Positions 1-49,030 of a stretch of DNA of 49,030 bases are shown here, in pieces (the first letter of the stretch is position 1; each line of letters starts with the position of its first letter). Below the pieces are notes generated by a model. That model was not told the DNA's origin, did no database searches, and saw only the letters and a program-made list of their open reading frames with translations. Source of the stretch: Dactylosporangium sp. AC04546 (lineage in GTDB: Bacteria; Actinomycetota; Actinomycetes; Mycobacteriales; Micromonosporaceae). A program made the position numbers and the translations under genes. The stretch is from positions 1 through 49,030 of the forward strand of contig NZ_JAHYSG010000090.1 in NCBI RefSeq assembly GCF_022095675.1, written 5' to 3'.

Positions 1-31
1 CCCCTCCACTCCTCCGCTCCGCCCCTCCACT

Positions 32-108
32 CCGCGATCTTGGAGTTGTGGTCCTCGCTTTATGCGGATAAATCCGGCAAATCCGGGACCACAAGTCCAA
101 GATCGCGG
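32..108. repeat. long imperfect inverted repeat (23-bp arms)
   Basis: The arms at 32-54 and 86-108 are reverse complements over 23 bases with one mismatch, around a 31-base loop that is less GC-rich than its surroundings. The core of the arm reads CGCGATCTTGGA. It lies upstream of the response regulator gene and is longer than needed for a terminator. Such dispersed palindromes are common between genes in high-GC actinobacteria, but whether this one is repeated in the genome cannot be seen here. Confidence 0.75.
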
Positions 109-157
109 CGGATGGGCGGCGGGGCGGGCGTGCGCCGGGCCGTACCATGAGCGCACG

Positions 158-823
158 ATGCGGGTGATGGTGGTGGAAGACGATGCGCGGGTGGCGGCCG
201 CCCTGGCCACCGCCCTGCGGCGGCGCGGGCACGAGATCGTGCACTGCATGACCGCGGAGAGCGCCCTCGACACGTTCGCGGCCGAGCCGTTCGACCTGGT
301 GCTGCTCGACCTCAACCTGCCCGACGGCGACGGCATCGACGTGTGCCGGACCCTGCGGCGCAAGGACGAGAGCGTGGCCATCATCGCCGTCACCGCCCGG
401 GCCGAGGAGCGCGACCGGGTCGTCGGGCTGCAGACCGGCGCCGACGACTACGTGGTCAAGCCCTACTCCATGGCCGAGCTCAACGCGCGCATCGAGGCCG
501 TGCTGCGCCGGGCCGTGCGGGCCCAGCCGACGCCGGCCGAGGTGCTCGTCGCCGGGCCGGTGCGCATCGACATCGCGGCCCGGCGGGTGTCGGTGCACGC
601 CCGCGAGCTGGCGCTGACCCGCAAGGAGTTCGAGATCCTCGCCGTGCTGGCCCGCACGCCCGGCGTCGTCGTGTCGTACGACCGGCTGATCCTCGCCGTC
701 TGGCAGACCAGCTTCGTCGGGCGGCACACCCTCGACGTGCACGTCGGGTCGCTGCGGGCCAAGCTCGACGTCCCCGGGCTCGTGCAGACCGTCCGGGGCG
801 TCGGCTACCGGCTGGCGCCGTGA
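158..823 (+). CDS. OmpR/PhoB-family response regulator
   Basis: A 221-residue two-component response regulator. The receiver domain spans about residues 1-115, with acidic pocket E7/D8/D9, phosphoacceptor D51 (in LLDLNLPDGDG) and K101 (VVKPYS). The C-terminal winged-helix DNA-binding domain spans about 125-221, with the typical LTRKEFEIL and GVGYRL motifs. The ATG at 158 gives a standard N terminus (MRVMVVEDD); an upstream in-frame start at 62 would add an unlikely leader lying in the inverted repeat. The stop overlaps the GTG of the kinase gene (GTGA), so the two are translationally coupled. Family assignment is secure; the target genes are unknown. Confidence 0.95.
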   Translation: MRVMVVEDDARVAAALATALRRRGHEIVHCMTAESALDTFAAEPFDLVLLDLNLPDGDGIDVCRTLRRKDESVAIIAVTARAEERDRVVGLQTGADDYVVKPYSMAELNARIEAVLRRAVRAQPTPAEVLVAGPVRIDIAARRVSVHARELALTRKEFEILAVLARTPGVVVSYDRLILAVWQTSFVGRHTLDVHVGSLRAKLDVPGLVQTVRGVGYRLAP

Positions 824-2196
824 GGGTCCGCCTCGTCGGGACCTACCTGGTGCTGCTCCTGCTGGTGCTGGCGGCGCTGGAAGTACCGTTCGCGACCAAC
901 ATCGCCGGCCGGGACACCCAGCGGCTGGTGGCCGACCGGCTGGCCGATGCCACCCGGTTCGCCACGCTCGCCGAGCCGGCGCTGCGGGCCAACGAGACCG
1001 CCGAGATGTCGGCCGAGCTGGTGCGCTACGACGAGCTGTACGGGATCACCGCCATCGTCGTCGACCAGGACACGCACCGGGTGGTCAGCTCGCGGCCCGG
1101 CGTGTTCCTCGACGACGCCGACGTGCTGCGCCAGGCCCGCCGCGCCCTGGAGGGCCGGGAGGCCAGCGACGACGGCACGGTCTGGCCGTGGCGGACGGAT
1201 CCGTACGTCGTGGCGGTGCCGGTCGGCCGCGGCGGCGAGGTGATCGGCGCCGTCATCACGATCTCCCCGACGCGGGACCGGGCCAACGCCGTCGGCACCG
1301 CGTGGAGCATCCTCGCCGGCGGCGGGGTGATCGTGCTGTTCGCCGGCATCGCCCTCGCCTGGCTGCTGGCCCGCTGGACGCTGCGCCCGGTCGCCGAGCT
1401 CGACGCCGCCGCGCACGAGCTCGGGGCCGGCGACTACGCGGCCCGGGTGCCCGCCGCCGACGGCCCGCCCGAGCTGCGCCGCCTCGGCACCGCCTTCAAC
1501 GAGATGGCGGCGACCGTCGCCGACTCCCTCGAACGGCAGCGCGCGTTCGTCTCCAACGCCAGCCACCAGCTGCGCAACCCGCTCACCGCGCTGCGGCTGC
1601 GGGTCGAGGACCTCGGCGCCGACCTCACCGACCCGGAGGCCGTCGAGGGGCACAAGCTCGCCCTGGAGGAGGCCGAGCGGTTCGGCGACGTGCTCGACAG
1701 CCTGCTCGCGCTCGCCCGCGCCGAGCGGGGCCGCTTCGAGCTGGCCGACTTCGACGCCGGTGAGGTGGCCTGGGCGCGGGTGGTCGCCTGGCAGCCGGTG
1801 GCCACCAAGAAGCAGATCACGCTGCGGTACGTGCGGCCGCCGCACCCGCTGCGCGCGCGGGCCGTGACGACGGCGCTCGACCAGACCCTCGACGCGCTCA
1901 TCGACAACGCGGTGAAGTTCTCCGGCCCGGGCGCCACGGTCACCGTCCGGCCCGCCGCCGACGAGGGCGGCGTCGCCGTCCACGTCGTCGACACCGGCCC
2001 GGGCCTCAGCGAGCAGCAGCGGGACCTGGCCACCGTGCGGTTCTGGCGGGCCCCCGACGCGCAGAACGTCGACGGCAGCGGCCTGGGCCTGCCGATCGTC
2101 GCGGTGCTCGTGGAGGCCTCCGGCGGCCGGCTCGACCTGATGCCGAACACCCCGACCGGCCTGCACGCCCGCGTGTGGTTCCCGCAGGCACCCTAG
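820..2196 (+). CDS. sensor histidine kinase
   Basis: A 458-residue membrane histidine kinase, partner of the preceding regulator. It has a first membrane segment at about residues 5-25, an extracellular sensor region of about 130 residues, a second membrane segment at about 163-185 and a HAMP domain (ARWTLRPVAELDAAA). The HisKA domain carries H249 in SNASHQLRNPLTAL, and the HATPase domain has N-box DNAVKF, G1 DTGPGL and G2 GSGLGLPIV. The GTG at 820 overlaps the regulator stop. The extracellular region has no motif I can name. The gene ends 4 bases from the stop of the convergent TAXI lipoprotein gene, which may supply the sensed ligand. Confidence 0.93.
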   Translation: MRVRLVGTYLVLLLLVLAALEVPFATNIAGRDTQRLVADRLADATRFATLAEPALRANETAEMSAELVRYDELYGITAIVVDQDTHRVVSSRPGVFLDDADVLRQARRALEGREASDDGTVWPWRTDPYVVAVPVGRGGEVIGAVITISPTRDRANAVGTAWSILAGGGVIVLFAGIALAWLLARWTLRPVAELDAAAHELGAGDYAARVPAADGPPELRRLGTAFNEMAATVADSLERQRAFVSNASHQLRNPLTALRLRVEDLGADLTDPEAVEGHKLALEEAERFGDVLDSLLALARAERGRFELADFDAGEVAWARVVAWQPVATKKQITLRYVRPPHPLRARAVTTALDQTLDALIDNAVKFSGPGATVTVRPAADEGGVAVHVVDTGPGLSEQQRDLATVRFWRAPDAQNVDGSGLGLPIVAVLVEASGGRLDLMPNTPTGLHARVWFPQAP

Positions 2197-2200
2197 ACCG

Positions 2201-3121
2201 TCAGGCCTTCTGGTCCCGGTAGTAGCGGGCGGCGCCGGCGTGCAGCGGGAGCGGCGGGGTGCTGATGGCCGAGCGGATGTTCAGCCGGGCCGCCGCCTGG
2301 TGGGCCTTGGCCAGCTCATCGCGGCCGTCGAAGAGCAGCTGCGTCACGCCGTACCCGAGCATGTCCGGCATCGACGTGCGGACCACGAGGTAGTTGGCGA
2401 TGCCGACCGCCACGACGGTGTTGATGCCCCGGTACGTCGAGGCGGGCACGACCCGCTCCGCGTAGTAGTCGCCGTAGTTGTCGCGCAGGTCGGACACCAG
2501 CGCCTGCAGGTCGAGCAGCCGGATCGGGAAGGCCTGGGCCAGGGTGGTGATCGACGACACCGGCAGGCCGCCGGAGAAGAAGAACGCGTCGACCTGGCCG
2601 CTCTTCAACGCGGCCGCCGATTCGTCGAGGCCGAGCGGGACCCGCTGGACCGACACCCCGGTCACGCTGAGGATCCGGTTGGCGGTGACGGCGGTGCCGG
2701 ATCCGGGCGCGCCGATCGAGACCCGCCGGTCCCGCAGGTCGCCGATGCGCTGTACCGGGCCGCCGGCGGCCACCACGATGTGGATGTAGTCGTCGTAGAT
2801 GCGGGCCAGGGCGGCCAGCCGGCCGGGGTTGGCCCCCTGGCCGGCCCCGGCGATGTCGGCCTGCGTGAAGGCGAGGTCGGCCGAGTCGTCGAGCAGGTCG
2901 GCGACGTTCGCCTCGGACGCGGCCGTCTGCAGGACGCTGGGGCGGACCTTCGGCAGGTACCGCCGGGCCAGCGCGGCGATCGCCGTGCCGTACTTGTAGT
3001 AGACCGCCCCGGAGCTGCCCGTCGCGATCCGCAGCGTGCCGGTCGCCTCCTCCCCGGTCGACTCGCACGCGCCGAGCAGGACCGCCGACGCGGCCCCGGT
3101 CAGCAGCGCGCGTCGTCTCAC
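2201..3121 (-). CDS. TAXI-family solute-binding lipoprotein
   Basis: A 306-residue extracytoplasmic binding protein of the TAXI type, which normally feeds TRAP transporters. The N terminus is a lipoprotein signal with lipobox LLGAC (C19). The mature part shows the family pattern LRIATGSSGAVYYKYG, then ADLAFTQADIA, then a segment around DRRVSIGAPGSGT. The GTG start overlaps the TGA of the upstream HAD gene (GTGA). No TRAP permease is visible nearby. Instead the gene faces the histidine kinase tail to tail, which suggests a role as a ligand-binding accessory of the two-component system. That role is inferred; the family call is firm. Confidence 0.88.
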   Translation of the reverse strand: MRRRALLTGAASAVLLGACESTGEEATGTLRIATGSSGAVYYKYGTAIAALARRYLPKVRPSVLQTAASEANVADLLDDSADLAFTQADIAGAGQGANPGRLAALARIYDDYIHIVVAAGGPVQRIGDLRDRRVSIGAPGSGTAVTANRILSVTGVSVQRVPLGLDESAAALKSGQVDAFFFSGGLPVSSITTLAQAFPIRLLDLQALVSDLRDNYGDYYAERVVPASTYRGINTVVAVGIANYLVVRTSMPDMLGYGVTQLLFDGRDELAKAHQAAARLNIRSAISTPPLPLHAGAARYYRDQKA

Positions 3122-3720
3122 GCGGGGATTCCGAGCAGGTCCCGCAGCGTCTCGATCGTCGCCGGGGTGTCGTGGTGGTGCAGCGTGGTCATGCCGAGCG
3201 CCCGGGCCGGCTTGAGGTTGCCCGGCAGGTCGTCGACGTAGACGCAGTCCTCCGGCGCCAGCCCGACCGCCCGCGCGCCCAGCGCGTAGATCTCCGGGGC
3301 CGGCTTGCGCAGGCCCACGTCGCCGGAGATGACGACGCCGTCGAAGAGCTCGTCGAGCAGCACCCGGTCGTACCGGTCCACGCCCCACGAGTTGGAGATG
3401 AGCCCGGTGCGGATGCCCTGCCGCCGCGCGGCCCGCACGAAGTCGAGCATCGCCACGTCGTCGGCGGTGCCGCCCATGAGCCGCTCGATGAGCCCCTCGG
3501 GCGCGACGCCGAGCAGCGCCGCGAAGCCCCGCTCGAACTCGGCGACGGCGAGCGTGCCGTCCTCCAGCCCGGCCAGCAGCGACCGGGCGGTCCCGTCGCC
3601 GCGGAAGAGGTCGCGCACGGTGCCGGCCGGCAGCCCCTCCCGGGCGCAGAACGCGTCGAACGACGCGAACACGTCGGTGGTGAGCACGCCGCCGTAGTCG
3701 ACGAGGAGACCGCGATGCAT
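3118..3720 (-). CDS. HAD-superfamily hydrolase
   Basis: A 200-residue HAD-IA type hydrolase. Motif I is VDYGGVLT near the N terminus (nucleophile D8; the usual second Asp is Gly, as in many members of this branch). Motif II is LISNSWG, motif III is GLRKPAPEIY and motif IV is CVYVDDLPGNL. The length fits a small-cap phosphatase or dehalogenase-like enzyme; the substrate cannot be told. It is the first gene of a two-gene unit with the TAXI lipoprotein, which starts inside its stop codon. With the general-acid Asp replaced by Gly, activity may be unusual. Confidence 0.85.
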   Translation of the reverse strand: MHRGLLVDYGGVLTTDVFASFDAFCAREGLPAGTVRDLFRGDGTARSLLAGLEDGTLAVAEFERGFAALLGVAPEGLIERLMGGTADDVAMLDFVRAARRQGIRTGLISNSWGVDRYDRVLLDELFDGVVISGDVGLRKPAPEIYALGARAVGLAPEDCVYVDDLPGNLKPARALGMTTLHHHDTPATIETLRDLLGIPA

Positions 3721-3774
3721 GCAGCCGAGGGTAGTACCCCGGGCGACCCGGCCGGTGTGAGAAGCTCCACCGGC

Positions 3775-4848
3775 TCAGTCGCCCCGGGTCTCCTCGGCCA
3801 GTGCGAGGACGTTCTCGCGCAGCGAGTTGTGCTTGCGCTGCCGGGTCGCCGACGTGCCGCGGCTGCGCAGGTCGGTGAGCAGATCCACAGCCGTCTCCCA
3901 CTCGCCGCGGGCCTCCAGGGCCGGCCGCAGGTGGGTGAGCAGCGCGTCGATCCGCACGCCGGCCGGGACCGCGGTGCGGGTCGCCGGGTCGACCAGGTGG
4001 CCGCTCAGGCCCGAGCGGGCCGCCCGCCACGTCGCCGCCCGCAGCAGCACCTGCGGCGCCTCGGGCAGCGGCCGGCCGGCCGCGTCCTGCTCGGCGGCCG
4101 TCGTGACGAGCGCCCGGGCCAGGGCGGCGAGCAGCACGACGTCGTCGATGCGCGGGCAGGAGTCGGCGACGCGTATCTCGACCGTCGGGTAGCGCGCCGA
4201 CGGCCGGGCGTCGAAGTACACCATCCCGGCGTCGCTGATCACGCCGCTCTCCACCAGCGTGTCGACGACCTTCTGGTACTCCGCGGCGCAGGACAGGTCC
4301 GGCGGCGGCCCGACCGTCGGCCACCGGCCGGTGACGACGGTCCGGTAGGAGGCGTAGCCGGTGTCCTGGTTCGCGAAGTACGGGGAGCTGACGCTCAGCG
4401 CGAGCAGCGTCGGCAGCCACTCGCGCACGCGCCGGGTGATCCGCACCGCCAGGTCCTTGTCGGGCACCCCGACCTGGACCTGGCAGGCGGCCACCTGCTG
4501 CTCGTCGACGAGCTGGCGGTACTCCTGGGCCATCCGCTCGTAGCGCTCGTCGGGGTACACCCGGCTCGGCCGCGCCCCCGACCCGGGCACCGTGCCCGCG
4601 GCGACGATGGCCAGGCCGAGCCGGTCGCAGGCGCCGGTCAGCGAGCGGCGCTTCTCGACCAGGTCGGCCCGCAGCGCGGTCAGGTCGGTCCGCACCCCGG
4701 TGGCCGTCTCCACCATCGAGCGGTGCAGCTCCGGCTCGGCGTCGGCGACGCGCAGCACCCGCCGCGCGGCCGCCTCCAGCTCGCCGGTCTCCGCGTTGAC
4801 GACGTGGAACTCCTCCTCGACGCCGATCGTGTCACCGACGTTCACCAT
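3775..4848 (-). CDS. carboxylate-amine ligase, YbdK / glutamate-cysteine ligase type 2 family
   Basis: A 357-residue member of the GCS2 (YbdK) family, which ligates an amine to the gamma-carboxylate of glutamate or a similar acid using ATP. The N terminus TIGVEEEFHVV is the hallmark metal/ATP-binding strand. Further family features are ACQVQVGVPD, SSPYFANQDTGYASYR and VEIRVADSCP. The ATG at 4848 overlaps the end of the aldo/keto reductase gene by 7 bases, so the two form an operon. Actinobacterial members are usually annotated as glutamate-cysteine ligase family without a proven substrate. Confidence 0.88.
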   Translation of the reverse strand: MVNVGDTIGVEEEFHVVNAETGELEAAARRVLRVADAEPELHRSMVETATGVRTDLTALRADLVEKRRSLTGACDRLGLAIVAAGTVPGSGARPSRVYPDERYERMAQEYRQLVDEQQVAACQVQVGVPDKDLAVRITRRVREWLPTLLALSVSSPYFANQDTGYASYRTVVTGRWPTVGPPPDLSCAAEYQKVVDTLVESGVISDAGMVYFDARPSARYPTVEIRVADSCPRIDDVVLLAALARALVTTAAEQDAAGRPLPEAPQVLLRAATWRAARSGLSGHLVDPATRTAVPAGVRIDALLTHLRPALEARGEWETAVDLLTDLRSRGTSATRQRKHNSLRENVLALAEETRGD

Positions 4849-5828
4849 CGGCTGTGCACCGACGGGCGGATCAGCTCGTCGTACACCTCGCGGACCGCGT
4901 CGTGGGTGGCCGCCGGGAGCGGTGGGAGCTCGCCGACCGCCGCGTTGCCGCGGGCCTGCTCGCCGTTGCGCGCGCCGGGGATGACGACCGAGACGGCCGG
5001 GTGGTCGGTGATCCACCGCAGCGCGAACTGGCTCATGGTCAGCCCCTCGGGCTTCAGCGGCGCGAGGCGGCGCACGGCCTGCAGGCCGGTGGCGTAGTCG
5101 ACGCCGGAGAACGTCTCGCCCTGGTCGAACGCCTCGCCGTGGCGGTTGTAGGTGCGGTGGTCGTCGGCGCCGAAGGTGGTGTTCTCGTCGTACCGCCCGG
5201 AGAGCAGGCCGCTGGCCAGCGGGACCCGCGCGATGATGCCGACGCCCATCTTCTCGGCGGCGGGCAGCACGTCGTCGAGCGGCTTGAGCCGCAGCATGTT
5301 GAAGATGATCTGCACGGTGGCCACGTTGGGCCGGGCGATCGCGGTGAGGGCCTCCGCGACGGTCTCGACGCTCACGCCGTAGGCGTGCATGCGCCCTTCC
5401 TGCACCATGAGGTCGAGCCCGTCGAAGACCTCGTCGGTGGAGTAGACCTCGCTCGGCGGGCAGTGCAGCTGGACCAGGTCGAGCGTGTCGACGCCGAGGT
5501 TCTCCCGGGACCGGTCGTTCCAGGCCCGGAAGTTGTCGAGGTTGTACCGGTGCGCCTCCTGCGGCACGCGGCGGCCCATCTTCGTCGCGACGGTGACCGT
5601 GCGCCCGACCGGCAGGCCCCGCACGAACTGCCCGACCAGCCGCTCGCTGCGCCCGTCGCCGTACACGTCGGCGGTGTCGATGAAGTCGACGCCCGCCTCG
5701 TGCGCCGCGATGAGCGTCGCGAGGGCCTCGTCCTCGTTGACCTCGCCCCAGTCGGCGCCCAGCTGCCACGCCCCGAGCCCGACCACACCGACCGGAACGC
5801 CCGTGCGCCCCAACGTCCTCTGCTGCAT
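4842..5828 (-). CDS. aldo/keto reductase
   Basis: A 328-residue NADPH-dependent aldo/keto reductase of the (beta/alpha)8 type. It begins with RTLGRTGVPVGVVGLGAWQLG. The catalytic tetrad is visible: Asp and Tyr in FIDTADVYGDGRSE, Lys in VTVATKMGRR and His in LVQLHCPPSEVY. The C-terminal cofactor region includes VVIPGARN. The ATG at 5828 is chosen because the family usually starts within a few residues of RTLG; an in-frame GTG at 5837 is possible. It overlaps the downstream YbdK-type gene and lies just past the 13-bp minisatellite. The substrate is unknown. Confidence 0.9.
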   Translation of the reverse strand: MQQRTLGRTGVPVGVVGLGAWQLGADWGEVNEDEALATLIAAHEAGVDFIDTADVYGDGRSERLVGQFVRGLPVGRTVTVATKMGRRVPQEAHRYNLDNFRAWNDRSRENLGVDTLDLVQLHCPPSEVYSTDEVFDGLDLMVQEGRMHAYGVSVETVAEALTAIARPNVATVQIIFNMLRLKPLDDVLPAAEKMGVGIIARVPLASGLLSGRYDENTTFGADDHRTYNRHGEAFDQGETFSGVDYATGLQAVRRLAPLKPEGLTMSQFALRWITDHPAVSVVIPGARNGEQARGNAAVGELPPLPAATHDAVREVYDELIRPSVHSRW

Positions 5829-5890
5829 GCCCTTCACCCTATGCCGCCGATGATCCCCCCGCCCGCGGTGTGCGACGGGCGGGGGGACCC

Positions 5891-5948
5891 CATTCGGTCA
5901 GAACATTCGGTCAGAACATTCGGTCAGAACATTCGGTCAGGACATCGG

Positions 5949-5954
<6 letters not shown>
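5891..5954. repeat. 13-bp tandem repeat, about 4.9 copies
   Basis: Tandem copies of CATTCGGTCAGAA begin at 5891, 5904, 5917 and 5930. The fourth has one substitution at its end, and a fifth copy at 5943-5954 has lost one T. On the minus strand each unit contains TGA, and the innermost copy supplies the stop codon of the nucleotidase gene (5949-5951). It fills most of the space before the aldo/keto reductase gene. Confidence 0.97.
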
Positions 5955-7727
<1,773 letters not shown>

Positions 7728-7810
7728 GATGCGCCTTCCGTGTTGATCGGGGCGCCTCGTGGGCGCCGCCTCGCACCATAACCACTGGTCGATGCTGGGC
7801 GACCCGCGCC

Positions 7811-8065
7811 CTAACCCGTCCAGCCGAGCACCGACTCCCCGAACGACAGCGCACCGAACCACACCGCGGCGTCGGCGACCGGCACGACGAGGGTCCACAG
7901 CGGACGGTCACCGCGGACGAGACGGAACGCGACGACGGTGAGTGCCGCCCAGGCGAGCAGCAGCAGGCCTACCGCCCAGCCCGGGGCGAGCAGCCCGGAC
8001 GCGGCATACCAGACGAATGTGGCGAGGTGGGCGGCGAAGCCGATCCAGCCGAGGACGCGCGGCAC
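7811..8065 (-). CDS. small membrane protein, three predicted TM segments
   Basis: An 84-residue hydrophobic protein with three membrane segments: at about 5-24 (VLGWIGFAAHLATFVWYAASG), 28-46 and 53-75, the second and third joined by RLVRGDRP. No family is recognised with certainty. The GTG at 8065 is preferred; an in-frame TTG at 8089 lies further upstream. It sits divergently from the M28 aminopeptidase gene and in tandem with the nucleotidase. Real coding is supported by the compact hydrophobic pattern and high third-position GC. Confidence 0.65.
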   Translation of the reverse strand: MPRVLGWIGFAAHLATFVWYAASGLLAPGWAVGLLLLAWAALTVVAFRLVRGDRPLWTLVVPVADAAVWFGALSFGESVLGWTG

Positions 8066-8169
8066 CGCCTCATGATATGAGCCAGGCAAGAGGTTGACGT
8101 CTATCGATGTACGTCGGGATACTCGGGCGGCCCGCAGCGGTCGGTCGATCCCGCCCTGACGGGCCGTGA

Positions 8170-9732
<1,563 letters not shown>

Positions 9733-9742
9733 CGCTGCCGCA

Positions 9743-9774
9743 GGGATGGCGCCGGTTCACGCCGGCGCCATCCC
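9743..9774. terminator. hairpin between convergent genes, 13-bp perfect stem
   Basis: The arms at 9743-9755 and 9762-9774 pair perfectly (GGGATGGCGCCGG) around a 6-base loop. It is 10 bases past the aminopeptidase stop and contains the stop codon of the convergent TetR gene in its loop, so it could stop transcription in both directions. There is no T-run on either side. Confidence 0.65.
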
Positions 9775-10356
9775 CAGCAGGCCGCGCAGGCCGTTGAGGT
9801 ACGTCGTCCGGTCGATCCGCCCGACGGTCACGTTCTGCAGGATGTACCCCTGGACGAAGCCGAAGATCGCCGAGCCGGTCGCGTCCGGGTCCGTGCCGGC
9901 CGGCAGCTGCCCGTCCCGCTGGGCCCGCTCGGCGAGGGCGCAGGTGGCGGCGCGGATCTGGCCGTAGATGCCCGACACCATGGCCGCGATCTCCGGGTCG
10001 TGCACCGCCTCGCCCCAGACCTGCACCGCGATCCGGACCGCGCCGCCGGCGTCAAGCTCCCGGTCGACGTGCCCGAGCACCTCCTCCAGGACGTCGAGCA
10101 GCGGCGGCATCGGCTCCTGCCGCAGCAGCCCCTCGACGGTGGCGACGACCGCGACGACCTTCTCGGTGGCGATCGCCTTGATGAGCTCGGACTTGCTGGT
10201 GAAGTATCGGTAGAACGCGCCGACCGAGAGCCCGGCCTCCTTGATGACGTCCTGCATCGACGTCTGGTGGAACCCGTTGCGCACGAAGCAGCGCGTCGCC
10301 GCCTCGACGATCTGTTCCCGCCGGGCCGCGAGGTGAGCTTCAGAAACGCGTGGCAC
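9757..10356 (-). CDS. TetR-family transcriptional regulator
   Basis: A 199-residue TetR repressor. The N-terminal helix-turn-helix is complete (QIVEAATRCFVRNGFHQTSM, then DVIKEAGLSVGAFYRYF). The C-terminal ligand domain has a bundle pattern (VRIAVQVWGEAVHDPEIAAM). The GTG at 10356 directly follows GGAGG with no spacer, and a perfect TATAAT ends 6 bases upstream, so the mRNA is probably leaderless. An 18-bp near-palindrome just upstream of that hexamer is a likely self-operator. The regulated target is not evident; the next gene upstream is a large membrane protein on the same strand. Confidence 0.92.
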   Translation of the reverse strand: MPRVSEAHLAARREQIVEAATRCFVRNGFHQTSMQDVIKEAGLSVGAFYRYFTSKSELIKAIATEKVVAVVATVEGLLRQEPMPPLLDVLEEVLGHVDRELDAGGAVRIAVQVWGEAVHDPEIAAMVSGIYGQIRAATCALAERAQRDGQLPAGTDPDATGSAIFGFVQGYILQNVTVGRIDRTTYLNGLRGLLGMAPA

Positions 10357-10362
10357 CCTCCG

Positions 10363-10392
10363 ATTATAGAACGAACGATCGCTCGCTTTGAC
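10363..10392 (-). promoter_or_regulatory. tetR promoter with embedded operator
   Basis: Read on the minus strand, TATAAT (10368-10363) is followed by six bases and then the GTG start, which predicts a leaderless transcript. Immediately upstream, 10370-10387 is an 18-bp near-palindrome centred on CGATCG with two mismatched pairs, placed where a repressor would block polymerase. The -35 element is weak (GTCAAA at 10392-10387). Confidence 0.6.
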
Positions 10393-10442
10393 GGAACGCC
10401 GAGGTGACGGATGGCACGGCGGTGGGCGGTGCCGACCTTCGG

Positions 10443-12839
10443 CTAGACGCGTGTCGCGTTGAAGATCATCGTGGTCATCACGACGCCGCCGGTGGCGGCG
10501 TTGGCCAGGACCAGGCGGGGGCTCAGCGACGTGACCGGGGCCGTCTTGTCCACCGCCGACGCCTTGCGGCCGCCGGTCGAGAACGCCGTGAGCTCCACGC
10601 CGCCGTCCGGCGTCGGCTTGCAGGTCACCTGCAGCGGGGTCGAGGCCGTCGTCGGCGGGCCGGCGTTCTTCGGCTTGGCCGAGCCGGTCAGGCGGGCGTG
10701 CTGGTCGCCGGTGTGCTTCCAGATCTCGATCACGCCGTCGGCGGCGACCTCGAAGCTGTAGCCGTTGGCCAGGTTCGCGCCGTCGAAGCAGCCGGCGCCG
10801 ACCTTGGCGCCGCCGGCCGCCTTGCCGATCGCCGCGAACTCCAGGTCCATCGCGAACCCGCCGCCCGGCACGCTGAGGCGCTGCTCGGGCCCCGGCGCGA
10901 GGCAGCGCACCCCGGGCTGCTCGGCGGTCACCCGCAGCGCGTCGGGCACCTCGATCTTGCAGCCGCCGGCCGCGCCCCAGGCCGCCTTCTGCTGCAGGGC
11001 CGCGACCGTGCGGGTGCCCTTGAGCGTCCACGGCCCGACCGAGCCGAGCCAGCAGGCGATGACCGGCCTGGCGTGCCAGCCCTCCTCCAGGGACGGCGGC
11101 AGCAGGGGCGCCTCCAGGGGCAGGAAGGACTGCCCGAACGGTACCCCGAGATAGTCGCCGTACGACTGCTCGCACATCGCCTTCGCGGCCGCGTCGACGG
11201 CGCCCTTGCCGGGGTTCAGCGTGAACGGCAGGTGCCCGACGAACGTGACCTCGCCGACGTGCGCCCCGTTGCACGGCGCCACGTACCGCAGCTGCGACGA
11301 CCCGCCGATCCAGTCGAAGCACTCGCCGTTCTTGAGCTCGAACTGGTCGCCGACGTACAGCTCGGCGGCCGACGTGCCCGGCTGGACGAGGGCCTTGGCG
11401 ATCCGGTCGCCGTCGTCGTTGCCGGCCACCGGCAGCCCCTGGTCGAGCAGCGCGACCAGCGACGGCGACAGCCCGTCGACCCGCAGCGAGGTGTCGTGCA
11501 CCGACTGGACGTGCTGCGGCGACAGCCCGGCGACGACGACCACCTTGCCGTCCTGGGTGCGCAGGTAGTACTCGTAGCCGAGCCAGTGGCTGGCGCCGGC
11601 CAGGCCGAGCGGCACGACGAGCGCGACGGCGAGCACGGCGTAGCCGGTGACGGTGCCCCAGGCCCGCCCGACGGACGCCGCGATCACCGCGGCGGCACCG
11701 GCGAGCACCCCGCCGAGCAGGGCGATCGCGCCGCCGGAGGCGAGCAGCAGGCGCAGCGGCTCGGCGAGCAGGAAGCCCACCAGGCCGCCGGCCCGGTTGG
11801 TGCCGCCGTCGAGCAGGTTCGGGTTGCCGCGCACCAGGTGCAGCAGGCCGAGGGTGGCCAGCACGATGCCGCTGGCCCGGGTCAGCACCCGCTCCCGCAG
11901 GAAGGCGAGGGTGGTCACGGCCAGCTCGCGCAGCTCGGCGCCGGTCCACAGCCGGCGGTCGGCGACCGGGACCAGCGGCAGCCGCCACGACCAGCGCGGG
12001 CCGTGGCGCATGCGGGGGAGGGGCCAGGCGAGCAGCAGCGGCAGGACGGGCAGCGCGAAGGCGCCGTACCCGACCACGAACTGCGCCGCGGTCCGCGCGA
12101 CCCCGCTGACCGGGACCTGCGGCACCCAGAGCAGCGCGGCGAGGGCGGCCGCGATGAGCGTGGTGACGGCGAGCCGCACCCAGGAGGGCCGCCGCGGCCG
12201 CTCAGGGGCGGGCGGTTCGCTCCTGCTGGGCGCTTCGTCGGGTTCGCCCCACAGGTCGTCGGTGGAGGGCACCCGCCGCGTCCGCCCGGTGAAGATCCCG
12301 GTCTCGGTCCGCTCGTCGCCCTCGTCGGCGTCCCGGAACCGCCCGGCAGGCACCCGGTCCCCGGCCCGGTCCCCGGCCCGATCCCCGGTCCGATCCCCGG
12401 TCCGATCCCCGGCCCGGTCTCGGGCCCAGTCGCCGGTCCGGTCCCCGGGGTCCAGGAGCCGGCCGCGGTCCCCGGTCTGGTCGAGCAGGCGGCCGCGCTC
12501 GCCGGTCTGGTCGGAGAGCTGGCCGCGCTCGCCGGTCAGCTCGCCGGTCAGCTCGCCCGCCAGGTCGATCAGCCCGCGCCGGGGCCGCCGGTGCACCCCG
12601 GACTCGGCCGCGGTGGCCCCCTGCCAGTCGGTGAGGGCGGCCCGCACCTGGTCGGCCGCGGCGATCCCGAGCAGCAGGGCCGCGACCAGCGTCAGCGCGA
12701 TCCGCCAGGCCGCGGGAGCGGGCGCGAACCCGAGCAGCGTCGAGACGCCGAGCATCGCCGCGGTGGCGAGCGTCAACAGGCCGACCGCGGGGAGCGCACC
12801 ACGGACGCGGCGGCCGACCTCGGACACGGCTGCGAGCAT
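10443..12839 (-). CDS. multi-spanning membrane protein with Asp/Arg repeat linker and septum-formation-like extracellular domain
   Basis: A 798-residue protein. Two N-terminal membrane segments lie at about residues 15-60. A long hydrophilic cytoplasmic region follows, with GDRTGDRAGDR-type repeats at about 90-190. Several more membrane segments fall between about 220 and 440. The extracellular C-terminal half holds GECFDW ... VAPCNGAHVGEV, resembling the Cys-containing septum formation (DUF4190-associated) domain, then a beta-rich tail. The ATG at 12839 is preferred over an in-frame TTG at 12863. The Cys pair and the PC-N-x-H motif are seen directly; the domain name is from memory and not certain. 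The function is unknown. Confidence 0.8.
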   Translation of the reverse strand: MLAAVSEVGRRVRGALPAVGLLTLATAAMLGVSTLLGFAPAPAAWRIALTLVAALLLGIAAADQVRAALTDWQGATAAESGVHRRPRRGLIDLAGELTGELTGERGQLSDQTGERGRLLDQTGDRGRLLDPGDRTGDWARDRAGDRTGDRTGDRAGDRAGDRVPAGRFRDADEGDERTETGIFTGRTRRVPSTDDLWGEPDEAPSRSEPPAPERPRRPSWVRLAVTTLIAAALAALLWVPQVPVSGVARTAAQFVVGYGAFALPVLPLLLAWPLPRMRHGPRWSWRLPLVPVADRRLWTGAELRELAVTTLAFLRERVLTRASGIVLATLGLLHLVRGNPNLLDGGTNRAGGLVGFLLAEPLRLLLASGGAIALLGGVLAGAAAVIAASVGRAWGTVTGYAVLAVALVVPLGLAGASHWLGYEYYLRTQDGKVVVVAGLSPQHVQSVHDTSLRVDGLSPSLVALLDQGLPVAGNDDGDRIAKALVQPGTSAAELYVGDQFELKNGECFDWIGGSSQLRYVAPCNGAHVGEVTFVGHLPFTLNPGKGAVDAAAKAMCEQSYGDYLGVPFGQSFLPLEAPLLPPSLEEGWHARPVIACWLGSVGPWTLKGTRTVAALQQKAAWGAAGGCKIEVPDALRVTAEQPGVRCLAPGPEQRLSVPGGGFAMDLEFAAIGKAAGGAKVGAGCFDGANLANGYSFEVAADGVIEIWKHTGDQHARLTGSAKPKNAGPPTTASTPLQVTCKPTPDGGVELTAFSTGGRKASAVDKTAPVTSLSPRLVLANAATGGVVMTTMIFNATRV
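12349..12445. repeat. 12-bp degenerate coding repeat
   Basis: Seven or eight near-copies of CCGGTCCGATCC / CCGGCCCGGTCC run in tandem inside the membrane protein gene and encode alternating Gly-Asp-Arg-(Thr/Ala) units. The period is a multiple of three, so slippage keeps the frame. A second, less regular block up to about 12560 encodes related GELTGERG repeats. Confidence 0.85.
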
Positions 12840-12893
12840 GGCACCCGCCGTATCCCATCGCAACTGGCCTAAGTCTGGCTTAAAAGTCGAGGG

Positions 12894-13787
12894 TCACATC
12901 TGCGTGTAACCGGCCGCGCACGCATCGATGACCGGCTTGAACGCGGCCACCTCGACATCGGTGATCTTCAACTCCGTGTAGAGCGGGTCGCCGCCGTCGA
13001 GGCTGACGAACGCGGGGAACACGTACGGCTTCTTGATCTCGGCCAGGGCGTGCGGCGTGCACCGCTCGCCGTCCACGATGATCGGGATGCGCAGCTCGTC
13101 CTCGCCGGGCTTGAGCACGCCGTACGGCTTCGGGGTCGCCTCCCGCAGCGGGATGGGCATGACTTCGAGGAGGATGCTGCCGGTGAACTCCTGCAGCGTG
13201 ATCGTCCCGGGGAAGCCGACCCGCTTGACCACCACGGTGCCGGTGACCCAGCCGCTCGGCAGCGGCGTCCACGGGCCGAAGGTGAAGGTGGCCTGGCGGT
13301 CGAGGTACGCCTGCTGGCAGTCGATGGCCAGCAGCTTGTCGAGCATCGCGTTCGGGCTGGCCAGGGGCAGCCGCAGAGCGTGGACCTGCCCGTCCTCGGT
13401 GCGCACCTTGAACGCCACGTGGGACGCCGCGCTTCTGGGCTTCAGGTCGTCGCCGGTGCAGATCCCGGTGCCGTAGGAGACCGGCACGTCGACCCGCAGG
13501 CCGCCGACGGGCAGCGGCGCGTCGACGGTGACCGGCCCCGCGCCCCCCTTGAACGACGGCGCCTGCAGCTCGACCTGCACGACCGTGATCTTCGCGGGGC
13601 CGTCGTTGTTCATCGCGATCTGCACGGTGTGCCGGACCTCGTCGACGCGCCCCTGCTGCAGCTCGACCCGCATCTGCACCGCCGCCGGGGCCGCCGGCTG
13701 CTCGGTGCGCGACGGCGTGGGGCCCGACAGCGCGGCACCCACCAGAACGACGATCACGGCTACCGCGGCGAGCCACACGCGCTTCAT
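12894..13787 (-). CDS. secreted or membrane-anchored hypothetical protein
   Basis: A 297-residue protein with an N-terminal signal or anchor (RVWLAAVAVIVVLVGAALSG) and a beta-rich exported part with four scattered Cys (ICTGDD, IDCQQAY, ERCTPH, IDACAAG) that could form two disulfides. The pattern of paired beta-strands resembles an immunoglobulin-like fold, but no family is recognised. The ATG at 13787 lies 6 bases after the EAL gene stop, so the two are probably co-transcribed. It is followed after 54 bases by the large membrane protein on the same strand. Confidence 0.75.
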   Translation of the reverse strand: MKRVWLAAVAVIVVLVGAALSGPTPSRTEQPAAPAAVQMRVELQQGRVDEVRHTVQIAMNNDGPAKITVVQVELQAPSFKGGAGPVTVDAPLPVGGLRVDVPVSYGTGICTGDDLKPRSAASHVAFKVRTEDGQVHALRLPLASPNAMLDKLLAIDCQQAYLDRQATFTFGPWTPLPSGWVTGTVVVKRVGFPGTITLQEFTGSILLEVMPIPLREATPKPYGVLKPGEDELRIPIIVDGERCTPHALAEIKKPYVFPAFVSLDGGDPLYTELKITDVEVAAFKPVIDACAAGYTQM

Positions 13788-13793
13788 GAACGC

Positions 13794-15074
13794 CTATGTT
13801 GGCACGATCCGGTGCAGCAGCGCACGGGCCGCGTCGAGCACCAGGTCACGGTCGTACGTGACCGCGTAGGTGAACCGCCGGTCCTCGTCCGGGCCGGTGT
13901 CGGCGAGGTCCCGCGCGACGAGCGCGCCGGCGAAGTGCGGCCCGGCGACGATGACGTTCCACTCGCCGCGCAGCGGGTCGTCGCCGCCGATCGCCGTGCC
14001 GCGCACCCCGGGCGCCGGCTCGCCCGGCAGCTCGGTGGCCAGCGCCGCGACGAGCGCGGCGGACTCGGCGGCGGCCGCGTAGCGGCGGGCGGTCGCCGGG
14101 GTGAGGTGCCGGGCCTCCTGGAAGCTCGCGAGCAGCATCGCCGGCTCGCCCGGGTCGAGCGCCTTCGTCTCCAGGTGGTGGCTGAGCGGCAGCAGCATCC
14201 GCTTCGTCGCCTGGGCGGTCGAGCGGCGGGCCGAGACGATCTCGTACGGCGTGCGGCCGCCCGGGTTCGCCGGCGGCGCGACGAACGGGACGCCGACGGC
14301 GGCGTGCCGCTGCCCGACGTCGGGCGGCAGCGGGCCCGGCCGGCCGAACAGCCAGCCCTGCCCGAGGGTGGCCCCCAGGCCCAGCGCGGCCGTGAGGTGC
14401 CCGGGGGTCTCGACGCCCTCCGCCAGTACCGCCGCCCCCGAGCGCTCCGCGTAGGCGGTGACCGCCGTGACCACCCGCGCGGCGTAGCTGCCGGCCGGGT
14501 GCTGGGTCAGGTGCCGGTCCAGCTTGACCACGTCCGGGTGGGCGAACGGCATGACGGCGAGGGAGGCCGGCTCAACGCCCACGTCGTCGAGCGCCACGCC
14601 CCAGCCGGAGCCCCGGCACGCCTCCGCCGCGCTCAGCAGGGCCGGCAGGGCCGACAGGTCCCGGCCGATCGCCCGCTCGGTCATCTCGGTCACGACCCGC
14701 AGCCGCAGTTGCGCGTCGAGGATCGCCGGGGCCAGGTCGGGCGGGCAGGGCACGCTGAGCGCGGCGGGCTCGGTGTTGACGAACAGGGTCAGCCCGGGCG
14801 GCAGCCCGGCGTCGATGGCGGTGCGGTACGCGGTCGCCCGGCAGATCCAGTCCAGCTCGGCCAGCCGGCCCCGCCCGGCGGCCGCCTCGAACAGCGCGAG
14901 CGGCGCCTCCCACGGCGTGCCGGCCGGGCCGCGGGTGAGCGCCTCGTAGCCGACGGTCTCGTGCCGCTTTCGGTGCCAGGAGTCGAGCCGGACGACGGGC
15001 TGGAAGACCGTGGTCACCGCCCGCGCGTCGAGCACGTCGTCGACGGAGCGGATGACGGCGGTACTGGCCTCCAT
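13794..15074 (-). CDS. EAL-domain protein with C-terminal DICT sensory domain
   Basis: A 426-residue protein whose first about 245 residues form an EAL domain, the fold that degrades cyclic di-GMP. Motifs are complete: YEALTR (E44), FVNTEP, ALDDVG, VKLDRH and LAEGVET. The C-terminal part (PYEIVSARR, then KRMLLPLSHHLE ... VIVAGPHFAGALVARDL) matches the DICT domain seen in light- or nucleotide-linked signalling proteins. The ATG at 15074 has AAGGG upstream. There is no membrane segment, so it is cytoplasmic. No GGDEF partner is encoded in the window. With the metal and catalytic residues present it is likely an active phosphodiesterase. Confidence 0.9.
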   Translation of the reverse strand: MEASTAVIRSVDDVLDARAVTTVFQPVVRLDSWHRKRHETVGYEALTRGPAGTPWEAPLALFEAAAGRGRLAELDWICRATAYRTAIDAGLPPGLTLFVNTEPAALSVPCPPDLAPAILDAQLRLRVVTEMTERAIGRDLSALPALLSAAEACRGSGWGVALDDVGVEPASLAVMPFAHPDVVKLDRHLTQHPAGSYAARVVTAVTAYAERSGAAVLAEGVETPGHLTAALGLGATLGQGWLFGRPGPLPPDVGQRHAAVGVPFVAPPANPGGRTPYEIVSARRSTAQATKRMLLPLSHHLETKALDPGEPAMLLASFQEARHLTPATARRYAAAAESAALVAALATELPGEPAPGVRGTAIGGDDPLRGEWNVIVAGPHFAGALVARDLADTGPDEDRRFTYAVTYDRDLVLDAARALLHRIVPT

Positions 15075-15137
15075 GTCCCTTCTTTCGTCCGCCGGAAGCC
15101 CGGAATGAGGGTTTCGCATCGGCTGGGGTACCTCGGG

Positions 15138-15143
15138 TAGGTT
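15138..15143 (+). promoter_or_regulatory. -10 element (TAGGTT) for a leaderless mRNA
   Basis: TAGGTT ends 8 bases before the ATG of the lipoprotein gene at 15152, and no ribosome site lies between them, so transcription likely starts at or next to the ATG. No clear -35 element is seen. Confidence 0.45.
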
Positions 15144-15151
15144 GTGGCGCG

Positions 15152-15694
15152 ATGCGACGTGTACTGGCAACGACGCTGCTGCTGCTGACCGTGACCGGCT
15201 GCACCGCCGATCCCGCGCCGTCCGAGTCGTCCGCACCGGGCGGCCGCACCGCCGGCTGCGCGTCCGCCGCGTCCGCCCCCGGCGGCGGGGCCGACGCGGT
15301 CGACGTGGCCGGCCAGATCGGGCAGAAGGGCGAGGCGGACTACGCGGCCGTCTTCGCCGGCGCCCGCGTCGCCGACGACGGCACGACCGTCGACGTGTAC
15401 CGCAAGGCCTCCGCCGACTTCGACAAGTGGGTCCTCGACACCTTCGCGTCCTCCTGCGTGGTGCTCAACGACGCGAAGTTCTCGGCCGCCGAGCTCGCCA
15501 AGCGCTACCAGCAGGTCAACGACGACCACGAGTACTGGTCCGGCCAGGGTGTCGCGGTCAACAGCGTGAGCTCCGACTTCGTGCGCGGCGTGGTGATCGT
15601 CGGCACCGACGAGCCGGACAAGGCGGCGCCGCTGTTCAAGACCCGCTACGCCGACGGGGTGCCGGTGGAGATCGTCAAGGAGGCACCCGCGTAG
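15152..15694 (+). CDS. hypothetical lipoprotein
   Basis: A 180-residue exported protein with lipobox LTVTGC (C17), a Ser/Pro/Gly-rich spacer, and a conserved-looking mature domain from about residue 50 (DVAGQIGQKGEADYAAVFAG, DFDKWVLDTF). I do not recognise the family. The gene abuts the next one with no spacer: its TAG at 15692-15694 is followed at once by GTG, so the two are an operon. It is divergent from the EAL gene across a 77-base gap. Confidence 0.75.
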   Translation: MRRVLATTLLLLTVTGCTADPAPSESSAPGGRTAGCASAASAPGGGADAVDVAGQIGQKGEADYAAVFAGARVADDGTTVDVYRKASADFDKWVLDTFASSCVVLNDAKFSAAELAKRYQQVNDDHEYWSGQGVAVNSVSSDFVRGVVIVGTDEPDKAAPLFKTRYADGVPVEIVKEAPA

Positions 15695-16510
15695 GTGGGC
15701 GGTTGGCGGGAGATCGTCAACGGGATCGGCGAGCGCACCGAGTTCGGCTCGGCCCGGCTGCTGCGCGACCCGCGGCGCAAGGGTGGCTGGACGCTGCTGG
15801 TCGAGGAGGTCCAGCAGTCGTACGTCGACGTGAACGACCCGACGTACCTCAGCTTCGAGTACACCCGCCGCCTCGGCTCGATCGTGGACGCGATGGCGCC
15901 CGCCGGCCGGCCGCTGCGGGTCCTGCACCTGGGCGGTGGGGCGTTCACGATGCCGCGGTACGTGGCGGCCACCCGGCCCGGCTCGGAGCAGGTCGTGGTC
16001 GAGCGGGACCGCCGGCTGGCCGAGTTCGTGCAGCGGGTGCTGCCGCTGGAGGTGCCGGTCGACCTCGTCTTCGGTGACGCGCGCGAGGTGGTCACCGGCT
16101 GGTCGCCGGCCGACGACTTCGACCTGGTGATCGGCGACGTCTACGACGCGGCGCAGATGCCGGAGAGCGTCTCCGACGTGACGTTCGCCGCGGCCGTCGC
16201 CCGCCTGGTGCGGCCCGGCGGCGTCTTCGCGGTCAACGTGGCCGACCTGGCGCCGCTGGAGTTCTCCCGCGGCCAGGCGGCCACCCTGCGCACGGCGTTC
16301 GCCGACGTGTGCCTGATCGTCCGGCCCGACCTGCTGCGCGGCCGGCGCTTCGGCAACGTCGTCTTCGCGGCCGCACTCGAGGCCGGCCGGCTGCCGATCG
16401 CCCGCCTGGCCGCGGTCGCCGGCCGCGACCGGCAGCCCGCGCAGGTGGTCAGCGGCGCCGGCCTCGACCTGCTGACCCAGGGGGCGTCACCCGTGGTGCT
16501 CGACTCCTGA
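15695..16510 (+). CDS. spermidine-synthase-like methyltransferase-fold protein
   Basis: A 271-residue protein with the Rossmann-type nucleotide fold of spermine/spermidine synthases. The glycine loop is LRVLHLGGGAFTMPRY at about residues 74-89, followed by the acidic ribose-binding residue in QVVVERDRRL and the strand FDLVIGDVYDA. The N-terminal strand region (LLVEEVQQSYVDVNDPTYLSFEYTRR) is typical of the group. Free-standing actinobacterial members are of unknown function and often lack polyamine specificity. The GTG start follows AAGGAGG by 11 bases and directly adjoins the lipoprotein stop. Confidence 0.85.
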   Translation: MGGWREIVNGIGERTEFGSARLLRDPRRKGGWTLLVEEVQQSYVDVNDPTYLSFEYTRRLGSIVDAMAPAGRPLRVLHLGGGAFTMPRYVAATRPGSEQVVVERDRRLAEFVQRVLPLEVPVDLVFGDAREVVTGWSPADDFDLVIGDVYDAAQMPESVSDVTFAAAVARLVRPGGVFAVNVADLAPLEFSRGQAATLRTAFADVCLIVRPDLLRGRRFGNVVFAAALEAGRLPIARLAAVAGRDRQPAQVVSGAGLDLLTQGASPVVLDS

Positions 16511-16541
16511 CCCGGTCCAGAGCCGATAGGCCCCGACCAAA

Positions 16542-17087
16542 TCAGCTGGACGGCTCGATGAGCGCCCGGGTCAGCCGCCCGAGGTGCGGGATGCCCCACG
16601 GCAGCTCGGTGCGGGTGACGGCGGCGCCGGCGGGGAGCACGGCGTCGAACGGGGCGGCCGGGAAGTCGTACAGGCAGATCCGCCCGTCGGGCCGCAGGAC
16701 GCGCACCAGCTCCGGCACGGCGGCGGCCGGGTCGTCCCAGTGGTGCAGGCTCAGCGACGACACGACCAGGTCGAACGAACCGTCGGGGAACGGCAGCGCC
16801 GCCGCGCTGCCCTCCACCACGCGCGCCCGCCCGCCGTGGCGGGCCAGCCGGCGGCCGGCGGCGGCGACCATCCCGCGGGCCGGGTCGACGGCGGCGAGCG
16901 TCAGGTCGGGGCGCAGCCGGGCCAGCTCGTCCGGCAGCACGCCGGGGCCGGTGCCGACGTCGAGCACGGCCGCGCCGGGCCCGGCGAGCGCGGCGGCGTC
17001 GCGGGCCAGCCGCCGGTAGACGAAGCGCAGCATCCGCCCGGCCAGGACGCTGTACCACCGGGCCCGCCACCCGTCGAACTGGTTCAT
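16542..17087 (-). CDS. class I SAM-dependent methyltransferase
   Basis: A 181-residue methyltransferase. The SAM-binding motif I is VLDVGTGPGVLPDEL, the acidic loop is AAVDPARGM, and the post-motif region is FDLVVSSLSLHHW with LRPDGRICLYDF. It is short for the family, so substrate specificity may depend on the truncated C terminus (PWGIPHLGRLTRAL). The ATG at 17087 has AAGGAG upstream. It is divergent from a marR gene, with two matched operators in the 71-base gap, so it is almost certainly the repressor target. Confidence 0.88.
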   Translation of the reverse strand: MNQFDGWRARWYSVLAGRMLRFVYRRLARDAAALAGPGAAVLDVGTGPGVLPDELARLRPDLTLAAVDPARGMVAAAGRRLARHGGRARVVEGSAAALPFPDGSFDLVVSSLSLHHWDDPAAAVPELVRVLRPDGRICLYDFPAAPFDAVLPAGAAVTRTELPWGIPHLGRLTRALIEPSS

Positions 17088-17102
17088 GTCGGCTCCTTAA
17101 AG

Positions 17103-17119
17103 AGTTGCACCATGCAACT
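17103..17119. promoter_or_regulatory. MarR operator 1
   Basis: AGTTGCACCATGCAACT is a perfect 7-bp inverted repeat around a 3-base centre, located just upstream of the AAGGAG site of the methyltransferase gene. A binding protein here would block that gene's transcription. Confidence 0.75.
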
Positions 17120-17141
17120 GTTCTTCGACGGTACGCCCGAC

Positions 17142-17158
17142 GGTTGTATCTTGCAACC
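17142..17158. promoter_or_regulatory. MarR operator 2
   Basis: GGTTGTATCTTGCAACC shares its arms with operator 1 (one mismatch between arms) and ends directly before the marR ATG at 17159. TATCTT within it sits 6 bases from the ATG and could be the -10 of a leaderless marR promoter, so binding would be autorepressive. The operator centres are 39 bp apart. Confidence 0.7.
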
Positions 17159-17578
17159 ATGGAGGATCATCGCCTGCACGAGGTGTTCATGGGGTTGGTG
17201 CGGCTGGTCTCCGCCTGGCACTTCGACACCCCCGGCAGCCTGTCGCTCTCGCAGGCCGCCGCGCTGCACACGCTGGACACCGAGCCGCCGCTGTCCCAGC
17301 AGGAGCTGGCCGACCGCCTGCGGCTGGAGAAGAGCTCGGTGAGCCGCCTGGTCGGCGACCTGGAGCGCCGCGGCCTGCTCGAGCGCCGCCGCGACGCGGA
17401 CAACCGCAGGCTCAACCAGCTCCGCCTGACCGAGGCCGGCCGGGCCGCCCACCGGGGCCTGGCGAGCACCTTTCACGGCCAGTTCGAGCGCTGGAGCGCC
17501 GGCCTCACCCCGCAGGAGCGCGATGCGCTCCTGCACGGCCTGTCGGCGCTGCTGCGCGTGGCAGGCGACGACCACTGA
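17159..17578 (+). CDS. MarR-family transcriptional regulator
   Basis: A 139-residue MarR-type regulator. The winged helix-turn-helix runs LSQQELADRLRLEKSSVSRLVGDLERRGLLERRRDADNR, including the D-x-R wing tip. N- and C-terminal helices form the dimer interface. The ATG at 17159 has no ribosome site upstream and abuts operator 2, consistent with a leaderless message; an upstream in-frame ATG at 17105 would place operators inside the gene. It is divergent from the methyltransferase gene, its probable target. Confidence 0.92.
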   Translation: MEDHRLHEVFMGLVRLVSAWHFDTPGSLSLSQAAALHTLDTEPPLSQQELADRLRLEKSSVSRLVGDLERRGLLERRRDADNRRLNQLRLTEAGRAAHRGLASTFHGQFERWSAGLTPQERDALLHGLSALLRVAGDDH

Positions 17579-17582
17579 TGCG

Positions 17583-17656
17583 TGCCCCGGGTGGGATTCG
17601 AACCCACACTGTCGGAGGTTTGAGCTCCGTTCCTCTGCCGATTGGGATACCGGGAC
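17583..17656 (-). tRNA. tRNA with CAA anticodon (Leu) and short variable loop
   Basis: A 74-nt cloverleaf on the minus strand. The acceptor GTCCCGG/CCGGGGC contains one U-G pair at 2-71. The D arm has the GG pair in its loop. The anticodon arm CGGAG-CTCAAAC-CTCCG places C34 A35 A36. The variable loop is 5 nt (ACAGT), the T arm is GTGGG-TTCGAAT-CCCAC and the discriminator is A. No CCA is encoded. Anticodon CAA reads UUG (Leu), but bacterial tRNA-Leu normally has a long variable arm, so the amino-acid identity is uncertain. It is convergent with marR. Confidence 0.88.
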
Positions 17657-17741
17657 GAGTACGCCGCATCAGGGTACCCACTACTCTGATCGCGACGGTA
17701 ACCGCCGTCGAGTCGTGTCGGACGCGGATCGGGAGTGGCTA

Positions 17742-18353
17742 GTGGCCGAGGCACAGAGCCGTCGGGTGCTCATCGCGGAAGACGAGGCCCTCATTCGCCT
17801 CGATCTCCGGGAGATGCTCGTCGAGGAGGGCTACGACGTCGTCGGCGAGGCCGGCGATGGAGAGACGGCCGTCCGCCTCGCCGAGGAGCTCAAGCCCGAC
17901 CTCGTCATCATGGACATCAAGATGCCGATCATGGACGGTCTGGCGGCGGCCGAGAAGATCGCCGGCGGCCGCATCGCCCCGGTCGTCATCCTCACCGCGT
18001 TCAGCCAGCGGGACCTCGTCGAGCGGGCCCGGGCCGCCGGCGCGATGGCCTACCTGGTGAAGCCGTTCCAGAAGAGCGACCTGGTGCCGGCCGTGGAGAT
18101 CGCCGTGTCGCGCTTCGCCGAGCTCGCCGTGCTCGAGGCGGAGGTCGCCACGCTGACCGACCGGCTGGAGACCCGCAAGGTCGTCGAGCGGGCCAAGGGG
18201 CAGCTGATGGCCACCTACGGCATGAACGAGCCGCAGGCGTTCAAATGGATTCAGCGTACCGCGATGGATCACCGGATGACGATGCGCGAAGTCGCCGACC
18301 GGATCATCGCGGAAACGGCTGGAGGTAACAGCTCCGTAACCCCGGAGTCGTGA
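17742..18353 (+). CDS. pdtaR: ANTAR response regulator, PdtaR type
   Basis: A 203-residue two-component regulator that acts on RNA. The receiver domain (RRVLIAEDEALIRLDL, phosphoacceptor in VIMDIKMPIMDG, K in LVKPFQ) is joined through a helix to a C-terminal ANTAR domain (TRKVVERAKGQLMATYGMNEPQAFKWIQRTAMD), which binds paired hexaloop RNA hairpins to prevent termination. It closely resembles mycobacterial PdtaR in length and motif order. The GTG at 17742 has GGGAG 6 bases upstream; an in-frame GTG at 17715 is the alternative. The cognate kinase PdtaS is not in the window. Confidence 0.9.
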   Translation: MAEAQSRRVLIAEDEALIRLDLREMLVEEGYDVVGEAGDGETAVRLAEELKPDLVIMDIKMPIMDGLAAAEKIAGGRIAPVVILTAFSQRDLVERARAAGAMAYLVKPFQKSDLVPAVEIAVSRFAELAVLEAEVATLTDRLETRKVVERAKGQLMATYGMNEPQAFKWIQRTAMDHRMTMREVADRIIAETAGGNSSVTPES

Positions 18354-18443
18354 CCTTTTACCTGCGCACGGTGTGTTTGAGGGAGCTACCTCGGCAACGG
18401 ATAACGGCTTGGTAACGGCGCGCAATTGGCTTGCGGCGCGGGC

Positions 18444-18449
18444 TATGAT
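18444..18449 (+). promoter_or_regulatory. candidate -10 element of the liv operon
   Basis: TATGAT lies 58 bases before the TTG start of livH in the 153-base gap after pdtaR. No convincing -35 is seen at the usual distance. The direct repeat TAACGG at about 18400 and 18412 just upstream might be an activator site. Confidence 0.35.
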
Positions 18450-18506
18450 CCCGCAGTCCCGAGGGTCGGGACGCCCCCGTCATCACCGTTGATTCGAGGA
18501 GCACCA

Positions 18507-19808
18507 TTGCGTAGAGCCGTGATCATGCTCACGGCCTTCCTGGCCTGCGTGATGCTCTCCTTCGGCTTCGGCGCCACGAGCGCCTGGGCCGCGGGAGAAA
18601 CATTGCAGGGAACGTTGACCAATAACGGCGCCCCCGTCGCCGATGTGAAGATCAAAGCGTTCAGCCAGGACGGCGCGTCCGTCGGCGAAGCGACCTCCGA
18701 CGCTCAGGGCAAGTGGAGCATTCCGGTTCCCGGTCCGGGGACCTACAAGGTCGACCTCGATCAGTCCACGTTGCCTTCGGGCGTGACGGTGACGAACGGG
18801 CGACCCAGCCTGACGCCAGCCGTGGCCGATGGGCAGCAGCGCAACGTGCTGTTCCCGCTCGGTGGCGGCGCGGGCGGCGCGACCACCGGGAACGGCAACC
18901 AGCCGGCCCCGCCTTCGGCGCCGTCGGAGTGGAACCGGGTCGCCGACCTCTTCTACGCCGGCATCCACTTCTCGCTCATCATCGCGCTCGCCGCGCTGGG
19001 CATCTCGCTCATCTTCGGCACCACCGGCCTGACCAACTTCGCCCACGGCGAGCTGGTCACGTTCGGCGCGCTGATGGCCTTCCTGTTCAACGTGACCATC
19101 GGCCTGCCGCTGGTCCTGTCCGGCCTCATCGCGGTCGCGATCGGCGCCGCCACGGGCTGGTTCCAGGACCGCGCGTTCTGGGGCTGGCTGCGAAAACGCC
19201 GCACCAACCTGGTCACGACGATGATCATCTCGATCGGCGTCTCGCTCGCGGTGCGCTACATCTTCCTGTACTTCTTCGGCGGCGACTCGCGCGCCTACAC
19301 GGAGTACAACGCCCAGCCCGGCGTGGAGATCGGCCCGTTCACCATCGCGCCGAAGAACCTCGTCACCGACGCCATCGCGATCGTCGTGCTCGTCGCGGTG
19401 TCCATGGCGCTGCTCATGACCCGGCTGGGCAAGGCGACCCGCGCGGTCGCCGACAACCCGGCCCTCGCGGCGGCCTCCGGCATCAACGTCGACCGGATCA
19501 TCCGGCTGGTCTGGACGCTCGGCGGCGGCCTGGCCGCGCTCAGCGGCGTGATCCTCGCGGTCTACCAGAACGTCAGCTACCAGATGGGCTTCCAGATCCT
19601 CCTGCTCATCTTCGCGGCGGTCACACTCGGCGGCTTCGGCACCGCGTGGGGCGCGCTGCTCGGCAGCCTCGTGATCGGCCTGTTCATCCAGTTCTCGACG
19701 TACTGGATCCCATCGGAGCTGAAGAACGTGAGCGCGCTCGCCGCGCTGATCGTGATCCTGCTCTTCCGGCCGCAGGGCATCCTCGGCCGCCGGACCCGGA
19801 TCGGCTGA
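18507..19808 (+). CDS. livH: branched-chain amino acid ABC permease LivH with N-terminal extracellular domain
   Basis: A 433-residue permease. Residues 1 to about 28 are a cleavable signal (ATSAWA-AG). Residues about 30-118 form a beta-sandwich like the carboxypeptidase regulatory domain (GTLTNNGAPVADVKIKAFSQDG, GKWSIPVPGPGTYKV). A Gly/Pro linker follows, and the LivH membrane domain starts near 145 with the family loop FGTTGLTNFAHGELVTFGA. Typical LivH is about 290-300 residues and lacks the outer domain. The TTG at 18507 has GAGGAG 5 bases upstream. It is first gene of the operon livH-livM-livG-livF. Confidence 0.9.
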   Translation: MRRAVIMLTAFLACVMLSFGFGATSAWAAGETLQGTLTNNGAPVADVKIKAFSQDGASVGEATSDAQGKWSIPVPGPGTYKVDLDQSTLPSGVTVTNGRPSLTPAVADGQQRNVLFPLGGGAGGATTGNGNQPAPPSAPSEWNRVADLFYAGIHFSLIIALAALGISLIFGTTGLTNFAHGELVTFGALMAFLFNVTIGLPLVLSGLIAVAIGAATGWFQDRAFWGWLRKRRTNLVTTMIISIGVSLAVRYIFLYFFGGDSRAYTEYNAQPGVEIGPFTIAPKNLVTDAIAIVVLVAVSMALLMTRLGKATRAVADNPALAAASGINVDRIIRLVWTLGGGLAALSGVILAVYQNVSYQMGFQILLLIFAAVTLGGFGTAWGALLGSLVIGLFIQFSTYWIPSELKNVSALAALIVILLFRPQGILGRRTRIG

Positions 19809-19818
19809 GGGGGACACG

Positions 19819-20817
19819 ATGAACTGGCAGAGCATCTTCAGCGTCTCGCTGGAATCGATCATCGGGTCCACCACTATTGCCTACGCCCTCGCAGCGATCG
19901 GCCTCAACGTCCACTTCGGCTACACTGGCCTGCTCAACTTCGGCCAGTCGGCATTCCTGGGCGTCGGGGCCTACGGCATCGCGATCACCGTCTCGACGTT
20001 CGACCTGCCGCTGGCACTCGGCGTCGGCATCGGTCTCGCCGCGTCGGTCCTGCTCGCGCTGCTGCTGGGTATCCCGACCCTGCGGCTGCGGGCCGACTAC
20101 CTGGCCATCGTCACGATCGCCGCGGCCGAGATCATCCGGCTGCTGTACCGCGCGACCGACCTGCGCAAGTGGACCGGCGCCTCGGACGGCCTGCAGGGCT
20201 TCTCGCAGGACTTCTACGCGCTCAACCCCTACGGCACCGGCGCCGGCATCAACATCGCCGACATCATCACGTTCAGCTCGCGTGACCTGTGGATCCTCAC
20301 GGTCGGCTGGGCCCTGGTGCTGCTCAGCTGCCTGGTGGTCTGGCTGCTCATGAAGAGCCCGTGGGGCCGCGTGCTCAAGGCGATCCGCGAGGACGAGGAC
20401 GCGGTGCGCAGCCTCGGCAAGAACGTCTTCTCGTACAAGATGCAGTCGCTGGTCCTCGGCGGCGTCATCGGCTGCCTCGGCGGCTTCGTCTTCGCCCTCG
20501 ACCGGGCGGCGGTGCAGCCGGACACCTACGGCACCGAGTTCACCTTCTTCGCCTACACGATCGTCATCCTCGGCGGCGCCGCCCGCGTCTTCGGGCCGGT
20601 CGTCGGCGCGGCGATCTTCTGGGTGCTGCTGGTGTTCGTCGACTCGACGCTCAGCGAGATGTCGAACAACAAGGTCCTGCCGGAGTGGTTCATGTCCACC
20701 TCGCAGGCCGGTTCGGTGCGGTACATCCTGGTCGGCCTCGGCCTGGTGCTGCTGCTGATCTACCGCCCGCAGGGCATCTTCGGCGACAAGAGGGAGGTCA
20801 TGCTCGATGTCCGCTGA
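19819..20817 (+). CDS. livM: branched-chain amino acid ABC permease LivM
   Basis: A 332-residue inner-membrane permease, the second half of the importer channel. It has the family signature GYTGLLNFGQSAFLGVGAYG near residue 35 and the EAA-like cytoplasmic loop SPWGRVLKAIREDEDAVRSLGKN, and ends with IYRPQGIFGDKREV. The ATG at 19819 follows GAGGGGG, 10 bases after the livH stop. Its end overlaps livG by 11 bases. Confidence 0.95.
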   Translation: MNWQSIFSVSLESIIGSTTIAYALAAIGLNVHFGYTGLLNFGQSAFLGVGAYGIAITVSTFDLPLALGVGIGLAASVLLALLLGIPTLRLRADYLAIVTIAAAEIIRLLYRATDLRKWTGASDGLQGFSQDFYALNPYGTGAGINIADIITFSSRDLWILTVGWALVLLSCLVVWLLMKSPWGRVLKAIREDEDAVRSLGKNVFSYKMQSLVLGGVIGCLGGFVFALDRAAVQPDTYGTEFTFFAYTIVILGGAARVFGPVVGAAIFWVLLVFVDSTLSEMSNNKVLPEWFMSTSQAGSVRYILVGLGLVLLLIYRPQGIFGDKREVMLDVR

Positions 20818-21781
20818 GACCACCGGGCGCGCGGCCCGGGAGCGGGCGGTCGCGGCCCTCGCCAACGTCCCCTGCGAGCCGGGCGTGCCCAAGCCCGACC
20901 CGATCCTGGTCGCCGACAACGTGGTGCGCCGCTTCGGCGGCCTCACCGCCGTCGACGTCAAGCACGTCGAGGTGCAGCGCGGCTCGATCACCGCGCTCAT
21001 CGGCCCCAACGGCGCCGGCAAGACGACGTTCTTCAACCTGCTCACCGGCTTCGACGCGCCGGACGAGGGCAGCTGGACGTTCAACGGCAAGTCGCTGTCC
21101 GGCGTGCCCGCCCACAAGGTGGCCCGCGCCGGCATGGTCCGCACCTTCCAGCTCACCAAGGCGCTGTCGAAGCTCAGGGTCATCGACAACATGCGTCTCG
21201 GCGCCACCGGGCAGAAGGGCGAGAGCTTCTGGCGCGCCCTGGTGCCGGGCATCTGGAAGCAGCAGGAGGACGAGATCACGGCGCGGGCCGAGGACCTGCT
21301 CACCCGCTTCAAGCTGATCGCCAAGAAGGACGACTTCGCCGGCAGCCTCTCCGGCGGCCAGCGCAAGCTGCTGGAGATGGCCCGCGCCCTCATGGTGCAG
21401 CCGGAGATGGTCATGCTCGACGAGCCGATGGCCGGCGTGAACCCGGCCCTGACGCAGTCGCTGCTCGGCCACGTCAAGCAGCTGCGCGAGGACGGCATGA
21501 CCGTGCTCTTCGTCGAGCACGACATGGACATGGTCCACGACATCAGCGACTGGATCATCGTCATGGGCCAGGGCGGCGTCATCGCCGAGGGCACGCCCGA
21601 CAAGGTGATGGCCGACCCGCGCGTGATCGACGCCTACCTGGGCGCCCACCACGACGGCGCGGTCAAGAGCGTCGGCGGCGAGGAGATCGACGCCGGCGAC
21701 CTCGACGAGAGCGACTCCGTGACGCTGGTCGGCGCGGTCGACGAGCTCGAGGACGAGGACGGCAGGAGGGGGCGGGAATGA
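20807..21781 (+). CDS. livG: branched-chain amino acid ABC ATPase LivG
   Basis: A 324-residue ATP-binding subunit. It shows Walker A GPNGAGKTT (66-74), the signature LSGGQRKLLEMARAL, Walker B VMLDEPMAG and the switch His in LFVEHDMDMV. It is longer than the usual LivG (about 255) at both ends: about 30 extra N-terminal residues and an acidic C-terminal tail of about 45 residues (EEIDAGDLDESDSVTL ... EDEDGRRGRE). The ATG lies inside the end of livM, and the stop overlaps livF (ATGA). Confidence 0.95.
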   Translation: MSAETTGRAARERAVAALANVPCEPGVPKPDPILVADNVVRRFGGLTAVDVKHVEVQRGSITALIGPNGAGKTTFFNLLTGFDAPDEGSWTFNGKSLSGVPAHKVARAGMVRTFQLTKALSKLRVIDNMRLGATGQKGESFWRALVPGIWKQQEDEITARAEDLLTRFKLIAKKDDFAGSLSGGQRKLLEMARALMVQPEMVMLDEPMAGVNPALTQSLLGHVKQLREDGMTVLFVEHDMDMVHDISDWIIVMGQGGVIAEGTPDKVMADPRVIDAYLGAHHDGAVKSVGGEEIDAGDLDESDSVTLVGAVDELEDEDGRRGRE

Positions 21782-22578
21782 CGGACGCGATCGAGGACGA
21801 CGCGGCCCCGACGACCAACGAGATCGTCGACCGGACCGACCACGTGGCCCGGGCCGACGGCGCGGTGCTGCGGGCCGACGAGGTGGTCGCCGGCTACCTG
21901 CCCGGCGTGAACATCCTCAACGGCGCCGACCTGTACGTGCAGGACGGCGAGCTGGTCGGCATCATCGGCCCCAACGGCGCGGGCAAGTCCACCCTGCTGA
22001 AGGCCATGTTCGGCCTGGTGAACATCCGCACCGGCACGGTCACCCTGCGCGGCGAGAACATCACCAACCTGAAGGCGCACGCGCTGGTCGAGCGGGGCAT
22101 CGGCTTCGTGCCGCAGACGAACAACGTGTTCGCCGCCCTGACCATCGAAGAGAACCTGCAGATGGGCACATTCCTGAAGCCCAAGCGCTTCAAGGAGCGC
22201 TTCGACTTCGTCACGCAGCTGTTCCCGACCCTGGCCGAACGCCGCAAGCAGCGGGCCGGCCTCATGTCGGGCGGCGAGCGCCAGATGGTGGCGATGGCCA
22301 GGGCGCTGATGATGGAGCCCACGGTCCTCCTGCTCGACGAGCCCTCGGCGGGCCTGTCCCCAGCCCTCCAGGACGAGGTCTTCTTCCGCACGAAGCAGAT
22401 CAACTCCACGGGCGTCACGGTGATCATGGTCGAGCAGAACGCCCGTCGCTGCCTGCAGATCTGCGACCGCGGCTACGTCCTGGACCAGGGCCGCAACGCC
22501 TACACGGCCTCGGGCGAGGACCTGATCAACGACCCGCGCGTGATCGAGCTCTACCTCGGTACCCTCGCAAGGGCCTAA
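21778..22578 (+). CDS. livF: branched-chain amino acid ABC ATPase LivF
   Basis: A 266-residue second ATPase of the importer. It shows Walker A GPNGAGKST (64-72), the signature MSGGERQMVAMARAL, Walker B VLLLDEPSAGLSP and MVEQNARRCL. An acidic N-terminal extension of about 28 residues precedes the fold. It is the last gene of the operon and is followed by two tandem hairpin terminators. The binding protein livK is encoded separately on the other strand about 0.7 kb further on. Confidence 0.95.
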   Translation: MTDAIEDDAAPTTNEIVDRTDHVARADGAVLRADEVVAGYLPGVNILNGADLYVQDGELVGIIGPNGAGKSTLLKAMFGLVNIRTGTVTLRGENITNLKAHALVERGIGFVPQTNNVFAALTIEENLQMGTFLKPKRFKERFDFVTQLFPTLAERRKQRAGLMSGGERQMVAMARALMMEPTVLLLDEPSAGLSPALQDEVFFRTKQINSTGVTVIMVEQNARRCLQICDRGYVLDQGRNAYTASGEDLINDPRVIELYLGTLARA

Positions 22579-22602
22579 CGATCGTTTTTGTCAGACCGAT
22601 TA

Positions 22603-22634
22603 CCCGCGCCGGGCCCGTTCCCGGCGCGGGTTTT
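22603..22634 (+). terminator. intrinsic terminator of the liv operon
   Basis: A perfect 11-bp stem (CCCGCGCCGGG, 22603-22613, with 22620-22630), a 6-base loop and a TTTT tail, 24 bases after the livF stop. Confidence 0.9.
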
Positions 22635-22637
22635 CTG

Positions 22638-22661
22638 CGGCCCTTTTCCGGGCCGTTATTT
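22638..22661 (+). terminator. second tandem terminator hairpin
   Basis: The CGGCCC / GGGCCG stem (22638-22643 with 22650-22655) has a TTTTCC loop and is followed by TTATTT, directly behind the first terminator. Confidence 0.65.
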
Positions 22662-22777
22662 CATGCGCCTGTAACACCACTCGTCTTGCTTTCAGAATTT
22701 CTTTTCTTTTGAGGATGGCCCGGGTCCGCGCAACGGACGACCGTGGCTGGTGGCCGCCGCGCAGCTACGGGCGGTTC

Positions 22778-22797
22778 TCGGTCGGTCGACCGACCGA
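22778..22797. repeat. 20-bp perfect palindrome, copy 1
   Basis: TCGGTCGGTC followed by its exact reverse complement. It is one of three related palindromes in the gap between livF and livK; the others are at 22872-22889 and 23050-23069. Confidence 0.95.
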
Positions 22798-22871
22798 CTC
22801 CGCGAGCGCCCGCTGTGCCGGTCCATCGTGCTCGCGGCCCGGCCCGGCCCGGCGTAGCTTCGCGGTCTTCG

Positions 22872-22889
22872 GTCGGTCGATCGACCGAC
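22872..22889. repeat. 18-bp perfect palindrome, copy 2
   Basis: GTCGGTCGATCGACCGAC, the same family as copies 1 and 3 but with GATC instead of a GTCGAC-type centre. Its centre is 93 bp from copy 1. Confidence 0.95.
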
Positions 22890-22945
22890 GCTGCCTGTAT
22901 GCCCCGCGCGCCGGGCCATAGTCCCTGAGTCCCTGGTGGCTGACC

Positions 22946-23005
22946 CGCGCAGCTCTCGCCCGCGCAGCTCTCGCCCGCGCAGCTCTCGCCCGCGCAGCTC
23001 TCGCC
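22946..23005. repeat. 15-bp direct repeat, four exact copies
   Basis: CGCGCAGCTCTCGCC is repeated four times without change (starts 22946, 22961, 22976, 22991). It lies between palindrome copies 2 and 3. Exact identity implies recent amplification or homogenisation. Confidence 0.97.
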
Positions 23006-23049
23006 GGCCCGACCCCTCACCCGCTCTGTCTGCGGAGCTTCCGGCGCTT

Positions 23050-23069
23050 TCGGTCGGTCGACCGACCGA
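23050..23069. repeat. 20-bp perfect palindrome, copy 3
   Basis: Identical to copy 1 (TCGGTCGGTCGACCGACCGA), centre 179 bp from copy 2. No gene is credible around these palindromes; the rest of the 22662-23120 gap shows nothing further that I can name. Confidence 0.95.
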
Positions 23070-23120
23070 CCCTCCCCACGAGCGCCCAACCTTGCCGCCC
23101 GAGGCGTGACTCCGCCCCCG

Positions 23121-23180
23121 CCCATGATCAAGGGAAACTTCTGGTCGTCATAGCAGCCAGAAGTTTCCCTTGATCATGGG
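23121..23180. repeat. 24-bp perfect inverted repeat with 12-base loop
   Basis: The arms at 23121-23144 and 23157-23180 are exact reverse complements; the outer part reads CCCATGATCAAGGG. The arms are less GC-rich than the surroundings and there is no T-run, so it is more like a dispersed palindromic element than a terminator. It lies 29 bases beyond the livK terminator. Confidence 0.95.
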
Positions 23181-23202
23181 TGCGTCGAAGTACCCGAACA
23201 AA

Positions 23203-23238
23203 GGGAAAGGCCCCCGCCCGGCGAACCGGGCGAGGGCC
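23203..23238 (-). terminator. livK terminator
   Basis: On the minus strand GGCCCTCGCCCGG-TTCG-CCGGGCGGGGGCC is a 13-bp stem with one U-G pair and a TTCG tetraloop, followed by TTTCCCTTT. It lies 19 bases after the livK stop. Confidence 0.88.
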
Positions 23239-23257
23239 TCTCGCGAGAGCCTCAGGC

Positions 23258-24520
23258 TCAGATCTTGCCAGCCTGGTACTTGACCTCGGGGAGCAGCTTG
23301 TTGCTGGCGTCGTAGGTGTAGACGCCGATGGTCGCCTCGGCCGGGTCACCGGCGTCGTTGAAGGAGATCGGGCCGCTCAGGCCGTCGTAGTCGACGTTCT
23401 TGCCGGCCTTGATCAGGTCGACGCACTGCTTGTACGTCGTGCACTTCTCGCCGTCCTTGGAGACGGTGGTGAGGTGCTTGGCGATCTCCGCCGGGTTGTC
23501 GCTCTTGGCCTCCTCGGCGGCCAGGGCCGCGAGGATGGTGGCGTCGTACGACTCAACCGCGTAGTTGAAGTCCTTCAGGTCCTTGTTGGCCGCGAGCAGG
23601 CGGGTCTTGAAGTCCGCCTTGGTCTCGGCGCCCGGCTGGGTGCCCTTGTAGCCGGTCAGCGTGCCCGCGGGGAAGTCCTTCGAGTAGTCGGCGATGTTGC
23701 CGTCGACGAAGTACCACTTCTTGGTCTTGAGGCCGGCCTCGACCAGCTTGGGGACGATCTTCTTGGTCTCGTCGAAACCGATGATCGCGATCGCGTCCGG
23801 GTTGGCCGACTTGATGTCGTTGACCTCGGTGGTGAAGTCAGCGGCCTTCGGGTCGTACGTGATGCTCTTGACGACCTGGCCACCGCCGCTCTCGATCTCC
23901 TTCTTGGCGTTCTCGGCCAGGCCGACGCCGTAGGAGTCGTTGAGGACGAGCATGCCGACCTTGGCGTTGCCGTCCTGGACGATCAGGTCACCGAGGACGC
24001 GGCCCTGCAGCGTGTCCGGCGGGGCGGTGCGGAAGTAGAGGCCCTTGTCGTTGTACGTGGTGAACGCCGTCGACGTGTTGGCCGGCGAGATCTGCACCAC
24101 GCCCGCGCCGGTGATCTTGTCGATCACGGACAGCGAGACGGACGACGAGGCGGCGCCGATGATGACGTCGACCTTGTCCGTGAGCAGCTTGTTGACGGAC
24201 TGGGTGGCGATGTCCGTGGAGGTGTCGCCGGAGTCCATGTGCTGGATCGTCACCGGCTTGCCGAGCACGCCGCCGTTGTCGTTGATCTCCTTGATCGCGA
24301 CGTCGACGCCGGCGAACTCCGGGGGGCCGAGGAAGGCCAGCGAGCCGGTCTGCGGCAGGATCGTGCCGATCTTCAGAACACCGTCGCCGGCCGCGGCCGC
24401 GCCGCCGGTGGTCGCGTTCGCGCTGGGCTCATCGCCGCTGTTGTCGCCACACGCGGCGAGCGCCAGGCAGGCAGCGCTCAGCACAGCGACGGAGCGCCAT
24501 CCGAGATTGGGGCGGATCAT
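23258..24520 (-). CDS. livK: branched-chain amino acid ABC substrate-binding lipoprotein
   Basis: A 420-residue periplasmic-type binding protein anchored as a lipoprotein (LALAAC, C24). The mature protein has the Leu/Ile/Val-binding pattern: LKIGTILPQTGSLAFLG, AIKEINDNGGVLGKPV, VDVIIGAASSSVSLSV and a two-lobe layout. It ends with GDPAEATIGVYTYDASNKLLPEVKYQAGKI. The ATG at 24520 has AAAAGGAG 7 bases upstream. It faces the livHMGF operon end to end and is probably the ligand-binding part of the same importer, but it is expressed separately. It is divergent from polA. Confidence 0.94.
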   Translation of the reverse strand: MIRPNLGWRSVAVLSAACLALAACGDNSGDEPSANATTGGAAAAGDGVLKIGTILPQTGSLAFLGPPEFAGVDVAIKEINDNGGVLGKPVTIQHMDSGDTSTDIATQSVNKLLTDKVDVIIGAASSSVSLSVIDKITGAGVVQISPANTSTAFTTYNDKGLYFRTAPPDTLQGRVLGDLIVQDGNAKVGMLVLNDSYGVGLAENAKKEIESGGGQVVKSITYDPKAADFTTEVNDIKSANPDAIAIIGFDETKKIVPKLVEAGLKTKKWYFVDGNIADYSKDFPAGTLTGYKGTQPGAETKADFKTRLLAANKDLKDFNYAVESYDATILAALAAEEAKSDNPAEIAKHLTTVSKDGEKCTTYKQCVDLIKAGKNVDYDGLSGPISFNDAGDPAEATIGVYTYDASNKLLPEVKYQAGKI

Positions 24521-24805
24521 CACCTGTCTCCTTTTTAACAGCGCGGTAGGCGTGGTTGCGCCTAGATGCCAAGACGCTGATGAAGGCACAACCTAATGAC
24601 ACTCACCCCGCCGCACTAGGCCTTCGGCCCGACACGCCTCAGGAAGTTGCGCAGTCGTAATCTTCCTGTTCGCAACCGCAACGCGAATCGCTTTGTCGAC
24701 ACAATCGGGGGTTGCGTTCCGGACATCGGCGGCGGTTGCGGCAATCCGGGCAAAAGCCGCCTCGCGTCGGGCGGGCCTGGGGCCGAAACTGTCATACCCG
24801 CGGAC

Positions 24806-24811
24806 TAGGGT
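24806..24811 (+). promoter_or_regulatory. -10 element (TAGGGT) of polA
   Basis: TAGGGT ends 8 bases before the GTG of polA. An almost identical context (TGTC, about 11 bases, TAGGGT, 7-8 bases, start codon) precedes the STM4015 gene at 37544. Transcription may begin at or near the GTG. The rest of the 24521-24805 gap holds no gene that I can support. Confidence 0.45.
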
Positions 24812-24819
24812 TGCCAAGC

Positions 24820-27510
24820 GTGACGGGTTCGACTGACTCCAGGCTGCTGCTGCTCGACGGGCACTCGCTCGCCTACCGGGCGTTCTTCGCCCTGCCCGCG
24901 GAGAACTTCTCGACCGCGACGGGCCAGGTGACCAACGCCGTCTTCGGGTTCACGTCCATGTTGATCAACATGTTGAAGGACGAGCAGCCGACCCACGTGG
25001 CGGTCGCCTTCGACGTGTCGCGGCAGACGTTCCGCCTGGAGAAGTATGCGGAGTACAAGGCCAACCGCTCGTCCAGCCGCCCGGAGTTCGCCGGCCAGGT
25101 GGACCTCATCAAGGAGGTCCTCAACGCGCTGCGCATCCCGTTCATCGAGAAGCCCGGCTACGAGGCCGACGACGTGATCGCCACGCTCGCCCGGCAGGCG
25201 TCGGAGATCGGCGTGCCGACCTCGATCATCACCGGTGACCGCGACGCGTTCCAGCTCGTCAACGACAACGTGACGGTGCTGTATCTCAAGCGCGGCGTCT
25301 CCGAGATGGACCGCATGACCCCGGCACGGGTCGAGGAGCGCTACGGCATTCCGCCGTCGCTCTACCGGGCGAAGGCGGCCCTGGTCGGTGAGGACAGCGA
25401 CAACCTGCCCGGCGTCCCCGGGGTCGGCGACAAGACCGCCGCCAAGTGGATCGTGCAGTTCGGCGGGCTCGACGGCATCATCGCGCGGGTCGACGAGATC
25501 AAGGGCAAGGCCGGCGAGAACGTGCGCGCCCACCTCGCCGACGTCATGCGCAACTACGAGCTCAACGGGCTCGTCGACGACCTCGAGCTGCCCGTCGGGC
25601 CCGAGGAGCTGCGCTGGCGCGGGTGGGACCGGGAGGCCGTGCACCAGGTCTTCGACTCGCTGGAGTTCCGGGTGCTGCGCGACCGGCTGTATCAGTACCT
25701 CGAGGCCGTCGAGCCCGAGGCGGAGTCCGGCTTCGAGCTGTCCGGCACCGTGCTGCACGGCGGTGTGGGCGCCTGGCTGGCCGAGCACGCACCGGCCGGC
25801 ACCCGGGTCGGCGTGGCCGTCGCCGGCAAGTTCGGCCGGGGCACCGGCACGCTCGCCGGCATCGGGCTGGCGGTCGCCGACGGGCCGGCGGCCTGGTTCG
25901 ACCCGGCCGAGCTCGACGCGGAGGACGACGCCGCGGTCGGCGCCTGGCTGGCCGCCGCCGACCGGCCGAAGGTGCTGCACGACGTGAAGCCGGCCCTGCT
26001 GGCGTTCCTGGCCCGTGGCTGGCAGCTCGGCGGGATCGCGAGCGACACCGCCCTGGAGGCGTATCTGGCCCGGCCCGACCAGCGGTCGTACGACCTGAAC
26101 GACCTCGCGCTGCGCTACCTCAAGCGGGAGCTGCGCGTCGACGCCCCCGACACCGGCCAGCTGACGCTCGAGGGCCTGGGCGGCAACACGGGCGAGGCGG
26201 AGGAGAATCTCATGCTCCGCGCCCGCGCCACGCTCGACCTCGCCGAGGCGCTCTCCGAGGAGCTGCGTCGCGACGGCGACGCGTCGTTCCGCCTCCTCGC
26301 CGAGGTTGAGCTGCCGCTCGTCGAGGTCCTCGCGCAGATGGAGCGCACCGGGATCGCCGCCGACGCCGAGTATCTCGGCGAGCTGGAGGCCAAGTTCGCC
26401 GCCGAGGTGAAGGCGGCCGCGCAGAGCGCCTATGCGGTGATCGGGCGGGAGTTCAACCTGGGCTCGCCGAAGCAGTTGCAGGAGATCCTGTTCAACGAAC
26501 TCAGCCTGCCGAAGACCAAGAAGATCAAGACGGGCTACACGACGGATGCCGACGCGCTGCAGAGCCTGTTCGCGCAGACCGAGCACCCACTGCTGGAGCA
26601 CCTCCTGCGGCACCGGGACGTGGCGAAGCTCAAGACGACCGTCGACGGGCTGCTCAAGTCGATCAGCGACGACGGTCGCATCCACACGACGTATTTCCAG
26701 ACCGTCGCCGCCACCGGCCGGCTGTCCAGCACCGACCCCAACCTGCAGAACATCCCGATCCGCACCTTGGAGGGCCGGCGGATCCGCCGGGCGTTCGTGG
26801 TCGGCGACGGCTTCGAGACGCTGCTGACCGCCGACTACAGCCAGATCGAGATGCGCATCATGGCGCACCTGTCGAAGGACGAGGCGCTCATCGAGGCGTT
26901 CAACTCGGGCTTCGACTTCCACGCCGCGACGGCCTCGTCGGTGTTCTCCGTCCCCGTCGACGAGGTGGTCCCCGACCAGCGCCGCAAGATCAAGGCGATG
27001 AACTACGGCCTCGCCTACGGCCTGTCGTCGTACGGGCTGGGCACCCAGCTCGGCATCACACCCGCCGAGGCGACGGTGCTCATGGAGGAGTACTTCGCGA
27101 CGTTCGGCGGCGTGCGCGACTATTTGCGCCAGATCGTCGCCCAGGCTCGCCGCGACGGCTACACGGAGACGGTCCTCGGCCGCCGCCGCTACCTGCCCGA
27201 CCTCAACAGCGACAACCGCCAGCGCCGTGAGATGGCCGAGCGGATGGCCCTCAACGCCCCGATCCAGGGCTCGGCCGCCGACATCATCAAGGTCGCCATG
27301 CTGCGCACCGACCGCGCCCTGCGCGACGCCGGTTTACGGTCCCGGATGCTCCTGCAGGTCCACGACGAGCTGGTCTTCGAGGTCGCCCCGGGCGAGCGCG
27401 AGCCGGTCGAGGCGCTGGTCCGCGAGCAGATGGGCGGCGCGTACCCGCTCGACGTCCCGCTCGGCGTCTCCGTGGGCGCGGGCCGCGACTGGAACGCCGC
27501 CGACCACTGA
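24820..27510 (+). CDS. polA: DNA polymerase I
   Basis: An 896-residue repair and Okazaki-fragment polymerase. The N-terminal 5' nuclease (to about residue 300) has LLLLDGHSLAYRAFFALP, YEADDVIATLA, TGDRDAFQLV and VGEDSDNLPGVPGVG. The middle 3'-5' exonuclease fold lacks the metal-binding DxE (GVAVAGKFG in its place), so no proofreading is expected. The polymerase domain has motif A DYSQIE (672-677), the O-helix RRKIKAMNYGLAYG (Tyr729) and motif C VHDELV (H848, D849, E850). The GTG at 24820 starts the family N terminus. An imperfect terminator-like hairpin follows at 27520. Confidence 0.96.
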   Translation: MTGSTDSRLLLLDGHSLAYRAFFALPAENFSTATGQVTNAVFGFTSMLINMLKDEQPTHVAVAFDVSRQTFRLEKYAEYKANRSSSRPEFAGQVDLIKEVLNALRIPFIEKPGYEADDVIATLARQASEIGVPTSIITGDRDAFQLVNDNVTVLYLKRGVSEMDRMTPARVEERYGIPPSLYRAKAALVGEDSDNLPGVPGVGDKTAAKWIVQFGGLDGIIARVDEIKGKAGENVRAHLADVMRNYELNGLVDDLELPVGPEELRWRGWDREAVHQVFDSLEFRVLRDRLYQYLEAVEPEAESGFELSGTVLHGGVGAWLAEHAPAGTRVGVAVAGKFGRGTGTLAGIGLAVADGPAAWFDPAELDAEDDAAVGAWLAAADRPKVLHDVKPALLAFLARGWQLGGIASDTALEAYLARPDQRSYDLNDLALRYLKRELRVDAPDTGQLTLEGLGGNTGEAEENLMLRARATLDLAEALSEELRRDGDASFRLLAEVELPLVEVLAQMERTGIAADAEYLGELEAKFAAEVKAAAQSAYAVIGREFNLGSPKQLQEILFNELSLPKTKKIKTGYTTDADALQSLFAQTEHPLLEHLLRHRDVAKLKTTVDGLLKSISDDGRIHTTYFQTVAATGRLSSTDPNLQNIPIRTLEGRRIRRAFVVGDGFETLLTADYSQIEMRIMAHLSKDEALIEAFNSGFDFHAATASSVFSVPVDEVVPDQRRKIKAMNYGLAYGLSSYGLGTQLGITPAEATVLMEEYFATFGGVRDYLRQIVAQARRDGYTETVLGRRRYLPDLNSDNRQRREMAERMALNAPIQGSAADIIKVAMLRTDRALRDAGLRSRMLLQVHDELVFEVAPGEREPVEALVREQMGGAYPLDVPLGVSVGAGRDWNAADH

Positions 27511-27519
27511 CGCCGACGC

Positions 27520-27556
27520 CTCCTGCGGCCACGTCGCCCACGCCTGGCCGCAGGAG
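27520..27556 (+). terminator. hairpin after polA
   Basis: CTCCTGCGGCCA (27520-27531) pairs perfectly with 27545-27556 around a 13-base loop, 10 bases after the polA stop. It has no T-run. The remaining stretch to 27850 shows no gene or other structure that I can support. Confidence 0.55.
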
Positions 27557-27850
27557 CCGCCGCAGCGGTGGACGGCCCCTGGCCGGCCGCTGGCGCCTGC
27601 GTCACTGTGCTTGTCGCGGTCGGTGACTCCTCGTGCGTTGACCGTGGACCTTCGCGCACGCCTCGGCGCGTCGACGGTTCCATGGGCGGCTCACCCACGG
27701 TCCCGGCCACCGCGGACGCCGGGCGCGGCCGGAGGTCGCGGGTGCTTGGGACGACGGCGATGGCAGCGTCCGTGCCGCCGGGGCGGATGCACCGGCGGCA
27801 CGAGCGGTGTCTGGCGGGAGCGGCGGTCGTGCCTTGCGCGGACCCGAGTC

Positions 27851-28663
27851 CTACGTCTTGGGCTTGGTCGCCACGAAGATCGCGGTTCCGGGGAAGATGC
27901 GGCCGCGCAGCGGGCTCCACTGGCCCCAGGTCTCCGTGTGGCCGTCGGGCCACTCGGGCTCGACCAGGTCGTCGAGGACGAAGCCGGCGGCGACGAGCTC
28001 GCGGATGCGGTCGCCGAGGGTGCGGTGCTGCTCGACGTAGGTCGGGACGTGGTGGCCGTCCTCCTCGACGTAGGCGCGGCGGTCGAAGTACGAGTGGACG
28101 GCGACCAGGCCGCCCTCGCCCGGGTCGTCGAGGAAGACCCAGCGCATCGGGTGGGTGATCGAGAACGCCCAGCGGCCGCCGGGGCGCAGGACGCGGTGGG
28201 CCTCGCGCATCACGCGGGCCGAGTCGGCGACGAACGGCACGGCGCCGAAGGCCGTGCACACGATGTCGAACGTCTCGGCAGCGAACGGCAGGGCGGTCGC
28301 GTCGGCCTGGATCAGCGGGACCGTGACCCCCGATCGGGTGGCGCCCTGGGCGGCGTGGCGGAGCATGCCGGCGGAGAGGTCGCTCGCGTACGCCTCGGCG
28401 TGCTGGGTCTTGAGCCAGCGGGAGCAGGACGCGGCGCCGCAGCCGATCTCCAGGACGCGCTTGCCGGCGACGTCGCCGAGGAGGTGGGCATCGGCCTCAC
28501 GCAGGCCCTCCGGGCACCACACGAAGTCGGCGTCGCCGAGGAACGTTCCGTGTTCGGCCTGGTAGGCGTCGGCGTCGGCGTCCCACCAGCCACGGCTGGC
28601 GCGGCGGCTCTCGGACGGACTCACGGCGCGTCGTGTGACGCCTGCGTCAGGTGACGATTCCAT
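27851..28663 (-). CDS. class I SAM-dependent methyltransferase
   Basis: A 270-residue methyltransferase often found next to polA and rpsA in actinobacteria. The SAM site is RVLEIGCGAASCSRWL, with acidic ASDLSAGML, then IQADATALPFAAETFDIV and HRVLRPGGRWAFSITHPMRW. A C-terminal lid (HSYFDRRAYVEEDG, EWPDGHTETWGQWSPLRG) defines the subfamily. The N terminus has a Ser/Arg-rich stretch (ESRRASRGWWDADADAYQ) typical of these proteins. The ATG at 28663 lacks a strong ribosome site, so the start is uncertain. The substrate is unknown. It is divergent from rpsA. Confidence 0.88.
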   Translation of the reverse strand: MESSPDAGVTRRAVSPSESRRASRGWWDADADAYQAEHGTFLGDADFVWCPEGLREADAHLLGDVAGKRVLEIGCGAASCSRWLKTQHAEAYASDLSAGMLRHAAQGATRSGVTVPLIQADATALPFAAETFDIVCTAFGAVPFVADSARVMREAHRVLRPGGRWAFSITHPMRWVFLDDPGEGGLVAVHSYFDRRAYVEEDGHHVPTYVEQHRTLGDRIRELVAAGFVLDDLVEPEWPDGHTETWGQWSPLRGRIFPGTAIFVATKPKT

Positions 28664-28725
28664 GGACTGCAACGGTAGGCCCCGGACGGGCTCGGAAAAG
28701 TCGGCAGATCGGGTCTGGGGGAGGG

Positions 28726-28756
28726 TTGGACCATGTGGTATTGCGCAGGGTAGGCT
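28726..28756 (+). promoter_or_regulatory. candidate rpsA promoter
   Basis: TTGGAC (28726-28731) and TAGGCT (28751-28756) are 19 bp apart, giving a leader of about 170 bases before the rpsA ATG. The spacing is longer than ideal. Confidence 0.35.
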
Positions 28757-28936
28757 GATCGGTGCACTCGTGGGTTTGTGCGCCTCGGCATGGAGCAGGC
28801 TCACGGTCGCCGAACACATCCTGAGCGCTTCCAATGCACTGATCCTGCACTGCGACAGGCGGGTTGTGCCCGACGACGGGTCCGCGGGAGCGCGCAGGTC
28901 CACCAGGCAAATCCACCGACCGGAGCAACAGCCCAC

Positions 28937-30436
28937 ATGACGAGCAGCATCGAGGCCACCTCGAGCGCCAGCAGCAACAAGGTCACCATCGACGACCTCG
29001 GTTCCGAGGAGGCGTTCCTCGCCGCGATCGACGAGACCATCAAGTACTTCAACGACGGCGACATCGTCGAAGGCACCGTCGTCAAGGTCGATCGGGACGA
29101 GGTCCTGCTCGACATCGGCTACAAGACCGAGGGTGTCATCCCCTCGCGCGAGCTGTCGATCAAGCATGATGTCGACCCTGCTGAGGTCGTGTCGGTCGGT
29201 GACCACATCGAGGCCCTCGTCCTGCAGAAGGAGGACAAGGAGGGTCGCCTGATCCTCTCGAAGAAGCGCGCGCAGTACGAGCGGGCGTGGGGCACCATCG
29301 AGAAGATCAAGGAGGACGACGGCGTCGTTCGCGGCTCCGTCATCGAGGTCGTCAAGGGCGGCCTCATCCTCGACATCGGCCTGCGCGGCTTCCTCCCGGC
29401 GTCGCTCGTCGAGATGCGCCGGGTCCGCGACCTGCAGCCGTACGTCGGGCGTGAGCTCGAGGCCAAGATCATCGAGCTGGACAAGAACCGCAACAACGTG
29501 GTGCTGTCCCGCCGGGCCTACCTTGAGCAGACGCAGTCCGAGGTGCGCACCGAGTTCCTGCACAAGCTGCAGAAGGGGCAGGTCCGCAAGGGCGTCGTCT
29601 CTTCGATCGTCAACTTCGGTGCGTTCGTCGACCTCGGTGGTGTCGACGGCCTGGTCCACGTCTCCGAGCTGTCCTGGAAGCACATCGACCACCCGTCCGA
29701 GGTGGTCGAGGTCGGCCAGGAGGTGGAGGTCGAGGTCCTCGACGTCGACCTGGACCGCGAGCGCGTCTCCCTGTCGCTGAAGGCGACGCAGGAGGACCCG
29801 TGGCGTCAGTTCGCCCGCACGCACGCCATCCAGCAGATCGTCCCCGGTAAGGTCACCAAGCTCGTCCCGTTCGGTGCGTTCGTGCGCGTCGACGACGGCA
29901 TCGAGGGCCTGGTGCACATCTCCGAGCTGGCCGAGCGCCACGTGGAGATCCCGGAGCAGGTCGTGCAGGTCGGCTCGGACGTCATGGTCAAGGTCATCGA
30001 CATCGACCTGGAGCGCCGGCGGATCTCGCTGTCGCTCAAGCAGGCCAACGAGGGCTTCGTCGAGGGCGAGGAGCACTTCGACCCGACGCTCTACGGCATG
30101 TCGGCGACCTACGACGAGCAGGGCAACTACATCTACCCGGAGGGCTTCGACCCGGAGACCGCCGAGTGGATGCCCGGCTTCGAGAAGCAGCGCGAGGCGT
30201 GGGAGCAGCAGTACGCCGAGGCCCGGCAGCGCTGGGAGGCCCACACCAAGCAGGTCCAGTCGGCCCGCCAGGCCGACGCCACGGCCGAGCCGGCCGCGGC
30301 CGCTCCGGCTGGCGGCGGCTCGGTGAGCTCGTCCACCCCGACGGCGGCGCGCGCCCCGGAGGAGCCGGCGGGCACCCTGGCCACGGACGAGGCCCTGGCC
30401 GCGCTCCGCGAGAAGCTGGCCGGCGGCAAGAGCTGA
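28937..30436 (+). CDS. rpsA: 30S ribosomal protein S1
   Basis: A 499-residue mRNA-binding ribosomal protein. Four S1 domains are visible: about 38-108 (GDIVEGTVVKVDRDEVLLDIGYKTEGVIP), 122-190 (GSVIEVVKGGLILDIGLRGFLPASL), 208-280 (GVVSSIVNFGAFVDLGGVDGLVHVSELSW) and 295-365 (GKVTKLVPFGAFVRVDDGIEGLVHISELA). The C-terminal tail is rich in Gln/Glu and then Ala/Pro/Ser, as in other actinobacterial S1 proteins, which have four rather than six domains. The ATG at 28937 has GGAG 11 bases upstream. It ends at a strong terminator. Confidence 0.97.
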   Translation: MTSSIEATSSASSNKVTIDDLGSEEAFLAAIDETIKYFNDGDIVEGTVVKVDRDEVLLDIGYKTEGVIPSRELSIKHDVDPAEVVSVGDHIEALVLQKEDKEGRLILSKKRAQYERAWGTIEKIKEDDGVVRGSVIEVVKGGLILDIGLRGFLPASLVEMRRVRDLQPYVGRELEAKIIELDKNRNNVVLSRRAYLEQTQSEVRTEFLHKLQKGQVRKGVVSSIVNFGAFVDLGGVDGLVHVSELSWKHIDHPSEVVEVGQEVEVEVLDVDLDRERVSLSLKATQEDPWRQFARTHAIQQIVPGKVTKLVPFGAFVRVDDGIEGLVHISELAERHVEIPEQVVQVGSDVMVKVIDIDLERRRISLSLKQANEGFVEGEEHFDPTLYGMSATYDEQGNYIYPEGFDPETAEWMPGFEKQREAWEQQYAEARQRWEAHTKQVQSARQADATAEPAAAAPAGGGSVSSSTPTAARAPEEPAGTLATDEALAALREKLAGGKS

Positions 30437-30461
30437 CGGCTCACTGAGCCGAGAGCTTGAC

Positions 30462-30499
30462 GAAGAGCCCCGCGACCGGGTCCGGTCGCGGGGCTCTTC
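30462..30499 (+). terminator. rpsA terminator, 18-bp perfect stem
   Basis: The arms at 30462-30479 and 30482-30499 are exact reverse complements (core GAGCCCCGCGACCGG) with a minimal loop, 25 bases after the rpsA stop; only CTTCC follows, so the T-run is weak. The 30500-31090 stretch beyond it has no credible gene: short overlapping frames in several directions show no family motif. Confidence 0.88.
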
Positions 30500-31090
30500 C
30501 GTCGCGTCCTGTCCCGGTCGGCTGGTCGACTTGCCTAGGACAAATGGTCAGGACTCGCTGGTGGCCGGTCCGTTACCACTGCTGGGCACACCCCGCACAG
30601 GGTGGCGGCCCGTCCGTCAGCCCTCTCGCGCCGGTTTCGGGACCAGGTTTCCGGACGCTGGTGGCGATGCGCGATCAGGGACGTTTCGGTGATCCTGGGG
30701 CGTACCCCACTCATTACCGTGAAGGCGGCCGACCCTGAGCGTTGGCGGCGTGCTCGACGGAAGCTGAGCGGGCCCGCCTGAGGTCAGGGTGAGACGGCGC
30801 TCGTGGCAAAGGGGACGGCCTAGACCAGCGGCCGACGAATCGAACGGCGCTCAGCCCTACGGCCGTCGCAACCACCGCCATTCGGTACAGCGCCGGCGCC
30901 ACCATCGCCCGGGCGTCGTCTGCCGTCCACACGGCAGGAGAGGCCCAGGGGTCCCGCCACGACGGCGCGCCAGCGGCCCCACGGACCGCACCCGACAGGC
31001 GCCGAGCCCGGTCCCAGGACCGGGACCGGGACGCACGCCGAGGCCGCCCTCGGGGACCGCAACCGACACGCACGCCGCAGCCAGGGCGCC

Positions 31091-33247
<2,157 letters not shown>

Positions 33248-33323
33248 GACCCAACCGTACGCGCGGGGTATGACAAGTTTCGGGGTCCTTGCCCTGGGTG
33301 CTTGATCGTATTCAACCTGGCGA

Positions 33324-33352
33324 TTGTGTGGGGAAGGTCACCGGACTACCGT
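33324..33352 (+). promoter_or_regulatory. sigma-A-like promoter without a downstream gene
   Basis: TTGTGT (33324-33329), 17 bp, TACCGT (33347-33352) on the plus strand. No plus-strand gene follows: coaE and uvrB are both on the minus strand. The expected start point is near 33359-33360, exactly where a long-range RNA stem begins. Confidence 0.5.
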
Positions 33353-33359
33353 AGACGCG

Positions 33360-33510
33360 TAGGCCGCTCGCGGCGGCCGACCGGAGAGCAGGCCGGCCAC
33401 CACACGGTCGGCCCTCCCGGCGCCCGGTTGCAGCCCCGGTCCGTCACGACCGGCGAGCGCATCGGTGATGGATCGCGCGAAGCGCGCGACCGGCCGCCGC
33501 GAGCGCCCTA
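33360..33510 (+). ncRNA. candidate structured small RNA between uvrB and coaE
   Basis: Bases 33360-33379 pair with 33491-33510 (19 of 20 positions, with 15 consecutive pairs at 33365-33379/33491-33505), closing a region of about 110 bases. Inside are further hairpins: TCGCGCG-AAG-CGCGCGA at 33473-33489 and a GGCCGGCC/GGTCGGCC stem near 33391-33413. The 5' end coincides with the start predicted from the promoter at 33324-33352. The 3' base of the stem overlaps the coaE stop codon on the other strand. No T-run follows. High GC raises chance pairing, so this is a proposal. Confidence 0.4.
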
Positions 33511-34098
33511 AGCCCTGACGATCCGCTGCCAGGCGTCGGTGACCGCCCGGTCGAGCTCCTCCTCGGTGCCGTCGTTGTGGATCGCGATGTCGGCCACCGC
33601 CCGCCGCTGCTCGTCCGTGGCCTGCTTGGCGATGCGGGCGCGGGCGTCCTCCTCGGTCATCCCGCGCAGCCGCACGAGCCGGTCCAGGCGGGTCTCCAGC
33701 GACGCGAAGACGATCACGACGAGCTCGTAGAGGCCTGCCATGCCCTTCTCGACCAGCAGTGGCACGTCGTTGACCACGACCGCGTCCGGCGGCGCCGCGG
33801 CGACGATCTCGGCGCTGCGGGCCCGCACGAGCGGGTGCGTGATCGCCTCCAGCCGCAGGCGCGCCGCGTCGTCGGCGAACACGATCCGGGCCAGCGCCGC
33901 CCGGTCGAGCGACCCGTCCGCGGCCAGCACCCCGTCGCCGAACGCCTCGGCGACCTGCGCCAGGCCCGGTGTGCCCGGCGCGACCACCTCGCGGGCCAGC
34001 CGGTCGGCGTCGACGATCACGGCGCCCAGGGCGGCCAGCCGGGCCGCCACGGCGCTCTTGCCGGCGCCGATGCCGCCGGTCAGCCCCACCATCTTCAT
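33508..34098 (-). CDS. coaE: dephospho-CoA kinase
   Basis: A 196-residue enzyme that phosphorylates dephospho-CoA in the last step of coenzyme A synthesis. P-loop [10 protein letters not shown] (residues 6-15), [17 protein letters not shown] with the substrate-binding Asp/Arg, THPLVRA and [12 protein letters not shown] are all family signatures. It lacks the long C-terminal GrpB-like extension seen in some actinobacterial CoaE proteins. The ATG at 34098 is preferred; ATG at 34092 is possible. It lies near uvrB and rpsA, as in other actinobacteria. Confidence 0.95.
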
Positions 34099-34212
34099 GC
34101 AGCCATCACACCGGAAGGTGAATCCAGGTGTACCGCGGGGTCGCCCCGGCGCGGTCTACACCTTTTCGGCGAATTGTCAAGATACGTTCCTCCTGCGAGC
34201 AAGGGGGCGATC

Positions 34213-34461
34213 ATGACAGTCGGGCGACACGGCCTGGGCCGGCCGGGCCTGGAGCGCAGGAAACCGGCGTTGGTGCAGGTGGACCCGGACGGCCGGCGAC
34301 CGGCCCATCACCCACGGCACCGACGCGAACGCACCCTGTGGCAGTGGACCGGCGAGGCGATGAGCCTCCTGGCCGCCGCCGCGGTGCTGGCGCTGCTGGC
34401 GGTCAGTGGGTGGTACACCGCGTCCGGGGCCTCCGCCGTGGCCCAGATGCTGGCCAGATAG
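34213..34461 (+). CDS. small single-pass membrane protein
   Basis: An 82-residue protein: a basic, His/Arg/Pro-rich N-terminal half (about residues 1-45) followed by one membrane helix (MSLLAAAAVLALLAVSGWYTASG) and a short tail. An AAGGGGG ribosome site precedes the ATG. No family is recognised. It is divergent from coaE across a 114-base gap. Confidence 0.65.
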   Translation: MTVGRHGLGRPGLERRKPALVQVDPDGRRPAHHPRHRRERTLWQWTGEAMSLLAAAAVLALLAVSGWYTASGASAVAQMLAR

Positions 34462-34581
34462 CTGACAAACACGACCGTGTGACAGCGCGTACTGGCCTTC
34501 TGCCGTGGTGCGGCCCCCTTGTGGTCAGCGATACTCTGCGCGGGCAATCGCACCGACGCCAGGACCAGAAGGACGCGCCGC

Positions 34582-35526
34582 ATGGAGCCGGGACACCCCC
34601 CACGGCAGGATCCACCGATGGAACACAGCCATGACCAGGTGAACGGGTCGCCACCACCGGCCCGCAGCCGGCGCGGCTGGATGTCCGATTCGCCGCTCGA
34701 CGGCGGCTCGGGCTGGCCAACGTCGGCCTACGCGATTGTGCCCCGGCAGCCCGCCGCGCCCAGGCAGGAGAGCCTCCCGCAGGCCACCGGGCCCGAGGAG
34801 GCGGCGCCCGTCGCGCCGGAGCAGCGACCCGGCCGCGGCCGGATCATCACGCTGGTTGTCGTCGGCGTGATCGTGCTGGCCATCGCGATCGCCGGTGGGG
34901 TGCTGGCGACCCGCGAGGCGTCCTCGTCCCGCTCCGACACGCCGGCGGCGGTCACCACGGCGACGCCCGACGACCCGACGGTCGCCGCGACCGACCCGTC
35001 CGCCGACGCCTCGCCGAGCGGCAGCGCCTCCGGCAGCCCGGACCCGAGCGCCGGCGGCTCCGCGCTGCCGACGCCGAGCGGCTCGGTCGTCCCGCCCGGT
35101 CCGATCGTGGTCGAGAGCCCGATCCCGCCGGGCGCCACCGACGTGCTGCGCGTCGGCACCGTGCGGCTCAGCGCCCTGCTCGGCCAGCCCGGCGAGACGT
35201 TCGACCTCGACACCGGCACCGCGCCGCCCACGGGCGTCGGCGCCGACGTCACCGCGGCCGCCGTCGGGCTCAACGCCGGCGCCGGCGCGAGGCTCGCGGT
35301 CTGGACCGCACCCGAGCCGCCGACGCTCGCCGGCTGCTCGGGCACGGCCGTGCAGTGGTCCAACCAGGTGCTGCTCGCAGCGCTGGTGCCCGGCGCGCGG
35401 GTGTGCGTGCAGACCACCGAGGGTCGGTACGGCTGGTTCATCCCGCGCGGCGGCGACGTCATCGTCAGCGGCGCGCTCTACACCACGTATCTCGACTTCA
35501 CCGTCTTCAAGAAGACGGGGGACTGA
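34582..35526 (+). CDS. membrane-anchored hypothetical protein
   Basis: A 314-residue protein with a cytoplasmic Pro/Arg-rich N terminus, a membrane helix at about residues 88-108 (IITLVVVGVIVLAIAIAGGVLA), a Thr/Ser/Pro/Asp-rich extracellular stalk to about 170, and a folded extracellular domain with two Cys (LAGCSGTAV, ARVCVQTTEG) that may be bonded. The C-terminal domain has a beta-rich pattern (VGTVRLSALLGQPGETFDLDTG). No family is recognised. Starts at 34582 (AAGGA upstream) and 34618 are both possible. Confidence 0.75.
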   Translation: MEPGHPPRQDPPMEHSHDQVNGSPPPARSRRGWMSDSPLDGGSGWPTSAYAIVPRQPAAPRQESLPQATGPEEAAPVAPEQRPGRGRIITLVVVGVIVLAIAIAGGVLATREASSSRSDTPAAVTTATPDDPTVAATDPSADASPSGSASGSPDPSAGGSALPTPSGSVVPPGPIVVESPIPPGATDVLRVGTVRLSALLGQPGETFDLDTGTAPPTGVGADVTAAAVGLNAGAGARLAVWTAPEPPTLAGCSGTAVQWSNQVLLAALVPGARVCVQTTEGRYGWFIPRGGDVIVSGALYTTYLDFTVFKKTGD

Positions 35527-35530
35527 CCGC

Positions 35531-35824
35531 TCAGGGCGTGACGTCGGTGAAGTGCTCGACGCGCGGCGCGCCGTCGAAGAACGGGCCGATGAGCGCCCGC
35601 CACTGCGTGAAGCGGTCGGTGGCGCGGAAGTTGTCGAGGTGCGCGTCGACCGAGTCCCACTCGACCAGCAGCACGAACCGGCTCGCCGACTCGATGCCCC
35701 GGGTCATCCGCACCGAGCGGCAGCCGGGGGTGGTCGAGAGGATCTCGTGGCCCTTACGGTATGCGGCGGCGAACTCGTCCTCGCGGCCTTCGAGCACGTC
35801 GATGAGCGCAACTTCCAACACCAT
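35531..35824 (-). CDS. ABM-domain (antibiotic biosynthesis monooxygenase type) protein
   Basis: A 97-residue dimeric alpha+beta barrel protein. The pattern VLEVALIDVLEGREDEFAAAY, PGCRSVRMTRGIESASRFVLLVEWDS and AHLDNFRATDRFTQWRALIGPFF is characteristic of the ABM family, which includes cofactor-free oxygenases and haem-degrading enzymes; the specific reaction cannot be told. It is convergent with the membrane protein gene (4-base gap) and divergent from pnuC (21 bases). Confidence 0.85.
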   Translation of the reverse strand: MVLEVALIDVLEGREDEFAAAYRKGHEILSTTPGCRSVRMTRGIESASRFVLLVEWDSVDAHLDNFRATDRFTQWRALIGPFFDGAPRVEHFTDVTP

Positions 35825-35845
35825 CCGGCAAGGGTAAAGGACACC

Positions 35846-36454
35846 GTGCCCGACTGGCTCACCTCACCCGCGTTCCACGCCTTCGGCGCCCCGACGACGT
35901 GGGCCGAGCTGCTGGGCTTCCTCACCGGCCTGCTCACCGTCTTCCTCGTGGTCCGCCAGCACATCGCGAACTGGCCCCTCGGCATCGCCAACGTCCTGCT
36001 CCTCATGGTCGCGTTCTGGCACGTCGGCCTCTACGGCGACGCGTGGCTCCAGCTCGTCTACGTCGCGCTGGGCCTCTACGGCTGGTGGCAGTGGACGCTC
36101 GGCCGGACGCGCACGGTGCGCGCCACGACCCGCACCGAGTGGTGGGCCCTCGCCGTCGCCGGTGTCCTGCTGAGCGTGCTGCTGTGGTGGTACCTCGACC
36201 GCTTCACCTCCTCCACCGTGCCCTGGCCGGACGCGGTCACGACCGCCGTGTCGCTGCTGGCGACCTACGGCCAGACGCTGCGCCTGGTCGAGAGCTGGTA
36301 CCTCTGGATCGCCGTCGACCTCGTCTACATCCCCCTCTACGGCTACAAGGACCTGTGGCTGACCGCGATCCTCTACGTCGCGTTCCTGGGCCTGTGCGTG
36401 CTCGGCCTGCGCGAGTGGCGCGCCGCGTGGAGGACGGCATGGCGCACGGCCTGA
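35846..36454 (+). CDS. pnuC: nicotinamide riboside transporter PnuC
   Basis: A 202-residue integral membrane protein of the PnuC family, which imports nicotinamide riboside by facilitated diffusion, driven by its phosphorylation inside. It has about seven membrane segments. Signature stretches are ELLGFLTGLLTVFLVVRQHIANWPLGIANVLL (including W-P-x-G-I-x-N), YGWWQWT and ESWYLWIAVDLVYIPLYGYKDLWLTA. The GTG at 35846 has AAAGG upstream. It overlaps the NadR-like gene by 16 bases, so import and phosphorylation are coupled. Confidence 0.93.
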   Translation: MPDWLTSPAFHAFGAPTTWAELLGFLTGLLTVFLVVRQHIANWPLGIANVLLLMVAFWHVGLYGDAWLQLVYVALGLYGWWQWTLGRTRTVRATTRTEWWALAVAGVLLSVLLWWYLDRFTSSTVPWPDAVTTAVSLLATYGQTLRLVESWYLWIAVDLVYIPLYGYKDLWLTAILYVAFLGLCVLGLREWRAAWRTAWRTA

Positions 36455-37506
36455 TCGTCGGCAAGTTCTACCCGCCGCACGCCGGCCACCATCACCTCGT
36501 CGAGACCGCCGCCCGCGCCTGCACCGACGTGACCGTCGTCGTCGCGCCGTCCACAGTGGAGTCGATCCCGCTCGCCGACCGCCTCGGGTGGCTGCGCGAG
36601 GTCCACGCCGCCAGCCCGCACGTGCGCTTCGTGGGCGTCTACGACGACCTGCCGATCGACTACGGCGACCCGGCCGCGTGGGAGGCCCACTGCGCCCTCT
36701 TCCGCGCGGCGGTCGGCCCCCGCGCCGTCGACCTCGTCTTCTCCTCCGAACCATACGGCGAGGAGCTCGCCCGGCGCTTCGGCGCCAGGCACGTCCCCGT
36801 CGACCCCGGCCGTGCCGCGGTGCCGGTGTCGGGCACCGCCGTCCGCGGCGACCCGGTCGCCCACTGGGACCGGCTCGCCCCGCCCGTGCGCGCCTGGTTC
36901 ACCCGACGCGTCATCGTCGTCGGCGCCGAGTCGACCGGCACCACCACCCTGGCCCGGGCGCTCGCCGCGCAGCTGCGCCTGCGCCGCGGCGCCTTCGCCA
37001 CCACCGCCTGGGTCCCCGAATACGGCCGCACGCTGACCTCCATCAAGATGGCCGGACTGGCACCCGGTCAGGGCGTGGAGGACCTCGTGTGGACGCGCGA
37101 CGACTTCGTCACCGTCGTGCGCGAGCAGAACGCCGCCGAGGACGCCGCCGCCCGGACCGGTGGACCCATTCTGGTCGGGGACACCGACAGTTTTGCCACG
37201 GCGATCTGGGAGGAGCGGTACCTCGGCAGCACCTCACCGGCGGTTCGTGACGCGGCGCGACGACCCGCCCTCTACCTGTTGACGAGCGACGAGGGCGTCC
37301 CGTTCGAGGACGACGGCATGCGCGACGGCGAACACCTGCGCGGCTGGATGACCCAGCGGTTCCGCGACGAGCTCGCCGCCCGCGACGTGCCCTGGATCGA
37401 GCTCGCCGGACCGTATCGCGCCCGCCTCGAAACCGCCCTCCAGGCCTGCGACGCGCTGCTCGCCAAGGGCTGGAACCTGGCCACGCCGCTGCTCCCACGG
37501 CGCTGA
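36439..37506 (+). CDS. nadR: NadR-like NMN adenylyltransferase / nicotinamide riboside kinase
   Basis: A 355-residue two-domain enzyme for NAD salvage. The N-terminal adenylyltransferase has GKFYPPHAGHHHL (HAGH 14-17) and VSGTAVRGDP (ISxTxxR-like, 131-136). The C-terminal kinase fold starts at about 155 with VIVVGAESTGTTTLARAL (162-170), where the P-loop lysine is replaced by Thr, and contains ILVGDTDSFATAIWEERYLG. There is no N-terminal helix-turn-helix, so unlike enteric NadR it is not a repressor. GGAGG lies 5 bases before the ATG, inside the end of pnuC. Whether the kinase half is active is open. Confidence 0.88.
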   Translation: MAHGLIVGKFYPPHAGHHHLVETAARACTDVTVVVAPSTVESIPLADRLGWLREVHAASPHVRFVGVYDDLPIDYGDPAAWEAHCALFRAAVGPRAVDLVFSSEPYGEELARRFGARHVPVDPGRAAVPVSGTAVRGDPVAHWDRLAPPVRAWFTRRVIVVGAESTGTTTLARALAAQLRLRRGAFATTAWVPEYGRTLTSIKMAGLAPGQGVEDLVWTRDDFVTVVREQNAAEDAAARTGGPILVGDTDSFATAIWEERYLGSTSPAVRDAARRPALYLLTSDEGVPFEDDGMRDGEHLRGWMTQRFRDELAARDVPWIELAGPYRARLETALQACDALLAKGWNLATPLLPRR

Positions 37507-37530
37507 GCCGGAATTGTCGGTGGGCCCTGC

Positions 37531-37536
37531 TAGGGT
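37531..37536 (+). promoter_or_regulatory. -10 element (TAGGGT) of the STM4015-STM4011 operon
   Basis: TAGGGT ends 7 bases before the ATG at 37544, and there is no ribosome site in between, so the operon probably has its own promoter and a leaderless first gene. The -35 region is not clear; TTGTCG at 37514-37519 is closer than usual. Confidence 0.5.
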
Positions 37537-37543
37537 CCGGCCC

Positions 37544-38482
37544 ATGACGATCAGCCAGCACATCACGTCGTTCGCCGGCCTGCCGGTGACCGAGTTCCAG
37601 CCCGGCGTGGTCGACCGGCTGGACGCGGCCGGCACACCCCGCGGCGCGGTCGCCTGGCGGATCGAAACCGACTACGAGGACAGCGTCGAGGTCTTCACCT
37701 CCACGCTCGACCGGCTCCTCGACGTCGTCGGCGGCGAGCACGTGCACGCCCTGGTGATCGGGCAGTGGGGCAGTGCCTACGACACCGCGCCGCCGCTCGA
37801 CCGGCTCATCGCCGTGCGTGACCGCATGCCCAACCTCAAGGCCCTCTTCGTCGGCGAGATGACCTACGAGGAGTGCGAGATCTCCTGGATCCACCACGGC
37901 GAGATCGCCCCGCTGCTCGGCGCCTTCCCGGGCCTGGAGGTGCTGTGGATCCGCGGCGCCGACGGGCTGCGGCTCGCCCCCGTCCGGCACCGGCGGCTCA
38001 AGGAGCTCGGCATCGAGAGCGGCGGCCTGTCCGCCGCGGTGGTCCGCGGCATCGCCGACTCGTCGTTCCCCGCGCTCACCAACCTGGAGCTGTGGCTCGG
38101 CGTGCGCGAATACGGGGGAGACGTCGGCATCGACCACCTCACGCCGATCCTCGGCGGCGCCGAGCTGCCGGCGCTGCGCCGCCTCGCCCTGCGCAACGCC
38201 GAGATCGCCGACCTCGTCGCCGAGGCGCTCGCCGCGGCGCCGGTCGTGGCCCGGCTCGAGGAGCTCGACCTGTCGCTGGGCATCCTCTCCGACCGCGGCG
38301 CCGAGGCGCTGCTGCTCGGCCAGCCGCTGACCCACCTGAGACGGCTCGGCCTCAGCCACCACTTCATCTCCGCCGACCTCGGCGAGCGCCTCGCCGCCGA
38401 GCTGCCCGGCGTCGAGGTCGACCTCTCCGACGAGCAGGAGGCCGACGACCCCACCGACCGCTACGTCTCGGTGGCCGAGTGA
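37544..38482 (+). CDS. STM4015-family protein (leucine-rich-repeat-like)
   Basis: A 312-residue protein of the uncharacterised STM4015 family. The N-terminal third (FAGLPVTEFQPG, VAWRIETDYEDSVEVFTSTLDRLL) is followed from about residue 100 by leucine-rich-repeat-like units: LKALFVGEMTYEECEISWIHHG, LEVLWIRGADGLRL, LKELGIESGGL, LTNLELWLGV, LRRLALRNAEI and LEELDLSLGILSDRGAEALL. No catalytic residues are apparent, so a binding or scaffold role is likely. It is the first gene of a five-gene operon. The ATG of the next gene shares one base with its stop. Confidence 0.85.
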   Translation: MTISQHITSFAGLPVTEFQPGVVDRLDAAGTPRGAVAWRIETDYEDSVEVFTSTLDRLLDVVGGEHVHALVIGQWGSAYDTAPPLDRLIAVRDRMPNLKALFVGEMTYEECEISWIHHGEIAPLLGAFPGLEVLWIRGADGLRLAPVRHRRLKELGIESGGLSAAVVRGIADSSFPALTNLELWLGVREYGGDVGIDHLTPILGGAELPALRRLALRNAEIADLVAEALAAAPVVARLEELDLSLGILSDRGAEALLLGQPLTHLRRLGLSHHFISADLGERLAAELPGVEVDLSDEQEADDPTDRYVSVAE

Positions 38483-39507
38483 TGTTCACCGTCGTCGGGA
38501 TCCGCGGGCACCGCCGGGTGCGGCTGTTCCGCGACGCCGCGCTCGCCGCGGGGCTGCCCGAGCCGGCGGTCGTCGACTGGCGCGAGGTGATCGCGGGCGA
38601 GTTCGCGATCGACCGCTCCACCCTCGTGCGGCTGGAGTCGCCCGGCGAGGACGCCGAGGTCGACCGCCTGCTGCGCGGCGCGTCCACGCCGGCCGCGCAC
38701 GGCGAGATCGTCGGCCTCCAGGCCTGGCACCGGGGGCTGATCGCGGCCGCCCGCCGCGTCGAGGCCCAGGGCGCCCCGCTGCTCACCGCCGTCGACGACC
38801 TTGCCGTCCTCTTCGACAAGCGCCAGTGCCACGCGCGGCTCGCCGCGCACGGCGTCGCGGTGCCGGAAGCGTTCACAGCGGAGGCCTATGAGCTGGTGCG
38901 CGCCCACGGCTGGCCGAGGGTCTTCGTCAAACCGGCCCACGGCAGCTCCGCGTCCGGCGTCGTCGCGCTCGCGTTCAACGGCCGCCGCGTCAGCGCCTAC
39001 ACGTCCGCCGTCCTCGACCACGGCCGGCTCTACAACGTGCTGCGCGTCCGGCACTACACCGACGAGCGCCTCGTCGCGGCGATCGTCGACCGGCTCGGCG
39101 CCGACGGCCTGCACGTCGAGCGCTGGTTCCCGAAGGCCGCCCACGACGGGCGCGTGTTCGACCTGCGCGTCGTCGTCATCGCCGGCCGGGCCAGCCATGT
39201 CGTGGTCCGCACCAGCCGCTCGCCGATGACCAACCTGCACCTCGGCAACGCCCGCGGCGACCTGGCCGCGGTCCGCGCCGCGGCGGGGGAGGAGCACTGG
39301 GCGGCCGCCATGCGCACCTGCGAGCAGGCCGCGGCCTGCTTCCCGGGCAGCCTCCACGTGGGCGTCGACCTGATGTTCGCCCCCGGCTACGCCCGGCACG
39401 CCGTCGCCGAGGTCAACGCGTTCGGCGACCTGCTGCCCGGGGTGCTCGCCGACGGCCGCGACACGTATGCGGCCGAGATCGCAGCACTCGCGGGGGTGCC
39501 GGCATGA
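38482..39507 (+). CDS. STM4014-family ATP-grasp-like protein
   Basis: A 341-residue protein of the STM4014 family with an ATP-grasp layout: the ATP-binding Lys and flexible loop in VFVKPAHGSSASGV (K150, 154-160), a second Lys/Arg region in FDLRVVVIAG (227-235), and the Mg-binding acidic/Asn set in HVGVDLMF (D296) and AEVNAFGDLLPG (E310, N312). ATP-grasp enzymes usually activate a carboxylate as acyl phosphate and join it to an amine or thiol. Start by TGATG overlap with the STM4015 gene; its stop overlaps the next start (ATGA). The substrate is unknown. Confidence 0.85.
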   Translation: MFTVVGIRGHRRVRLFRDAALAAGLPEPAVVDWREVIAGEFAIDRSTLVRLESPGEDAEVDRLLRGASTPAAHGEIVGLQAWHRGLIAAARRVEAQGAPLLTAVDDLAVLFDKRQCHARLAAHGVAVPEAFTAEAYELVRAHGWPRVFVKPAHGSSASGVVALAFNGRRVSAYTSAVLDHGRLYNVLRVRHYTDERLVAAIVDRLGADGLHVERWFPKAAHDGRVFDLRVVVIAGRASHVVVRTSRSPMTNLHLGNARGDLAAVRAAAGEEHWAAAMRTCEQAAACFPGSLHVGVDLMFAPGYARHAVAEVNAFGDLLPGVLADGRDTYAAEIAALAGVPA

Positions 39508-40298
39508 GGTCCCTCCTCGGCAGCCACGACCTGCTGTTCGTCACGCTCGACACGCTGCGCTTCGACGTCGCCGCCGACCTGCTCGCCGCCGGTCGCACGC
39601 CCAACCTGCGGGCGGTCCTCCCCGGCGGCCGCTGGGAGCGGCGGCACACCCCGGCCTCGTTCACCTACGCCGCGCACCACGCGTTCTTCGGCGGCTTCCT
39701 GCCGACCCCGGTGACGCCCGGCCCGCACACCAGGCCGTTCGCGGCCCGGTTCCCCGGCAGCACCACGATCGGCGACGACACCTGGGAGTTCGACGCGCCC
39801 GACGTGGTCACCGGCCTGCGCGCCGCCGGCTACCACACGATCTGCGTCGGCGGCGTCGGCTTCTTCGCGATGACCTCCCCGCAGGGCGGTGTCCTGCCCG
39901 GCCTGTTCGACGAGGCGCACTGGACCCGCGAGTTCGGCGTCACCAACCCCGGCTGCTTCGAGGCGCAGCTCGACCGGCTCAAGACCGTGCTGCCGGCCGA
40001 CGGGCCGCTGTTCACGTTCGTCAACGTCGCCGCGCTGCACCAGCCCAACCACCACTACCTGCCCGGCGCCGCCGACGACAGCGTCGAGTCGCACGCGGCC
40101 GCGCTGGAGTACGTCGACCGGCACCTGCCGGCCCTCTTCACGCTCGCCACCTCCCGCGGGCGGCCCTGCCGGGTCATCATGTGCAGCGACCACGGCACCG
40201 CCTACGGCGAGGACGGGCACACCGGCCACCGCATCGGGCACGAGGTCGTCTGGACCGTGCCGTATGCGGAGTTCACGCTGGCGGCCGGCGCATGGTAG
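39504..40298 (+). CDS. STM4013/SEN3800-family hydrolase (alkaline phosphatase fold)
   Basis: A 264-residue predicted metal hydrolase of the alkaline phosphatase/sulfatase superfamily. Metal-binding Asp in VTLDTLRFD (D16), a likely nucleophile in TPASFTYAAHH, and the C-terminal metal motifs CSDHGTAYGEDGHTGHRIGH (D229, H230, H242/H246) are present. N174 and H179 in NVAALHQPNHHY are further candidates. It has no signal peptide, so it works in the cytoplasm on a phosphate, sulfate or phosphonate ester. It overlaps its neighbours by 4 and 7 bases. Confidence 0.85.
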   Translation: MRSLLGSHDLLFVTLDTLRFDVAADLLAAGRTPNLRAVLPGGRWERRHTPASFTYAAHHAFFGGFLPTPVTPGPHTRPFAARFPGSTTIGDDTWEFDAPDVVTGLRAAGYHTICVGGVGFFAMTSPQGGVLPGLFDEAHWTREFGVTNPGCFEAQLDRLKTVLPADGPLFTFVNVAALHQPNHHYLPGAADDSVESHAAALEYVDRHLPALFTLATSRGRPCRVIMCSDHGTAYGEDGHTGHRIGHEVVWTVPYAEFTLAAGAW

Positions 40299-41599
40299 CC
40301 CTCGGCCCGCCGTACCAGGGCTATCTCTACGCCTATCCGCACAAGACCGCCTACCGCCCGCTGCGCCCCCGCCCGCGCCTCGCCGACGTCTGGGCCGGCG
40401 AACCCACCGGCGCGCTGTTCCTCTACGTCCACGTCCCGTACTGCGAGATGCGCTGCGGCTTCTGCAACCTCTTCACCCGCACCGGCGCCGGCGAGGACCA
40501 CGTCGCCGCCTACCTCGACCAGCTGGAGCGTCAGGCCGGCCGGGTCGCGGCGGCCCTGCCCGGCGACCCCGGCTTCGCGCGGGCGGCGATCGGCGGCGGC
40601 ACCCCGACGTACCTCGGCGCCCATGAGCTCACGCGGCTCTTCGACCTGATCGAGCGCGCCACCGGCGCCGACCTGCGCGCCGTGCCACTGTCCGTCGAGA
40701 CGTCACCGGCGACCGCCACCGCCGACCGGCTCGCGGTGCTGCTGGAGCGCGGCGCCACCCGGATCAGCATCGGCGTGCAGAGCTTCCGCGACGCCGAGGC
40801 GCACGCCGCCGGCCGCCCGCAGCGCCGCGAGGAGGTCGACCGCGCCCTCGACACGATCCGCGCCGCCGGCCCGGCCGACCTCAACATCGACCTCATCTAC
40901 GGCATCCCCGGCCAGACCGTCGCGACCTGGACCGAGTCGCTGCGCACCGCGCTCACCTGGCGTCCCGAGGAGTTGTACCTCTACCCGCTCTACGTCCGCC
41001 CGCTGACCGGCCTCGGGCGCCGCGGCCCCGGCGCCGACCCCGACTGGGACGCGCAGCGGATGCTCCTGTACCGCCACGCCGCCGGCCTGCTGGCCGACGC
41101 CGGCTACCGGCAGCTGTCCATGCGCGCCTTCCGCCGGGCCGACGCGCCGGCCGCCGACGCCCCCGACTACTGCTGCCAGGACGACGGCATGGTCGGCCTG
41201 GGCTGCGGCGCCCGCTCGTACACCACGGGCCTGCACTACTCCTTCGACTACGCCGTCAGCGTGCGCCAGGTCCGCGGCATCCTCGACGACTACCTGCGCC
41301 GCCCGCCCGCCGACTTCGACGTCGCCGAGGTCGGCTTCGCCCTCGACGCCACCGAGCAGCGCCGCCGCTGGCTGCTCAAGACCCTGCTGCGCGCCGAGGG
41401 CGTCGAGCCGGCCGGCTACCACGCGCGCTTCGGCACCGACGTCGACGACGACTTCCCGTCCCTCGCCGCGCTGCGCGACGCCGGATACCTCGCCGGCCAC
41501 CGCCTCACCGCCGAGGGCCTCGCCCACTCCGACGCGATCGGCCCGTGGCTCGTCTCGGCCGACGTCCGCGCGGCCATGGCCGGACACGTGACCCGATGA
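40292..41599 (+). CDS. STM4012-family radical SAM protein (HemN/HemW-like)
   Basis: A 435-residue radical SAM enzyme. The iron-sulfur motif is YCEMRCGFCNLF (C51, C55, C58). The SAM-binding GGGTPTYL, the SVETSPAT strand, ISIGVQSF and NIDLIYGIPGQT are the HemN/HemW-type core, followed by a C-terminal winged-helix-like region. It is named oxygen-independent coproporphyrinogen oxidase-like in many annotations, but its place in this operon argues against haem synthesis. The stop overlaps the STM4011 gene (ATGA). Confidence 0.88.
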   Translation: MVALGPPYQGYLYAYPHKTAYRPLRPRPRLADVWAGEPTGALFLYVHVPYCEMRCGFCNLFTRTGAGEDHVAAYLDQLERQAGRVAAALPGDPGFARAAIGGGTPTYLGAHELTRLFDLIERATGADLRAVPLSVETSPATATADRLAVLLERGATRISIGVQSFRDAEAHAAGRPQRREEVDRALDTIRAAGPADLNIDLIYGIPGQTVATWTESLRTALTWRPEELYLYPLYVRPLTGLGRRGPGADPDWDAQRMLLYRHAAGLLADAGYRQLSMRAFRRADAPAADAPDYCCQDDGMVGLGCGARSYTTGLHYSFDYAVSVRQVRGILDDYLRRPPADFDVAEVGFALDATEQRRRWLLKTLLRAEGVEPAGYHARFGTDVDDDFPSLAALRDAGYLAGHRLTAEGLAHSDAIGPWLVSADVRAAMAGHVTR

Positions 41600-42546
41600 C
41601 CACCGCCAACCGGCCGCCCGAGGCCGACCCGACGAGCACCGTCAACCGGCCGCTCACGGCTGGCCCGACGAGGATCCTCTACCGCGGCCCGCTGGCGAGC
41701 TGCAACTACGACTGCCCGTACTGCCCGTTCGCCAAGCGCCACGACCCGCCCGACCTGCTGCGGGCCGACCGCGCCGCGCTCCGCCGGTTCGTGGGCTGGG
41801 TCCGCGACCACCCGGCCGAGCCGGTCGAGGTGCTGTTCACGCCCTGGGGCGAGGGGCTGACCCGGTCCTGGTACCGCGACGCGCTCGTCGAGCTCTCCCA
41901 CCTGCCCCATGTCGCCCGGGCCGCCATCCAGACCAACCTCTCCGCCCGCCTCGGCTGGGTCGCCGACGCCGACCCGGCGACGCTCGCACTGTGGTGCACC
42001 TACCACCCGGGCCAGGTCCCGTTACCCCGCTTCCTCGCCGCCTGCGCGACGCTGCGCGCCCACGGCATCCGCCACTCGGTCGGCGTCGTCGGCCTGCCCG
42101 AGCACCACGCCGCCGCCGTGGCCCTCCGACGGGAGCTCCCCGATGACGTGTACCTCTGGGTGAACGCCGCCGACGGCCACTCGTACACGCCGGCCGAGGA
42201 GGCGGCCTGGACCGCGATCGACCCGCTGTTCGGCTACAGCGTCCGCCCCCACGACTCGCGCGGCCGCCCGTGCCGCACGGGCACCGAGGCGATCTCGGTG
42301 CTGGGCGACGGCACGGTCCGCCGCTGCCACTTCGTCCAGCGGCCGCTGGGCAACCTCTACGACGGCACGTGGGAAGCGAACCGCCGCAAGGTCCCGGTGA
42401 CGATCGGCGCACCAGCGGCCCCGGCCGCGAGCGAGCCCTGCCCCAACGACACCTGCGACTGCCACATCGGCTACGTCCACCTGGAGACGCTGCCCCTGTA
42501 CGACGTCTTCGCCGCCGGCATCCTGGAACGCTTCCCACACCGCTGA
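41596..42546 (+). CDS. STM4011-family radical SAM protein
   Basis: A 316-residue radical SAM enzyme with motif CNYDCPYCPF (C36, C40, C43) after LYRGPLAS. The C-terminal part has more Cys: PCRTGTEAISVLGDGTVRRCHFVQRPLGNLYDG and EPCPNDTCDCHIGYVHLETLPLY, resembling a SPASM or Twitch auxiliary iron-sulfur region. Such C-terminal clusters are common in peptide- or protein-modifying radical SAM enzymes. It is the last gene of the operon; a 12-bp-stem hairpin follows after about 60 bases. Confidence 0.88.
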   Translation: MTTANRPPEADPTSTVNRPLTAGPTRILYRGPLASCNYDCPYCPFAKRHDPPDLLRADRAALRRFVGWVRDHPAEPVEVLFTPWGEGLTRSWYRDALVELSHLPHVARAAIQTNLSARLGWVADADPATLALWCTYHPGQVPLPRFLAACATLRAHGIRHSVGVVGLPEHHAAAVALRRELPDDVYLWVNAADGHSYTPAEEAAWTAIDPLFGYSVRPHDSRGRPCRTGTEAISVLGDGTVRRCHFVQRPLGNLYDGTWEANRRKVPVTIGAPAAPAASEPCPNDTCDCHIGYVHLETLPLYDVFAAGILERFPHR

Positions 42547-42604
42547 GCACCGGACACGGCAGCGGCGGTGTCAGCGGGCAGGGCCAGCCGGGGGCGGCGC
42601 GAGC

Positions 42605-42635
42605 CCCGACCCGGCCGCCGAAGGGCCGGGTCGGG
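42605..42635. terminator. hairpin between STM4011 and the DUF6745 gene
   Basis: CCCGACCCGGCC (42605-42616) pairs perfectly with 42624-42635 around a 7-base loop, between convergent genes. There is no T-run on either strand. Confidence 0.6.
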
Positions 42636-42647
42636 CAGCAGCCAGGA

Positions 42648-44078
42648 TCAGGTCTGCACCAGCGGCTGGTACTCCGCCTCGGTCAGCCCGAACGTCCACG
42701 CCACCCCGGCCCGGGCGCTGCGGGTGTCCGGCGGGACGCGCAGCCAGTACACCCGGCTGGTCCCGTCCGGCTCCGGCGTGCTGTTGACGACCTCGACCAT
42801 CGTCAGCGGCTCGTCGTCGGCGAAGCGCAGCTGCCACAGCACGCCGCACTCGTCCTCGCTGACGCGGTGGGCGCCGGCCTCGCGCAGATACCGCTCATAC
42901 CCGAAGTGCTCCACCATCACGCGCCGCAGCTCGGCGTTGCGCTCGGCCGCGATCTCCTGGTGGGTCAGGCGAGACAGCCGGCGCACCAGGTCCGGCGGGA
43001 TCGGCATGCCTCGCCAGGCGTGCAGGCCGAACCCGTCGCGGTAGCGCACCGCGGGCGTGTCGGCCGCGTGCAGCCGGCCCACGTTGTCCCGGTGCAGCTC
43101 GACCGGGCGCTCGCTGAGGATGGCGACGTCCGCGTAGGGCCACCACCAACCGGCCGACCGCGCCACCCCGGCCAGACCCGCCAGCCGCTGCACCGCGTGC
43201 AGCGCCGCACCACCGCCGAACGGCTGCGGGGTCTCCGGGGCCTGCACGGTTTGGGCTTGCGCGGTTTGCGAGGTTTGCGGAGTCCTAGTCGTAGTCGTGG
43301 TCTGCGCGGCTTGCGCCGAGGTCGCCCGGGCTCCGGTCACGGCCGCGCCGTACCACCCGGCGAGGCTGTCCCCGCCCGGGCCCGCCAACGGCGCCGGAGC
43401 GGGGGAGGCCGCTGCAGGGGAGCCCGGAGCACGGGGGCCCGGTGGGGAGGCCGGCGTGGAGGAGCCCGAAGCACGCGAGCCCGGTGCGGAAGAACCCGGT
43501 GCGGCGCCGGCCGGGGCCGAGCCGACCGGCCCGTCCCCGGCGGCGACCGCGTCGAAAGCCGCCAGCCACCCCGCGTCGTGCTGCCCCCCGACAGCATCCA
43601 GCAACACGGCGCGGGCGTGGGCCGGCAGCTCCGACCGCAGGTGGGTGCGCAGCGGCACCGCGACCCGGTCGTTCACCATCCGCCAGGCGTCGGCGCCGCA
43701 CGCCGACCACAGCGCGGCCCACCCGTCCGGCCCGAGCAGCGCGTGCACCTCGGCCCGGGCGGCGGCCCACGGCTTCGTGCGCACCGCCGCCCGCACCGAC
43801 GGGCCGGCCGTGCCGGCCACGGGCGGGCAGCCCTGCGAGCTGAGCTGGAACGCCACGCCCCCGTCGGGGGCGACCGTCGACAGCCCGGTCAGCAGCGCGG
43901 CCGCCCGCGCCGCGGCCAGCGGTGACGCGAACCAGACGATGTGCTTCGGCGGACGCAGGCCGGCCGAGCGGTACGCCAGCCGCACCGCGTCCTCGGCGGC
44001 CCCCCGGCCGGCGGGCGCCGTCGACAGCCCGGCGGCGAGCCACTTGGCGGCGACGGCACCCAGCGCTTCGGCGGTCAT
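42648..44078 (-). CDS. DUF6745-domain protein with low-complexity insert
   Basis: A 476-residue protein of the DUF6745 type, recognised by the C-terminal signature VGRLHAADTPAVRYRDGFGLHAWRG followed by RRLTHQEIAAERNAELRRVMVEHFGYERYL. The N-terminal helical part (VWFASPLAAARAAALL) belongs to the same family. Between them, about residues 190-300, lies a Ser/Pro/Gly/Ala-rich then Thr/Gln-rich stretch. The ATG overlaps the stop of the small upstream gene (TGATG). The function is unknown; the family is not known to be enzymatic. Confidence 0.82.
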   Translation of the reverse strand: MTAEALGAVAAKWLAAGLSTAPAGRGAAEDAVRLAYRSAGLRPPKHIVWFASPLAAARAAALLTGLSTVAPDGGVAFQLSSQGCPPVAGTAGPSVRAAVRTKPWAAARAEVHALLGPDGWAALWSACGADAWRMVNDRVAVPLRTHLRSELPAHARAVLLDAVGGQHDAGWLAAFDAVAAGDGPVGSAPAGAAPGSSAPGSRASGSSTPASPPGPRAPGSPAAASPAPAPLAGPGGDSLAGWYGAAVTGARATSAQAAQTTTTTRTPQTSQTAQAQTVQAPETPQPFGGGAALHAVQRLAGLAGVARSAGWWWPYADVAILSERPVELHRDNVGRLHAADTPAVRYRDGFGLHAWRGMPIPPDLVRRLSRLTHQEIAAERNAELRRVMVEHFGYERYLREAGAHRVSEDECGVLWQLRFADDEPLTMVEVVNSTPEPDGTSRVYWLRVPPDTRSARAGVAWTFGLTEAEYQPLVQT

Positions 44079-44398
44079 CAGTCGGCCACCGGACGCCACG
44101 AACCAGGCACATACTCCCGCTGGCGCACCACCTTGTAGGAGCCGGCGGGGATGCCGATCGCGCTGTGCTCCTCGTGGACGACCCGAGCCCGGGTGACGAT
44201 GCGCACGAACAGGCGGTCGACGTCGTCCCGGTCGGCGAGCAGCATCACATCCGGCCCGACGATCACGTGGGCGTGGCCGGTGGCCTCGCCGCGGGCGAGG
44301 ATCATGCGGCCCGACCGGTCGCGCGGGGCCGGCACGGCCGTGGCCGGGACCTCCGCGGCGCTCACGGGCACCAGCAGCACATCTCCTTGGCGATACAC
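44078..44398 (-). CDS. conserved hypothetical protein paired with DUF6745
   Basis: A 106-residue soluble protein. Distinct stretches are YRQGDVLLVPV, ARGEATGHAHVIVG, VHEEHSAIGIPAGSYKVVRQREYVPG. The His-rich GHAHV and HEEH parts could bind metal, and the fold looks like a small beta-barrel. I recall such proteins beside DUF6745 genes, but I know of no assigned function. The GTG at 44398 has GGAGG 6 bases upstream, and its stop overlaps the DUF6745 start, so the two are made together. Confidence 0.78.
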   Translation of the reverse strand: MYRQGDVLLVPVSAAEVPATAVPAPRDRSGRMILARGEATGHAHVIVGPDVMLLADRDDVDRLFVRIVTRARVVHEEHSAIGIPAGSYKVVRQREYVPGSWRPVAD

Positions 44399-44518
44399 GG
44401 GGGACCTCCGAGCCGCGAGGGGTACCTGTCAGGGCGGAGAGTAGCCAGGGGGTACGACAATTTTTTCGCCCCCGCCCGCACCCCGGTGGCGGCTTGATGG
44501 ACAATGATTGAAGAGCAA

Positions 44519-44700
44519 CAGGAGGGGAGTATTCCCCCGCGACGGTCGTCGTCAGCACGGTGCACCCACGGTCACGTGGGCCGCACCCGGCGTCGTCGGT
44601 CACCCGGCGTTGGCGGGTGGCGGAAGAGACCTCCGGTGTCAACTGCACAGTCCGCGCGTCCCCCAGGGGTCGGCGCGGTCTGTGGTGTGTCTACCGGAGG
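44519..44700 (+). promoter_or_regulatory. yybP-ykoY-type manganese riboswitch with SD-sequestering platform
   Basis: The leader of the TerC gene contains GGAGGGGAGTATTCCCCC (44521-44538) and, 90 bases on, GAAGAGACCTCC (44623-44634). GGAGG/CCTCC close the aptamer (P1), and the GGGGAGTA and AGAC loops match the yybP-ykoY family. A hairpin (CACAG-T-CCGCGC ... GCGCGG-T-CTGTG) follows. The ribosome site CCGGAGG (44694-44700) is the exact complement of CCTCCGG (44630-44636), so P1 formation and ribosome-site sequestration exclude each other: ligand binding should turn translation on. The family name is from memory of the motif. Confidence 0.75.
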
Positions 44701-44708
44701 AATCACAC

Positions 44709-45725
44709 GTGGACGTTGCTGGCTGGATCTGGACCGCGACGCTGGTCGGTCTGGGTGCCATTCTGTTGTTCGATCTCGCGATCGTCGCCCGCCGGCCACA
44801 TGAGCCGTCGATCAAGGAATCGACGATCTGGGTCACGGTCTACGTCGGGCTGGCGGTGCTGTTCGGCCTGTTCGTGCTGTGGAAGTGGGGCGGGGGCTAC
44901 GCCGGGGAGTTCTACGCCGGCTGGCTGACTGAGTACAGCCTGTCGGTCGACAACCTGTTCGTCTTCGTCATCATCCTGTCCCGGTTCAAGGTGCCCCGGC
45001 AGTACCAGCAGAAGGTCCTGCTCATCGGCATCGTGCTCGCGCTGGTCATGCGCGGCGGCTTCATCGCCGTCGGCGCGGCCGCGATCAGCCGATTCTCGTG
45101 GGTCTTCTACATCTTCTCCGTCTTCCTGATCTACACCGCCGTGAAGCTGGCGACGCAGGGCGAGACGGACCAGGAGGACTTCAAGGAGAACGCGCTGATC
45201 CGCTGGTCCCGGCGGGTCCTGCCGATGACCAAGCAGTACGAGGAGTCCCGCCTGACGGCCCGGGACGAGCGCGGCCGGCTGCACATGACCCCGATGGTCG
45301 TGGTGCTCATCGCGATCGGTACGACGGACCTGATCTTCGCCCTGGACTCGATCCCGGCGATCTTCGGCCTCACCGCCGAGCCCTACCTGGTCTTCACCGC
45401 GAACGTCTTCGCGCTCATGGGGCTGCGCCAGCTGTACTTCCTCATCGGCGGCCTGCTCGACCGGCTGGTCTACCTCTCGATCGGCCTCGCGGTGGTCCTC
45501 GGCTTCATCGGCGTGAAGCTGTTCCTGGAGGCGCTGGCCGACAACAGCCTGCCGTTCATCAACGGCGGCAAGCACGTCGAGTGGGCCCCGCACATCGGCA
45601 TCGAGCTGTCGCTCAGCGTGATCATCGGTACCCTCGCGATCACCACCGTGGCCTCGCTCATCAAGTCCCGGCGGGATGCGCGTGCAGAGTCTGTAGAACC
45701 AGACAAAACGTCCAACGCTTCCTAA
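44709..45725 (+). CDS. TerC-family membrane protein (metal exporter)
   Basis: A 338-residue protein with about nine membrane segments. The family's two acidic membrane motifs are present: LSVDNLFVFVIILS and LIFALDSIPAIFGLT, which in TerC/Alx/MntP-like proteins line a metal path. Actinobacterial members are often called tellurium resistance protein, but TerC proteins under yybP-ykoY control are manganese exporters. The GTG at 44709 has GGAGG 8 bases upstream; this site is part of the riboswitch. Confidence 0.93.
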   Translation: MDVAGWIWTATLVGLGAILLFDLAIVARRPHEPSIKESTIWVTVYVGLAVLFGLFVLWKWGGGYAGEFYAGWLTEYSLSVDNLFVFVIILSRFKVPRQYQQKVLLIGIVLALVMRGGFIAVGAAAISRFSWVFYIFSVFLIYTAVKLATQGETDQEDFKENALIRWSRRVLPMTKQYEESRLTARDERGRLHMTPMVVVLIAIGTTDLIFALDSIPAIFGLTAEPYLVFTANVFALMGLRQLYFLIGGLLDRLVYLSIGLAVVLGFIGVKLFLEALADNSLPFINGGKHVEWAPHIGIELSLSVIIGTLAITTVASLIKSRRDARAESVEPDKTSNAS

Positions 45726-45799
45726 AGCCCCGGAAGAGGGTCGCGCTGAGCACATCGAGGCGCGATTATGAGGTTCCACGGCGGGGCGGGTGATGCATC

Positions 45800-46803
45800 A
45801 TGCAGGAGATCGCACAGCAGGGCCATCTGACGGCCCCTGCGGTGTTATGCCCGTTTCCGCCGCGGATCTCGCCCCACGCCGACGAGGTGCAGCGCTGGTC
45901 GCTGCACTGGGCGACCCGGCACGGCTTGCTCGAGCGCCCCGGCGCCCGGCAGGCCTTCGCGCGGGCCCGGTTCGCCAACCTGATGGCCCGCGCCCACCCC
46001 GACGCCGGCCCGGCCGAGCTCCAGCTCGCCACCGCGTGGCTGATCGGCATCTTCGTGCTCGACGACCTGCTGGAGAAGGCCCTGGTCCGTGCGCCGGGCC
46101 CGACCCGGGCGGCGGTCGACGGGTTCGTGCGCCGGCTGCGCCACCAGCACGCCGACGGCGGCGAGCTGGCCGGGGCGCTCGGCCGGGCGCTCACCGGTGC
46201 GCTCGACGAGGTGTGGCGGCGCACCGAGGAGCGGGTCAGCCCGGCCTGGCGCGAGCGGTTCGTCGGGCACGTCGCCGACTACCTCGACGGCACCCTGTGG
46301 GAGGCCGGCAACCGCGCGCAGGACCGCCCGCCCCTGCTGCACGAGTACCGCACGATGCGCTACCACAGCGCCGCGACCGAGATGTTCTTCGACCTCATCG
46401 AGCCCATGCACGGCGTCGAGGCGCCCGCGGCCCTGCTCGCCGACCCCGACTTCGCCGTCATGCGGCAGTCCGCCGGCATGATCATCGGAATCTTCAACGA
46501 CCTGGTCTCATGGCCGAAGGAGGTCGCCGTCGGCGACCACCACAACATCGTCTTCGCGTTCCAGCGCGAGCACCGCCTGTCGCTGCAGGACGCCGTCTAC
46601 GCCGCGGTCGCCGAGCACGACGCGCACGTCACGACCTTCATGGCGGCCCGGGACCGGCTCGGCGCCGTGAACCCCGGGCCGTGCGCCGACGACCTGGTCC
46701 ACTGGATCCGCGGGAACCTCGACTGGTCGCTGGAGTCGGGCCGGTACACCCCGGATATCCAGGACGTCCCGGCCCGACTTCCCGAGCAGCGAACTCCGGA
46801 GGA

Positions 46804-46807
<4 letters not shown>
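45800..46807 (+). CDS. class I terpene synthase
   Basis: A 335-residue terpene cyclase. All signatures of bacterial type I enzymes are present: acidic metal motif DDLLE (D88-E92), the NSE triad NDLVSWPKE (N233, S237, E241), the arginine sensor in EYRTMRY, and the C-terminal [15 protein letters not shown] with the RY pair at 315-316. Length fits a mono- or sesquiterpene synthase working on a linear prenyl diphosphate. No prenyltransferase or P450 is nearby, so the product and any tailoring steps are not predictable. The stop overlaps that of typA on the other strand. Confidence 0.9.
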
Positions 46808-48669
<1,862 letters not shown>

Positions 48670-48793
48670 AACGCCATTGTTCCAGGCCTCCGTTGCATGC
48701 CCGCAAGGACTGTGCACGCTGTGACGAAGCCCGCCGCACGGGGCAGCGCCCCGGCCACCGAGCGGTTAGCCTACGGGCACGGGGAGGTAGACA

Positions 48794-49030
48794 ATGCAAT
48801 ACGCCGAGGACACGGGCGGGGACACCGACGAGTTTCCCAGACCCAGGCGGGCCGCGAGACGCGCCGGCACCGTCCTGCTCGCGCTCGGCCTCGCGGTCGT
48901 CCTGATCGGCTGCGCGGTGATCGTCAACCTGGCCAAAGGCGTCGACCGCGACGAGCCGTCCCAGGCCGCGGCGACGAGCGCCGCGGTGACGCCGTCGCCG
49001 ACCGAGTCCCCCTCGGCATCCCCCTCGCCG
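48794..49030 (+). CDS. membrane-anchored protein, 3' end cut by the window
   Basis: An open reading frame begins at ATG 48794 with GGGGAGG 6 bases upstream and runs off the window after 79 codons. It starts with an acidic then Arg-rich cytoplasmic part (MQYAEDTGGDTDEFPRPRR), a membrane helix (GTVLLALGLAVVLIGCAVIVNLA) and a Ser/Thr/Pro/Ala-rich extracellular stalk. The same plan is seen in the 34582 protein. The gene is divergent from typA (124-base gap). Its function cannot be told from this part. Confidence 0.7.
   Translation, partial: MQYAEDTGGDTDEFPRPRRAARRAGTVLLALGLAVVLIGCAVIVNLAKGVDRDEPSQAAATSAAVTPSPTESPSASPSP

Follow-up and report, generated by a model that had tools for sequence, protein, structure and literature searches.

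The operon and its neighbours

The window analysed here, a 49,030-nucleotide stretch of contig NZ_JAHYSG010000090.1 from Dactylosporangium sp. AC04546, carries five consecutive genes on the forward strand, STM4015-STM4014-STM4013-STM4012-STM4011. All five reading frames are open with zero internal stops, the operon is intact, and each product passes the cut-off of its NCBIfam model. STM4015 (37544..38482; NF038076, 342 bits against a cut-off of 275) is a leucine-rich-repeat (LRR) protein and the proposed ribosomally made substrate. It is followed by STM4014 (38479..39507; NF038074, 410 bits against 175), an ATP-grasp ligase, probably of the LysX/ArgX/RimK kind; STM4013 (39504..40298; NF038075, 383 against 250), a hydrolase of the alkaline-phosphatase/sulfatase fold; STM4012 (40292..41599; NF006067, 600 against 380), a HemN-like radical SAM enzyme; and STM4011 (41596..42546; NF038073, 380 against 200), a radical SAM enzyme whose C-terminal cysteines form a twitch-like set. 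STM4014 may start at the GTG at 38479 or the ATG at 38482, and ends at 39507. Successive genes overlap by 4 (1 with the ATG start of STM4014), 4, 7 and 4 bases; the 1, 4, 7 and 4 bases of the original prediction are correct given that ATG start, and its claim that the overlaps leave no room for a precursor peptide inside the operon holds. Annotated plasmid copies have short gaps between some operon neighbours, so overlap is not universal.

Two recurrent genes lie immediately downstream on the opposite strand and had been left out of the predicted set, whose five members otherwise stand. The first encodes a DUF6745 protein (42648..44078, minus strand, ATG at 44078; PF20530, 309 bits) and the second a protein of about 106 residues (44078..44398, minus strand) with the invariant His/Glu motifs H42, H44, H75, E77 and H78 in alignments of 10 and of 66 sequences. 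The latter is predicted to be beta-rich (mean pLDDT 86, the last 12 residues below 50), and no close relative was found among solved structures. Of the 83 complete loci, 62 have both genes next to the operon, and the pair recurs in other genera and phyla. Both proteins also weakly match phage families to which no function is assigned.

Other associations were considered, and most were set aside. None of the five operon genes has a PHROG match, and a phage origin of the operon was rejected on that basis. In a comparison with PADLOC models of anti-phage defence systems, STM4012 gave a weak 28.9-bit match to PDC-M51A, and the six other scanned proteins gave no match. The typA gene adjoins the operon in Salmonella and lies about 4 kb from it here; it is found at 3 of 88 screened loci, two of them from Dactylosporangium, and the link was treated as chance. 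No flanking gene cluster, among those collected with a crude filter from 40 of 80 loci, recurs at more than 11 loci, and the clusters resemble lineage synteny. Fourteen clusters were listed and seven representatives checked against Pfam, these being a GDSL lipase, a beta-lactamase fold, a LysM/M23 peptidase, an HTH-cupin, a DUF3463 radical SAM protein, a squalene-hopene cyclase and a TetR protein. The remaining representatives, judged by eye, resemble antisense frames.

Distribution of the set

The original prediction held that the genes form a conserved set found in distant phyla, and proposed co-occurrence and shared absence as the check. In a genome-wide survey of four of the families, STM4015, STM4014, STM4013 and STM4011 exceed their cut-offs in one and the same group of 6 genomes out of 296 from the phylum, which supports a conserved set. 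At E ≤ 0.001 with no cut-off, matches appear in 12 (STM4011), 59 (STM4014) and 58 (STM4013) of the 296 genomes, mostly as short stretches of 18-46 bits, and six genomes for each pass the cut-off. Gene order is identical in all 83 complete loci among the 88 examined, including Deinococcus, Paenibacillus, Methylobacterium and Salmonella plasmids; 80 of the loci represent the best 80 of at least 458 STM4011 relatives, all with actinobacterial names. Members of the set occur in Actinomycetota, Deinococcota, Bacillota, Bacteroidota and Pseudomonadota.

Scattered single members had been named as evidence that would speak against a conserved set. None of the 296 genomes held one of the four families over cut-off without the other three. 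Against this, one of the six genomes carries a second STM4013 paralogue, STM4013 paralogues occur elsewhere in a different gene context, and a few loci are broken. Five of the 88 are incomplete: two at contig ends (L033, L041), two in which STM4014 is absent in place and present elsewhere in the genome (L031, L042), and one (L073) that has the latter part of a cut STM4013 followed by STM4012 and STM4011, all preceded by 3.7 kb of other sequence. In addition, STM4012 is split into two frames at L035, and a Bacteroides plasmid copy of the operon has partly decayed to fragments.

The NCBI family names derive from Salmonella loci and carry no function. No published function for the five-gene set was found in open-licence PMC papers, nor any assigned reaction for its families, in agreement with the original prediction.

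A repeat protein with a glutamate-ended tail

In the window, STM4015 has 312 residues and ends in Glu312. A solved relative exists (PDB 2RA8, matched by the STM4015 alignment profile at 8.4e-78), for which no paper was found in the open-licence PMC literature. The last seven codons before the stop (38459..38479, plus strand) encode the conserved tail RYVSVAE, the proposed modification site. It is preceded by an acidic, unconserved linker at positions -8 to -22 (38414..38458, plus strand). Between STM4015 copies at the same locus the tail is 72% identical and the linker 16%. Glu is the last residue in 118 of the 120 copies whose stop lies inside the locus and in 328 of 331 complete homologues among the matches listed. 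The latter come from searches that matched 2102, 241 and 418 proteins; 120 were listed from each, some twice, giving 356 distinct homologues, of which 25 truncated or unclear ones were left out.

The tail sequence varies by lineage, the terminal Glu excepted. Among 408 distinct tails preselected for that Glu, the residue before it is Ser, Thr, Gly or Ala in 405, and Ser or Thr in 264. No cysteine is invariant or nearly so in an alignment of 16 STM4015 sequences. STM4015 is the only gene amplified at the locus, with up to five copies, and in Bacteroides and others it is fused to a WGR domain (Pfam PF05406). A degenerate pattern for the RYVSVAE form of the tail, limited to TAA and TGA stops, has one match genome-wide, at STM4015. 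On this single match, for the tail form and the two stops covered, and on the gene overlaps, the idea of a concealed precursor peptide was rejected.

From its conservation, the tail may be a core-like element of the kind found in RiPP precursors, where a modified core peptide is usually cut from a leader by proteolysis. The original prediction had left two options, a substrate encoded elsewhere or the repeat protein itself, and the evidence favours the second. A conserved end is by itself no proof of a modification site, because DUF6745 (last residue 95% conserved), the ~106-residue protein (100%) and STM4012, which is conserved close to its C-terminus, share this property.

Could the tail be a docking signal? 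STM4015 would then be an adaptor: its repeats would bind a client, either a protein or a small molecule, its tail would engage STM4014 or one of the radical SAM enzymes, and the true substrate would be encoded elsewhere. C-terminal docking peptides are sometimes as conserved as modification sites, amplified copies with differing bodies and linkers and similar tails fit adaptors for different clients, and the fused WGR domains would supply a binding module. However, the best client candidates beside the operon, DUF6745 and the ~106-residue protein, went undetected at 21 of the 83 loci (several of them with short flanks), and among the closest relatives of STM4014 are enzymes acting on protein or peptide carboxylates. 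We regard docking as rather unlikely, though it is the most plausible of the alternatives considered.

The enzymes and a proposed modification of the tail

The predicted enzyme types, an ATP-grasp protein, a hydrolase and two radical SAM enzymes, were borne out by the expected conserved residues in each. For STM4014, predicted fold and conserved polar residues agree on an ATP-grasp assignment. Its nearest solved sequences are LysX (1uc8/1uc9) and 3vpd (profile, E about 1e-5), and its predicted model (pLDDT 91) best matches 3vpb, 3vpd, 5k2m and RimK, with further ATP-grasp enzymes scoring no more than about 2 Z units lower (DcsG 21.1, PurK 21.0, PPIP5K2 20.5, D-Ala-D-Ala ligase 20.4). STM4014 thus appears closest to LysX, ArgX and RimK, enzymes that act on the C-terminal Glu of proteins, with a sequence kinship that is weak yet consistent. 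In two genomes, STM4014 displaced from the operon adjoins another STM4015 or an STM4015 tail end.

RimK, also an ATP-grasp ligase, extends the C-terminus of a folded protein, ribosomal protein S6; STM4014 is near to it in predicted fold but far under its family cut-off (19.6 against 143.4 bits). The likeness to LysX and ArgX extends to their carriers, LysW and ArgW. According to PMC10433800, these are ribosomally made proteins that contain an acidic stretch and finish with a small residue followed by Glu, the carriers ending in EDWGE and the ligases bearing a GSWGR motif. STM4015 likewise has a C-terminal Glu, and its gene adjoins that of a ligase of the same fold. Unlike LysW, which is small and has Zn-binding cysteines, it is an LRR protein some 310 residues long, and it lacks EDWGE, an end also missing from the homologue tails listed. 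GSWGR, read by eye, is absent from the window STM4014, which also falls below the LysX_arch cut-off (25.9 against 275.6 bits). The partners differ as well, being radical SAM enzymes and a hydrolase, and a locus may hold up to five STM4015 copies.

It is possible that STM4015 is a strict LysW-type carrier, on whose terminal Glu a small molecule is assembled and then freed as a cofactor or natural product. The kinship of STM4014 to LysX and ArgX, the small residue before the Glu (compare the Gly in EDWGE) and the several enzymes downstream of the ligase would fit. Release is harder to accommodate: the operon has no peptidase, and the sole recurrent peptidase-like neighbour in the filtered flanks is the LysM/M23 protein, a likely cell-wall enzyme found at 8 of the 40 loci. 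Nor would a single product need several divergent carriers per locus, and we consider a strict carrier improbable. Graspetide synthesis offers another parallel, since PsnB, which acts on the ribosomal precursor PsnA2, is among the best Foldseek matches of STM4014; STM4015, in contrast, is large and folded, with the terminal Glu as the sole constant tail residue. A fixed ester or amide crosslink of the graspetide type at -2 is unlikely, as this residue is often Gly or Ala.

STM4013 scores 31.1 bits against 25 with Pfam Sulfatase and has the invariant residues D16, H179, D229, H230, H242 and H246; the score and this Asp/His set, putative metal ligands, place it in the alkaline phosphatase/sulfatase superfamily. 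Its paralogues occur in a different gene context, once beside a MoaA-like radical SAM protein. STM4012 (numbered one higher than counted from the ATG) has cysteines C52, C56 and C59 and, unlike HemN and HemW, two additional conserved ones, C296 (85 of 85 sequences) and C306 (95%). Its solved relatives are HemN 1olt (residues 33-288) and the methyltransferase NocN 9p2u (39-403 of 435), and it stays under the cut-offs for hemN_rel (145.7 against 205.4 bits) and hemN (119.1 against 324.95). In STM4011, counted from 41593, C37, C41, C44, C227, C245, C283, C288 and C290 are invariant in seven distant sequences and in those of the 88 loci. The CxxxCxxC motif and the predicted auxiliary-cluster cysteines at the C-terminus fit a twitch/SPASM radical SAM enzyme. 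The last five cysteines are spaced as in SkfB (6efn), although overall similarity is weak, at 22.6 bits to SkfB and 17.5 to an anaerobic sulfatase-maturating enzyme.

HemN-like enzymes and alkaline-phosphatase-fold hydrolases commonly use small molecules as substrates. The operon might accordingly make a small molecule, with STM4015 merely a regulator or structural partner and its tail chemically idle, and STM4013 paralogues in another context, one beside a MoaA-like protein, would suit this. The near-universal last residue behind a variable linker would be left unexplained, as would the displaced STM4014 genes beside STM4015 sequence, and we find this the least probable of the readings discussed.

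We favour, with a probability of about one half, a protein-tail modification system in which STM4015 is the substrate and its terminal Glu is charged and then remodelled by the two radical SAM enzymes. STM4015 would be a non-enzymatic, ribosomally made substrate composed of LRR body, variable acidic linker and short Glu-ended tail. STM4014 would activate a carboxylate of the terminal Glu and attach an amine to it, with an amino acid as the likeliest choice. STM4011 and STM4012 would then alter the attached residue or the surrounding tail, and STM4013, aided by a HAD phosphatase in some lineages, would take off a phosphate-type group. The product may remain on STM4015, because the operon has no releasing peptidase. 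Several points count against tail modification: nothing explains the need for the repeat body; the similarity of STM4014 to LysX is weak, with single-protein scores far under the LysX and RimK cut-offs and other ATP-grasp enzymes close behind in fold; the pair lacks EDWGE and GSWGR; the tail varies by lineage except for its Glu; and conserved ends occur in other proteins of the locus too. A more speculative extension, which we regard as rather unlikely, is a new kind of ribosomally templated chemistry in which a LysX-type ligase and two radical SAM enzymes make a permanent protein-borne group on the exposed Glu tail of an LRR protein. One enzyme set would then serve several divergent repeat proteins and place the same group on different binding surfaces.

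The operon and the conserved set had been recognized from sequence before; overlooked at that stage were the conserved tail, 2RA8 as a solved relative, and both partner genes. What is new here is the Glu-ended tail with its solved relative, the amplification of STM4015 only, the kinship of STM4014, the SkfB-like cysteines of STM4011 and the partner genes. The tail reduces an undescribed pathway to one question, whether STM4014 charges the final residue of STM4015. A positive answer would establish a widespread class of radical SAM chemistry carried on proteins, and would explain structure 2RA8.

A conserved five-gene cassette

The STM4015-STM4014-STM4013-STM4012-STM4011 cassette (37544-42546, + strand) is a real, conserved system, and the original prediction was right to flag it. 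By its nearest named homologues, the window comes from a Dactylosporangium-like actinomycete. The five overlapping genes that it described are all present with intact reading frames, and all five proteins exceed their NCBIfam cut-offs. Its claim of a gene set shared by distant phyla also holds. Among 88 loci (80 actinobacterial, being the best 80 of 458 STM4011 relatives, together with seven plasmid loci and the window), all five genes are found in 83, and the order is kept in every one of these; plasmid cassettes in the same order come from Methylobacterium, Deinococcus, Paenibacillus, Salmonella and Streptomyces. The families are present together as well: when 296 genomes sampled from the phylum were counted with the STM4015, STM4011, STM4014 and STM4013 models, the identical six genomes lay above the cut-off for each model. 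If genomes were independent of one another, which they are not, the probability of a single coincidence of this kind would be about 1 in 9e11.

Five loci are incomplete. Two end at a contig edge, two (L031 and L042) lack STM4014 in place, and one (L073, 3742-6460) holds only the latter part of STM4013, followed by STM4012 and STM4011, with unrelated sequence upstream. The L031 and L042 genomes both encode an STM4014 above the cut-off elsewhere. In the L042 genome the displaced gene adjoins a complete STM4015, and in the L031 genome it lies near an STM4015-like frame of which only the last 43 residues matched; STM4014 thus seems to accompany STM4015 even outside the operon, in both cases seen (n = 2). 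On a Bacteroides finegoldii plasmid (L101, 4873-8890), STM4013 and STM4012 are present as fragments only, STM4015 carries an N-terminal WGR domain and STM4011 is fused with a Cof-type HAD domain.

STM4013 paralogues occur in another actinobacterial gene context (L015, 8968-9762; L017, 9819-12777); next to the L017 paralogue lie a radical SAM protein resembling MoaA and a kinase-looking frame. A distant STM4013-like hydrolase is found on Agrobacterium Ti plasmids (L019, 8001-8861), and the sequence retrieved around it matches no model of the other six proteins.

Neighboring genes

Directly downstream, on the opposite strand, lie a DUF6745 gene (42648-44078, − strand) and, beside it, a gene for a protein of ~106 residues with invariant His/Glu motifs (44078-44398, − strand). 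Both are found at 62 of the 83 complete loci, several of the remaining 21 having short flanks. Genome-wide, DUF6745 occurs in nine of the 296 genomes, four of them among the six cassette genomes (Fisher p about 6e-6). The pair also exists without the cassette, in more divergent form, and is a common but optional companion of it. No paper on the DUF6745 domain was found in open-licence PMC full text. In Methylobacterium and Deinococcus (L011, 5792-6814; L012, 12019-13029; L014, 12000-13001) the region preceding DUF6745 resembles leucine-rich repeats by eye, and DUF6745 C-termini (Y-x-P-L-x-x-T or similar) look like the Y-x-P-M-x-T-E tails that some STM4015 proteins carry.

Further out, translations named by eye give PnuC-like and NadR-like frames upstream (about 35780-37506) and a terpene-cyclase-like frame adjoining a TypA GTPase gene downstream (45800-48717). 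The typA gene adjoins the cassette in Salmonella as well, a shared neighborhood that is probably due to chance.

The C-terminal tail of STM4015

STM4015 consists of repeats, an Asp/Glu-rich linker and a short tail, and its repeat body matches the PDB relative 2ra8 (8.4e-78). Most actinobacterial tails read R-[YF]-[VIT]-[AS]-V-x-E, those of Deinococcus R-[YF]-V-A-L-G-E, and many matches of the Salmonella and Bacteroides searches have Y-x-P-M-x-T-E or similar. A terminal Glu is the nearly universal feature of the tail: it is the last residue in 118 of 120 locus copies having a stop (the two exceptions apparently frame-shifted) and in 328 of 331 complete homologues among the matches listed, the other three being two apparent chimeras and one apparent truncation. 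As controls, the commonest last residue has a frequency of 0.36 in STM4014, 0.31 in STM4013, 0.26 in STM4011 and 0.49 in STM4012, whose conservation lies a few residues inward; conserved ends are also seen in DUF6745 (0.95) and the ~106-residue protein (1.00). An aromatic residue falls within the last eight positions in 406 of 408 tails, a set preselected for terminal Glu.

STM4015 is the sole gene multiplied at the locus, with one copy at 63 loci, two at 17, and three, four and five at one each. Four tandem copies in Streptomyces sedi (L071, 2398-6492), and five plus a fragment in Actinomadura atramentaria (L046, 1964-6845), stand ahead of single enzyme genes. Identity between copies is 59% in the body, 16% in the linker and 72% in the tail (38 pairs, 22 loci), and copies away from the operon keep the Glu-ended tail (L010; L038, 748-1707, − strand).

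Proposed chemistry and classification

The C-terminus of S6 is elongated by RimK. In LysW-route lysine/arginine biosynthesis, a ligase couples the substrate amine to the gamma-carboxyl of the carrier C-terminal Glu, whose substitution in Natrinema yields an arginine auxotroph (excerpt of PMC10433800). Given the LysW ligase and RimK precedents, the invariant terminal Glu of STM4015 would be a natural acceptor for the ATP-grasp protein STM4014. Radical SAM enzymes of the twitch type, SkfB for example, act on peptides, and those of the HemN type carry out decarboxylation or methylation; it is therefore proposed that the charged tail may then be modified by STM4011 and STM4012, the aromatic residue near the C-terminus being a possible second target. 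We infer both the charging and the tail modification by analogy.

That the original prediction gave no assigned reaction for these families agrees with open-licence PMC full text, which gave gene lists and one RpoN signal: STM4015 appears among listed hypothetical genes (excerpt of PMC2784778), STM4010 is named in a gene list (excerpt of PMC4632510) and STM4013 shows an RpoN-dependent signal with an oppositely oriented predicted site (excerpt of PMC3844500). No functional study of the cassette families, DUF6745 or 2RA8, nor of such enzyme-type combinations, was found among the matches listed there. We file the cassette under ATP-grasp/radical SAM protein or peptide modification. It is kept apart from LysW and RimK because it lacks defining features of each, and provisionally from graspetide and RiPP members. 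The STM4015 tail offers a concrete, cheap test of the system.
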